Shown here: in pieces, positions 1 through 49,690 of the stretch
Layout: every line of letters begins with the position of its first letter
Numbering within the stretch: the first letter of the stretch is position 1
NCBI GenBank assembly: GCA_950059285.1
Contig: CATLTV010000012.1
Coordinates: forward strand, 1-49,690
DNA length: 49,690 bases
Source: an uncultured Pseudomonadota bacterium
GTDB lineage: Bacteria > Myxococcota_A > Bradymonadia > Bradymonadales > Bradymonadaceae
Reading direction: 5' to 3'
Notes under the pieces: model-generated
The model's database searches: none
Seen by the model: only the letters and a program-made list of their open reading frames with translations
What the model was told of the DNA's origin: nothing
Program-made: the position numbers and the translations under genes

Positions 1-60
1 CTTGACTTAAGTTATTAACAAATCAAGAAATTTTGTCGTAATTAAAGGCTACACAAAAAA

Positions 61-125
61 TTTGTCGTCGCTCGCCTTGTTGGAGCGTAGTGACTTGCGT
101 GGCTGGACTTTTGAACACTGTCAAC
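61..125 (-). repeat. Short inverted repeat, left copy
   Basis: The reverse complement of this stretch matches 2190-2246 over about 57 bases with roughly five differences, starting with GTTGACAGTGTTCAAAAGTC. The two copies face each other across the amidohydrolase gene. No coding signal is visible in it. Confidence 0.8.
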
Positions 126-204
126 ACCCTCTTAAACACCCAACTCTACAGGTAATTACACCACAACAACCAGAGTAACTATGCCTTGACTCATATCAGG
201 TTGC

Positions 205-264
205 ATAAATGGACAAGAGGCGAATATGTTTATACATAAACATATTCGCCTCTTGTCCATTTAT
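205..264. terminator. 60-bp palindrome after the amidohydrolase gene
   Basis: Two 29-base arms are perfectly complementary around a 2-base centre (234-235). The palindrome lies 28 bases past the stop codon of the minus-strand amidohydrolase. There is no long T tract, so termination is inferred from position and stem strength. Confidence 0.7.
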
Positions 265-292
265 ACTCGTATTTTAAAACTCTCCAAAAAGA

Positions 293-2062
293 TTAGCTCG
301 TTTGCCCAAGTCGAACCAGTCGACCAGGTTGAAGACCTGTCAGCTCATCGTCTTCAATCACAACTTTACCGCTAACAATGGTGGCCTTGTAGCCCTTGGC
401 ACGTTGCATTAATCGACGACCTCCAGCGGGGAGGTCAGCCTTAATGTAAGGAGCAAACAGACGCAGGTTCTCATAATCAATCACGTTGATGTCGGCTTTT
501 TTACCGACCTTGATTTCACCACGGTCATGGAATCCCACAAAGTTGGCGATGTCATGGGTCATCATCTTGACGACATCTTCAAGCCCAAGCTTTGGACCTC
601 GTGAGCGATCGCGTGTCCAGTGCACGATCATGTATGTGGGGAAACTTGCATCACACACAGTGCCCACATGCGCACCACCATCGCTCAATCCTGGAAGCGA
701 GTAGGGATGTGTAATCATGGTGTGTACGTTGTCGAGGTTCTGCTCAAGATAATTGTATAGCGGGAAGTAGAGCAGCTCCTTGCCATCACGCGCGAGCATG
801 CTGTCGTAGATGACTTCAAGGAACGACACCTCTCGTTGCATCGCCTCGTAGTAGAGTGATTTTGTGTAGTCAGGCTCGTAATCAAACTCATCGCCGATGC
901 GATAGAGACGCATGGCGATGAAGTCGATATGTGCCAGAAACTCATCTGCGAGCGCGGGGAGGGCGGAGCCATCACCTGACACCTTCTCGGATTCTTCGGT
1001 CAGAAGCTGTGCCTTGAACTCGGGGTCACGCATGATCTTGACGCGTTCCTCAAGTGAGAGGTGTGATATTTTCTTGTAGCTTGGAAAACCCATAAACGGA
1101 TGGAAGGTCGCTTGTAGACCAAGCAATACACCGATGCCACGCGCCGCGACCTGACCATACAGAGGCTTGCCCTGTTCCTGAGCTTGCTCAATGCGCTCAA
1201 AGATCCTGCGCCACTGATCTGTGTCCTGGTCGCGTTGAAGCACAGAGATGCTCATCGGATGCCCGTGGGCTGCGTCCATCATCTTTTCAAAGATGTCAAA
1301 CTCCTGCTCAAATCTTGACCGTGCAATGTTAAGATCAAAATCACTGACCCCCTGTAACACCCCGTGATTCAAGTCTTTAAAGGCATCAGCGATACCGCAA
1401 AGTTCACGCGCGTCGGCCTCACTTGCAGGTGTCGCTGAACCATCCGCTGCGAGGTGGTTATCTGAACGCCCCGTACTAAAACCGACGGCCCCTACCTCAA
1501 GCGCCTCCCGAACAAGCGCCCTCATCTGGGCAATCTCTTCATCGGTCGCAGGCTCATTGGCCACGGCACGATCACCCATCACGTAGACACGCAACGGATC
1601 GTGTGTGGCTTGCACCGCAAAATCTATTGTGTGAGGAAAGCTATCAATCGCATCCATGTATTCGGGAAGTGACTCCCACTCCCAGGTCAAACCCTCGGCA
1701 AGCGCCGTGCCAGGAATGTCCTCAACCCCTTCCATCAGGGCAATGAGACGATCTCTGTCAGATTCACGCACGGGCGCAAATCCCACGCCACAACTCCCCA
1801 TCACAGCAGTCGTCACACCATGATAACAGCTTGGCTCAAGCTTGGAATCCCACGAGATCTGACCATCATAGTGTGTGTGAATATCCACAAAGCCAGGCGT
1901 CACAAGGTGACCGCTGGCGTCAATCACCCTCTCTGCATCAGCCTCACACGCACCAACCTCCACAATTACACCATCCTTGATACCCACATTGGTATCTCGA
2001 CGTGGTGCTCCTGTCCCATCAATCAGCGTTCCATTGATAATCTTGATATCAAACTGTGCCAT
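293..2062 (-). CDS. N-acyl-D-amino-acid deacylase family amidohydrolase
   Basis: This is a 589-residue metal-dependent hydrolase of the amidohydrolase superfamily, D-aminoacylase branch. It probably removes an acyl group from N-acyl-D-amino acids or a related amide in the cytoplasm. The N-terminal beta domain ([20 protein letters not shown]) leads into the metal-binding DIHTHYDGQ motif. A late [10 protein letters not shown] motif supplies the expected Asp and His, and the C-terminal beta strands ([11 protein letters not shown]) close the composite sandwich. The reading frame opens upstream at 2152, but that codon sits inside a palindrome. The ATG at 2062 follows an AAGAGGAC ribosome site and starts directly at the conserved domain, so I chose it. 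The gene stands alone, flanked by inverted repeat copies. The exact substrate cannot be read from the sequence. Confidence 0.85.
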
Positions 2063-2132
2063 GGTCTTTTGTCCTCTTAACGCATTGTATAATAAGCTCT
2101 TATAGCCTGTGGGTTGTGCGCACAATATAACA

Positions 2133-2172
2133 CAGGGATAAAAATTTACCAAACGGTAAATTTTTATCCCTG
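2133..2172. promoter_or_regulatory. Palindrome upstream of the amidohydrolase, operator-like
   Basis: Two 18-base arms are perfectly complementary around AAAC. The core TTTACCAAACGGTAAA resembles operators of TetR-type repressors. It lies about 70 bases upstream of the amidohydrolase start, so it is 5' of a gene, unlike most palindromes in this window. A regulatory role is inference; it could also be a terminator for something to the right. Confidence 0.45.
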
Positions 2173-2189
2173 CGCAGCTTCTAGAGAAG

Positions 2190-2246
2190 GTTGACAGTGT
2201 TCAAAAGTCCAGCCATGCAAGTCACCACGTTCCAATAAGCCGAGCG
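2190..2246 (+). repeat. Short inverted repeat, right copy
   Basis: This matches the reverse complement of 61-125. The two copies bracket the amidohydrolase gene and its two palindromes, so the 2.1 kb block has inverted ends. Confidence 0.8.
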
Positions 2247-2258
2247 TGAGCGAGAGAA

Positions 2259-2388
2259 AGCAGAGCTATCACCTGTTCGCGGTGCTCGAGAGCAGTAAAG
2301 CCAAGGAACCTCGCAAGCTCGTTTCCAAGCGCTTTACTTACTCTCGCACTCTCGCTTGCGAACTTGTGACGGTCTACTGATCTCGAGC
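2259..2388 (-). repeat. 130-bp interspersed repeat, copy 1
   Basis: The reverse complement matches 34505-34635 with about four substitutions over 130 bases. Both copies hold an open frame, but three of the four differences change the amino acid, which argues against a protein. The copy adjoins the short inverted repeat at 2190-2246. It may be a non-autonomous mobile or REP-like element. Confidence 0.85.
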
Positions 2389-2516
2389 AAAATGTAGGAA
2401 GAAAAACAACGCATAAAAGCACCCCTTACACGCCTGAAACCTCACTCTACACTCTTTTTATGTACCTAAAGTGTCTCATGCTTTTGAAATGAATAAGAAA
2501 AACTGTCACCCCACTC

Positions 2517-3626
2517 TTAACACAGACGAAATTGAAGCTTGAGGTTAGCCATGGTCACAATGTCTCTTGTCGGTTGAATCGAGGTCCAGACGTGGGGGCG
2601 TATCAGGCGAGCGTTGATGTATGTGCCCGAAGTCGATTGCCTGTCGACAATGTAAATGCGGTCCCTGTATTTCATGACGCTGCCATGCCATCGACCAATG
2701 CTAAGGGACTGCACCCACAGGTGCTCCTCTTCACCCATCAACTCACGACCTCGACCTATGTGCATCATATCGCCCACACGCCTTAGCGCCACGCTCGCAG
2801 GAGCCTCGGGTACATCCACAAGCTGCCGCTCTTGCACATCGTTATAATGCACGCGATCCTGATAAGGACGCGTGCTTAATCTGACCTCAAGGGTATGATC
2901 TACCTGCTTTTGATTGGATGCATACATACAATAAGCATACGATTTCTTTACCGTACTAAATACATGTAAGTGACTTATTTTATTTAAATTTTCAAGTATT
3001 TTGTCGTGCCATCGTTCTGCCACAGGACCACACTGCCTGATCATCACATACTCTATATGCTCGAGCGTGTGAATGTCTGCAAGAAGACCCATCATCATCG
3101 CCTCAAGCACCTGTGAATCACGATCATCACCCCCCGAATTGGACCGCTCCAGTGCGCCCCAGTACTCCATACGTTGTACATTTTGAATGTGTTTTGTACT
3201 GAACCAACGCGTAGATGGGAGCTTGAAATACTTGAGCACCTCTGCACTGAGCGAGATCGACCTGAGATCCCGAAGCTCAAGGTCCTGTATCACACGACCA
3301 AGCGAGGGCTTTTTCTGGTCCACCCAGGGTGCAGCGTGAATCACATCTGGTCGAAGCTCCAGATGGGCACATAACATCAAACGCTCGGGCTCCTGCTTCA
3401 AAATATCAGGCATCTCTTCTTGCCTTAATATCGCCTGAAACACCTCATCAGGCACGCTAAACAACTCAAAGTCAGGATCTCGTCGCGCCTGCATTTGCCG
3501 CACGCTCCAGATCTGATCCTCGTTTAAGTGCGCGCCCACCGTCCAGCTCGAGTCGAGGAGCCACGCATGCCAGCGATCCTTGGTCAGAACATGCTCTGAT
3601 AATACGCTCCTCAACTCTCCAAACAT
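2517..3626 (-). CDS. FHA domain protein with unknown N-terminal region
   Basis: This is a 369-residue cytoplasmic protein. The last about 90 residues form a forkhead-associated domain, which binds phosphothreonine. Visible landmarks are the IGRG turn, the SIGRWHGSV strand with the conserved Ser and His, and STSGTYIN. The first about 270 residues show no domain I recognise; they include an acidic/aromatic segment and a leucine-rich middle. The gene starts five bases past the oxyR stop on the same strand, so the two are probably cotranscribed. A phosphothreonine-reading role is expected from the family, but the partner kinase is not evident nearby. A kinase-like gene at 39.6 kb lacks its catalytic Asp. 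Confidence 0.8.
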   Translation of the reverse strand: MFGELRSVLSEHVLTKDRWHAWLLDSSWTVGAHLNEDQIWSVRQMQARRDPDFELFSVPDEVFQAILRQEEMPDILKQEPERLMLCAHLELRPDVIHAAPWVDQKKPSLGRVIQDLELRDLRSISLSAEVLKYFKLPSTRWFSTKHIQNVQRMEYWGALERSNSGGDDRDSQVLEAMMMGLLADIHTLEHIEYVMIRQCGPVAERWHDKILENLNKISHLHVFSTVKKSYAYCMYASNQKQVDHTLEVRLSTRPYQDRVHYNDVQERQLVDVPEAPASVALRRVGDMMHIGRGRELMGEEEHLWVQSLSIGRWHGSVMKYRDRIYIVDRQSTSGTYINARLIRPHVWTSIQPTRDIVTMANLKLQFRLC

Positions 3627-3630
3627 GCTC

Positions 3631-4548
3631 TCATTCCTTCACATAATCTCTTGCCAACACATCACACAACGCCCTTGCAACCTCTTCATATGCAGAGCCC
3701 TTGCGCAACGCCATCACCACACGCCGCGAGGGCGCAGGCTCCTCGAGCGACAAAATTTGAAGCTGACCAGCCCTGTTCTCAAGATCCAGCGCCATTTGCG
3801 GCAGTAACGTCACTCCTCGCCCGGAAGCAACCACCTGCACCAAGGTCGCAAGGCTCGTGGCTCGATAGCTTCCTTCTTCGATGGAAGAACGGGCACAAAA
3901 CTCCAACGCCTGATCACGAAAACAATGTCCCTCTTCAAGGAGGTACATACCTTCCTTGAGCTCCATCAGCTCGTGTGCCGAGATTGTACGACCCTCATCA
4001 ACGCCTCTGGCAAGTTCATGATCCTTGCTCACGGCCACATAAAACTTATCTCTCCACAGATCAAAAACCTCAAACGATTCAAGCTCATCCACCCACGCAA
4101 GAATGGCCACATCGATCGTGTTATGTTCAAGTTGCCTCAGTAGTTCAAGCGTCTTGTACTCGTGCCAGAAGAACTTCATCTCGGGATAATGTGCATGAAA
4201 CAACGGGCCAAGATCGGGCAATACATAGGGGGCCATCGTCGGGATAAGGCCTATGTGAAGCTCACTTTTAAACGGGTCTGACTGCCTTTGTTGTGCCTCC
4301 AGTTCATCGGCAAGCTCAAGAATTTTACGCGCTTGCGCCACAAAATCCTCGCCCTGCCGGGTCACACGCACGCTCCTCCTGGTGCGCTCAAACAAGGTCA
4401 CGCCAAGAAAAGCTTCAACCTGCGCAACCTGTGCGCTAAGCGATGGCTGTGATACGGCGCACTCCTCGGCAGCCTGCCTGAAATTCAAACATTTATATAC
4501 ACTTACAATATACTGAAGTTGTCTGAGTGTAAATGAGTGGGACCACAT
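3631..4548 (-). CDS. oxyR: OxyR-type LysR hydrogen peroxide regulator
   Basis: This is a 305-residue LysR-type transcription factor. The N-terminal winged helix-turn-helix spans about residues 6-65 (FRQAAEECAVSQPSLSAQVA), followed by a periplasmic-binding-like sensor domain. The LLEEGHCFRDQALEFC segment places Cys209 and Cys218 nine residues apart, matching the redox cysteine pair of OxyR (Cys199 and Cys208 in E. coli). It should sense peroxide by forming a disulfide and activate the divergent catalase gene. The ATG at 4548 follows a GGAAG ribosome site and begins just before the helix-turn-helix; the longer open frame to 4746 runs through the regulatory region and is not needed. The FHA gene follows within five bases. 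Confidence 0.92.
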   Translation of the reverse strand: MWSHSFTLRQLQYIVSVYKCLNFRQAAEECAVSQPSLSAQVAQVEAFLGVTLFERTRRSVRVTRQGEDFVAQARKILELADELEAQQRQSDPFKSELHIGLIPTMAPYVLPDLGPLFHAHYPEMKFFWHEYKTLELLRQLEHNTIDVAILAWVDELESFEVFDLWRDKFYVAVSKDHELARGVDEGRTISAHELMELKEGMYLLEEGHCFRDQALEFCARSSIEEGSYRATSLATLVQVVASGRGVTLLPQMALDLENRAGQLQILSLEEPAPSRRVVMALRKGSAYEEVARALCDVLARDYVKE

Positions 4549-4615
4549 AAATCGTCTTCCTTCGTCCTGAATGTGCAGTGCACCACAGTTGATAAGGGCA
4601 CACGTTGAAGTTTCA

Positions 4616-4638
4616 TTTGATAACATTAAACTATCAAA
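4616..4638. promoter_or_regulatory. Candidate OxyR operator between oxyR and katA
   Basis: TTTGATA and TATCAAA form a perfect 7-base inverted repeat with a 9-base spacer. Inside it, ATAA-N7-CTAT fits the OxyR half-site pattern ATAG-N7-CTAT except for one base. It lies 68 bases upstream of oxyR and 122 upstream of katA, where a shared LysR-type operator is expected. Confidence 0.6.
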
Positions 4639-4760
4639 GTAAACCAAAACATGTATTTGAACTATCACTGTGGCATCCTTATGTTGTTTCACATGAGCCG
4701 CTCTCACCTCGTGAGGCACACACATTGACACGATAAAACAACACACTCGGAGAGGAATAT

Positions 4761-6242
4761 ATGACCACGCAACATGATAACAAACGCCCTACACTGACCA
4801 CCGCATCTGGTGCAGCCGTCTCCACAAACCAGCTCTCTCAAACCGCAGGACCACAGGGACCAGTCCTCATCCAGGACCATCACCTGATTGAAAAGCTCGC
4901 AAGGTTCAACCGCGAGCGCATCCCTGAGCGCATTGTCCACGCCGTGGGTAGTGGTGCTTTTGGTGAGTTCGTCGTCACAAACCCTGACGTCTCCAAATGG
5001 ACAAAACAAAAGCTGTTCTCTGAAAAAGGTAAAAAGACGCGCGTGCTCGCACGCTTCTCCACTGTGGCTGGCTCCAAAGGTGCTCCAGATACGGCGCGTG
5101 ACCCGAGGGGATTTGCGCTCAAGTTTTACACCGAGGATGGAAACTGGGATCTTGTCGGAAACAATACTCCCATCTTCTTTATCCGCGATGGCATCAAGTT
5201 CCCCGACTTCATTCACTCCCAGAAATACGACCCTTACACCAACGACCAGGAGCCCGATAACATCTGGGACTTCTTCTCTCACTCTCCTGAAGCAACCCAC
5301 CAGTTTACATGGCTCTTTGGCGACCGAGGCACACCCGCAAGTCTTCGCCATATGGACGGATTTGGTTCACATACATTCCAGTGGATCAACGCCGAAGGGG
5401 AGCGCTTCTGGGTCAAGTTCCACTTCAAAACAAACCAGGGCATCAAGTGCTTTACTGCAGAAGAAGCTGCAAAAGCTGGCGGTGAAAACCCACAACATCA
5501 CCAGAAAGATCTCTACAACGCGATCGAGTCTGGCGACTATCCTTCATGGACACTCAAGGTCCAGGTCATGCCCGAAGCCGATGCTGCAACCTATCGCTTC
5601 AACCCATTTGACCTGACCAAGGTGTGGCCTTACGAAGATTATCCCCTGATTGAAATTGGTGAGATGACACTCAACGAGACGCCTGACAACTACTTTGCGA
5701 GCATTGAGCAGGCCGCCTTTGACCCAGCACACTTCGTGCCTGGCATTGGCCCCTCACCTGACCGTATGTTGCAAGCTCGTCTCTTTGCCTATGGCGACGC
5801 ACACCGCTACCGTCTTGGCATCAACCACACGCTCTTGCCCGTCAATACACCCCAGGGCATGGAGCATGGCGAGCAGAACTATGCACGTGATGGCTTCATG
5901 AGAACTGGCTCAAATGGTGGACGTAGCAAAAACTACGAGCCAAACAGTTACAATGGTCCCGTACAGACCGATGAGCACTCCAACGCACAGGTCGATGCAC
6001 AAGGCCCAAGTGGTCACTACAACCAGCCCCTGCACAAGGATGATGATGACTTCGTCCAGGCAGGTAATCTCTACAGGCTTCAGGACGCCGACGCTCAAGC
6101 TCGCCTTGTCAACAACATCGCGTCAAGCCTCGCGCACGTCTCTCGAGAAGATGTCATTGAGCGTAGCATTGGCCACTTTACCAAGGCTGACAGCGAGTTT
6201 GGTGCACGCATTAAAGCACGTCTTGAAGAGATTCGCGGCTAA
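4761..6242 (+). CDS. katA: Monofunctional heme catalase
   Basis: This is a 493-residue small-subunit catalase converting hydrogen peroxide to water and oxygen. The distal His60 is in RIVHAVGSGAFGEF, the distal Asn lies in LVGNNTPIFF (134/135), and the proximal heme-ligand Tyr344 is in RLFAYGDAHRYRLG. Length and motifs fit clade 3 catalases. There is no signal peptide, so it is cytoplasmic. A GAGAGGAA ribosome site precedes the ATG. It is divergent from oxyR across 212 bases with a good OxyR-type operator and is followed by an ankyrin gene. Regulation by OxyR is inferred from this layout. Confidence 0.96.
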   Translation: MTTQHDNKRPTLTTASGAAVSTNQLSQTAGPQGPVLIQDHHLIEKLARFNRERIPERIVHAVGSGAFGEFVVTNPDVSKWTKQKLFSEKGKKTRVLARFSTVAGSKGAPDTARDPRGFALKFYTEDGNWDLVGNNTPIFFIRDGIKFPDFIHSQKYDPYTNDQEPDNIWDFFSHSPEATHQFTWLFGDRGTPASLRHMDGFGSHTFQWINAEGERFWVKFHFKTNQGIKCFTAEEAAKAGGENPQHHQKDLYNAIESGDYPSWTLKVQVMPEADAATYRFNPFDLTKVWPYEDYPLIEIGEMTLNETPDNYFASIEQAAFDPAHFVPGIGPSPDRMLQARLFAYGDAHRYRLGINHTLLPVNTPQGMEHGEQNYARDGFMRTGSNGGRSKNYEPNSYNGPVQTDEHSNAQVDAQGPSGHYNQPLHKDDDDFVQAGNLYRLQDADAQARLVNNIASSLAHVSREDVIERSIGHFTKADSEFGARIKARLEEIRG

Positions 6243-6329
6243 AAAACTCGCTCTGGAGCAGATCAGGACCTTATAAACCAATAAGGTCCTGCTGATTAGA
6301 ATTTTCATAAAAATATCAAGGACATATAC

Positions 6330-6857
6330 ATGTTACATACAACTCAAAATACAGAAGCAGAGGTCATGGGAAGAGAGTTGCATGAGCTTCTCTCCAGAGC
6401 TTTTGAAGCAGCCCGCAACAACCAGACAGCATTACTTGCAGCCCTGCTTGAAGCAGGCATGTCAGCCGATCTAAAAAATGGGCGTGGCGATTCATTGCTC
6501 ATGCTCGCGGCGTACCATGGACAGGAAGACGCGGCGCGTCTGCTGCTTGAGCATGGGGCCAACCCCAATGACATCAATGATAAGGGGCAGTCCATTCTTG
6601 CAGGCGCCTCGTTCAAGGGAGAGTCCGCCATTGTGAAGCTGCTTGTTGAACAGGGCGCTGATGTAGATATGGCAGATCGAGGCGGCGTGACACCGCTGAT
6701 GATGGCAGCGATGTTCAACCGCCGTGAAGCTGTGCAAATGCTCCTCAAACATGGCGCACGCATCGACCGTACAGATGCCAATGGACTGAGCGCACTGGAT
6801 CACGCGCGTACCATGAACGCAACTGATACTCTGGCATTGCTCACATCACAATTATGA
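6330..6857 (+). CDS. Ankyrin repeat protein downstream of catalase
   Basis: This 175-residue protein carries about four ankyrin repeats (for example GDSLLMLAAYHGQEDAARLL and GGVTPLMMAAMFNRREAVQM), filling residues 30-170. No signal peptide is visible. It lies 87 bases after katA on the same strand. In Pseudomonas aeruginosa an ankyrin protein encoded next to katB (AnkB) is needed for full catalase activity, so a supporting role for this catalase is plausible but inferred. The ATG at 6330 follows AAGGA; an in-frame ATG at 6366 lacks an equally clear site. Confidence 0.88.
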   Translation: MLHTTQNTEAEVMGRELHELLSRAFEAARNNQTALLAALLEAGMSADLKNGRGDSLLMLAAYHGQEDAARLLLEHGANPNDINDKGQSILAGASFKGESAIVKLLVEQGADVDMADRGGVTPLMMAAMFNRREAVQMLLKHGARIDRTDANGLSALDHARTMNATDTLALLTSQL

Positions 6858-6869
6858 GTTTCAACGAGC

Positions 6870-6926
6870 GTGAACAAAAGGAGGGCGGCCAAAATCTTCG
6901 ATTTTGGCCGCCCTCCTTTTGTTCAC
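6870..6926. terminator. 57-bp palindrome between convergent ankyrin and parB genes
   Basis: Two 27-base arms pair perfectly around a 3-base loop (6897-6899). The stem contains the A4/T4 tracts expected of a bidirectional terminator, but pairing continues outside them. It sits between converging genes. Confidence 0.85.
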
Positions 6927-6972
6927 TGTAAAAGTTTTACACCACTGAACAAATCATCAGTAATGTGCGTAT

Positions 6973-8187
6973 TTAACCTTCTCGTGATGACGAGATAAGA
7001 TAGACGCTATCTTCGCTTCCACACCAGGCCATGAGATCGCTTAAACCTTTGATCCATTTGGGTAAAAGGTTATCTCTGTCCTCTGTTCTTTCGCTGTGAA
7101 CCAGAATAAGTTCCTGAGACTGTTCAAGCGCTACCACGCGTGTGGTGCCACGGCGTTTTTTAAAGCGTTGCAAGAGCTCAAGCAGCGTGTCTCCCGTGTC
7201 AGGGACAGGCATCACCACCACACCACCTTTTTTACCCATCAGATGATCGAGGTGATCGCACACAGCCTGAAGGTCTGTGCCTTCCTCACTTCCCACGAGC
7301 ACCACGTCACGCTTCTTTTTGCGATCCAGGCTGTCAAGGCTTGAGGCCTTGATTTGCTCGGTTTTAAGCGCCTTTGAGAGCTTTTCTGTCTGGTGCAGTG
7401 ATACGCGATTGAACCTCTCACTGGCTCGCGACTGCGCTGACTTCTTGGTGGCACCTGAAGCTTTTGATGCCTTGCGTGTGCTTGTGTCCTGAACGCGGCC
7501 ATCGTTGCCGATGCGCTCCTCAGCAACCTCGATATCACCTTGATGTTCAAGCTCTTTTCTTAACTTTGATACGGTGGGGGCGCTCACCGAGCAGAGCTCA
7601 GCGACCTTACGATCCGAGTAACGAACCCACTCGCTGTCCTGGAGCGCACGCATCACAGCAAGTCGTTTATCCTCGTTGGTACGACGCAATCCGTGCTTTG
7701 CGTTGACGCCAAGCGATAGACGAATGGCGTCTCTGAGCTCGCCGCGCTTCAAATCAACCTGAAACTTGTTCAGGCCAGCCTTACGCGCTGCGCGCATTCT
7801 GTGGAAACCATCAGCGAGCCACTTTCGTTTACCATCATCAAAGACAACCAGCGCAGGCCATGGCTCACCGTCCTGGTCAAGGACCAGTCCGCTGACAGGC
7901 TCCAGTGTCATTCTTTCGGCATAGTCCTCAAGCGCATCCACATTGAATTCCACACGCGATTGTGTGCCACCGTCCACGGACAAATCGGACAGCTCAATCA
8001 GGTCCCACGCCGTATGTGCCCTTCGGGTACGCGCCTGCGGCGCATGTCCTGCGCTGTTGGTGAGCGTCTTATCGATGCTCGCAGGTTTGCTTGCTGCATC
8101 TGCGGCAAAACCACTGGATCGTCGCTGCCTTGCAGGGCGAGGATGACTGGTCTGGGACTTCTTCTTCAAAAACTTTTTGCTGCTCAT
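6973..8187 (-). CDS. parB: ParB family partition protein
   Basis: This is a 404-residue protein with a ParB/sulfiredoxin-like N-terminal domain at about residues 62-165. Its signature GKRKWLADGFHRMRAARKAG is the variant of the GERRxRA-type box seen in plasmid-type ParBs. A helix-turn-helix follows (YSDRKVAELCSVSAPTVSKL, about 195-215), then a basic linker and a C-terminal domain of unknown fold. The N-terminal 50 residues are basic and low in complexity. Its start codon overlaps the parA stop as ATGA, so the two are translationally coupled. It should bind a centromere-like parS site and load on DNA with CTP by family knowledge. I could not identify parS. The divergence from chromosomal Spo0J-type ParB supports a secondary replicon. 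Confidence 0.85.
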   Translation of the reverse strand: MSSKKFLKKKSQTSHPRPARQRRSSGFAADAASKPASIDKTLTNSAGHAPQARTRRAHTAWDLIELSDLSVDGGTQSRVEFNVDALEDYAERMTLEPVSGLVLDQDGEPWPALVVFDDGKRKWLADGFHRMRAARKAGLNKFQVDLKRGELRDAIRLSLGVNAKHGLRRTNEDKRLAVMRALQDSEWVRYSDRKVAELCSVSAPTVSKLRKELEHQGDIEVAEERIGNDGRVQDTSTRKASKASGATKKSAQSRASERFNRVSLHQTEKLSKALKTEQIKASSLDSLDRKKKRDVVLVGSEEGTDLQAVCDHLDHLMGKKGGVVVMPVPDTGDTLLELLQRFKKRRGTTRVVALEQSQELILVHSERTEDRDNLLPKWIKGLSDLMAWCGSEDSVYLISSSREG

Positions 8188-9368
8188 GCTATCTCCTCTT
8201 GCTCATCGTCATCCTGTGTTACACCAAGCTCAACCTCGTAGAGACGGGTCATGAGCTCATCACAAAGCGCTGAAAACGCACGCGAACCTGCGCTTTGTGA
8301 CTGGTACACAGAGACGGGCTCTTGAGCCGCATAAGCCTCTGCAATCGAGATGTTTTTCGGAATACTCATTGTCGTGGGTCGCGCATAATAACGCTCCCTT
8401 AATTCACGCATCATCTCGCGGGCAAGCACGGTGTTTTCGTCAAAGCAAGGGAGGCTTGCAAGGACCCTGCACATCGGGTTGAGCTCACGAAGTTCATCCA
8501 CAGTGGAGATCATACGATCAAGTCCGTTGATCGCCGCCTGATGAAGCTGCACGGGGAACAGCAGGTGTGTCGCCGCCACGATTGCATTCTTCTGCAACAC
8601 GCCAAGCGTGGGCTGACAATCAATCAGGATCATGTCATATTCAGGCATCACATCATGCAACAGTTTACGCAACACGGTGCTGGAGACGGCAAACGAAGAG
8701 ATGCGCTCGGCTGCCTCTTCAAGCTCTTCACCACTTGGCATCAAATCAAAGCCAAAGGGCGTGCGCCAGATATCAAGATCAAGACCTGCCTGTGCTTCAG
8801 CTCCTCCTTTTTTCAGGGTGCGCACAGCATCCACATAATGCTCGGCGTTAATCTGGCCGCCCACATGAATGGTGGCATCCGCCTGCGGATCAAGATCCAC
8901 AAGCAACACAGCATGTCCCTTCTTGGCAAACTCATACGCGAGGTTCACTGAACATGTTGTCTTGCCCGTCCCACCTTTCTGAGAGGCCACCGCAAAGACA
9001 AGCGCCTGTTCACCAAAGACACCCGAGCGCTGCAAGGGGAAGAACTCAACGTTTTCCTCCTCATCAAACTCTTCCTCGTCATCCTGCACATGTGCGGGGC
9101 TGACCCTGTCAAGAATGCCCGCCATGCGCATCGCATGACTACAGGCATCTTCCAGTGTAAGACCAAAGTACTCGGCCTGGCTCTGATAATGGTCCGCTTT
9201 CTTGACCTCACCTCTCCAAACCTTGGATATCGTGGCGCGATCAATCTCAAGCGCCTCTGCGAGCATATCCTGTGTAAGCTGCTCACGCGTGGCGAGTGAG
9301 CGCAGTAAATCCCCCAACGCAATACGTTGTTTTTTATTAAGTTTCATATATTTAGCCTTCCTTGGCAT
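8184..9368 (-). CDS. parA: ParA partition ATPase with N-terminal helix-turn-helix
   Basis: This is a 394-residue ParA. The deviant Walker A motif KGGTGKTT lies at 131-138 and the A' segment DLDPQAD at about 158-164; a DCQPTLG switch follows. Before the ATPase there is an XRE-like helix-turn-helix (about 30-52, LTQDMLAEALEIDRATISKV) and an acidic linker (96-106). This arrangement is typical of type Ia plasmid ParAs, which repress their own operon. The ATG at 9368 has AAGGAG only three bases away; an ATG at 9347 (MKLNKK) has GGAAGG eight bases upstream and may be the true start. parB overlaps its end. The inverted TGTACAGGA boxes upstream may be its operator. Confidence 0.92.
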   Translation of the reverse strand: MPRKAKYMKLNKKQRIALGDLLRSLATREQLTQDMLAEALEIDRATISKVWRGEVKKADHYQSQAEYFGLTLEDACSHAMRMAGILDRVSPAHVQDDEEEFDEEENVEFFPLQRSGVFGEQALVFAVASQKGGTGKTTCSVNLAYEFAKKGHAVLLVDLDPQADATIHVGGQINAEHYVDAVRTLKKGGAEAQAGLDLDIWRTPFGFDLMPSGEELEEAAERISSFAVSSTVLRKLLHDVMPEYDMILIDCQPTLGVLQKNAIVAATHLLFPVQLHQAAINGLDRMISTVDELRELNPMCRVLASLPCFDENTVLAREMMRELRERYYARPTTMSIPKNISIAEAYAAQEPVSVYQSQSAGSRAFSALCDELMTRLYEVELGVTQDDDEQEEIA

Positions 9369-9432
9369 GCACTCCTTGCACGATCAATCACCGCGCAAAT
9401 TCATGCTGTCTCTGTGGAGTTCAGGACGAACG

Positions 9433-9476
9433 TGTACAGGATCGACTTGGCTTTATAAAAACAACACTCCTGTACA
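9433..9476 (-). promoter_or_regulatory. Inverted 9-base boxes in the parAB upstream region
   Basis: TGTACAGGA at 9433-9441 and TCCTGTACA at 9468-9476 are perfect inverted copies around a TATAAA-like box read on the minus strand. They lie 65-110 bases upstream of parA. Because ParA has its own DNA-binding domain, this is a candidate autoregulatory operator; a partition site is an alternative. Confidence 0.5.
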
Positions 9477-9495
9477 ACTGTGGCTAAACGTAACA

Positions 9496-9565
9496 AAAAA
9501 TAAGGAGAAGGAAAGTGTGTTTTTTCCCAAATGGGAAAAAACACACTTTCCTTCTCCTTATTTTT
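9496..9565. terminator. 70-bp palindrome after the PadR gene
   Basis: Two 34-base arms are perfectly complementary around a 2-base centre (9530-9531). It lies 41 bases past the stop of the minus-strand PadR gene and before the parAB control region. It carries both an inner and an outer A/T tract. Confidence 0.85.
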
Positions 9566-9605
9566 GCTCAAATGAGAAATTCAAGCACGACGATTCACGC
9601 GCAGA

Positions 9606-10208
9606 TTACTTGTCCTTCTTGGCAGGACGACCTCTCTTACGCTTGGGTGCAGGTTTTGTCTCCTTCTTGGGAGCAGGAGCGCTGGCCTCAACCTTGTCGA
9701 GCTCCTCAAGACACTTCTCAACCCACTCGGAGCGCATCTCAATGTAACGTGTGGACCAATCAAGGCCCATGTTTTCAAAGGCGTTGAGTTCGCTGGTGTC
9801 ATCTTTTTCAAGATCAGCTCGAAGGTCCGAGATACGTGCACGCTCCTGCTCAAGCAGGGCGCGAATGATCTCGGGACTTGTGTGCTCACCAAAAGTGACA
9901 CGCAGCGCAATCTCATCACGCATGCTGGTGGTCCCTGGTGGTTTCCTGAGCCAGCGCGCCAGCTCCTCCTCACCTTCAGGCGTAAGGGTGTAAATCTTTT
10001 TCGTGGGGCCTACGTCACGCTCTTCCTGGTGACGGTTCACTAGATCTTGCTCGTAAAGTTTTTTGAGCGCTGGATAAATCTGTCCGTAGGACTCGTTCCA
10101 GAACAGGAACCTGGCCCTCTCAAACATACGGCTGATATCGTAACCTGACTTGCTCGTCTGCGCGACGAGACCTAACACTGCGAATGGTGATCGTGAACGA
10201 CGACCCAT
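9606..10208 (-). CDS. PadR family regulator with AT-hook-like tail
   Basis: This is a 200-residue transcription regulator. The PadR winged helix fills about residues 5-90 (AVLGLVAQTSKSGYDIS, FWNESYGQIYPALKKL, KKIYTLTPEGEEEL), followed by a C-terminal dimerisation helix region. The last about 25 residues are Pro/Lys-rich and end in KRKRGRPAKK, which fits the AT-hook pattern of a GRP core between basic residues. A paralog at 44338-44928 shares the FWNESYGQIYP segment and has a poly-lysine tail. A GAGGTA ribosome site precedes the ATG. The target and ligand are unknown. It may bind DNA more broadly than usual because of the tail; this is inference. Confidence 0.88.
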   Translation of the reverse strand: MGRRSRSPFAVLGLVAQTSKSGYDISRMFERARFLFWNESYGQIYPALKKLYEQDLVNRHQEERDVGPTKKIYTLTPEGEEELARWLRKPPGTTSMRDEIALRVTFGEHTSPEIIRALLEQERARISDLRADLEKDDTSELNAFENMGLDWSTRYIEMRSEWVEKCLEELDKVEASAPAPKKETKPAPKRKRGRPAKKDK

Positions 10209-11022
10209 AATCTACCTCGTGGTCTTCTAATTGTTGTGCCTGAAGTATACATCATCACGGATAAACCTGCGCAGGTGCGCAATCCCCTCTTCCACACCTG
10301 TTGTATTCAATGCCCCTCAACTCACTGACTACACTACACATCCATCTGAAAAATCATTCAAAGTCATGCATTTAAATGCTATAACCTTGTATACTCCATA
10401 TTCACTATATCCATAGTATGAATGCTCCCATGCAAGACACTCACACCCATTTTTCTCTCCCACACATTGCCCTGATTTCCGCGCGCCTCCCCTCAGATGG
10501 CACAAGCAATAATGTGAAATTGGAAAGTGCTTTTATAACTAAGTTCAAAACCGAACGCAGAGTCATAAGATAAGAGCGAACTGTATACCTATAACCTCCT
10601 GATACAGGACCTTGTTCACGCTCATCAGTATGTCTTTGAGTTCACACTTAAAATTAGCTCTTATGGGCTTTCCTAACTCTACAAAATAAAAAAGGATTGA
10701 ATCTTTATGGATTCAATCCCCTGTGATCAACATCTTCAACGGAAGTCTGTAAACTCCCGTATCGTCACTGAATTTGTTTAACTTTTGAAGTCTTTTTGTG
10801 CTTTTTTGAACGATGTTTGGAACCAGGGGCAGCATTGGCTCTCCACACCCATCCATAACACTCTATCATCCTTAACGTATTTAATGGATCTTGCAAACTA
10901 TTTATGTGCTTTTATTTTAACTTTAGCATCCGTCACACTGTACGTTTACCACACAGAAACACCTCTAAAATAAAATATTATCAATGAGTTATAGTGTGTT
11001 TGTCTGGAAAATTTACACACCA
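10209..11022. other. Intergenic region without a supported gene
   Basis: About 800 bases between divergently oriented flanks hold no convincing gene. A 62-codon frame at 10785-10973 lacks a ribosome site and recognisable features. The only clear structure is the hairpin at 10694-10719. Confidence 0.6.
10694..10719 (-). terminator. Intrinsic terminator-like hairpin, minus strand
   Basis: GGATTGAATC and GATTCAATCC form a 10-base stem with a 6-base loop. Read on the minus strand the stem is followed by TTTTTTATTTT, a classic intrinsic terminator. It lies about 300 bases past the threonine aldolase stop and could end that transcript. Confidence 0.7.
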
Positions 11023-12063
11023 TCATGAGGGCTCCAGTTTTGACAACATACGCTCCACATCTACATATGCACGCTCCATACGCACGTCCTGATGCGTCAC
11101 AAACCTGACCCAGTGCTTATCAATCGTGGAGAGCAACACGCCTTCCTGCTTACATGTCGCCTTGAACTTGGCTGCATCATGCATCTTCGCCAGTACAATA
11201 TTCGTCTCGGGCTCCTGAACCTCAATACACAGGCTGCTTTGCTCTAACAGCTTTGCAAGCGTCCTGGCATGTGTATGGTCTGCACGCAATGCATCACCAC
11301 GATGATGCCTCACTGCATACAATCCTGCCGCTGCAATATATCCTGCCTGCCTCACCCCTCCGCCAAGCCTCTTTCTAAACCACCTCGCCTGTCGGATCAT
11401 CTCTCTGTTGCCCAACAACACGGACCCCATGGGCGCGCCAAGACCTTTTGATAAACATACAGAGATACTATCAAATCGCTTGCCATACTCCACGCTGTCT
11501 TCGCCAAGTTTTGCAAGTCGGTTCCAGACACGCGCACCATCAAGATGAAAGCTCACATTGTGCTTACGCGCATATGCCGAAAGCTCCTCAAGCGTGGACG
11601 TATCCCACACAGTACCTCCACCACGGTTGCTCGTGTCCTCCACAGCTACCATCGCTGTAGGGGTCAAATGTACATCGGTATCATCGCGCAACCTCTCCTG
11701 AACCTGTTCCAGTGTAAAGTGACCTGGCTTCTCGGCATGATGAATGAGGTTCACCTGCACACCCGAGTTGGCCGCAAGCCCACCCGCCTCATAGTGATAG
11801 ATATGACAGAGGTCCGAACATATCACCTCCTGACCTGGTCGCGTCTGAGCCATCACTGCAAGTTGGTTGCTCATTGTGCCTGATACACAGAATAAACCTG
11901 CCTCCTGACCAAAGAGCGCTGCTACCTCCTGCTCAAGTTCAATCACCGTGGGGTCTTCCTGGTAGACATCATCACCGACACGCGCAGACATCATCGCTTG
12001 AAGCATGTCAGCCGTTGGCTTTGTCACTGTATCACTACGAAAATCAAGAATAGTATCAGTCAT
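11023..12063 (-). CDS. ltaE: Low-specificity L-threonine aldolase
   Basis: This is a 346-residue PLP enzyme of fold type I that splits L-threonine or allo-threonine into glycine and acetaldehyde in the cytoplasm. The family N-terminus DFRSDTVTKPT and GDDVYQEDPTV motif are present. The PLP-binding lysine is Lys206 in VCLSKGLGAPMGSVL, and HLDGARVWN carries the Asp and Arg expected near the cofactor. Length is normal for the family. An AAGGT ribosome site lies seven bases before the ATG. The gene stands between parA/PadR and the rep region, so it looks like cargo of the replicon. Confidence 0.94.
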   Translation of the reverse strand: MTDTILDFRSDTVTKPTADMLQAMMSARVGDDVYQEDPTVIELEQEVAALFGQEAGLFCVSGTMSNQLAVMAQTRPGQEVICSDLCHIYHYEAGGLAANSGVQVNLIHHAEKPGHFTLEQVQERLRDDTDVHLTPTAMVAVEDTSNRGGGTVWDTSTLEELSAYARKHNVSFHLDGARVWNRLAKLGEDSVEYGKRFDSISVCLSKGLGAPMGSVLLGNREMIRQARWFRKRLGGGVRQAGYIAAAGLYAVRHHRGDALRADHTHARTLAKLLEQSSLCIEVQEPETNIVLAKMHDAAKFKATCKQEGVLLSTIDKHWVRFVTHQDVRMERAYVDVERMLSKLEPS

Positions 12064-12084
12064 TTAGAAACCTTACGTAAAAAT

Positions 12085-12140
12085 ACAGGTGAGAGCAGAG
12101 GTCAAGAAAACTTGTTTTTTTGACCTCTGCTCTCACCTGT
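12085..12140. terminator. 56-bp palindrome with one wobble
   Basis: Two 27-base arms pair around a 2-base centre with a single G-T wobble. It includes a T6 tract. It lies upstream of ltaE and about 220 bases past the small gene at 12363-12650, whose transcript it may end. Confidence 0.75.
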
Positions 12141-12362
12141 CACCGTGTGTGTTCACGACACATCACAACTTGAGAAAACATATCCATACAACGGAATCTA
12201 GAGCATTATGGAGAAGGAGCTGTTGGAAGAAAAGCGAAGGAGAAAGGAGTGAAGTTCGAGGAGTGAAAACCAAGAAATGTAGCTATGTTACCTTCTGTTT
12301 TTACGACACTGAAATTCAACCTTTACACACGCTTTTCCCGACAGATCCTTCTTTATGATGCT
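12141..12362. other. Short intergenic stretch, no gene seen
   Basis: There is a purine-rich patch at about 12205-12275 but no gene, repeat or hairpin that I can support. Confidence 0.5.
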
Positions 12363-12650
12363 CTAAAAGCCCATCGCCTCGGCGAGGTGCTTTTCACAGA
12401 GCGCAGTGTCATCCTGGCTCTTCTGACGTACCTCAAGACAGTCAGGGCAGCTCTCCTTCTGTGCATCATCATAAAGCGCCTTGTTGGCTACCTCCTGATT
12501 AAGCTGCCTGAGCTTTTCCAGCGGATCTTCGGTCACAAAATGGTCTGGATTCCAACCTTTCTTCTGCTTGAGCTTTCTTGCCTCTTGCTTGATGGCATTC
12601 ATATCAAGCGACTTTGGCGGCACTCTTTTGTAGCTATCATCAGATGACAT
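12363..12650 (-). CDS. Small protein with a possible Cys/His metal site
   Basis: This is a 95-residue protein of unknown function. A Lys-rich N-terminal half (KQEARKLKQKKGWNPDHFV) is followed by CPDC and, 15 residues later, CEKH, a pattern that could hold one zinc ion. The ATG at 12650 has AAGGAG six bases upstream; the frame is open further to 12737, but that part has no ribosome site. It lies downstream of rep on the same strand, beyond a strong palindrome, so it is probably transcribed separately. I do not recognise the family. Confidence 0.7.
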   Translation of the reverse strand: MSSDDSYKRVPPKSLDMNAIKQEARKLKQKKGWNPDHFVTEDPLEKLRQLNQEVANKALYDDAQKESCPDCLEVRQKSQDDTALCEKHLAEAMGF

Positions 12651-12777
12651 GTCATTCTCCTTTGGGTTCACTACATCAAGCGATAGAGACGCATCGCACA
12701 CATAGTGTACGCATATTATATGAACCTTCAATCTCAAGAAGACATGATTATAATTTATTATGTCAACTTAAATTATT

Positions 12778-12845
12778 AAGATAGCAAATTAAAAAGAGAG
12801 CGCGGCGGTTACAACCGCCGCGCTCTCTTTTTAATTTGCTATCTT
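12778..12845. terminator. 68-bp palindrome running into the end of rep
   Basis: Two 33-base arms are perfectly complementary around a 2-base centre (12811-12812). The right arm includes the rep stop codon and its last four sense codons, so coding sequence is mirrored in the intergenic arm. It is placed as a terminator of rep. Confidence 0.85.
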
Positions 12846-14633
12846 TGGCAACATCTTGAGCTGAGTTTGTCCAAATACCACGCCAAGTTTGGCATCTTTC
12901 AAGGCATCCATCGTCGTGGTCAGCTCAGGATCAAGCTCATCACAGCGCCAGCTACACAGGAGTCCAATTTCAACCATCCTGTCCAGCGCCACATTAAACG
13001 TCTCCTTCAAGCGATCCACGCGTGGACTGGTTTGTTCCATGCCAGACCAGTCATACAGCGTCCAGAGGTTCAACTCAAATTCACCCGTGCCGCTCACGCG
13101 ATCGTTGTACGCCCTGTTCACAAGCGTCCAGTAAATGTTGAACGCCACACTGGAACGTTCATCCAGCTTGAATGCACGATCATCAAGCATCATAAACGCG
13201 GGCGCACCACCCTCCTCACGAGAGAGCGTCATTTGCCACAACGTGTCATCAATGGACCAGGACTGGAAGGTGTGTTTCTCACTCATCCCTTCACGGTTCT
13301 CGATCTCAAGCTCAATCTCGGCCTGACGAAGTTCGATCAACGGACCCTTGCGCTTGATACGCATCTTTCTGCCCTGCTCATCGTAGCCTGTTGCTGAACG
13401 GTGTAATATCAATTTTGTCAACAACTTACGCACATGCTGTACACGCTGTCTATGCTTGTAATTATCAGGGTTAAACCCAACAATCTTGCACAAACGCTTG
13501 CCACTGTCCGTATCCCAAAACGTACCATGCGCGGAACCAAATAAGATCCTGTCGCGATGTGCCGCAGCAAACATCCCTGCACATACACGTGGCAAGTGCT
13601 CAAACACACCAGGATCCACATCAAGTTGTTCGATGGCCTGGGTCAATGCACCAAGGACATCCGTTTGCGGCGAGTTTAACTTCACCGAAATAAAACTATC
13701 GGGCTCTCCGCTCGATTTATTCACCAGGTGTGTGTCAAAAAAGAGCGCTTGCTGACCATTCTCCTCTTCAAGCACCTTGACGCGTGCTCGATCCAGATTG
13801 GCCTTGATAAGTTTGCGGTCATCATCAGCATGAAGATCGCCCTCACGCGCAATGAAGAACTGACGAATATTATTGGATTCACGCGGCAAACTGTACAACG
13901 GCTTCATCGGCACCGCCGTAAAGTCGCGGCGCGTCAATTCTCGCGTCAGCTCTCGCCGGAGGTCATCCAGCGTGTGACCAATCCAGCTTGATGGATCTCC
14001 ATGAAGCTTTTTGGCAGGTGCCGTATACAGCGCAATCACAGCAGCCAACTTGTTTAATTCATTGCCTTTTTGAATCAAATTGAAGACAATAGGTTCACGT
14101 ACACGTTGAAGATAGGCGTCGCGATCAAGGCGCACAAAGCCAGCTTCTTCAAGTTGCTTCTGTGTATGCAAAGATCGGCGGATCTCCTCGGACTGAAAAA
14201 AGGAGCCCGAGGGGTGCCACCAGGGTTGATCCGACTGTAGCTGATATTCCTGTGCGATTTCACACAGATGATGCCATCCGATAAAGTCATCAAGCTGTTC
14301 AATAATCAGCTCCATGGCCGATTCTCGACGATCCGATTGCTTGCGATTGGAGAGTGACAATCTCCTGAGCAGCTCGACACGTGAGCCCACACGTTGACCG
14401 AGCTCTTCATCAGTGTCATTCATCAGACCACCTGGCAGATCACGCAGGAAGCTGAACACAATGTTCGTATTGGAACGTTGCTTTTTGGGGTATGAAAGAT
14501 CACGTAAAATGCCAGGATCACTCATGATCTTTGACATACACTTACGTGTATCCCGAACCAGCTCGCGCTGTTTCCAATCCTCCGGCCACTCCCCTGGAGA
14601 TGCTATCAGTTGACGATAATACGCCTCGTGCAT
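12831..14633 (-). CDS. Probable iteron-binding replication initiator (Rep)
   Basis: This 600-residue protein is not close to a Rep family I can name. The C-terminal third (about 430-580) looks like a winged helix of the RepA/TrfA type: a LNLWTLYDWSGM segment, then a helix with RVDRLKETFNVALDRMVEIG and a final LLCSWRCDELD strand. A basic stretch (MRIKRKG) and several helices lie before it. The ATG at 14633 has a perfect AAGGAGGA site seven bases upstream, so it is preferred to the ATG at 14660, which lies before that site. The gene points away from a 15-copy iteron array beginning 527 bases upstream and lies near parAB. The role as initiator is inferred mainly from this context. Confidence 0.72.
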   Translation of the reverse strand: MHEAYYRQLIASPGEWPEDWKQRELVRDTRKCMSKIMSDPGILRDLSYPKKQRSNTNIVFSFLRDLPGGLMNDTDEELGQRVGSRVELLRRLSLSNRKQSDRRESAMELIIEQLDDFIGWHHLCEIAQEYQLQSDQPWWHPSGSFFQSEEIRRSLHTQKQLEEAGFVRLDRDAYLQRVREPIVFNLIQKGNELNKLAAVIALYTAPAKKLHGDPSSWIGHTLDDLRRELTRELTRRDFTAVPMKPLYSLPRESNNIRQFFIAREGDLHADDDRKLIKANLDRARVKVLEEENGQQALFFDTHLVNKSSGEPDSFISVKLNSPQTDVLGALTQAIEQLDVDPGVFEHLPRVCAGMFAAAHRDRILFGSAHGTFWDTDSGKRLCKIVGFNPDNYKHRQRVQHVRKLLTKLILHRSATGYDEQGRKMRIKRKGPLIELRQAEIELEIENREGMSEKHTFQSWSIDDTLWQMTLSREEGGAPAFMMLDDRAFKLDERSSVAFNIYWTLVNRAYNDRVSGTGEFELNLWTLYDWSGMEQTSPRVDRLKETFNVALDRMVEIGLLCSWRCDELDPELTTTMDALKDAKLGVVFGQTQLKMLPKIAN

Positions 14634-14976
14634 GGCTTGATCCTCCTTGGATTTAGTCATTAAAACAGGCGCTTGAGCGCAGTTTTTCGCTCATGTTCAA
14701 AAGCTTAACACAAACGTAAACAACGCCAAAACAAAGACGCCTGAATCAATTACACGAGTACCATGACTGGACTTGCACGCAGAACAAACACAACAAGGAA
14801 ACACTCAAATGGGCGTTTCTTGAAAAATCACGTGCAACATGTGTTATTTATTCCAACGGCAGCGTGTCACATGGAGTTTCAAAAAACGAGCATCGATCCA
14901 GAGGTTCCTGATGCGAATCACGACTGCTGACCTGTATGTTAGATGTTTTCTATCATTCGACAACAGTGAATTTTTG

Positions 14977-15075
14977 CGCATGGATGCGCGAGCTGCTTTC
15001 TTAAAAAAGCAGCTCGCGCGCCATGCGCGCTTTCTTAAAAAGATCCCCTAAGGGGGATCTTCTAAGAAAGATCTA
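14977..15075. promoter_or_regulatory. Cluster of imperfect hairpins between rep and the iterons
   Basis: A first imperfect inverted repeat (about 14977-15030) pairs GCGCGAGCTGCTT with AAGCAGCTCGCGC around an A-rich loop. A second (about 15031-15071) pairs TTTCTTA-AAGATCCCC with GGGGATCTT-TAAGAAA with small bulges. They lie 340-440 bases upstream of rep. They could be terminators of an antisense transcript or structural parts of the origin. Confidence 0.55.
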
Positions 15076-15159
15076 CTCTCCAAAATCACGAGACGAAAAA
15101 TAATGCTTCATACCATTGATTTTTATTATGTTTTCGACTCAATCTAACCAAATGTAAGG

Positions 15160-15860
15160 TGACAAAACGTGGCGGGAAATCTGGATCTGGTGACAAAACG
15201 TGGCGGGAAATCTGGATCTGGTGACAAAACGTGGCGGGAAATCTGGATCCGATGACAAAACGTGGCGGGAAATCTGGATCGTTGTAACGGTTTCATGACA
15301 AAACGTGGCGGGAAATCTGTATTCTTGTAGGTGCTCATGACAAAACGTGGCGGGAAATCTGTATTCTTGTAGGTGCTCATGACAGAACGTGGCGGGAAAT
15401 CTGTATTCTTGTGGGCACTCATGACAGAACGTGGCGGGAAATCTGTATTCTTGTGGGCACTCATGACAAAACGTGGCGGGAAATCTGTATTCTTGCGCGT
15501 GCTCGTGACAAAACGTGGTGGGAAATCTGTATTCTTGCAGGTGTTCATGACAGAACGTGGCGGGAAATCTGTATTCTTGTAGGTGTTCATGACAAAACGT
15601 GGTGGGAAATCTGTATTCTTGCAGGTAAAAAAAACGAACAAATTTTTGAGCAGGTGGGTGTGACCCTCGTTATGATCGAAAAACGATCATGGAATGTGAT
15701 CATGGCGAGATCTGATCAGGGGATCGTGATGACAAAACGTGGCGGGAAATCTGGATCGCATACAAGGCTGATGACAAAACGTGGCGGGAAATCTGGATCG
15801 TTTTCCCATGTCTACAGCAATGTCATGACAAAACGTGGCGGAAAATCTGTATTCTTGTAG
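15160..15860 (+). repeat. Array of 15 iterons, candidate replication origin
   Basis: A 24-base core, TGACAAAACGTGGCGGGAAA plus TCTG, recurs in the same direction at 15160, 15191, 15222, 15253, 15296, 15338, 15380, 15422, 15464, 15506, 15548, 15590, 15730, 15772 and 15826. Steps are 31 bases for the first group and 42 or 43 for the second, close to three and four helical turns. Cores are followed by GGATC (copies 1-4, 13, 14) or TATTCTTG (copies 5-12, 15). Few substitutions occur: GACAGAACG in copies 7, 8 and 11, GGTGGG in copies 10 and 12. An open frame on the minus strand is a by-product of the 42-base step. The array resembles the iterons of Rep-controlled replicons and may also control copy number. 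Confidence 0.88.
15673..15725. promoter_or_regulatory. GATC cluster inside the iteron region
   Basis: Six GATC sites (15674, 15685, 15698, 15709, 15714, 15722) lie within 52 bases, in the gap between iterons 12 and 13. TGATCG-AAAAA-CGATCA forms a small hairpin at 15673-15689. Such clustering is seen in origins timed by Dam methylation, for example those of P1 and Vibrio chromosome II. Methylation control here is inference. Confidence 0.6.
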
Positions 15861-15866
15861 GGCCTG

Positions 15867-15893
15867 TTAATATTTTAATTTTACATAATACAT
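15867..15893. other. AT-rich tract next to the iterons
   Basis: Twenty-five of 27 bases are A or T directly after the last iteron, a candidate unwinding element. A loose DnaA-box-like sequence (TGTGAATAC, 7 of 9 bases) follows at 15928-15936. Confidence 0.5.
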
Positions 15894-16328
15894 GTAGAGC
15901 ATTCGCCAGACTGATGACCTTATTGTGTGTGAATACGTGATACAAGCGGTTGAAGCTCTCGCTCTTTTCAGAGCCAACACGTGACATGATAAAATATGCA
16001 AAATAAACTGCTGTATTTTTGAATAACCTTTCGACTCCGACGTCACATTACGCGTATAGAGGATGTACTTTTATGGGGGTGATGCTCTGTGAGGTCATTC
16101 TCGCTCGATTGGTGTTTGGAAATAAGAACAAGTTTCAAAAGCAGGACTGAGGAAGAGAAGTGAGGGGGTTCAAGCTCAAGGAGAAGTGCCCGAAGCTGTG
16201 ACAGCGTCACCGCGAGCGGCTTTTCGACGCTGAGATTGGATATCTCTCACAATCATCCGATGGGAGGGTTTTGAAACTTGTTTCAAGTCAGTTAATTTGT
16301 TGAATTCATCACAGTATAAGGAGTCTTT
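15894..16328. other. Non-coding stretch after the iteron region
   Basis: There is no supported gene. It contains one copy of a 33-bp repeat (16124-16156) and a small palindrome, TTGAAACTTGTTTCAA, near 16272. Confidence 0.55.
16124..16156 (+). repeat. 33-bp repeat, copy 1
   Basis: This matches the reverse complement of 46588-46621 with about three differences (shared core AGAACAAGTTTCAAAA then CAGGAC and GAGGAAGA). Both copies sit in gene-free DNA upstream of plus-strand genes. Confidence 0.65.
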
Positions 16329-16991
16329 GTGAGATATCACCTCGTCATTACCTCAGTCCTTTTGTTTGCCCTGTCGCTTCCTCTGACAGGATGCCATCGC
16401 AAGTTTAAAAAATTTGTCGAGCAAAATGATGAGGTCGAGTTGACCGTGGCTGTACCTGGACGCCCCAATGTGGACCTTGTAGAGAGCAATGGATCGGCAC
16501 AAACCAACATTGGTGCCCTTGTACAGGCCGCCACAGAGGTGGCAGGCGCTGTGGAAGGCGTCAAACTTCGTCGTCGCCTTGAGCAAATTATGAGACCTGA
16601 AAATATTCAGAGCCTCGCCGCAGATGGTGCCATTGCTGAAATGGAGAGCCGTTATCCTCTTGGTCTTGCTGAGCCAGGCCAGGGAGATGGCCTCATGGAG
16701 CTCAATCTAGTCAGTTATGGCATCATTCAAAGCGGTGGTGGACCCGTGTTTTATGCCGACTATCACGCGCGCGTATATAACAAGAGTCGTAAGCGTGTGT
16801 ATCGACACAGCACCTCATGTCGTGACCGCGAGTTCTTTACCGGCTATCGCACGATCAATGTCGCGGGAACTGTGGCGACCATTGCATATCTGAACAGCTT
16901 GAGCGATGAGGAGCTTCAGTTGAAGCTTGATGCAGCGATAGATCGTTGCACATCACAGGTATTTGCAAACTTGCGTAAACACGCAGGTTAA
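16329..16991 (+). CDS. Putative lipoprotein of unknown function
   Basis: This 220-residue protein starts with a lipoprotein signal; the lipobox LTGC puts the acylated cysteine at residue 22. The following HRKFKKF stretch is basic and sits at the membrane surface. The mature part has a beta-strand-rich middle (GLMELNLVSYGII, GGPVFYADYHARVYN), two further cysteines, and a C-terminal helix. The start is GTG with AAGGAG five bases upstream. I do not recognise a family. It is followed by a strong palindrome and converges on a transposase remnant. Confidence 0.85.
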   Translation: MRYHLVITSVLLFALSLPLTGCHRKFKKFVEQNDEVELTVAVPGRPNVDLVESNGSAQTNIGALVQAATEVAGAVEGVKLRRRLEQIMRPENIQSLAADGAIAEMESRYPLGLAEPGQGDGLMELNLVSYGIIQSGGGPVFYADYHARVYNKSRKRVYRHSTSCRDREFFTGYRTINVAGTVATIAYLNSLSDEELQLKLDAAIDRCTSQVFANLRKHAG

Positions 16992-17009
16992 GCACCTTGT
17001 ATAGTCTAC

Positions 17010-17061
17010 AACAAAGCGGATGTGGCGAGTCACTCAAGTGACTCGCCACATCCGCTTTGTT
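17010..17061. terminator. 52-bp palindrome between the lipoprotein and transposase remnant
   Basis: Two 25-base arms pair perfectly around a 2-base centre (17035-17036). The genes on both sides converge on it. Confidence 0.82.
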
Positions 17062-17082
17062 TAAGAATAGTAATGTGCATCC

Positions 17083-17487
17083 TCAAGCAGCCCAGAGAAA
17101 GTGGTGCTCATCTTCCTCCTCGGGCATTGGACGGCAAAAGCCGTGGCGTTCTCCTGATGCGCTGCCTCGTGGCAAGCACTCTTCTCGGATTGAAATTTCG
17201 CACAGGTCCAGTTGTGTGGAGCATATGCCAAGGATCTTATCCATGGTACCATCCTTGCTCCAGCGGACCCATCGATCGTAGATGGTTTGCCAGGGGCCAA
17301 ATTCTTCTGGCATTTGACGCCAGGGTTGGTTGGAGTTCAGAGCCCAGAAGATACCTTCAAGGATCTGACGATGACTTCTCCATGGGCGACCGCGACGACG
17401 TTGACGTTCCTTGGGAAAGAGTGGGGCGAGCTGTTGCCATTCTGTCTCAGAAACAGTGATCTTAAAGTCCCTTGTGGTGGTGGACAT
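17083..17487 (-). pseudogene. Truncated IS5-family transposase, N-terminal part
   Basis: The 134-residue frame begins with the DUF4096-type N-terminal domain of IS5 transposases: SETEWQQLAPLFPKE, then GRPWRSHRQILEGIFWAL, NQPWRQMPEEFGPWQTIYDR and WVRWSKDGTMDKIL. Full transposases need a following DDE domain of about 150 residues or more, which is absent. After residue 90 the sequence drifts from the family, so it looks like a relic with a degenerate or frameshifted continuation. No flanking terminal repeats could be recognised. A domesticated DNA-binding protein is possible but less likely. Confidence 0.75.
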
Positions 17488-17568
17488 AAATTTTCTCCAT
17501 CGTATCTTTTTTTTGTGAAGACCTCACCCTCACAATTGGGACTATCGGCACAGCGAGAGCAATTATTG

Positions 17569-18867
17569 ATGCGAATTTTAAAACAACTTCTGAAACCCTG
17601 CGTTGTGTCTGTTATAATTCTCGTGTCGATCCCCCTTACATATGCGCAAAGCGAGCCTGCATCGACCCCATGTGTGGTGCGTCAAAATGGTCAGCAATTT
17701 GATGTAAATATTGATGAATATGTGTTTGATAATAAAGCATTTTTAATGCATAATTCCACACAACAAAGTGGTCTTTCAGCGATACTTTTGAGCCAAAAAG
17801 CACAGCCTCTCCTTGAGCAAGAGGATGCGCTCGTGGTGTTGAACACATACACGGCAAAAAATTTTTTAAAAGAAGGTCTTCGTGCTCCTCAAAGAGATAG
17901 TCATCACCTCCAGGATATGATCCACGACAGGGAAAAGAGCATCGTATTTCTGGGGCTCTTTCCTGATCTTGTGGGGTCATCTCGCCAGGATGCCATGGTG
18001 CGCTTCAAGACGCTGCTCACCCGTGATATCTCCACATCACTGGATCAGCGCTTCTTTGAACACATGTGTCAGACGCTTCCATCAGGTCATGGGTTGGTGT
18101 TCACAGGTCATGAACACAAAACAGGTCAGTATGATCAATGGGGCTTTACGCTGCTGGATCACGAGCAACAGGCGTATGGTGTGCTCTCCATGTACTTACA
18201 CTCGGCGCATCAGATTGAGCATGTCAAGAGCGCACGACGACTGCATGGCCTGATGCTCTTCTTGCTTGGAGGTGTCATCATCCTGGCGATGGTGGCGTTC
18301 TTTAAACACCGAAGGAGGAGCAGCCGACCTGTCTGGAGCGATGGCATGGATCTGGACCTTGGCGCAGAAATCAAGGCGCTCTCACAGGTGTCACGCACCG
18401 AAGATCTGGATGCATGGAGACAACAGGCCCACAGCATTTTATCGGTGACAGACAGCGCTGATCTTGTCGATGTTTATGTGACCTTGCTCTTCACACAGTT
18501 TGAAGTTGTGGATGCATTACATGAGCTGGCCAGAATGAAAGCTCAACACATGGGGCTCTGGCGCTCGTTGTTTCGTGAGAGTGCTGATCTTGAAGCAGAG
18601 TCTGCGTTGTACACAGCACAGGTTCGCCGTATGCAACAGGTGCGAGAGATGCATCTTCATCAGCCCGCTGACTTTCATCGGTTATTTGGCTACGCGCAAG
18701 GACATGAGGGACTGAAGTTTATCAGGCAATTTGAACTGCTCGTGGCAGAGGAGTTTCCTGATTTTGGACGCGAACACAGGCTTGACCTGTGGATGTCCTA
18801 TCTGGAGCGCTGGTATCTGCTCGTGGACCTGTTACTTGTTGAGGTGAAGTTAAGACTTGAGGCGTGA
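17569..18867 (+). CDS. Membrane protein with exported N-terminal domain
   Basis: This 432-residue protein has an N-terminal signal (VVSVIILVSIPLTYAQ), an exported domain of about 200 residues, one strong membrane helix near residues 226-244 (LMLFLLGGVIILAMVAFF) followed by KHRRR, and a cytoplasmic part of about 185 residues rich in Leu, Glu and Arg. The frame is open upstream over the transposase remnant, but the signal peptide fixes the start at the ATG at 17569; its ribosome site is weak. The cytoplasmic end (LDLWMSYLERWYLLVDLLL) is helical. I do not recognise a family. It may pass an envelope signal inward, but nothing proves this. Confidence 0.8.
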   Translation: MRILKQLLKPCVVSVIILVSIPLTYAQSEPASTPCVVRQNGQQFDVNIDEYVFDNKAFLMHNSTQQSGLSAILLSQKAQPLLEQEDALVVLNTYTAKNFLKEGLRAPQRDSHHLQDMIHDREKSIVFLGLFPDLVGSSRQDAMVRFKTLLTRDISTSLDQRFFEHMCQTLPSGHGLVFTGHEHKTGQYDQWGFTLLDHEQQAYGVLSMYLHSAHQIEHVKSARRLHGLMLFLLGGVIILAMVAFFKHRRRSSRPVWSDGMDLDLGAEIKALSQVSRTEDLDAWRQQAHSILSVTDSADLVDVYVTLLFTQFEVVDALHELARMKAQHMGLWRSLFRESADLEAESALYTAQVRRMQQVREMHLHQPADFHRLFGYAQGHEGLKFIRQFELLVAEEFPDFGREHRLDLWMSYLERWYLLVDLLLVEVKLRLEA

Positions 18868-19033
18868 AGTTGTGTGTCATTGTGTGTGAGTGGACGATCT
18901 TTACTTTTGAGTGCCCTCAATATTTGTCATAATTCATCTGTCAGTGGAACCTAATGATTGCGGGTGTCATGGGGGTGACTATGCTTCATGGTGAAGATAG
19001 GCTTATAGATAAAGCGTGATAGAGGAGGTAAAT

Positions 19034-19453
19034 ATGTCCAAGAAAAACAGAAAAAACAATAAGATAGAGCTTGGGTCAATGGGGGGTGATTTTTCGCATA
19101 ATCCCTTTGCTGCACTGGCTACAGCAGACCTCCCTGATGTGCCTGAAGGTGTTGAAAAACCCAAGGAAGTTTCAGCCAAATCAGAGGCATGGAGTCTGTC
19201 CCAGAGCAAAAGACTGACCTTGCGTTGTGAGACCAAACATCGTGGAGGCCGTACGGTTACTCTTGTCGAAGGTATTGAGGGCGCAGAAAAGAGCGAACTC
19301 AAGGCGCTCGGTAAGTGGCTTGGCAAACGCCTTGGATGCGGTTCCAAGGTTGAAGCAGAGGGTGTCCTCCTGATTCAGGGGGATCAGCGTGAGCGTTTGC
19401 CAGAACTTCTTGAGGAAAAAGGGGCCAAGGAGGTGCGTGTCCTCAACTCCTAA
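19034..19453 (+). CDS. SUI1/eIF1-like translation factor (YciH type)
   Basis: This is a 139-residue cytoplasmic protein. The C-terminal 80 residues form the SUI1 fold: RLTLRCETKHRGGRTVTLVE, then GLGKW-type helix (LKALGKWLGKRLGCGSKV), GVLLIQGDQRERLPELLEEKG and a final strand. This matches bacterial eIF1 homologs, which bind the small ribosomal subunit and may affect start-site fidelity; the bacterial role is poorly fixed. The N-terminal 55 residues are low in complexity with a basic start. The ATG at 19034 follows a GAGGAGGT site. It stands alone, ended by a 78-bp palindrome. Confidence 0.88.
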   Translation: MSKKNRKNNKIELGSMGGDFSHNPFAALATADLPDVPEGVEKPKEVSAKSEAWSLSQSKRLTLRCETKHRGGRTVTLVEGIEGAEKSELKALGKWLGKRLGCGSKVEAEGVLLIQGDQRERLPELLEEKGAKEVRVLNS

Positions 19454-19464
19454 AACATGGCTCA

Positions 19465-19542
19465 AACAAATGTGATCCAAACCGAACGTGGGGAGCAGTC
19501 GCTAGCGACTGCTCCCCACGTTCGGTTTGGATCACATTTGTT
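19465..19542. terminator. 78-bp perfect palindrome with no spacer
   Basis: Two 39-base arms are exactly complementary and meet at GCTAGC with no central spacer. It lies 11 bases past the SUI1 stop. It is the longest palindrome in the window and has no terminal T tract, so termination would depend on the stem itself. Confidence 0.85.
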
Positions 19543-19713
19543 ATCATCGTCTTTTTACAATAAAGAGGGCGAAGTCCTTGATATGGCATAATATACATGG
19601 TACTGAATTCCCATCGTTGACCACCATTGAACATACAGACGCAGGCACAAGAGATCTGCGCAGTGATCAAAGTGGTTGCCATGTAAACTATGATATTTGA
19701 AAGGATACAGTAA

Positions 19714-21525
19714 ATGCGAGCAATGATCTTACGTACGACTTCCACATTCATGTTGAGCGGTATTTTGGCGCTCTCTGCCTGTGGTACAGGCACTGAAGGT
19801 ACTGAACAGACATCTCCCACGGTGGAGAGCACCACGCTGCGACCTGTGGTGACCCCATGTGAAGGTAAGTGTGATGGTCCTGGCCAGGTCTGGACAAGTC
19901 CCTACAAGGCAGACATAGATAAACTCAACGCGCTCTGGCCCGACACCTACCCGATGAAGAGCGTGGAAGATGCGTTCATGGTCCGTATGGAACTTGGGGA
20001 TGTGGCGTTTGATGCGCCTACACACCTGTATGGTGGGCCTCTCAATGTGATCCCCTACAACAACAAGGATAACGTGGAGGATGCCTCGGGAGTGCTCTGG
20101 GAGCGTGGAGATGCAGCGATTGCACAGGCGTTTGGTCCTGGCACAATCGGTTTCATGATCAAGCACCACCGCCCATCGCACCGTGTACTTAACCCCGAGT
20201 CCCTGAGCGCAGACCTCAAGGAACAGGCCAAGTTGCAGATCACGCACCTTGGAATTGTCGTGGGCGTGGAGCGTGATGGTGGTGTGGGTGCAATTACGCT
20301 GAACAACCCTCAGAGTTATGAGAGCGGCAAGTTCGGAACGCCAGACTATCCCATGATCTTTGTCAAGCCGACCTGGCCCGAGTATCTTGATCCCAATCAA
20401 GCGCAGGCGTTTAATGATAACACCTTGCTCATGATGGCAGGCTTTAACGCAGTCTCCAACTTCCCGGGTGATTACAACGGTGGAGATCCTCTCGGGGCGC
20501 ACACGGTCGAGCGTTTGAAACAGTACACCGAGCAGATGGTGCGCGCCATTGCTGGTGATGAAGAGGCGTTGGAGTTCTTCAAGGACCCTGCTACCGAGCT
20601 GTACTGCGCCGAGCTTGGGTTTGTAGGCATGTCAGCAGGGCTTCATTTCCCACTGAACGCAGAGACCATGGTGCCTCTTGTGGGTCAGGAGGTCTGGGAT
20701 GCGTTTCTTGCCGAGGTCAGCCTTCATAACGAGGGTAAAGAGTCTGCATTCACATCGTTAAACAGCAATGATCAGGTGCAGCATATTCGATTCCATCTTC
20801 CCCCCGAAGATTTAAAAGCAATGCACTCGTATTCGCCCGAGGCCAGCGAGCTTGCAGATAAGCTTGCTTTCAAACCCATGACCATGGCTGATATCGTGCA
20901 ACACTTCCTACGCACACATGTGCCTCGTGAGTTCCTCGGTGAGCAGATTGCACCCGTGCAAGGTAAGCTGCTTGAGGCGATGAAGCCAGGTTTGTTGGAG
21001 GCCATGGCGATGGATGCACTCCCTGAAGAAGACCCTCGTCGCATGGCACTTGATCAGTTCTTTGCTGCGCTCGTAGGCGTGGTCTCCACATCGTATGGCA
21101 GCTACGACGAATTCCAGCAGAATCTTGCACCCCTCATGGCGCAAGCTCGCCAAATGACAGGCCCACGCGATATGTCTGGCACAGGTTACTTCGTACCTCC
21201 AAGCCTTTATCATGTGGTGACACAGGGTAAACATAAGGGGGGCTTGATTGGCCTCTCTTATGTGGGACATGGCCTGCATACATCCGTGACATATGATCCT
21301 GATGCATCACCTGTTGATCTGGATATGGGAAGCAGCGATGACAGTCAGGATATGAGCAATGATATGTCCATGGAGCCTGTCTTGCCTCCAGATAACCCCT
21401 ACGCAGGAAGTTGCGCCAACGCATGTGGTGGAGCCTCTCCTGATGGCACATGTTATTGTGATGACGCCTGTGCAGAATACGGTGATTGCTGTGCTGATAT
21501 TCAAGTAGAATGTTTAGAACCATGA
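19714..21525 (+). CDS. Lipoprotein with C-terminal somatomedin-B-type domain
   Basis: This 603-residue protein has a lipobox (ALSAC, Cys23), a low-complexity linker, then CEGKCDGPGQ and a large globular region (about 60-510) I do not recognise. An Asp/Met-rich linker (about 535-555) joins it to a C-terminal domain with eight cysteines at 567, 571, 580, 582, 586, 592, 593 and 600. The spacing C-x3-C-x8-C-x-C-x3-C-x5-CC-x6-C is that of somatomedin B domains, known mainly from animal extracellular proteins such as vitronectin. The protein is probably surface-attached. A GAAAGGA site precedes the ATG. Confidence 0.85.
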   Translation: MRAMILRTTSTFMLSGILALSACGTGTEGTEQTSPTVESTTLRPVVTPCEGKCDGPGQVWTSPYKADIDKLNALWPDTYPMKSVEDAFMVRMELGDVAFDAPTHLYGGPLNVIPYNNKDNVEDASGVLWERGDAAIAQAFGPGTIGFMIKHHRPSHRVLNPESLSADLKEQAKLQITHLGIVVGVERDGGVGAITLNNPQSYESGKFGTPDYPMIFVKPTWPEYLDPNQAQAFNDNTLLMMAGFNAVSNFPGDYNGGDPLGAHTVERLKQYTEQMVRAIAGDEEALEFFKDPATELYCAELGFVGMSAGLHFPLNAETMVPLVGQEVWDAFLAEVSLHNEGKESAFTSLNSNDQVQHIRFHLPPEDLKAMHSYSPEASELADKLAFKPMTMADIVQHFLRTHVPREFLGEQIAPVQGKLLEAMKPGLLEAMAMDALPEEDPRRMALDQFFAALVGVVSTSYGSYDEFQQNLAPLMAQARQMTGPRDMSGTGYFVPPSLYHVVTQGKHKGGLIGLSYVGHGLHTSVTYDPDASPVDLDMGSSDDSQDMSNDMSMEPVLPPDNPYAGSCANACGGASPDGTCYCDDACAEYGDCCADIQVECLEP

Positions 21526-21527
21526 TA

Positions 21528-21552
21528 GATTTTCAATAAAATATTGAAAATC
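21528..21552. terminator. Small hairpin right after the SMB lipoprotein
   Basis: GATTTTCAATA and TATTGAAAATC form an 11-base stem with an AAA loop, starting two bases past the stop codon. A longer palindrome follows immediately. Confidence 0.65.
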
Positions 21553-21556
21553 AGAA

Positions 21557-21618
21557 CCAAAAGCGATGGGAACAGGCGGCATTGACCAGTCAATGCCGCC
21601 TGTTCCCATCGCTTTTGG
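21557..21618. terminator. 62-bp palindrome, second in tandem
   Basis: Two 30-base arms pair perfectly around a 2-base centre (21587-21588); with one mismatch pairing extends to 21553-21622. Contains A4/T4 tracts near the outer end. It separates the SMB lipoprotein from the lipid operon. Confidence 0.83.
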
Positions 21619-21719
21619 CTCTTACCCGTTGCTGTTTGGTAACTATGCATACATGCGCTCAACCTCGTATTAAAACTCATGCCTGATTCGCATGTGAAGA
21701 TGCAGACTTTTTCCATGGA

Positions 21720-22673
21720 GTGTCCTTGATACAGTCTTTTGTGCCGCATTTGTCCAATGCCGTAGCGACCACATTTATGGGACTGATCGCCTTTTTTGTC
21801 ATTGGAATCTCTATTCTGATTGCCCTGAGTATATGGAAGCCTCGCCCATTTCGACGTGTCCTTGTGCGGGGGCTCTCATGGGGTCCTGTGTATGTCTTCT
21901 TCATGGGTGGCATTATGCTTGGCAAGGTCGAGATGACGGTGGGATGTCTCTTCCTGAGCTTACGAGCATTGTATGAGCTCTTTGCCCTGGATCAGCGGCG
22001 GTTTTCAAGGCCTGTGATGATGCTATGTGCGCTGTGTACAGGGGTCTTTTATACCGCGCTGATGCTGTATGGTTGGAGCGTGGCAACGATGGCATTGCTG
22101 GTCCTTTGTAGCGCATGTATCCCATATATTCTTGTTCATTATGAAGGGTTTACAGACTTTGGTACTCGCCTTGGAAGAGTGTTGCTTTATTTGGGTTTGA
22201 GCACGTTTTGTTTGGGAAGCCTCGCTGCGCTGTGCTGGCTTCCCTGGGAGCAAGCTCAGGTGACGTTATGGTCAGATGCGTTGTTGTTGGCAGTGATGAC
22301 ACCTCAGTTAAGCGATTGCTTGCAGTATATTATGGGCAAATGGCTTGGTAAGCGCGTGATTTATCCCAATGTCAGCCCATCCAAGACGCTTGAAGGTGCA
22401 CTTGGCGGTGTCTTTATCACGATGCTCTGTACAACACCTCTTGCGCTGGCTGTGTTACCGTTTTCATGGTTTCAAAGCGTGGCGTTGGTGCTGCTGTTAT
22501 GTGTGTTGGGCATTGCAGGCGACCTGTTTTTATCAGCGCTCAAACGAGAGGCCGATATCAAGGATTATCCACTGTTGCTGCCAGAGTTCGGTGGTGTGCT
22601 TGATCGTGTAGATAGCCTTGTGTTGTGTGCGCCGTTTTTCCTCTTCTTTTCTTATTTTGTATTGCTCAGGTGA
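21720..22673 (+). CDS. CdsA-like phosphatidate cytidylyltransferase
   Basis: This 317-residue integral membrane protein has about eight hydrophobic helices. The C-terminal half carries the CdsA family signature: MGKWLGKRVIYPNVSPSKTLEG, then GDLFLSALKREADIKDY and FGGVLDRVDSLVL, where the acidic residues bind metal and CTP. The family makes CDP-diacylglycerol from phosphatidate and CTP in the inner membrane. The start is uncertain: GTG at 21720 lacks a spaced site, while TTG at 21726 has GGAG five bases upstream. The desaturase gene begins three bases after the stop, so the genes form an operon. It may be a second, specialised copy, as CdsA is normally also encoded in the core genome; that is inference. 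Confidence 0.86.
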   Translation: MSLIQSFVPHLSNAVATTFMGLIAFFVIGISILIALSIWKPRPFRRVLVRGLSWGPVYVFFMGGIMLGKVEMTVGCLFLSLRALYELFALDQRRFSRPVMMLCALCTGVFYTALMLYGWSVATMALLVLCSACIPYILVHYEGFTDFGTRLGRVLLYLGLSTFCLGSLAALCWLPWEQAQVTLWSDALLLAVMTPQLSDCLQYIMGKWLGKRVIYPNVSPSKTLEGALGGVFITMLCTTPLALAVLPFSWFQSVALVLLLCVLGIAGDLFLSALKREADIKDYPLLLPEFGGVLDRVDSLVLCAPFFLFFSYFVLLR

Positions 22674-22676
22674 ATT

Positions 22677-23705
22677 ATGGCGCAAAGAACCTTTTTAAAT
22701 GCAAAGCAGGCACGACGCGTGATGTTGGAGTCTCGACCTTTTGCCACGCCAGTCACGTGGCGCTCGACATGGCAGGTCGGTCATACATTTGGTCTGATGT
22801 TGCTCACATTGTGGGTGTCATACATGCTTGGTCCATACCTCTGCGTACTCCTTGTGCCATGGATGACGGGACTGTTTATCCGCATCTTTGTGCTTCAACA
22901 TGACTGTGGTCATCGCAGTCTATTTCAGAAGCAACGCAGCAACGATCGCGTGGGTTATGCGATCTCGATTATTACAAGTGTTCCCTATCATGCGTGGCGT
23001 ACAGAGCATAACTGGCACCATAATCATCAGGGAAACCTTGAGAAGCGTGGTGTGGATAACATGAACAGTCCCATGACGCTTGATGAGATGCCCGAGCGCA
23101 TGGCCGAGGTGAATTATCGCGTGAAGAAGATCAAGCCCATCAATATTTTTCTGATTGGTGTGCACAGCTTGATGATTGAGCGCAAGGCACCCGCTGGCTT
23201 TTTCCCCTTTCGTGAGGCGTTCAAGGATTCGGTGCGCAACCGTGCACAGATGTTGCGTGGTATTATGAGCATTATCCCCTTGCATCTTATCTGGCAGGCA
23301 GTGCTGATATGGGCGTTTGGGTGGTGGTCAAGTCTTCTGGTGGTGGTGCCTGCCATGATGATTGGGTCAGGTATTGGTGCCTTGTTATTCTGGGTTCAAC
23401 ACAACTTTGAGGAGACTTACTACGCACGTGTACCTGCATGGAACAAGGCCAATGTCGCGATTTATGGTTCAAGCTATTTGAAGTTGAATCGTTTGTTTCG
23501 CTGGTTTACAGCGGATATTGGAATCCATCATGTGCACCACCTCAATCAAGGCATTCCCAATTATAGATTGGAAGAGGCAAGACAGGCGATACCTGAAATT
23601 CAGGAGGTCAAGCCACTGGATAAGCTCGCGTTACAGCGTAGCTTTTCGCATATGTTCTGGGATGAAGCGCACCATAGAATGAGACCCCTGGACGCTGATG
23701 TATAA
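22677..23705 (+). CDS. Membrane fatty acid desaturase
   Basis: This is a 342-residue di-iron membrane desaturase. The three histidine boxes are HDCGH (75-79), HNWHH (111-115) and HHVHH (284-288), with an additional QHNFE at 241-245. Hydrophobic pairs at about 40-70 and 200-240 fit the four-helix topology. The set and spacing match acyl-lipid desaturases of the DesA/delta-12 type; the position of the introduced double bond cannot be read. It uses oxygen and an electron donor to unsaturate membrane lipid acyl chains. It follows cdsA by three bases and precedes an MFS gene by 16, so membrane lipid remodelling is the likely shared theme. Confidence 0.92.
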   Translation: MAQRTFLNAKQARRVMLESRPFATPVTWRSTWQVGHTFGLMLLTLWVSYMLGPYLCVLLVPWMTGLFIRIFVLQHDCGHRSLFQKQRSNDRVGYAISIITSVPYHAWRTEHNWHHNHQGNLEKRGVDNMNSPMTLDEMPERMAEVNYRVKKIKPINIFLIGVHSLMIERKAPAGFFPFREAFKDSVRNRAQMLRGIMSIIPLHLIWQAVLIWAFGWWSSLLVVVPAMMIGSGIGALLFWVQHNFEETYYARVPAWNKANVAIYGSSYLKLNRLFRWFTADIGIHHVHHLNQGIPNYRLEEARQAIPEIQEVKPLDKLALQRSFSHMFWDEAHHRMRPLDADV

Positions 23706-23721
23706 GTTGTAAGCGTAAAAT

Positions 23722-25029
23722 ATGATTAAAGATCAACAAGATACGCACTGGAATGCGTTTCGTTGGCTTTATGCCAGTGAGATGCTTTCGGTCACAGGCA
23801 CAGGTCTTACTGCTTTTGCGCTCGGAGCGTGGGTGTATGCAACGACAGGTGATACCACCGCGTTTGCGTTGTTATCTGTGGCGGCAATCTTGCCAGGTCA
23901 CCTGTTACTTCCTGTTAGTGGTGTGCTTGCAGACCTGCTTCCACGTCGGCGAGTGATGTGGGCGTGTAATCTTATGGCAGGGACGTGTGCTGTGGTGTTG
24001 ATTGTGTTGCTGGCAGGGCAGAACCTGAGCATGGGGTTTGTCTATATTCTTCTGTCGATCAGTGCCCTGTGTCGTACCTTGCAGTGGATCACATTCACGG
24101 CCACGATGACTCAGATGGTGCCCTCCAGACATCTTGGGCGTATGAGCGCGCTGATTTATATTGGTGAGGCAGGACAGCAAATTCTTGCACCGATGGTCGC
24201 GGCGCTGTTGTTGCCCTGGTTAAGCTACACAGGTGTGATTGGTCTTGATGCAGGGACGTTTGTGTTTGCATTGGTGGTGCTCAGCATCATTCCTTTGCCT
24301 GGCGTATTACAGCATATCAGGGACTTGACGCGTGATCAGTTGCGCAGTGAGCTTGTGTTGGGGTGGCGGTTTATCTTCAGGCGTAAGGGATTACTTTTGT
24401 TGCAGGTCTTTTTTGCTATCAGCCAGTTTTTGGGGGGATTTCTACCTATTTTGACCTTACCTGCGTTGATGGAGCTGACGGGCTCCGAGACGACCACAGG
24501 CTTGACCATGGGTGCGGCAGGGCTTGGTTTGATCGTGGGTACAGGTGTGCTTGTGATCAGGCCACGCAATCATCATCGTGTGCGAGCTACAATTTGGTGT
24601 GATGTGGCATCTTCCGTAAGTTTGTTGGTGTTGAGCCTTGGCGCACCGTTCATAGGTGCGTGGTGGGTTGGTTTATGGGGGTTCATCTTTCTGATGTGTC
24701 ATGCGATGGAGAGTGGTATTTCGCAGGACTTGTGGCAGCGCAAAGTTCCTGTGGCTATTCAAGGGAGGGTGTTTGCCATCAGGCGGTTTATTTCATGGTC
24801 GCTTGTGCCTGTGTGTTATGTTCTTGCGGGACCGCTTGTGGAGGATGTGTTTGCGCCGCTGTATCAAGGGATTGATTTGCCAGGAGTTAGTCAGGTTTCG
24901 GTTAAACTCATGGCGATTGTGTCCTTGATGGCGGTGGGGGCCATGCTCAGGTTGTGTGTACTTGCGCCATCAACGCTGGTGTTCAAGAGTCTCTGGACGC
25001 TTGAAGATGATCTGCCTGACTATGCATAA
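23722..25029 (+). CDS. MFS transporter
   Basis: This 435-residue protein has about 12 membrane helices and the loop 2-3 motif of the major facilitator superfamily in the form GVLADLLPRRRVMW. The second half has a matching loop. The fold resembles the EntS/MFS_3 group of exporters, but the cargo cannot be inferred. The linkage to a CdsA homolog and a desaturase raises the possibility of a lipid-related substrate; in other bacteria MFS proteins such as LplT flip lysophospholipids. The ribosome site is weak (upstream GTAAGCG), which fits translational coupling within the operon. It is the last gene before the converging RegA-like gene. Confidence 0.85.
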   Translation: MIKDQQDTHWNAFRWLYASEMLSVTGTGLTAFALGAWVYATTGDTTAFALLSVAAILPGHLLLPVSGVLADLLPRRRVMWACNLMAGTCAVVLIVLLAGQNLSMGFVYILLSISALCRTLQWITFTATMTQMVPSRHLGRMSALIYIGEAGQQILAPMVAALLLPWLSYTGVIGLDAGTFVFALVVLSIIPLPGVLQHIRDLTRDQLRSELVLGWRFIFRRKGLLLLQVFFAISQFLGGFLPILTLPALMELTGSETTTGLTMGAAGLGLIVGTGVLVIRPRNHHRVRATIWCDVASSVSLLVLSLGAPFIGAWWVGLWGFIFLMCHAMESGISQDLWQRKVPVAIQGRVFAIRRFISWSLVPVCYVLAGPLVEDVFAPLYQGIDLPGVSQVSVKLMAIVSLMAVGAMLRLCVLAPSTLVFKSLWTLEDDLPDYA

Positions 25030-25053
25030 GTATTTGATTTTAAATGAATTTAT

Positions 25054-25605
25054 TTACTCTTTGACAGGGAACTTGGCGAGCTTGCGTTGGAGGGTGCGCC
25101 TGTGAATACCGAGCTTGCGGGAGGCTTGACGGATGTTGCCGTTGCAGTCAGTCAAGATGCGGTTGATGTGTTCCCATTCGGTACGAGCAAGAGAGGGGAC
25201 GACATCGGCGACTTCAAGTTCATCATCGGAGTCGAGCTCGTCGCGCAAGAATGCCGTCAAGATTTCATCAACGTTGGCAGGTTTTTGGAGGTAATGTGTG
25301 GCACCCAGTCGGACAGCTTCAAGAGCGTTGGCGATGCTGCCATAACCTGTGAGCATGACGACCTTGGGTGGATGATCCATGGTCATGAGTTCTTTGAGCA
25401 GGTGTAGTCCTGACTGTCCAGGCATGCGTAAATCAATGACAGCGAGTTCAGGTTCAATCTCCATCGCAAGAGCGATGCCTTGTTCGGCGTTCTCTGCCTG
25501 ATAGACTTCAAGATCTCGTCGCTCAAGACCAGCAACAAGACGCTCTCGAAAACGTTCATCATCATCCACAACAAGAATGCTGTATCCTGCAAAGTCGGGT
25601 GTCAT
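25054..25605 (-). CDS. RegA/PrrA/ActR-type response regulator
   Basis: This 183-residue regulator has a receiver domain (residues 8-120) with phospho-acceptor Asp58 in AVIDLRMPG, acidic residues in LVVDDDE and Lys108 in YLQKPA. The C-terminal Fis-type helix-turn-helix (about 138-180) reads GNIRQASRKLGIHRRTLQRK, the hallmark of the RegA family, in which this recognition region is unusually well conserved. Its start overlaps the kinase stop. It should be phosphorylated by the RegB-like kinase upstream and bind promoters in this cluster and elsewhere. Whether it controls the usual redox regulon or copper genes is open. Confidence 0.93.
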   Translation of the reverse strand: MTPDFAGYSILVVDDDERFRERLVAGLERRDLEVYQAENAEQGIALAMEIEPELAVIDLRMPGQSGLHLLKELMTMDHPPKVVMLTGYGSIANALEAVRLGATHYLQKPANVDEILTAFLRDELDSDDELEVADVVPSLARTEWEHINRILTDCNGNIRQASRKLGIHRRTLQRKLAKFPVKE

Positions 25606-26984
25606 GTCTGGTGTCCTGTGTGTGTGTCATCTGTAGTTTGAGGAAGTGTGAGTTCCGCAACACATCCAGAGGAGTTGTCGTTACGGTTGGACAGGTGAAA
25701 TGAGCCGCCAAGTTGTTCGCACAACGAGCGAGCCAGAAAGAGCCCCATCCCCATACCTGCGCCAGTTGGTTTGGTTGTGAAGAATGGTTCCCCATAGCGA
25801 CCAAGATACTCATCGTCGAGGCCATCCCCATCATCGGTGAGGGTAAGCAACACGTGCTCTCCATGAGTACATGAGATGCGCAGTACAACGTGTTGTGCGT
25901 TGGCATCACGTGCGTTGCGTACAAGCTGTGATAGCATGGTGACGATGGCATTGACGGGCCATCTGATGTGGACCTCTCTGCACGATTCATCGAGTGCGAT
26001 ATTCACGTCAGGTAATTGAGTTTTTATGGTCACGATGAGCTCAAGGATTTGGAGAGAGGTCAGGTTTTCGCCCTTGATCTGACCTGCATCCAGAGCGAGC
26101 CTGTCCAGAATGGTTCGTGTTCGCAAGATCTCCTGATCGATGGCCTGTACTTCATCAAGCATATAGCCTACAAGCTTTCCATCCATACTCCCCAATGTGG
26201 CGTCATCCAGCATATGTCGCAGCTCGCCGTTTGCAATTTTGATCGTGGAGAGCGGCGTGCTCAACTCATGAGCGGCACCTGCTGCGATGGTAGCTAGCCC
26301 CAGAAGCTTTGCGCTCCTGTCAGCTCTGACACGTTCATACTCCAGCGCGCGTACAATCCTTGAGATCAGCGTGGTGATGACAAAAGCCATCAAGGTAAAC
26401 GCGATCCACATGCCATATAGGTGTGCGGAGAACGCAGATGTCTTTGGTGGCTCAGGCGTCGTCATCTGGTGGCCCGCGTGCATGGAGTGGTCCATCATCT
26501 GGTGATTCATCGCGCCATGATTCATCATATCATGTCCGCCAAACGCTTCGGGGAGTGGGACATGCCACACAAAGAGTAATCCATAGAGCAGTGACGTAAT
26601 CAGTGGAATCCACCAGATGCGGCTCCCCTTGAGCAGAATCGAGGCCATCATCACCTGTACAAGGTACAGAATGGAGAATGGATTTGAGGGGCCTCCTGCA
26701 AAGCCAAGAAAGACCGTTAACATGACAGCATCAAGCAGGAGCAACACCGAGATGTGATTGTATAACTGTATGGAAGTAAAGTTCTTTTTGAGTATGAAAC
26801 TTGAGATTAGAGTAATTACACCCAGCACACTCAGGGTCATTGTGGTCGTGAAGGATGGTGAGACAAGGTACAGCACGATGGCCACAACAAGCTCGGCAAG
26901 ACCTAGCCCGGAGCGGTAGTTCAAGTAAGAGGATGTCCCAAAGAAGTCACGTCTGTGACGCATGACAGGTGTGAAGTGTGGCAA
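25602..26984 (-). CDS. RegB-type sensor histidine kinase with Met/His-rich loop
   Basis: This 460-residue inner-membrane kinase has about six helices in residues 25-210. Helix 3-4 carries GGPSNPF (97-103), matching the RegB heptapeptide that binds quinone. Between helices 5 and 6, residues 151-174 contain six His and seven Met in 24 positions (HDMMNHGAMNHQMMDHSM...), a pattern like copper-binding loops. The phospho-acceptor is His239 in GAAHELSTPLSTI. The dimerisation helix reads EILRTRTIL where RegB has a cysteine, so the redox Cys is missing. N, G1 and G2 boxes are intact (Asn357, DDGDGLD, GAGMGMGLF). The start may be TTG at 26984, overlapping the barrel gene, or ATG at 26963. Confidence 0.9.
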   Translation of the reverse strand: MPHFTPVMRHRRDFFGTSSYLNYRSGLGLAELVVAIVLYLVSPSFTTTMTLSVLGVITLISSFILKKNFTSIQLYNHISVLLLLDAVMLTVFLGFAGGPSNPFSILYLVQVMMASILLKGSRIWWIPLITSLLYGLLFVWHVPLPEAFGGHDMMNHGAMNHQMMDHSMHAGHQMTTPEPPKTSAFSAHLYGMWIAFTLMAFVITTLISRIVRALEYERVRADRSAKLLGLATIAAGAAHELSTPLSTIKIANGELRHMLDDATLGSMDGKLVGYMLDEVQAIDQEILRTRTILDRLALDAGQIKGENLTSLQILELIVTIKTQLPDVNIALDESCREVHIRWPVNAIVTMLSQLVRNARDANAQHVVLRISCTHGEHVLLTLTDDGDGLDDEYLGRYGEPFFTTKPTGAGMGMGLFLARSLCEQLGGSFHLSNRNDNSSGCVAELTLPQTTDDTHTGHQT

Positions 26985-26986
26985 GA

Positions 26987-27808
26987 TTAAAACCAGAGCG
27001 CCAGGTTAGAGCTTAATGTTGTATCGCTACGATAACGATCTCCCCCGAGGGGTTGCTCCAGTCTGAGCGCCACTCGCCAGCTACGCTCCTTGTAAAGACC
27101 TGCTTCAAGTCGGCCCGTGGCGAGGTTTTGATAGTCTGAAGACCATGTCAGGATATAATCAACACCTGCGCTTGTGTAGTAACGTTTTGCCACAGGTACA
27201 TATGAGACTGTGAGCCTACTCATCAGTTCATGAGGCGCGTGCACCGAGAGCGGTGAGCCCTGATGTGATGCCTGAAGTTCCTCGTCTCCTTCTAGCGATA
27301 TACGCTCACTAAAAAGTGCATTAATCACGATAAATTTCAAAGGATTGGAGCTTGCTGCAACAAAGGGACTTAGCTCCACATGGCCTGCCCCAAGCGCATC
27401 CTCGGCAGAGCCCGTGGGAAGTTCCACGGCAGCACCTGCCGAGAGGATGAACTTTCCATGCTTGTCAGCAAATACCATGAATTTTGCGCTGACATCCATA
27501 TCGCCAAGGCCCATGGCAGCGCGTCCATCATCAAAGTTTACGCGCACCACAGGCGCGCGAACCATCAGAGAGAAGCGTTTGTGCAAGGCAAGCTCCACGG
27601 ATGTGGCCACGCTCCACCAGCGCCCTTGCTGATAGCTTGAGCCAAGGTCAAAGCGTGAGGTGCTAAGTTCAAGCTGGCCTACCGAGATGGGTTCAACCCA
27701 TGCGATGCCCGTGTCTGAAACGACGTGGTGTGCGGATGCAGTTGAAGATAAGAAGAGCCACAGCAGGGTAGTTGATGTGAATAACAGGGCACGTGTGTGA
27801 GGTAACAT
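26987..27808 (-). CDS. Predicted outer membrane beta-barrel protein
   Basis: This 273-residue protein has a cleavable signal (ALLFTSTTLLWLFLSSTASA, cut near residue 26 before HH). The mature part alternates polar and hydrophobic residues in about ten to twelve strands and ends in ALWF, a C-terminal aromatic typical of BAM-inserted barrels. It resembles the broad phenol-degradation MetA-like transporter group in style. The ATG at 27808 has AGGAGG seven bases upstream and overlaps the stop of the preceding lipoprotein by one base. In this cluster it might pass metal or a small ligand through the outer membrane; that is inference from the neighbours. Confidence 0.82.
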   Translation of the reverse strand: MLPHTRALLFTSTTLLWLFLSSTASAHHVVSDTGIAWVEPISVGQLELSTSRFDLGSSYQQGRWWSVATSVELALHKRFSLMVRAPVVRVNFDDGRAAMGLGDMDVSAKFMVFADKHGKFILSAGAAVELPTGSAEDALGAGHVELSPFVAASSNPLKFIVINALFSERISLEGDEELQASHQGSPLSVHAPHELMSRLTVSYVPVAKRYYTSAGVDYILTWSSDYQNLATGRLEAGLYKERSWRVALRLEQPLGGDRYRSDTTLSSNLALWF

Positions 27809-28527
27809 CAGTGAACCTCCTGTGTGCTCTCCATCGCCCATGCGCCAGACATACGTGTGAGCAAGGTTCGCCCACTGTCATCGATGTTCTCAGGGAGCTT
27901 GTCTGCAAGGAGCTGATCCAGGTCGAGCTTGATCGTTATGGTGTGGTGTTGATCCTGTTCTACACCAAAGGTCCAGGTTGATTCATCAAGCGTAAAGGTG
28001 TGGTCTGTGCGGAGTGTGGCGAGGGCCATGGTGTGATCGTTATCGTCGCGATAGTAGATGCTGTGGTCTTCTACAAAGCTATTTTTGGCAGACAGGTTAT
28101 AGGCATCATCATCGGCAGGACCCACATCGACCTTGAGTGCACAGTAACTGTCTGGTGGAGGTTCAAAGGTTGCGAGTTCCATGGTCTGGAGCTGGTGAAG
28201 TCCAATAATATTGGGCACGCCCTGGCGAATGGGAGTCGTTGGGCCATGCGCATAAGAATTTGAAATAAATGATATATTTTCAAATATTTTGCTCAATGGT
28301 ACAGGCACATTGGAGAGCTGTGCATCGCATGGGATAAGCTCCACGGCATCGACCACGATCCAGAGTTCCTGAGATGCGAGCGCATCTACAACAGCTTGAT
28401 CGTGAAGAGTGGGCTCAAGTTCAATACGCACCTGATGCTCAGGCCAGTTGGACCTGATGGTACAACTGGCCTGAGTCGCAAGTACGATGCTCAAGAGACC
28501 ATAATTGAGCACGGTACGAGATGACAT
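27808..28527 (-). CDS. Lipoprotein of the MbnP cluster, unknown function
   Basis: This is a 239-residue protein with a lipoprotein signal ending in TQASC (Cys22). The mature sequence is acidic with predicted beta strands, has two further cysteines (LIPCDAQ and SYCALKV) and several His/Asp residues (DDNDHTM, EQDQHHTITI). No family is recognised, but its layout resembles the accessory proteins that accompany MbnP-like genes. It starts ten bases after the MbnP stop and its own stop overlaps the barrel gene, so the three are tightly coupled. A metal-binding or chaperone role is only suggested by the context. Confidence 0.78.
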   Translation of the reverse strand: MSSRTVLNYGLLSIVLATQASCTIRSNWPEHQVRIELEPTLHDQAVVDALASQELWIVVDAVELIPCDAQLSNVPVPLSKIFENISFISNSYAHGPTTPIRQGVPNIIGLHQLQTMELATFEPPPDSYCALKVDVGPADDDAYNLSAKNSFVEDHSIYYRDDNDHTMALATLRTDHTFTLDESTWTFGVEQDQHHTITIKLDLDQLLADKLPENIDDSGRTLLTRMSGAWAMESTQEVH

Positions 28528-28536
28528 GATAAAGAC

Positions 28537-29499
28537 TCAGTGGTGAGCGTGTTCGGAATCGGCGTCACCTGTTGAGGTGTCTGCGCCCGAGTTTGAGAGG
28601 CTGTCGATATCGACGTTGGATGTTGTGTCAGTCAGCGTCATCATGAGCTGAGCATCGGGTTTGTAGGTGCCAAGCTCGTGGCTCACGCCCATGGCGTCAA
28701 AGATGGGACCACAACTTTCGGTGTCAGGTGATGACATGCACACCACGGACTTGTCCTCGTTGGGTGTGAGGTCAAGATCAGTGAAGAGTGGTGCGATATC
28801 AACCTTGATGACATGTTGTGTGGGGTCATTTCCTTCAAGGCGGAACTGGGCTTTGTTGGGTTTTGTACAGGAGGAGATGTCTCCAAGTTCGCCCATACAA
28901 CCTGTGCTCCCAAGGTGAATACGCAGACCTGCTGCACCATCAACCTTACCATCAAGGCGCAGGAACTTTCGGCCACCTTGCCAGCTCCAGAACATGCTTG
29001 GCAGGTTCAATGGACTTGGTAGAGCAGTGACATCTTCATGGTTCAGCTCAAAGGGAATGCCGATGGTTGCTTCCACGCCCTTGTAATCGCCATGAGGGGC
29101 CTTGATATGGACAGCTGTGCGTGTTGCTGCGGTGCCGTTTGAGCAACTTCCTGTGCCATCCTCAAAGTCAATCATCGCGACGTTTGAAACTTGCCAGGGC
29201 TCTTCATCAACAATCTGTGCAGGGACAAGGTTACCATCGGCATCAATGAGGTTGATTTCGGAGATGTAAAATTTAAAGTCTGTAAACTCTACGCTGCTTT
29301 GCCCTGTACCAAGAGTGTAAGAGGTGTCACAGGAGAACATGTCATCGCCCACATGAGCCATGAATGAGAGCGCCATGTCATGCGTATGTGTGGTGTCTTC
29401 TGTGGTGCCAGCGTTGTCTTCACCGCCACCGCAGGCAGAGAGAAGAGAGAGTGTGACAAGAGATGCGAGCGCGAGCTTTGTGGTGTGTTGTATCATCAT
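28537..29499 (-). CDS. MbnP family copper-binding lipoprotein
   Basis: This 320-residue protein has lipobox SAC (Cys23) and then the MbnP/MXAN_0976 family pattern. Landmarks are DFKFYISEINLI (74-85), VAMIDFEDG, IPFELNHED (148-156), PLNLPSMFWSWQGGRKFLRLD (163-183), HLGSTGC (195-201) and CMSSPDTESC (254-263). Six cysteines (57, 119, 201, 211, 254, 263) fit the family's multi-Cys layout. Family members bind copper, and in methanotrophs a tryptophan is converted to kynurenine by the di-heme partner MbnH. Both ends are His-rich (THTHD and EHAHH). No MbnH-like CxxCH protein is encoded in the window. It is the first gene of the five-gene cluster; its ribosome site is weak. Confidence 0.88.
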   Translation of the reverse strand: MMIQHTTKLALASLVTLSLLSACGGGEDNAGTTEDTTHTHDMALSFMAHVGDDMFSCDTSYTLGTGQSSVEFTDFKFYISEINLIDADGNLVPAQIVDEEPWQVSNVAMIDFEDGTGSCSNGTAATRTAVHIKAPHGDYKGVEATIGIPFELNHEDVTALPSPLNLPSMFWSWQGGRKFLRLDGKVDGAAGLRIHLGSTGCMGELGDISSCTKPNKAQFRLEGNDPTQHVIKVDIAPLFTDLDLTPNEDKSVVCMSSPDTESCGPIFDAMGVSHELGTYKPDAQLMMTLTDTTSNVDIDSLSNSGADTSTGDADSEHAHH

Positions 29500-29529
29500 A
29501 AGTCGTTCAGTGTAGATGGGTTATGAACA

Positions 29530-29547
29530 GGGGGCGTTGACGCCCCC
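29530..29547. terminator. GC-rich hairpin between the esterase and MbnP genes
   Basis: GGGGGCG and CGCCCCC pair around TTGA, and an outer 8-base pair (CGTTCAGT with ACTGAACG) extends the structure to about 29508-29563. It lies upstream of the MbnP gene and past the esterase stop, so it may insulate the two. Confidence 0.65.
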
Positions 29548-29659
29548 TTCCTTGTACTGAACGGCACTATAGAGATGAGGTTTAGCGTTGAAAAGGTGGC
29601 AGATTGTCGCCAGCTTAAGTGATTGAATATCAATCAATTTTCATGCAAGCGAAGACAGG

Positions 29660-30727
29660 CTAAAACTGTTTGAAAAATTCCCAAAATGCCTGTGTGCCCT
29701 CGGCAGGCCAGATGTGACCATCGGGGTGTTCGCAGTAGTGTACAGGTGTTCCAGAGTCACAGTCATCATAGGCCACGCAGATATCAGGAGTGGTCACCAT
29801 GCTGGTGTCACTGCATCCTGCGCGCTCGCGGAAGAAGTTCAGGTAGTTTGTCCTGCCCTGTTCCTGTTCCATGGCTCCGATGCTGATCCACGCGGCAGGT
29901 GTGTTGATGCAATCAGCCTGGTCAAAGTAGATGACCGAGCCGCCAACAGCGATGGCGCGGATATCATCGCGACGACAGCCAAGCACGCCTGAGAACGAGC
30001 CACCACCACTGAAGCCCATGGAGAACATGCGTTCGGAGTCCACACAGAGGTTGTCCTTGAGGTCAGTGACAATCCTGTCAAAGTATCGCAGCTCCATCTC
30101 AACACGTGCTGGCCATGTTTCACGCGCCATATTGTAGTCTCGCCATTGATTATCTATCGCAGAGGCGACGACAAGGATGGCCTGGTCTTTCAAGACCGAG
30201 CGAATGTCACGGTCTCCGCTGCCTGTGGTGTCCCAGTAGGAAGGGTTTCCGCCATTGCCATGCAATGCAAACACCACGGGCCAGGGTCGCTGAGGATCAT
30301 AGTTTTCAGGCAACCGCAAAATGTAGCGGCGTGAGAGTTCATCAGACATAAAGGTCTGCTCGCCTTCGGTCAGTCCTGCGGGTTGAGCGCATCCTGGCGA
30401 GGCAAGTGGTGCTGCCATATCGGCCATATCAACCATATCTGACATGTCGGTCATATCAGAGGGAGTGGTCATGTCAGCCATATCGATGGATGGCATATCG
30501 ACAGAGGCGTCCTCTGATGAGGGCATGTCTGACATGTCAGACATGCCCTCATCAGGGGTCGTGGAGCTATCTGGAGAGCTGTCCAGAGAGGTTGCAGGCA
30601 TATCCAGAGTGCCCTGATCCAGAGGGTCTGACAGGTTGTTTTTGTAGCGTTGTTCGTCGAGATTTCCAGTGCAGGAGATTTCGATGAGCAAGGAGAGGGC
30701 AAGAATGGTTGCAACTTTCGTTTTCAA
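29660..30727 (-). CDS. Lipoprotein esterase of the PHB-depolymerase/feruloyl esterase group
   Basis: This 355-residue protein has a lipobox (IEISC, Cys19), an Asp/Met-rich low-complexity linker (about 65-105, repeats such as DMADM and DMSDM), and an alpha/beta hydrolase domain. The oxyanion strand is VVFALHGNGG, the nucleophile Ser sits in MGFSGGGS, and a late CEHPDGHIWP supplies the likely His. Surface-bound esterase activity on an aromatic ester or short polyester is expected from the group; the substrate is unknown. It lies 15 bases after the LysR gene on the same strand, so it is probably cotranscribed with that regulator. Confidence 0.85.
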   Translation of the reverse strand: MKTKVATILALSLLIEISCTGNLDEQRYKNNLSDPLDQGTLDMPATSLDSSPDSSTTPDEGMSDMSDMPSSEDASVDMPSIDMADMTTPSDMTDMSDMVDMADMAAPLASPGCAQPAGLTEGEQTFMSDELSRRYILRLPENYDPQRPWPVVFALHGNGGNPSYWDTTGSGDRDIRSVLKDQAILVVASAIDNQWRDYNMARETWPARVEMELRYFDRIVTDLKDNLCVDSERMFSMGFSGGGSFSGVLGCRRDDIRAIAVGGSVIYFDQADCINTPAAWISIGAMEQEQGRTNYLNFFRERAGCSDTSMVTTPDICVAYDDCDSGTPVHYCEHPDGHIWPAEGTQAFWEFFKQF

Positions 30728-30742
30728 AACAAGGCCTTGGTT

Positions 30743-31657
30743 TTAGTGACGAGGGTCTTGAAGCGATTTTTCCATGAGCACGTCAATCACGGCTTGCACG
30801 GCAGGCTTATCTTTGGTGTCCGAAGTGTAGAGTAGCGAAAATGAGCGTGTACAGCCACCATAAGGACGCAATACTTCGACAAGTCGACCTGCCTTGAGGT
30901 CGGTCTCCACAAGGAAGTGGTAGGTTTGAATAAAGCCTGCGCCAGCCTTGGCGAGTGCGATCATGGTCTGGAGGTCATCATGGATGAGGATGGATGATGG
31001 GGGGATAAGAACATCAGGAGAGGGTGAGAAGGTCCAGGGGAGTACCTTGGTGCTGCCCACACGACTTGAGAGCACGCAGTGGTGTTGCTCAAGCTCCATG
31101 GGGAGTTGGGGTTCGCCGTGAGCCTTGATGTAGGAGGGCGCGACGAAGACACCCAGTGAGAAGTCACCGAGTTTGCGTTGGGTGACGTTGGCTTTCTTGC
31201 GCACATCACCTTCCTGAATGGCGAGGTCAAAACCCTGCTCCACAAAGTCCTTGTTCTGGTTTGAGATCTTGAGGTCAAGCTTGACCTCGGGCAGACGCTT
31301 TTGGAGGTCAAGCATCCAGTGCGCGAGTCGATGTTGTGCAAAGGAGGAGGGTACGCTCAGCTTGACTGTGCCCTGAATGTTTGCCTTTGCGGAAGGGTGC
31401 AAGGCCTGTTCGGCATCAAGAAGAGCCTGTAGAGCGTTGCGTGCGGACTCATAATAGATGCGACCTTCTTCGGTGGCGTTGAGCTGTCGTGTGTTTCGTC
31501 GAAAGAGGCTGACACCAAGATCTTGCTCCAGCCGACCCACGGCACGACTCACTGCCTGAGGCGTCACATCGAGTGACTTTGCAGCCTCGGTAAAGTTGCC
31601 AAGTTCATAGGTCAGACAGAACGCCTGGATGCCAGATAGGTTTGCTTGAACGATCAT
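30743..31657 (-). CDS. LysR family transcription regulator
   Basis: This 304-residue regulator has the N-terminal winged helix-turn-helix (FTEAAKSLDVTPQAVSRAVG, about 21-40) and a LysR substrate domain. The RNTRQLNATEEGRIYYE segment ends the DNA-binding part, as in the family. It resembles the AaeR/DmlR-like branch, whose members often respond to organic acids or aromatics. A GGTAAGA ribosome site precedes the ATG. It is followed by the esterase gene and is divergent from the TetR gene across 256 bases. The effector is unknown. Confidence 0.9.
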   Translation of the reverse strand: MIVQANLSGIQAFCLTYELGNFTEAAKSLDVTPQAVSRAVGRLEQDLGVSLFRRNTRQLNATEEGRIYYESARNALQALLDAEQALHPSAKANIQGTVKLSVPSSFAQHRLAHWMLDLQKRLPEVKLDLKISNQNKDFVEQGFDLAIQEGDVRKKANVTQRKLGDFSLGVFVAPSYIKAHGEPQLPMELEQHHCVLSSRVGSTKVLPWTFSPSPDVLIPPSSILIHDDLQTMIALAKAGAGFIQTYHFLVETDLKAGRLVEVLRPYGGCTRSFSLLYTSDTKDKPAVQAVIDVLMEKSLQDPRH

Positions 31658-31811
31658 TTTTAATCTTACCTTTTGTCACAAATTAATCATCGATTTGTAC
31701 ATCAAACACACCCATATCTTGCCTCGATTTATGGCGCTGTCAAGGCTGATTTATGGTGTAGGTGAGTGTATCGGTCTTGAGGTCAGGAGGCAAAAAAAGA
31801 GCGTGTGGTGC

Positions 31812-31880
31812 TTGACAACACCAGGACATGTGCTCAATATAAACAATGATTAAAACAATGTTTTAATCATTGTTTATATT
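31812..31880 (+). promoter_or_regulatory. Promoter and 45-bp palindromic operator of the TetR gene
   Basis: A consensus TTGACA (31812-31817) is followed after 20 bases by TATAAA (31838-31843). A palindrome with 22-base arms around one base (31836-31880) overlaps that -10 box; within it, AACAATGATTAAAAC is mirrored. Its place just before the TetR gene suggests autorepression, though the spacer is longer than the usual 16-18. Confidence 0.55.
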
Positions 31881-31913
31881 TTGATCTAAAGCTTTCATAT
31901 CAAAGGATTATTC

Positions 31914-32480
31914 GTGAGTAATGATGACCCAAAAAAGCGGCTGATGACCGCTGCCATGGCCTTCCTACAGCAGGGCCAGACGCCCACCGTCAGAGAGCTT
32001 GCAGCCAAAGCTGATGTCAACATCGCCTCGATCAATTACTACTTCAATGGCAAGGATAACCTCATCGCTCAGGCCCTTGATGAAGCCGCCGTTCAAGATC
32101 TCGAACGATGGTTTGAGAGCGCACTTGATGACTCCCTCTCCATTCGCGATCAGCTCATCAAGCTCACCCATTTCCTCGCCAGGGTTCACCACAACTACAG
32201 TAAAATTGCTCGCCTTCAACTCACCCTCGTGGCCTTCAAAGACCTTCCTGAAAAGGCCACCTCGTTGGCGATCAAAAAGCTCGCGGAGTTGATCGCGCGA
32301 AGGCTCTTCCTCCCACCCGAGACTCCTGTGTGTATGCTCAAGGCATCCACCCTGATGGCCTCCTTGCATTACCTCTCTATCTTCCATCACCAGTACCACG
32401 AGATGACGGGTCAGGACGTCTCCTCACCCGAAGCACTTGAAGCTCACACCATGCGTCTGCTCGAAACACTCGGGCTCTAA
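31914..32480 (+). CDS. TetR family transcription regulator
   Basis: This is a 188-residue regulator. The N-terminal helix-turn-helix reads TVRELAAKADVNIASINYYF (about 25-44), the normal TetR pattern with the YYF end. The ligand domain is all-helical and has no recognisable subtype. The start is GTG with AAAGGA seven bases upstream. A DUF3089 lipoprotein gene begins 18 bases after its stop, so the two form an operon. The palindrome overlapping the -10 region is a likely operator. Confidence 0.9.
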   Translation: MSNDDPKKRLMTAAMAFLQQGQTPTVRELAAKADVNIASINYYFNGKDNLIAQALDEAAVQDLERWFESALDDSLSIRDQLIKLTHFLARVHHNYSKIARLQLTLVAFKDLPEKATSLAIKKLAELIARRLFLPPETPVCMLKASTLMASLHYLSIFHHQYHEMTGQDVSSPEALEAHTMRLLETLGL

Positions 32481-32497
32481 CCACAAAGGACATCGCC

Positions 32498-33712
32498 ATG
32501 CGTCACACAATAAAACACACTCCTCACACCTACTTCTACGCCACGGGTCTCATACTTGTCCTTGTCATGATGGGATGCTCCCCGGGGTGTTTTCTCAAGC
32601 CCGATGCACGCTACGATGCGGCGACGCTTAGCCATACCCCTGATTATAGCAATCAAGACAACTGGGCCGCGCTACCTACCACGGAAGATCAGGCGGATTT
32701 TGTCCCCAAGGGTGAGGTAGATTCACAGGATACCGCCAAGGCGGACACATTTTATGTGTATCCAACTGCTTGGTTTGACAAGGAAATTTGGAACGATACA
32801 CTCGCTAATCGCGGTGCCAATGAGGTCGTGGATGAGATCCTCATGGCGAGCCAGGCAAGCGTGTTCAATCGCTGCTGTAGAGTCTATGCGCCGCGTTATC
32901 GACAGACCTCGATTGTCGCGTTCTATGGTGAAACAGAGGATGCGCAGCTGTCGTTTGAGGTTGCTTACAGCGATGTGAAGCGCGCGTTTGAGACGTTTAT
33001 TCGCACCATGAATGACGATCGACCCTTTATTATTGCATCTCACAGCCAGGGGAGCATGCACGCGATGCGTTTGCTCGCCATGATCGATGCAGATGAGTCC
33101 CTGAGATCGCGCATGGTCGCAGCTTATGTCCCTGGCTTTGCGTTGCCTGACTCTTTTTATGGCACAGAATACAAGCACCTCAAGCCATGTGAGAGCGCTA
33201 CACAGACGGGATGTATTGCATCATGGAACACCTTCAAGGAAGGCTCAAAAATTACAGGTCTTGAGCCACTACAGCACTGGAAAGGCGACAGGCTCGTCAA
33301 GATCTCGCCCGAGGAGCCTCGCCAGTGCACCAACCCCATAACCTGGTCTGGCACATCGCAAAACAACACGGGCAAGCCCTCTGATATCGAGCAACATCTG
33401 GGTGCCGTGGAGATGATTAATAGCGGCGAGGATATCTCGTTTACAAAGTATGTCCTGAAGAATGAAGCGGTTGGGGTGGATATCACGGGGCTGAAGGCTC
33501 CTCGGGCAAAGATGCTGTCAGCCACATGTGAAGGGGGCGTCTTGCGTGTGCCTGATGTCGGCAAGCTCGACTGGCCCGAAGAAGAGACCGAGCGTGGTAA
33601 TTATCACCTGATGGATTATGAGTTGTTTTACATGGATGTACGCGCCAACGCGGTGCAACGTGTCGAGGCGTTTCTGAGCAAAAATACACCTGAGCCACCA
33701 CAGGAGCCTTGA
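32498..33712 (+). CDS. DUF3089 lipoprotein, alpha/beta-hydrolase-like
   Basis: This is a 404-residue protein. A lipoprotein signal ends in VMMGC (Cys27). The DUF3089 pattern follows: PDYSNQDNWAALP (49-61), DTFYVYPTAWFDKEIWND (83-100), a CCRVYAPRYRQ segment and ASHSQGSMHAMRLL, where Ser183 sits at the nucleophile elbow of an alpha/beta hydrolase. The family is often annotated as a probable lipase or esterase-like protein with no proven substrate. A final part (about 290-400) is also typical in length. It is cotranscribed with a TetR regulator, which probably controls it. Confidence 0.86.
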   Translation: MRHTIKHTPHTYFYATGLILVLVMMGCSPGCFLKPDARYDAATLSHTPDYSNQDNWAALPTTEDQADFVPKGEVDSQDTAKADTFYVYPTAWFDKEIWNDTLANRGANEVVDEILMASQASVFNRCCRVYAPRYRQTSIVAFYGETEDAQLSFEVAYSDVKRAFETFIRTMNDDRPFIIASHSQGSMHAMRLLAMIDADESLRSRMVAAYVPGFALPDSFYGTEYKHLKPCESATQTGCIASWNTFKEGSKITGLEPLQHWKGDRLVKISPEEPRQCTNPITWSGTSQNNTGKPSDIEQHLGAVEMINSGEDISFTKYVLKNEAVGVDITGLKAPRAKMLSATCEGGVLRVPDVGKLDWPEEETERGNYHLMDYELFYMDVRANAVQRVEAFLSKNTPEPPQEP

Positions 33713-33808
33713 ATATTCGTAAATCGACAGCGTATAACCTTGTGACCAGAACACAGGATAGATCCTACGATCTTGAAGATTTAAGCGTATGAATTAAAAG
33801 GGTTATTT

Positions 33809-34333
33809 ATGAAAAAGAAGATCGCACTTTTCATGGCAGGTTTGATGCTTCTCTCACCATTGACACTTCAGGCACAGGAGAAAAAATCGGTGCTGCCTGA
33901 AGGTGACTACATGTGCAAGATCGATAAGGGATACAAGTATCGAGACTGCAAGGTTGAGGTCAAGGATGGCAAGACAATGCTGATTATCCCTGAAGGATTA
34001 ATCAGCATTGAAGCCACATTGTTTGAAGTCGAGGACAGCAAGACAAAAGTTTTTGCGGAAGCCAAGCTGACAGATGAGCGCTCCTTTGGTTGTTTTCACT
34101 GTAACGCACAATGTGCAGCCAAACCTGAAACATGCGCATGTACAGAGCTTCCCAAAGAAGCAAGCTCCGAATGCATGGCTCAGTCCGTCAACTTTGTGCT
34201 CGATAAGAAAGGGAGCACCTGGAAAGGAAAGCTCCCCTTCAAGATGTACAACAACATTTACAAGGATCGCAAAGCTGTGGGCTGGGAGGCCAAGGCGATG
34301 ATCCTTGATGTGATGATCAAGAAGAAAAAGTAG
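33809..34333 (+). CDS. Small exported Cys-rich protein
   Basis: This is a 174-residue protein. The signal peptide is MKKKIALFMAGLMLLSPLTL with cleavage after QA. The mature part has beta-rich halves around a Cys-rich centre: CFHCNAQCAAKPETCAC followed by SSEC, seven cysteines within 29 residues, plus an earlier pair (YMCKID, YRDCKV). The C-terminus is poly-lysine. No family is recognised. An odd number of cysteines near one another suggests disulfides or a metal site in the periplasm. It is monocistronic, with a repeat region and palindrome downstream. Confidence 0.82.
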   Translation: MKKKIALFMAGLMLLSPLTLQAQEKKSVLPEGDYMCKIDKGYKYRDCKVEVKDGKTMLIIPEGLISIEATLFEVEDSKTKVFAEAKLTDERSFGCFHCNAQCAAKPETCACTELPKEASSECMAQSVNFVLDKKGSTWKGKLPFKMYNNIYKDRKAVGWEAKAMILDVMIKKKK

Positions 34334-34389
34334 GCATCAGGAGCCAAAGAAACGAGAAAGGGGGTCTTTTTCGTTGTTTTTCTTTCTAC

Positions 34390-34450
34390 ACTTTGTTCGA
34401 GATCAGCAGGCCGTCACAAGTTCGCAAGCTTACTTGTGATAGCCCTGCTT
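34390..34450 (+). repeat. Shortened copy of the 130-bp repeat
   Basis: CGAGATCAGCAGGCCGTCAC and the following AAGTTCGCAAGC match the start of the repeat, then the sequence jumps to TTGTGATAGCCCTGCT, which matches its end. The middle 70 or so bases are missing, as if deleted between short matches. It lies directly upstream of the full copy at 34505-34635. Confidence 0.65.
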
Positions 34451-34504
34451 CCTCTCACAAGGCTCACCAAAAACCTCTGGAGTTTCACTACGCTTTATAC
34501 ACTT

Positions 34505-34635
34505 CGCTCGAGATCAGTAGGCCGTCCCAAGTTCGCAAGCGAGAGTGCGAGAGTAAGTAAAGCGCTTGGAAACGAGCTTGCGAGGTTCCTTGGCTTTACT
34601 GCTCTCGAGCACCACGAACAAGTGATAGCTCTGCT
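34505..34635 (+). repeat. 130-bp interspersed repeat, copy 2
   Basis: This is the plus-strand copy of the repeat at 2259-2388, about 97 per cent identical by eye. It lies in a gene-free stretch (34334-34784) together with a shortened copy and a terminator palindrome. Confidence 0.85.
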
Positions 34636-34697
34636 GCTCTCGAACACAACGTATCAAGTCGCCTGACTTTTTGGATCGTTGTGATGTGCATCGCGAT

Positions 34698-34756
34698 TGC
34701 AGGCATAAAAACAGGCACGGGCCGCAAAGTGGCCCGTGCCTGTTTTTATGCCTGCA
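34698..34756. terminator. 59-bp palindrome between convergent genes
   Basis: Two 28-base arms pair around AAA with one G-T wobble near the loop. It contains A4/T5 tracts with pairing that continues beyond them. The small Cys-rich gene and the baeRF gene converge on it. Confidence 0.85.
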
Positions 34757-34784
34757 TACGAGAGTACAGAGTTGAACTCAACTT

Positions 34785-36014
34785 TTATGCGACGGTGCCA
34801 CGAAGAATGGCGGCGAAGGGTTCTTTGGAGGGCATTTCATCGTGTGAGAGCACGTGAATGTCACCACCAAATTCCTGTACGCGTCTTGCGAGCAAGTCTC
34901 GCACTTCACCCGAGCTCATGCGTTCATTCTGGTGAATGAGCAGGTCACCACTTTTGGCATCATATTCGCCCCACAAGGTCTCCTTGTTTGAGATGACGAG
35001 GGTGTCGACCATGCCCTGTGCGACAAGGCGAGCGATCTGAGGGGTGTGAGTTTCGGTAAGTCCCTGAGAGCGTGCGCGTTTCCAGCGACGCAGCAGGTTC
35101 TTGTGGCGATTTGCCTTGTGATAAAGCTCGTTGCGGATCATCTCAAATTGTTCCTTGAGAGAGCCCTTGTGTTGCAGGTTGGTTTGCATATCAAACTGTT
35201 CATCGTTGGCATTGACCTTGTCGATGAAGGCATCGCGCTGGCGTTGTTCACCACGAAGTACAACAGGGATAGACGAGCTTCTGTGACTCATTCCCAGGAT
35301 TGTTTGAACCTCCTCATAGGCATCTCTCCAGAAGCGTTTTTGTCGCTCCTCAAAGTGGCGATTATCCTGGGCCGAGTGGCCATGATAAATGGCTTGATTG
35401 CCAGAGCCAGAGCCATGGAACTGTAGAGGCTCATCGTGATTATCCTCGTAGTTTGCAGCAGGTCTGAAGTCGAGCTCGTCCATGTCGCGATCAAGCAGAG
35501 TATCAATCTCACCGTTATCTTCAATACGGTAGAGCTTGAGGGAGTTCATGGACAGGTCTACGAGGTAGTAATAGCGCTGGTAGAAGTGTTTGGAGCTCTC
35601 CATGAGAGGGAGTGCATAGGGATGATCAGAGACCATGGCCATGGAGTGGACCTGTTCAGGTAAGCCCATCAGGATGCTTTGCTCGGGGGTTACAAAAACG
35701 GCGAGGCTCTGGTTATGGTTGAGAGCGCGGAGGGCGTTCTCGTCGAGGTTTTCAAGTTCGCTCAGATGTTGTTCGATGAGGCTGCGTTGATTTGCGTTGA
35801 ACTTGGGGTGTAGACCTGCGCGATCATTGAATTTTTCGCGTGCGCTTCGGAGCACAGAGCGCACATTCAACATGGTATTTTTGGGGTCATTATTATCAAA
35901 ATCAAGCGGGATTGTGGCGCTGATACAGACCTGCGAGCGTTCAAGTTCGGGAATTTTTTTCTCAAGAAAGACGGGATGAAAATCGAGTGTTTGACTGTGA
36001 GTTGACTTCAACAT
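34785..36014 (-). CDS. baeRF-type (bacterial archaeo-eukaryotic release factor-like) protein
   Basis: This is a 409-residue cytoplasmic protein. The N-terminal strand-loop (VCISATIPLDFDNNDPKNTM), a middle domain with LAVFVTPEQSILMGLPE and FYQRYYYLVDLSMNSLKLYR, the HGSGSGNQ/HGHSAQDNRH loop and a C-terminal VDTLVISNKETLW domain match the baeRF families, which share the eRF1/Pelota fold. Close relatives include Balon, a ribosome hibernation factor. Whether this protein hibernates, rescues or terminates cannot be read; no GGQ motif is present, which argues against peptide release. An AGGAG site lies ten bases before the ATG. It is monocistronic. Confidence 0.8.
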   Translation of the reverse strand: MLKSTHSQTLDFHPVFLEKKIPELERSQVCISATIPLDFDNNDPKNTMLNVRSVLRSAREKFNDRAGLHPKFNANQRSLIEQHLSELENLDENALRALNHNQSLAVFVTPEQSILMGLPEQVHSMAMVSDHPYALPLMESSKHFYQRYYYLVDLSMNSLKLYRIEDNGEIDTLLDRDMDELDFRPAANYEDNHDEPLQFHGSGSGNQAIYHGHSAQDNRHFEERQKRFWRDAYEEVQTILGMSHRSSSIPVVLRGEQRQRDAFIDKVNANDEQFDMQTNLQHKGSLKEQFEMIRNELYHKANRHKNLLRRWKRARSQGLTETHTPQIARLVAQGMVDTLVISNKETLWGEYDAKSGDLLIHQNERMSSGEVRDLLARRVQEFGGDIHVLSHDEMPSKEPFAAILRGTVA

Positions 36015-36302
36015 AATGAATAAACTCCTGTAATATAATAGAAATATTAAATTGAATTAACGTGTAACAGCGAGTCGCGGCGTCAGCATGTGTGTACAAT
36101 GCGAGCATGAAGCGATGCGAGATCGTCGTATGGATCTCAAGGGTGAGCATCGCGGCGTTAAACCCGTTACGTAATTTGAACTTAGGAGCCCACAGTCAGG
36201 TGACAAATGCGAAGCGCTTGATTTTTGATTTCTCTTTCGATAGAAGCTAAATTCCATCCAGTCGGTTTTTTATTTTATGAAAGCTTTATTAAGAAGAGGT
36301 AC

Positions 36303-36785
36303 ATGGTGAAGAGAGCGTTGATGATTGTATTTGCGTTTGGTGTGTGTGGCCTGAGTGCGTGTTCTGGAGAGGACTCGACCAGTGAAGATGTGAACATGGT
36401 GTCTGACATGCCTGACATGGTGTCATCTGAAGGAGAAGATGATGGTGGTCATGATGAGCACGATTCAGGCGTGGAGGAAGCAAGCTCATTTTGTTGTGCA
36501 GGTGACCAGTATTATGAGTGCACCACGGCACAGGGCTCGTATGTGTGTGGTGATACATCTGGTTGTGAGTTGAACGTGGCCAAAAACCGTGTGTGTGAGG
36601 GTGGTGCAAATGCACAGCCGCTTGGCGCGTCATGCTCGGACGCGTTTGAGTGTAAGGGTGGAGCCTGTCGAATTCGTCCTGATGGAAATTATTGTACGGT
36701 CAGTTGTAGTGGCGATCAGGAGTGCCCGTTGGGCTGGTCATGTTATGGCTCAAACAACAAGATCTGCATCAAACCAGGTGAATAA
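36303..36785 (+). CDS. Cys-rich lipoprotein with Asp/Met linker
   Basis: This is a 160-residue protein. The signal ends in LSAC (Cys20). A low-complexity segment (MVSDMPDMVSSEGEDDGGHD) follows, then a C-terminal 110 residues with twelve cysteines (FCCAGDQYYEC, YVCGDTSGCE, VCEGG, SCSDAFECKGGACR, CTVSCSGDQECPLGWSCYG), similar in style to small disulfide-rich modules of Myxococcota surface proteins. The upstream frame to 36225 has no ribosome site; AGAGG lies near the ATG at 36303. The next gene, for a zinc-ribbon membrane protein, follows after 93 bases. The function is unknown. Confidence 0.8.
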   Translation: MVKRALMIVFAFGVCGLSACSGEDSTSEDVNMVSDMPDMVSSEGEDDGGHDEHDSGVEEASSFCCAGDQYYECTTAQGSYVCGDTSGCELNVAKNRVCEGGANAQPLGASCSDAFECKGGACRIRPDGNYCTVSCSGDQECPLGWSCYGSNNKICIKPGE

Positions 36786-36878
36786 TCTGTACACGTGATC
36801 CCTTCGCATTTGCGATTCCTGCTGGTATTCTCTGGCTCTGGTTCAAAAATAGAGAGTTTTGAGAGGAGTCAAAAAGGT

Positions 36879-38441
36879 ATGAGCACGACGACAGAACATG
36901 TGTACATGTTGTGGGATTGTAGGGATTGTGGATGCAAGGGGATCACGTGTAGTCCTGATGCGCGTTACTGTCCTTCCTGTGGCAAGGTACGCACTTTCCT
37001 TGAGTTTGATGCGTCGTATTTGCCTGGTGATAATGAGAACTGGGACGCACAGGCCCACACACCCATTCCGCCTGCGGTGGTTACGCGTCTGATGAACGCA
37101 GGTGCCAACTGGTTTTGTACCAATTGTAAGGCGGATAACTACGGTGATGAAGGTGAGTGTCATAACTGTGGTGCGCCCAGAGGTGCGAGTGATGAGGTGC
37201 TTCGAGAGGTGTTGGACGATCGTGCGTTCAAAGCCTACATGGACGGAGACCAGGGGGCGACGGCAGCTCTTGTGGAGCAATTTGGAGAGTATGCAGGTTT
37301 GAGGGCCTCATCAGGTTTGTCGTTTGATATGGATGACAGCCATGAGGATCAGTTGAGTCGTGCGCAGCAAAATCGCTCCGCGTTCCAGAGTGAGATGCAG
37401 CAGGAGCAGAATCACCAGGCGCGTCCTCAGTGGGACACGGCCGACTTGCCCACCTCGGTGGAGTCGATGGAGCGCACGCATGGTGAAGGCGCGATCATCA
37501 AGCGTAAGAGTCGCAAGAAGAAGATGGTCGTCGGGGCAGGTCTTGCGTCCATGTTGTTGGCTGGAGGAGGCGTCTCGGGTGTAGCCATCTGGGGGATGCA
37601 GGAGAGCAAGGTTTTAGGTCAGGTAGAAGAGCTCTCCTGGGAGCGCCAGATTCAGGAGCAACGCTGGACGCCTGTCACGCTGCGAGGTTGGGCATCGGAG
37701 CTACGCGAGCGTGACGAGGTTGTGCCAAAAAATGGGTCAGGGGAGCAAGCGGGCGTCAGGATCGGGGCGTGTCGTATGGAGCATCATCACTATGAGGATT
37801 ATGTGTGCGGCACAAAGCAGGTCGCGTGTACACACATGGAGTCTTACACCGAGACGTATTCATGCACGCGTCAGGAGTCGTATTCAGAGACATACTCATG
37901 TTCCAAAAGTGAGAGCTATTCCTGTGGTCAGAACTGTAGCACCTCGCGTGGTGCCAATGGTATGGCGACACGCACCTGTACACCAAAGACATGCACCCGC
38001 TCTGTATCCAGTACATGTACCCGCACAGCGTATCGTTCGGTGCCAGACACCTGTACGCGTACGCTTTCACGGCCAATCCACAGCTCGGACACGGTGGACA
38101 AGATCTGTCAGCGTTCCATAGAGGCGTCGCGTTGTGATTACGCCACGCAACGTTGGGAGGATTCGGACCATTATGTACTGTCAGATACCAAAAAACCTGC
38201 AAAGTGGCCTGAAGGGAGCCTTGATACGCTTGAGCGAGAGGATCGCACCGAGCGTTATGACATGCGCATTGTGTATGATTCTGGTGAAGAGGATCAGGAG
38301 CCTTTCCGTGAGACTGTGACCATCACGTTGGATCAATTTGACGCGTACAATGTGGGCGATCCTGTGACGATGACCATCACCAACTTTGGGAAGGTGAGCG
38401 GATGGGAGTACGGGGATCACAGGGATGATGAGCCAAAGTAA
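36879..38441 (+). CDS. Zinc-ribbon membrane protein with Cys-rich outer domain
   Basis: This is a 520-residue protein. Two zinc ribbons lie at the N-terminus: residues 14-34 (CRDCGCKG...CPSC) and 78-98 (WFCTNCKADN...CHNC), the second matching the RanBP2-type pattern. A charged linker leads to KRKSRKKK and one membrane helix at about 216-238. Outside follows a region with thirteen cysteines (298-419) and repeats such as YTETYSC, YSETYSC and SESYSC. A final acidic domain ends the protein. The topology (zinc domain inside, Cys-rich part outside) is inferred from the positive-inside rule. No family is recognised as a whole. AGGAG precedes the start by about ten bases. Confidence 0.82.
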   Translation: MSTTTEHVYMLWDCRDCGCKGITCSPDARYCPSCGKVRTFLEFDASYLPGDNENWDAQAHTPIPPAVVTRLMNAGANWFCTNCKADNYGDEGECHNCGAPRGASDEVLREVLDDRAFKAYMDGDQGATAALVEQFGEYAGLRASSGLSFDMDDSHEDQLSRAQQNRSAFQSEMQQEQNHQARPQWDTADLPTSVESMERTHGEGAIIKRKSRKKKMVVGAGLASMLLAGGGVSGVAIWGMQESKVLGQVEELSWERQIQEQRWTPVTLRGWASELRERDEVVPKNGSGEQAGVRIGACRMEHHHYEDYVCGTKQVACTHMESYTETYSCTRQESYSETYSCSKSESYSCGQNCSTSRGANGMATRTCTPKTCTRSVSSTCTRTAYRSVPDTCTRTLSRPIHSSDTVDKICQRSIEASRCDYATQRWEDSDHYVLSDTKKPAKWPEGSLDTLEREDRTERYDMRIVYDSGEEDQEPFRETVTITLDQFDAYNVGDPVTMTITNFGKVSGWEYGDHRDDEPK

Positions 38442-38510
38442 ATATTTTATTATCTTATTATTTTCATAACTATTTCAATGACTTGGTTTGTGCTTTGAGG
38501 TGTGGGAGGT

Positions 38511-39401
38511 TCAAGGTTTTATAGAGCCAGACAGCCGCCTCAATGTGTTGAGTTCATTATCAGAGAGAGGAGCTGCGCGTGATTTTGGTGAGGCGGCGTG
38601 GTGTTTTCCTAAAGCGGAGAAGCGGTCGACGAGCTCATGCACATGAGCGCGTGCGATGTGGTAATCTGCGGCGATGAAGAGTTCAGCGCGCGTCTCGGTT
38701 TTGAAGTAATAGGCGCAGGTCATCAGGGCGTAGAGCAGGCGAGGTTGTTGTGTGGGGAGAGAAGGATGAGTGCTGAGTGCGCGCCATGTGACGCGGAGTA
38801 GCTGCATGGCTTGTTGTCGCAAGGCCATGCCCCATTCGATTTGTTTGGGGCGTCCTGTCAGGGGGTGTTCCTGGGTGTCTTTGAGCACCTGTCGCACATG
38901 GTCAAAGCAGCGTTGTTCGTAGATGGAGCGTTGTTCCTGTGGAGCGCACTGCGCAAGTGCCCACGCCTTGGTCCAGGCGTTATCTGCGAGCATAAGATCA
39001 AGCTCCTCGACGCCTTCATGTAAGAAGAAGTGTGCCACACAGTCCTGACGTTCAAGAGGAGTGCAGTCTTCATGGTCGAGGTTGAAGTAGACAAAGAAGC
39101 GTTCGCCCTGAGCATTGACGCTATCCACAAGATAAATTCCTGTTTTTCTTAGTACAAAGGTATGAATTGTGTCGTTTAAGGAAGAGCGTTCCGAGGATTT
39201 TGGTTTGAGTTTGGGTCCACGCCTTGGCTCATCCCTCAGGAAGTTCCAGCCTTTGATAAGGCGTGCCACGCCTGTGGAGATTGCGGGTCGCTCAACGAGC
39301 GTCAGTGTACAGAGTACAGGCCGCTTTTTTCCTACATGAGAGAGGTAGGTTTGGCGATCAAAGGTGAGCGAGTTTTCCAGACAAAGAGAGTAATTCCACA
39401 T
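38511..39401 (-). CDS. Protein of unknown function
   Basis: This is a 296-residue soluble protein without signal or membrane segments. The N-terminal half is beta-rich (LCTLTLVERPAISTGVARLI, TFVLRKTGIYLVDSV, RFFVYFNLD), the C-terminal half helical with several Trp/Arg pairs and a His-rich stretch (YHIARAHVHELVDR). Five Cys residues show no obvious pattern. The family is not recognised. It lies between two plus-strand genes and has only a weak GGA ribosome site. Confidence 0.7.
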   Translation of the reverse strand: MWNYSLCLENSLTFDRQTYLSHVGKKRPVLCTLTLVERPAISTGVARLIKGWNFLRDEPRRGPKLKPKSSERSSLNDTIHTFVLRKTGIYLVDSVNAQGERFFVYFNLDHEDCTPLERQDCVAHFFLHEGVEELDLMLADNAWTKAWALAQCAPQEQRSIYEQRCFDHVRQVLKDTQEHPLTGRPKQIEWGMALRQQAMQLLRVTWRALSTHPSLPTQQPRLLYALMTCAYYFKTETRAELFIAADYHIARAHVHELVDRFSALGKHHAASPKSRAAPLSDNELNTLRRLSGSIKP

Positions 39402-39635
39402 GTCTGTAGATCCTTGGGCAAAGTACAGACGTCATTAAATTGACGTTTATAAGGTAATGTGCTGGAAAATAGTGCTTAATTCATGTATAATCTGAAACAG
39501 AGTTCCAGCAGTTAAATCGTAGGAGTCAACGTTTTAAGAGTAGGTGGTACGAATAGATTGTCAAAGATTGGTTTGTACTGCGTATGAAATAAAACATTGT
39601 GATAGCACTTGATTCAGAGTCCAGACGAGATCGTT

Positions 39636-40658
39636 ATGAGTTCAGAACACAGAAGTACGTTGCACTCGCAGAAGAAAGATTCCCCCGAGATTTCGAGGCT
39701 CACCGAGGAGTGGTCTGGGGTCAAGATCTCTCAATATCAGGTGACACGTTGTGTACGTGTGGGCAGGTATAATATCCTGTTGGAAGCCTTTTCCATGCGC
39801 GATCATTCCAAGGCCGCGATCAAGATTCCACGACAGGATCAGGATGGTTCGCGTCTGATTCATGAGCGCCTCGTGCTTGAAGAGCTTGATGGCGTCACCA
39901 TGGTTCCACACTACGTATTACACGGGCGCTGCGAGGATCAGAAGCCTCTGCTCGCCATGGAGTGGATTGGTGGAACCTCTCTTGAGCAGCGTTTAAGGCT
40001 CTCCAACGCCCTGAGTAAACACGACTACTTTGATTACATGTTGCAGATCATCTATGGCATAGAGGAGCTGCATCATCGTGGGTATGCGTTGCGCAACCTC
40101 ACCATCAATAACCTCATGATTCATCACGGGCGAGTGCGCCTGATCGATCTTGGTCAAGCGACGCATATGCGTGAGCCGCGTGCGCTGAATTCAGCCGATC
40201 CTCGTCAGCAAGACATGGCGCAAATTGGTCAGTTGATGCAAGCCATGCTGGGAAGTCAGGGACATGAAGAGGCCAAGTTCTTCTGTGGTGCTCCTGTGCC
40301 AGGACGACTCTTTACCTTGATTCGTCAATGCACACAGCTTGCGCCTGCTGAACGACCCAAGCCCATGGAGATTGCTCGTGTGTTAAAGCAACTCCTTGAA
40401 CAAGTTGGGTTTTCTGGTGCACGCGCATCAAGTCAGTTCCTTGAATCCAATAGCTCCTCGGCCATCTCAACCCAGGGTTTTGAGAAGGACGCCAAGGAGC
40501 TTAATAAACGTAGTATGCGCGACAGCATTGAAATGCTTCGCCAGACCTACGAGGAGCCCACACGACCAAAACTCAAGCAGCAATCCTTGCTCTCGGCAGA
40601 AGCGCGCGAAAAATTGCGCAGGCGTTTTGTGAAGCACCTCGATAGTCAGGAAAGTTAG
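39636..40658 (+). CDS. Protein-kinase-like protein, probable pseudokinase
   Basis: This is a 340-residue cytoplasmic protein. A Hanks-type kinase fold spans about 30-270: AAIKI gives Lys63, the hinge reads LLAMEWIGG, and LIDLGQA keeps the DFG-type Asp171. The catalytic loop is LRNLTINN (152-159) instead of HRDLKPEN, so the catalytic Asp is Asn154 and the Lys is Thr156. It should still bind ATP or fold but not phosphorylate. The C-terminal 80 residues are a charged tail with a Ser-rich patch. TTG at 39609 could also be the start; the ATG at 39636 lacks a strong site too. It converges on the YebC-like gene. Confidence 0.8.
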   Translation: MSSEHRSTLHSQKKDSPEISRLTEEWSGVKISQYQVTRCVRVGRYNILLEAFSMRDHSKAAIKIPRQDQDGSRLIHERLVLEELDGVTMVPHYVLHGRCEDQKPLLAMEWIGGTSLEQRLRLSNALSKHDYFDYMLQIIYGIEELHHRGYALRNLTINNLMIHHGRVRLIDLGQATHMREPRALNSADPRQQDMAQIGQLMQAMLGSQGHEEAKFFCGAPVPGRLFTLIRQCTQLAPAERPKPMEIARVLKQLLEQVGFSGARASSQFLESNSSSAISTQGFEKDAKELNKRSMRDSIEMLRQTYEEPTRPKLKQQSLLSAEAREKLRRRFVKHLDSQES

Positions 40659-40661
40659 AAC

Positions 40662-40733
40662 AAGAGCATTGAGCACAAAAAAGTCAGGCGGTTGTTGTCA
40701 CAACCGCCTGACTTTTTTGTGCTCAATGCTCTT
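40662..40733. terminator. 72-bp palindrome between convergent genes
   Basis: Two 34-base arms pair perfectly around TGTC. The A6/T6 tracts of a bidirectional terminator are enclosed by a further 13 paired bases on each side. It fills the whole gap between the kinase-like and YebC-like genes. Confidence 0.88.
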
Positions 40734-40735
40734 AT

Positions 40736-41467
40736 TTATGCGAGGTTATGGAAAACCTTCTGCACATCATCATCGCCTTCAAGACGACTGATAAGTTCAA
40801 GCACCTCGTTGGCCTGCTCTTCTTCAAGCTCAATGGTCGTGGTGGGAATGTACTCGGGATCAGCTGACACAGGTTCAAGCTTTCTTGTCTCAAGTGCTTC
40901 CTGCATCGTACCAAAGTCTGTGAAGCCTGTGTGAATGATAATCAGGTCTTCGCCGTCTTCTCCTTTGCCTTCGCCCATTTCTTCAAGGCCAAAGTCAATC
41001 AGGTCAAGTTCAAGCTCTTCAAGATCCTGGCTGATGTCTTCGCGTTTGATCTTGAACACGCCCATGCGTTCAAACAGGTAGCTCACGCTGCCCGAGTTCC
41101 CCATGTTACCGCCGCCCTTGTTGAAGTGAACGCGTACATTGGTGACGGTACGTGTGGGGTTGTCTGTGGCGCTCTCCACCAGCACGGCGATGCCATGAGG
41201 TGCGTAACCTTCATAGACAAGCTCCTGGTAATCATCGCTGTCATCGGCACCCATGGCGCGTTTGATCGCAGCTTGCACGCGATCCTTTGGCATGTTGCAT
41301 GCTTTTGCCGAGAGCAAGGCGCGACGCAGTGCAGGGTTAAAGTCTGGGTTTGGGCCACCCTGCTTTACTGCAATGACAATCTGGCGTCCCACACGTGTGA
41401 AGGCTTTGGCCATACGATCGTAGCGCGCAAACATGGTCGCTTTTCGCGTCTCGAAGATGCGTCCCAT
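40736..41467 (-). CDS. YebC/PmpR family protein
   Basis: This is a 243-residue protein of the TACO1/YebC family. It starts [20 protein letters not shown], a variant of the usual N-terminus, then [34 protein letters not shown] and the core [18 protein letters not shown] with [19 protein letters not shown], all diagnostic. Members act as transcription regulators or relieve ribosome stalling at proline stretches. The ATG at 41467 has GAGGAG seven bases upstream, so the longer frame to 41551 is discarded. It is a single gene ended by the 72-bp palindrome. Confidence 0.94.
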
Positions 41468-42301
41468 CTGAAATCTCCTCTTCTTGAAAGTAGTATACTG
41501 AGATGTGTTCACCGAGTGTGAGCACATGCTCTTATTCTTACATGATGTCAATGTGTTAACAAATCAACATCGCCAGTTTTAGGTTGATCACACCTGTCCA
41601 GCCTGACTGTGCTCAGGTCATACGAGCGAGGTGTATGATATGGGCGATGCCTTGTGATGATATGGATCATCCTTAACTCATCAGAAAAGCGACGCCTACA
41701 ACAAGCGAACCATAACGTGTTCACCCTACAAAAAGCAATTACAGCGTCATAAGAAAGAATTCACGACGCATATTTTTTCACTTTTTATTCAGATGCCACG
41801 ATGTGCTGTCTTGAAATGAGGGCGATCTTTTTTATGTGTTAAAAGCGTGTGTGGCGACTGTCTGATAATAGAGGTGCCCATTTTTTTAATTATTTTGTGA
41901 TCTTACGCTTCTCCCCTTGTCATCAGGGAATCCGCAATAATCAGAATATTTGTCTAAATTTTCTCCAGAAAAAGTTGCATTTTTTTATTGACTTCAACGG
42001 CCAACGACCTTACTTATCTACATGTCACGTCACAGTGACACTGTAATTATACAGTCTCAGCGGAATTCGTTCCGCTTTACTTTACAGCACATCTGATGTG
42101 CAACAATTCGCATAGCGAGCCTGTCTTTGATGGGCTCATCTTGAAAACAAGTGGAACCTACAGTGCGTTGATATCCTTTCTTTAAGGGTTCTGTTCTCCA
42201 CAGGGCCTCACTTCCGAAATCCCCCTGATTTCCTTCCTAATTTCCTTCCTGGATATCCTACCTATAAGTATCAACCACTTCCCTTGGTTTTCGAGCGAAT
42301 T
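41468..42301. other. Large intergenic region without a supported gene
   Basis: About 830 bases are AT-rich with stop codons in all frames except short ones. A hairpin AGCGGAA-TTCG-TTCCGCT at 42059-42076 has a UUCG-type tetraloop and is followed by TTTACTTTAC. A second small stem (GCACATC-T-GATGTGC) follows at about 42088. They could end an unseen small RNA, but I find no matching promoter. Confidence 0.55.
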
Positions 42302-42347
42302 CAAAGAGAGAGGGCGGCCCCGCTAGCGGGGCCGCCCTCTCTCTTTG
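42302..42347. terminator. 46-bp perfect palindrome after the DUF3703 gene
   Basis: Two 23-base arms meet at GCTAGC with no spacer and are GC-rich inside, with CAAAGAG/CTCTTTG ends. It begins 20 bases past the minus-strand stop. Confidence 0.83.
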
Positions 42348-42366
42348 TGTCGAACATGATTCAGGA

Positions 42367-42717
42367 TTACTTTTGAGCGATGATTCTGGCGTGCTCAGGG
42401 GTCAGGGGTCGCGTTGTCATGATGCCCATGCTTGTGCCGCCTGTGTTGCCTGTGGGGACCATACCGAGCGCAGTTTTTGTGGCAGCCCCGACAATGCGGA
42501 CGAGCTGTCCAAACAACTCTCCAGGGTTCTTTGTCTGGAGTGCAAAGCTCGCCATTTTAATATGAATGATGGTGTGCCATCGTGTGGAGCGTTGGCCCAA
42601 CACATGTGCATTTTCAAGGTGCTGGAACGCCATGTCGTGACGCTGTGCATCCATGTGTTCTTTGTAGGCAGCGAGTTCTTTTCTGATATGAGGTGTGATG
42701 TTGGTGTAGAATGACAT
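42367..42717 (-). CDS. DUF3703 family protein
   Basis: This is a 116-residue soluble protein. The family pattern is clear: an N-terminal helix, then FQHLENAHVLGQRSTRWHTI, IHIKM, a GQLVRIVGAATKTALGMVPT helix and the TGNTGGTSMGI turn. The function of DUF3703 is not established. The ATG at 42717 has AGGAG six bases upstream; the frame is open to 42747 without a further site. It is divergent from the HEAT-like gene and ended by a perfect palindrome. Confidence 0.82.
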   Translation of the reverse strand: MSFYTNITPHIRKELAAYKEHMDAQRHDMAFQHLENAHVLGQRSTRWHTIIHIKMASFALQTKNPGELFGQLVRIVGAATKTALGMVPTGNTGGTSMGIMTTRPLTPEHARIIAQK

Positions 42718-42868
42718 GATATTCTCCTGTGTATGGTGTGTTGTCATTTGATAAGACCACGGAAGTCAGGATTGCATTACATCGAGGCTTGCCAAGCGTG
42801 GCGGTGGTTGTAGATTGCATGACGAAGCAGCGTGTTGTTGTGAGAAGAACTTTGAAAAGAAAGGTGTG

Positions 42869-44203
42869 ATGATGAGCTCAATACATGTCGTGAATGGACT
42901 CCTTGATGAGTTGAAGCTGGCGATCAGGAACTATCGTGAGCACGCGTCTCGCGATCCTGAGTGGGTGAAGACCTGGACAGGTGAGCCCGATCAGGAGCTT
43001 GGTGAGATTCAGGCGTTGATGGCACGTATTCAGGGCGTTGAGCTTGAGCGCGACGAGGATCAGGACGCGCTTCTTGAGCGTTTTCTGACGCTTGGCGATG
43101 ACGAAGAGCCGCTGATGTTTCAGTGTCTCCACGACACACTTCTGGAGGTTTATCCAGCCCAGGATTTATGTGATCAGCTTGTACAACACGCAGCGACATT
43201 GATCGTGGACGGGAAGTCTGCGCTCAAGGAGAGCTCGCACTGGTTGGCGCAGGCGATTTTTTGGTCCACATCAAGTCTTGGCGATCTTGAGGTTGTGACG
43301 CAATTGACCTCGGTCCCTGGGTTTTTCTCAGCGATTCCACGCTGGTTTGCACGCGAGGATGAGTTCTTTGAGAGCGATTATCTGGATGAGCACCCGTTGT
43401 TTGCGCAGCCCGAGGAGTCGGTGAGCTGGCTGATGGAGAAGTACAGTACGCTGCCCCGATATTCATCACTTGGTCCGCTGGCCGCGTCGCTTGAAGATGA
43501 GGAGGCGCAGCAAGCGCTGTTGCACTTGATGATGGCGCATCAGGGTTATGCGATGATTCTTGGTGAGATTGATGAGCATGACAGGGTGCCCACACAGCTT
43601 CAGGCATTGTTGAGTGAGTGTAAACAGTACCACCAGGGCAAGGTGAGCTTTGAGCCTGACCATGTGATTTATGCAATTGTTGAATCTTTACATGGAGTTA
43701 CACTCAAGGACCTTGATCCTGAATTATGGCGTTGGTTGCTTGAGACCGAGGTGCACGGTCATCATGCAGCGACATTTCTATCACAGCATCCAGAGCAGGC
43801 GTTGAGCTTCTTGCAGGAGTTACTGGAGGAGACCTCGGGTGAGCCAGACCAGCTTTCGCTCAGGACACGTGCGATGCATGCGCTCTGTTCGATGGAGCCC
43901 TCCGAAGCGTTGCATGATGTGCTCTTGAAGTTCACGCAGGATGGTCTTACGCCTGTGCGACACACCGCATGGTATGCGCTTGTGAGACAGGACGCAGAGG
44001 GTGTTCTTGATGCGCTCAAGAGCGCGATACTGACATCGGATGATATGCTTGAGCAGGAGGAGATGTTATTTATGATTGCAAATCATAGCTCCGATGAGGC
44101 CGAGCAACTTTTGCGGGATTTACATCAGGAAGAGGCATTACAAATGCTTGAGCCAGCACTCTTTACCGAGGCGTTGATCCTGTGGCGTAAAAATCAGCCC
44201 TAG
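42869..44203 (+). CDS. HEAT-like helical repeat protein
   Basis: This is a 444-residue acidic soluble protein made of helices. Toward the C-terminus repeated helix pairs of HEAT type are visible (RTRAMHALCSMEPSEALHDV, PVRHTAWYALVRQDAEGVLD, EEMLFMIANHSSDEAEQLLR). The N-terminal half has similar helices without clear repeats. Such proteins usually serve as scaffolds. The frame opens at 42815, but the MM pair at 42869/42872 follows an AGAAAGG site and is preferred. It precedes the PadR paralog by 134 bases, possibly under a separate promoter. Confidence 0.75.
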   Translation: MMSSIHVVNGLLDELKLAIRNYREHASRDPEWVKTWTGEPDQELGEIQALMARIQGVELERDEDQDALLERFLTLGDDEEPLMFQCLHDTLLEVYPAQDLCDQLVQHAATLIVDGKSALKESSHWLAQAIFWSTSSLGDLEVVTQLTSVPGFFSAIPRWFAREDEFFESDYLDEHPLFAQPEESVSWLMEKYSTLPRYSSLGPLAASLEDEEAQQALLHLMMAHQGYAMILGEIDEHDRVPTQLQALLSECKQYHQGKVSFEPDHVIYAIVESLHGVTLKDLDPELWRWLLETEVHGHHAATFLSQHPEQALSFLQELLEETSGEPDQLSLRTRAMHALCSMEPSEALHDVLLKFTQDGLTPVRHTAWYALVRQDAEGVLDALKSAILTSDDMLEQEEMLFMIANHSSDEAEQLLRDLHQEEALQMLEPALFTEALILWRKNQP

Positions 44204-44337
44204 TTCGGGGTTATTGTGGAAATACGATAAAATTCTTGTCTCCTTGCTTGGCTTCATTAAATAATGCGTGTTAAGGTCACTACATCCAATAGACTGTTTT
44301 TGCACGTATCACACCTTGAAGAAGAGAAGATTGTCCC

Positions 44338-44928
44338 ATGCCGCGTAAAAGTCGTACCCCCTATGCCATTCTTGGTGCGTTAAGTCATGGGCCCAAGTCG
44401 GGCTATGATATTAGTTGTTACTTTGAAAAAGACCACATGTTCTTCTGGAACGAGTCTTATGGTCAGATTTACCCTACCTTAAAAAAGCTTCTAAAAGAGG
44501 GGCTTGTCGAGGTTGAGGTAGACACACGTACACAAGGCCCTGAGCGCAAAGTGTATACCTTGACACCAGAAGGTCAGGAGGTGTTGCAATCCTGGCTCAC
44601 CGAGACGGACTGTAAGTCATCATTTCGTGACGAGCTTATGCTCAAGCTTCATTTTGGTATGCCCGAGGTGCAGAAGAACCTGCTGGACCGACTCCAGAAC
44701 ATGGAAAAAGAGCTCAGCGATGGTCTTGACGCGCTCCTTGTTGAAAGTGAGCAGATGGAAGAGCTTGACCTCTCAAAAGAAGAGCTTGCTTATCGTAAGA
44801 TGACCATGAACTGGTCGAAGATGTTTTATGAGGCCAAGCTACGCTGGTGTCAGGAGAGTTTGAAGGACTTTGGCATTAAAAAGTCATCGAAGAAAAAGAA
44901 GAAAAAGAAGAAGAAAAACAAATCATAA
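44338..44928 (+). CDS. PadR family regulator with poly-lysine tail
   Basis: This is a 196-residue regulator. The PadR winged helix covers about residues 5-90 (AILGALSHGPKSGYDIS, FWNESYGQIYPTLKKL, KVYTLTPEGQEVL), followed by a helical dimerisation part ending in LRWCQESLKDFGI. The last about 16 residues are nearly all lysine, coded by AAG/AAA runs. It is a clear paralog of the gene at 9606-10208, which has a different basic tail. The tail may strengthen nonspecific DNA binding. It converges on an unknown gene across a long palindrome. Confidence 0.88.
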   Translation: MPRKSRTPYAILGALSHGPKSGYDISCYFEKDHMFFWNESYGQIYPTLKKLLKEGLVEVEVDTRTQGPERKVYTLTPEGQEVLQSWLTETDCKSSFRDELMLKLHFGMPEVQKNLLDRLQNMEKELSDGLDALLVESEQMEELDLSKEELAYRKMTMNWSKMFYEAKLRWCQESLKDFGIKKSSKKKKKKKKKNKS

Positions 44929-44952
44929 ACCCTCCTAACTCATTCAATTAAA

Positions 44953-45014
44953 AAAGAAAACGAAGATAAGGCGAGCATTGCTTTGGCAATGCTCGCCTTA
45001 TCTTCGTTTTCTTT
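44953..45014. terminator. 62-bp palindrome between convergent genes
   Basis: Two 29-base arms pair perfectly around TTTG. It has A/T-rich ends and a GC-rich core, and it lies between the PadR stop and the next convergent stop. Confidence 0.87.
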
Positions 45015-45035
45015 GAGGAGGGTGGAGAAGTAAGG

Positions 45036-45773
45036 TTATTCTTCTTCATCCTGATTGAGCAGCGATGAGGTCCTGCGCCAGACGGCGAACTCATCAAGGA
45101 GCTCTCTGGCGTCCTTGGCCCAGCTTCCCGTGCGCGGCGAGTGCATGCGTGCAAGTCCGTGTGCGCGGCCAGGCCAACCTCTCTTGAGGTGTTCAGCCAT
45201 ACGACCAAACATGACGGTGATGCGGCCAATATCGATGAATGCAAGGCGCTCAGGGGGAAGATCCTGGAGAGCACGTGCGCGTGCGGCGATGTGCTCAATG
45301 GCGAGCACACGAGCCCTGTCAGGCCAGCTCTCCATGATTTGGAGTTCTTCCTCGGTGGTCCATTCTTCAAGACGTTTCATCTCTTCCACGGCATCGCTTG
45401 TATCAAGCACGCGAGGAAGTTCGTTGTAATCATCAAGGCGGTCCTCGATGTGCTCAATCAGTTCTTCTGTGCTGAGTTGAACGGGTTCGGTGTAGTTGTC
45501 CGAACCAGGTGTGTTCGACGAGCCTGAACGAGATGCCGAGCCGTTAGCATCCCAGCTGACACCGTGACCACGCTCCACCCATTCCAGCAAGGTTTGGGAG
45601 AAATTGATCATGGACTCTTCAAGATCGCGTTGCATATCATCCAGCACGCTCGCATCTGCAAGAGCTGCGCGTGGGGATGTTGCTCGTCGCTCGTGGGCTT
45701 GCTTTAGTGTGCGCCATTGAGCCCGCATCGCCTCAAGGCGGCGGGTTAACACTTGCTCATCTGCTTCTGCCAT
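45036..45773 (-). CDS. Acidic helical protein of unknown function
   Basis: This is a 245-residue soluble protein. The N-terminal 75 residues look like a coiled coil (RRLEAMRAQWRTLKQAHERR), then a Ser/Gly-rich linker (about 82-98), then a helical domain with many Glu and Trp (EEMKRLEEWTTEEELQIMES, KRGWPGRAHGLARMHSPRTG). It ends in an acidic tail. No signal, membrane helix or known family is evident. An AGGAG site lies seven bases before the ATG. The gene is monocistronic. Confidence 0.75.
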   Translation of the reverse strand: MAEADEQVLTRRLEAMRAQWRTLKQAHERRATSPRAALADASVLDDMQRDLEESMINFSQTLLEWVERGHGVSWDANGSASRSGSSNTPGSDNYTEPVQLSTEELIEHIEDRLDDYNELPRVLDTSDAVEEMKRLEEWTTEEELQIMESWPDRARVLAIEHIAARARALQDLPPERLAFIDIGRITVMFGRMAEHLKRGWPGRAHGLARMHSPRTGSWAKDARELLDEFAVWRRTSSLLNQDEEE

Positions 45774-46654
45774 CTAAAAACTCCTCATATATAAACAGAC
45801 GAGTGAACTATAAGCTTTTGAAAATATTGATAAACAGAATAAAAAACGGGCACTTTTTCCATCCGCATGGAACAGCTCTATTTTAAGGTGCCTGTTGTAC
45901 AGTGTGACATGGGGGAGTTATCACGCGGTCTCCTGAGCCAAATTGGAGACTTAAACTCTACTTATCGTGCCTAAAAGCATTTATAAAACACTGGTCGAAT
46001 AATGAAATATAACAAACAAAACAATACACGTGCTCGAGGGTGCCTATTGATTCAGAACAAGATTTCAACCCCTTACCAGAGGATAGTTGTGGGACACATT
46101 CATCATCTGTGTTCTTTGCCGATGTCTGCACTTTACAGTGATGTGGTATCACAGTTCAGGGCATGGAGACAAAAAACGTGGAGCTGAACGTACCTTACTT
46201 CCTCGCTCATGGTGTTGAAACAAGCTCTTAAATAGCTCACCCATTCTCCTCTATGACAAACACTTTACGGATGTCAATAAAACATCGCGCAATGTTTGCA
46301 TCAGGAGAAAACCTTGTTTGAAGTCGGTAGCCGACCCTTATATAGGTACATCGTCCACACCATAAGTTCAAGAATATCGTTTTATTTTAATGGTGTAAAT
46401 AACTCCACACGCACACAGTACTACGTCACGTTTTTATAAGCATTAAAGAAGAGGTGTGAGCTTCTTTGGTTTCGACGCAGTGTCATGATAGATTGCATAT
46501 TGTTTAGAGCGGATTACAAAATCATTCTATTGAATGAAAGAGACATGCAATCTCAGCGTCAAAAAATACTTGCATTGACTCATATCCTTTCTTCCTCGGT
46601 CCTGGTTTTGAAACTTGTTCTAAGTAAATTATAACCTTATGTGTGGTGTGTTAT
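45774..46654. other. Large intergenic region before the CoA-transferase gene
   Basis: There is no supported gene in about 880 bases. Visible structures are an inverted pair AGATTGCAT (46490-46498) and ATGCAATCT (46545-46553), a weak stem AAAGAAG/CTTCTTT near 46445, and a copy of the 33-bp repeat at 46588-46621. These could form the control region of the gene to the right. Confidence 0.55.
46588..46621 (-). repeat. 33-bp repeat, copy 2
   Basis: The reverse complement matches 16124-16156 with about three differences. It lies about 35 bases upstream of the CoA-transferase-like gene. Confidence 0.65.
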
Positions 46655-48961
46655 ATGTCTTTGTATCGTATAAAAATAATAGATTTATCAACCTGTTATG
46701 CTTCCTCACTTTGTGCCATGCACCTCGCCGATCAGGGTGCCGAGGTGATTGGTCTGGTTGATGCGACCCAAAAGTCAGCACATCGTGAGTTATTCTCGCG
46801 TAACAAAACCTTGTATGAGTATACGTCCCAACATGAGCGTGACCAGCGACTTGCTCAATTAATTCCAGCAGCAGACGTCATTCTTGAAGATGCATCGCGC
46901 ACAACACTCTCGGCAGATTTGCTTGAACTTGTGCAAAAACATCAGGTCATTCACGCACATTTGCCCGATTTTGACCCCCACAGCACGCATTCGCCTGCTC
47001 GCCAGAAAAAAGCGCTGCCCTCGGGTGTGCTTGAGGCGTTTATGGGCCTGTACGAGAGTCCTCTGGCCCGCAAACCCATGGCTCACCATCTCTCCTTGCT
47101 TGATGTCACCTCGGCGGCCTGGATGAGCTGTGCTGTGATGGCGGCCCTGATCCAGAGACAACGCACAGGTCATGTGGCAAAGCTCACACTTCCTCGCGCA
47201 GATGTGGCCTACCCACTGCTCGAACTCAACGCCATCTTTACCGTACAGCCGCCTCGTTCCTGGTCCACCTTGCAGTGGGCATCCACGCCTTTTATCGCTG
47301 CATACCCCTGCAAGGACTCAAGATTTATCTATGTGCACCTTGCATTGCGTCATCATCTTCAACGTTTTCTTGAATCTTTACAGCAGCTTGACCCTCATAG
47401 TTATCGCAAGTTAGCTGCGGCGCTGTCCGAGCAAACACGAGAGGAGCCAACCTGTGTGGAGTCGCTGATTGAACATCACAAGATTGTCGAAGCGCTTGAA
47501 TATATCTTTGCACAGCGCAACGCGTTGGCGTGGGAAGAGGTGCTTTCGGATTACGGTCTTTGTGCTGTCATGGCGCGCTCTCTTGAGCAATGGTACGAGC
47601 ACACTGAGCACCCTGTTCAGGCAGGTATCTTGCTCGATGCAAAGGATCATGAGTTTGGCGATAGTAAGATTCCAGGGCGAGTGGCGACCCTGGATGAAGA
47701 GCGCTTCTTTGCTCGACGTCCTCGTTATGTGGAGTCCGTTGATGATCTCTGGTCAACCCCCACCGACACCCCCTCTTCACCTGACACTCGGCAGACCACA
47801 TCGCAGGCGTTACAGCCTCTTGATGGAATCAAGGTCCTTGATCTCACCCACGTCATTGCTGGTCCTGCATCCACACGCGTGCTCGCCGAGCTTGGTGCGG
47901 AGGTCTTGCGCATCGAAAATCCCCACTTTCAAGCGCCCTGGGGTGATGCCTTTCACCTCGCCTTTAACGCAGGCAAGTCTTCGGTGACGCTCGATCTTCA
48001 GACCACTAATGGACAGGGTGAGTTTGCAAAGATTCTCAAGAACTTTCAACCAGATATCGTGGCTTTGAATCTGCGTCCAGGGGCGGGTAAATCTTCGGGC
48101 GTATCCGAGGATCAGCTTCGCGGGTCGTCGTCAAAGATTATCTATGCACACCTCACTGCATATGGCACCAAGGGCGAGTGGGGTAAGCGTCCAGGATGGG
48201 AGCAGACGGCACAGGCAGCCTGTGGGGTGCAGCTTTCGTGGGGCGCAGATGAAGGGCATCCAGACCTGTTTCCGCTCCCCTTTAATGATCTGTGTACAGG
48301 GTTGCATGGTTGTTTTGCGATGCTTCTTGGGCTTTACGCTCGAGAGTGTGCTCCCGAACATGGCGGGCATCATGTGGAGACCAATCTTGTCACCACCACG
48401 GTATGGATGCAGGCGCTTGCATACCATGGTGGTGGTCGCCTTATTCATGGAAAGAGCACGCTTGGTCGCTCTGTGCTGTCACGTTTTTACAAGACGCGTG
48501 ATGACTGGGGTTATTTGCATGTCAAGAATCTGGAGGCGCTGCACAAGGTGGAGGGCTTGCAGCACATTCAGGGAGCTTCAGGTCAGGCGCTGTCGATGAG
48601 TCTTGAGACCGAGTTCAAGCGTCATGGCTTCAAGACGTGGCAGCGTCGCTTCAGGGTGGCAGGGCTTGGTGATGATGAGCTTGTCTGGATTCAGCGACGT
48701 ACCCCCAAGCAGGTGCTCTCCGATCCAGACGCGCGCAGACGTTCACTGGTTCATCGTCGGCGTCACGACTGGCTGGGTGTGGAGGTTACGGAGACAGGTT
48801 CTCCGTTGCTGTATGATGGTCACAGAGCACACCTTGAACCTGCGCCAGAGCGAGAGAAAACAGGCGAGCAAGATACAGCGCAGAGTTTGATGCCCTGGGT
48901 CAAAGGTCAGCTCAAGGGAGCGATTGCGTTGGGGTTGACGCGTCATAGGCAAAAGTCATGA
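46655..48961 (+). CDS. Fused two-half CoA-transferase family III (CaiB/BaiF) protein
   Basis: This is a 768-residue cytoplasmic protein with two family III CoA-transferase halves. The C-terminal half (about 385-768) begins LDGIKVLDLTHVIAGPASTR, keeps AELGAEVLRIENP and has LPFNDLCTGLHGCFAMLLGL, whose Asp matches the catalytic position of the family. The N-terminal half begins YRIKIIDLSTCYASSLCAMH with LADQGAEVIGLVD and is degenerate, lacking the catalytic Asp region. Family members move CoA between acids or isomerise acyl-CoAs; the substrate is unknown. GTG at 46643 is an alternative start; neither has a strong ribosome site. A pair of nonidentical halves suggests an internal pseudo-dimer. Confidence 0.85.
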   Translation: MSLYRIKIIDLSTCYASSLCAMHLADQGAEVIGLVDATQKSAHRELFSRNKTLYEYTSQHERDQRLAQLIPAADVILEDASRTTLSADLLELVQKHQVIHAHLPDFDPHSTHSPARQKKALPSGVLEAFMGLYESPLARKPMAHHLSLLDVTSAAWMSCAVMAALIQRQRTGHVAKLTLPRADVAYPLLELNAIFTVQPPRSWSTLQWASTPFIAAYPCKDSRFIYVHLALRHHLQRFLESLQQLDPHSYRKLAAALSEQTREEPTCVESLIEHHKIVEALEYIFAQRNALAWEEVLSDYGLCAVMARSLEQWYEHTEHPVQAGILLDAKDHEFGDSKIPGRVATLDEERFFARRPRYVESVDDLWSTPTDTPSSPDTRQTTSQALQPLDGIKVLDLTHVIAGPASTRVLAELGAEVLRIENPHFQAPWGDAFHLAFNAGKSSVTLDLQTTNGQGEFAKILKNFQPDIVALNLRPGAGKSSGVSEDQLRGSSSKIIYAHLTAYGTKGEWGKRPGWEQTAQAACGVQLSWGADEGHPDLFPLPFNDLCTGLHGCFAMLLGLYARECAPEHGGHHVETNLVTTTVWMQALAYHGGGRLIHGKSTLGRSVLSRFYKTRDDWGYLHVKNLEALHKVEGLQHIQGASGQALSMSLETEFKRHGFKTWQRRFRVAGLGDDELVWIQRRTPKQVLSDPDARRRSLVHRRRHDWLGVEVTETGSPLLYDGHRAHLEPAPEREKTGEQDTAQSLMPWVKGQLKGAIALGLTRHRQKS

Positions 48962-49117
48962 ACTTCGTGTAGATGGTGATGCATATGTTGTGGTCTTGCA
49001 CGTTGTTGACGTATGTAGACTGCACCATAAACTTGCCCCCTCTCTTGATCCTGTGCTAGCGTATATGGGCAACCATGATGCCTATTATATCCACATTGCA
49101 TATAAAGAGTTCAGACC

Positions 49118-49642
49118 ATGACACACAGCGTGAAGTACACCTCTCTTATCGCCCTCGCTCTCCTGATGTTGAGCGTTCCTTTCAATGCGACAGCTCAGGA
49201 TTCAACCGCGTCCCAGGTGAGCGTTGAGGACCTGTCCAAACCTCAGGAAGAGATCTACAGAGGTATTATCCCAGGGAAGCGCAATGAGCTTTCTCATCTG
49301 GACAAAAAGTCTAAAAAATACAACGTGATATCGTGGATTGGTTTTGTGCCCGAGGAGACGAGGACGCGCGTCTTTTTCCAGGCCACAGACAGCACAGATT
49401 ACACGATGGACACCAGCGAGGATGGTTCCAAGATCACGCTCACCTTCCCCAACACCAAGGTTGAGAACTACAACCTCGTGCGTTTCATTGACGCGAGCTT
49501 CTTTGATCGCAAGGTCAAGCGAATCGATGCTTCTCGCAAGGGAAAGACCCTCACCGTGGTGCTCACCGTGACTCCTGGTGCTCGTCCGAATGTGAGCCGT
49601 GAAAACGGATACATCTACATGGATTTCTCACACGAATCATAA
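49118..49642 (+). CDS. Exported AMIN-domain protein
   Basis: This is a 174-residue exported protein. The signal ends near NATAQ (residue 27). The mature part carries an AMIN-type beta domain: VISWIGFVPEETRTRVFFQA, then ITLTFPNT and a run KTLTVVLTVTPGARPNVSRE with GYIYMDF. AMIN domains bind peptidoglycan or secretin partners and usually target amidases or PilQ-like proteins; here the domain stands alone. The ATG at 49118 has AAAGAG eight bases upstream. The end of the window falls shortly after. Confidence 0.82.
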   Translation: MTHSVKYTSLIALALLMLSVPFNATAQDSTASQVSVEDLSKPQEEIYRGIIPGKRNELSHLDKKSKKYNVISWIGFVPEETRTRVFFQATDSTDYTMDTSEDGSKITLTFPNTKVENYNLVRFIDASFFDRKVKRIDASRKGKTLTVVLTVTPGARPNVSRENGYIYMDFSHES

Positions 49643-49656
49643 TTGCGTGTTTTGAA

Positions 49657-49690
49657 CCCCAAGAAAGAGAGGAGGGGCGGGCAAAAAATC
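49657..49690. terminator. Left half of a probable palindrome cut by the window end
   Basis: AAGAAAGAGAGGAGGGGCGG with A-rich flank resembles the left arm of the other gene-end palindromes. The right arm would lie outside the window, so this cannot be confirmed. Confidence 0.35.

Follow-up and report, generated by a model that had tools for sequence, protein, structure and literature searches.

The locus described here is very probably the origin of replication of an iteron-controlled secondary replicon, either a large plasmid or a chromid, in a bacterium of the phylum Myxococcota. The best reading of our findings is that a new RctB-like initiator/iteron family drives several co-resident secondary replicons in this organism. 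The case is built on the sequence anatomy of the locus, the conservation of that anatomy at 11 loci, a GC-skew minimum at the origin and the RctB-like fold predicted for the initiator. The window, by which we mean the whole stretch of DNA analyzed, is one entire contig of 49,690 bp (C12) belonging to a 6.65-Mb assembly of 441 contigs that is 95% complete, and the comparisons made below rest on this one MAG and one relative.

The probable origin region and its replicon

The iteron array lies upstream of rep at 15160-15849 and consists of 15 copies of the 24-base core TGACARAACGTGGYGGGAAATCTG, all on the plus strand; 14 of the copies are exact, and the fifteenth, which starts at 15826, has one base changed. 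Outside the array, the core has zero occurrences in the rest of the assembly and in 38 relatives. The distances between successive iterons are, in order, 31, 31, 31, 43, seven times 42, 140, 42 and 54 bp, and TRF resolved the array as two, with periods of 31 bp and 42 bp. Iterons 1-4 (15160-15276), proximal to the putative DNA unwinding element (DUE), have the 31-bp spacing with a GATC after each, and iterons 5-12 (15296-15613), of the TGTATTC type, have the 42-bp spacing. Iterons 13-15 (15730-15849) complete the array, the last of them carrying the core base change. Inside the array is also the densest GATC cluster of the contig (15675-15726), where a stretch of 80 bp starting at 15685 holds six GATC, as compared to three in the next densest. 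The region between rep and the array (14986-15076) encodes a GC-rich hairpin, GCGCGAGCTGC..GCAGCTCGCGC, at 14986-15019, and a DUE-like AT-rich block at 15030-15076, which in its minus-strand reading is made up of the repeats CTTAGAAGATCCCC / CTTAGGGGATC / TTTAAGAAAG, of the TAGA type also seen in the other origins. An AT-rich spacer (15077-15159) leads from these DUE-like repeats to the first iteron, and the AT-rich tract as a whole, on the side of the array that faces rep, extends over approximately 15030-15156. A first-pass annotation of this DNA had described the 24-base core repeated 15 times in one direction, the GATC cluster and the AT-rich tract, together with a protein of about 600 residues and parAB genes 3.5 kb away, and all of these were borne out: the protein has 609 residues, and 3.46 kb separate the start of ParA from the end of rep.

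The same annotation had taken this combination as marking an origin, and the skew of the contig agrees with that placement. The cumulative GC-skew minimum falls at 15149, at the edge of the array, in the spacer that separates the first iteron from the AT-rich block, and shuffling 1-kb blocks yielded a minimum as deep in 0/1000 trials. The skew is negative over the left 14 kb and changes sign at the array, the right 34 kb being for the most part positive, as is typical of a bidirectional origin that is in use. As positive skew persists up to near the right end, the C12 replicon is probably larger than the contig; there is no second skew switch within the contig, so that the replicon size is a lower bound only, and a search for an overlap between the contig ends, as a sign of circularity, returned none. 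On the other Rep-encoding contigs of the same genome, the skew minimum of C43 is 1.7 kb from its array, the skews of C7 and C74 are compatible with an origin at the Rep locus, and those of C2 and C155 have no switch at their origins.

The partition genes are both on the minus strand. The gene for ParA, a partition ATPase with an N-terminal helix-turn-helix, occupies 8184-9368, its start being 5.8 kb from the first iteron, and overlaps by 4 bp the gene for a ParB-like partner (6973-8187), which has homologs on other Rep contigs. At least eight of the 12 Rep contigs carry par genes (C12, C43, C74 and C2 of this genome; C20, C154, C152 and C229 of G007, the relative from a second genus). The GC content of C12 is 50.1%, and its tetranucleotide correlation with other contigs (r 0.89-0.97) is host-like, which argues against binned foreign DNA, C155 being perhaps an exception. 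The window further holds the sole yebC of the assembly (40739-41464), with orthologs (64-67%) in two relatives, one of them a single-contig genome, and a full dnaA is located on another contig of the same assembly, its C152. A chromid is expected to combine a plasmid-type replication and partition system with a base composition near that of the chromosome, and here we find rep, iterons and parAB on a contig of such composition. Given the par genes, the host-like composition and the presence of dnaA elsewhere, the C12 replicon is likely chromid-like. No tRNA genes were found on the six Rep contigs of the genome, and the best G007 homolog of the C12 yebC is also on a Rep contig, C229.

Some further features of the window can be recorded here. 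There is a perfect 33-bp inverted repeat at 12778-12845 and a near-perfect 27-bp one at 12085-12140, both at gene ends, which are probably bidirectional terminators. An ORF at 17083-17487, 1.2 kb past the array, resembles by eye the start of an IS5-type transposase.

The putative initiator and its predicted fold

The rep gene (12831-14660, minus strand) encodes a putative initiator of an undescribed family. The first-pass annotation could not assign the protein to a named family, and indeed searches of Pfam, PHROGs and NCBIfam gave chance matches only, with no Pfam match at E <= 1. There were zero matches to PLSDB plasmids by tblastn and zero to viral contigs, and a Rep profile run against PDB sequences found nothing meaningful. 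The idea of a new replicon type in this phylum is thus supported, in that there is no family or PLSDB match and the relatives of Rep are confined to two genera of one family. We also considered a Rep_3 initiator and rejected it, as PF01051 is absent from Rep and from the whole genome.

The structure of Rep was modeled with AlphaFold2 from an alignment of seven sequences, with the Rep paralogs of the same genome left out. The full-length model had a pLDDT of 68, and the model of the conserved core (residues 236-609) a pLDDT of 79 and a pTM of 0.85, which amounts to moderate confidence. In the core model the C-terminal half has a winged-helix-like order of helices and strands, in agreement with what had been read from the sequence at first pass. 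When the models were compared to the PDB with Foldseek, the sole significant match was 5tbf_B, domains 2-3 of RctB, the initiator of Vibrio chromosome 2 (E 3.4e-4 for full-length Rep and 6e-5 for the core; probability 1.00; TM 0.50 on the target); the next-best matches had E values of 0.69 and 0.08 with low probability. The predicted fold is therefore not one unrelated to initiators. We then have to ask whether Rep belongs to the RctB family itself. When ten real proteins of the RctB family were combined into a profile and this was aligned with the Rep profile by hhalign, no homology was found (probability 0.1), and the sequence domains RctB_central (PF11826) and HTH_55 (PF18622) were absent from Rep in Pfam at E <= 1. 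For this comparison the RctB family alignment consisted of database-record sequences only, and the RctB query agreed with PDB 5tbf and 5ubf at every residue of the aligned stretch. Because the fold matches RctB domains 2-3 but the profiles are without homology, we describe Rep as resembling RctB in its predicted fold, yet do not place it in the RctB family. An uncharacterized 584-aa protein of Myoviridae sp. ctrEx11, A0A8S5V5R6, matches the fold of Rep as well (E 2.8e-6, probability 1.00) and is a possible phage relative of the initiator.

Twelve Rep loci and their probable origins

Six Reps are encoded in the assembly, of which those not on C12 are 37-45% identical to that of C12, and six further Reps are found in G007, which belongs to the same family. 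Rep was found in 0 other genomes among 57 sampled from the class and 379 sampled from the phylum. A repeat array lies beside rep at 11 of the 12 loci, across the two genera, and its iteron sequence differs at each; in the genome under study, this applies to five of the six initiators. At the twelfth locus, C7, rep lies where the contig ends, and C155, which encodes the sister of this Rep, has its array on that same downstream side. The 11 arrays have 7-18 copies, in a single direction with one exception, and the iterons are spaced mostly by 31-33, 41-43, 53-56 or 63-68 bp, phased near 10.6 bp. Within this genome, the spacing nearest the DUE is ~31 bp, and farther off most iterons are at least 42 bp apart. 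C12, C2 and C43 have iterons with a common GATCCA at one end and a common ACGT at position 18 of 28-29, while the middle varies.

The order of elements is constant: the array is followed by a spacer of ~70-120 bp, then by AT-rich TAGA-type repeats of ~13-14 bp, GCGCG and the GC-rich hairpin. The orientation of the iterons towards the DUE is likewise constant, and the position and side of rep vary. Next to the arrays, TAGA is present 31 times in the forward and 6 times in the reverse orientation, shuffles giving 12.1 +/- 3.1; C155 has TTAGTTAA repeats where the others have TAGA. The hairpin was scored at eight of the 11 loci, where it starts 115-146 bp from the proximal iteron, and was recognized by eye in C43 and in C37 of G007. 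A GATC cluster is found by the array at six loci, namely the window and five of the six G007 loci. Near the C155 origin there is also a perfect 8-bp tandem, ATAACGTT, in eight copies (L031, 8119-8184), with more copies at 1512 and 4816 of the same locus.

DnaA boxes are common in iteron origins and their absence is unusual, although we do not regard it as decisive. At ten of the 11 origins no exact DnaA box (TTWTNCACA) was found, and no Dam-type methylase of PF02086 was found in the 95%-complete assembly; consequently, neither dependence of these origins on DnaA nor Dam control of the GATC cluster is supported.

Comparing the trees of the different genes brought out an unexpected discord. In the Rep tree, the six Reps of this genome fall on one side of a branch and the six of G007 on the other, with support of 100/100. 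The ParA proteins of C74 (L029, 5899-7014) and G007 C20 (L035, 2687-3946) are, in contrast, sisters with 64% identity and support of 98/97, while the Reps of these two contigs are only 28% identical and sit in different clades. A grouping of ParA by genome was rejected (p-AU 2e-9), in a tree that has long branches. An amidohydrolase/deacylase at 293-2152 of the window, present as a single copy in the genome, has one counterpart in G007, 74% identical and located on the Rep contig C46, and a globin-like ORF, 57% identical, lies beside the origin or rep in both C2 (L058, 9339-9881) and G007 C229 (L034, 5713-6501). Since the Reps cluster by genome while ParA and neighboring genes pair across genera, the rep/origin modules group, as judged from their sequences, by genome, and the other genes by replicon. 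This discord could be due to a separate radiation of the Reps in each genome, to conversion among them or to an exchange of par modules. We put forward tentatively, as an idea slightly less likely than not, that the genome of this lineage is divided among seven or more co-resident replicons, and that paralogous RctB-like initiators, each with its own iteron sequence, run six of these. If true, initiators would radiate, convert or replace one another within a genome while the replicons persist.

Proposed mode of action, alternatives and known systems

It can be hypothesized how such an origin would work. In the most likely course of events, monomers of Rep would attach to the helically phased 28-bp iterons and melt the AT-rich repeats of the TAGA type adjoining the array, where the host helicase would be loaded; the adjacent GC-rich hairpin may act as a boundary or as a single-strand entry site. 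ParAB would segregate the replicon copies. Copy number could be controlled by titration and pairing of iterons, and the replicons would remain independent of each other through their different iteron sequences.

The array could instead be a centromere, that is, a parS array bound by ParB, with the 609-aa protein as a regulator and the origin elsewhere. The contig also carries parAB, ParB proteins are capable of binding to arrays of repeats, and in the Myxococcus plasmid pMF1 centromere repeats are spread between the replication region and par (PMC3235114). We consider this very unlikely, as the arrays adjoin rep and not parAB at 11 of 11 loci, ParA in the window is well removed from the array, the adjoining TAGA repeats, hairpin and skew minimum are features of an origin, and the predicted fold of the protein resembles that of an initiator. 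Unlikely, too, is that the locus is a degenerate or integrated plasmid origin within the main chromosome, real by descent and now silent. The contig is not closed, has a chromosome-like composition and carries chromosomal-type genes such as yebC, all of which would fit such an origin; the intact rep frame, the 15 near-perfect iterons, the par genes alongside and a change in the sign of the skew right at the array, such as an origin still in use would be expected to show, point the other way. That the array is the main chromosomal oriC, with Rep replacing DnaA, is hardly credible: the locus has the features of an origin, and parAB lies nearby, as at many chromosomal origins, but a full DnaA gene is present on another contig, the genome has five sister Rep loci besides this one and Rep is missing from 37 sampled relatives.

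The origin of an iteron-controlled secondary replicon thus being the preferred interpretation, the closest known systems include RctB with ori2 of the second chromosome of the Vibrionaceae, along with plasmids that encode RctB-domain proteins (PF11826, PF18622). The initiators are of similar size (609 aa here, 658 aa for RctB), and, like ori2 (PMC6090056), the C12 origin has head-to-tail phased iterons, GATC sites and an AT-rich region beside the initiator gene. The two systems differ in phylum, in the iterons (28 bp here, Dam-methylated and 12 bp in the RctB system), and in that Rep has neither PF11826/PF18622 nor profile homology. DnaA dependence and Dam control are features of Vibrio ori2 (PMC6090056), in contrast to the rarity of exact DnaA boxes at the present origins and the lack of a PF02086 methylase in the assembly. 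Rep_3 plasmids (F RepE, R6K pi, P1 RepA) are alike in having direct-repeat iterons, an AT-rich region and an adjoining initiator, here predicted, of the winged-helix type; unlike them, Rep has no Rep_3 match, neither in sequence nor among the fold matches listed, and is about twice as long. Plasmid pMF1 of Myxococcus fulvus, from the same phylum, carries a par system of its own, and its replication gene is an orphan (PMC3235114).

The RctB-domain proteins that we found in PLSDB were limited to Vibrionales plus two further genera of the gammaproteobacteria, and iteron chromids are assigned by a review to the beta and gamma classes (PMC6090056). If another phylum has an RctB-like initiator that shares no sequence homology with RctB, the fold and this design of origin would reach to a separate lineage of secondary replicons. 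The six initiator/array pairs in one cell would be a natural set for seeing how initiator and iteron change together and stay orthogonal, and the 11 diverged origins, through the anatomy that they have conserved, indicate what is fixed in an origin of the iteron type. As a single autonomous plasmid was known in myxobacteria in 2011 (PMC3235114), the origin module may also serve as a genetic tool in that group.
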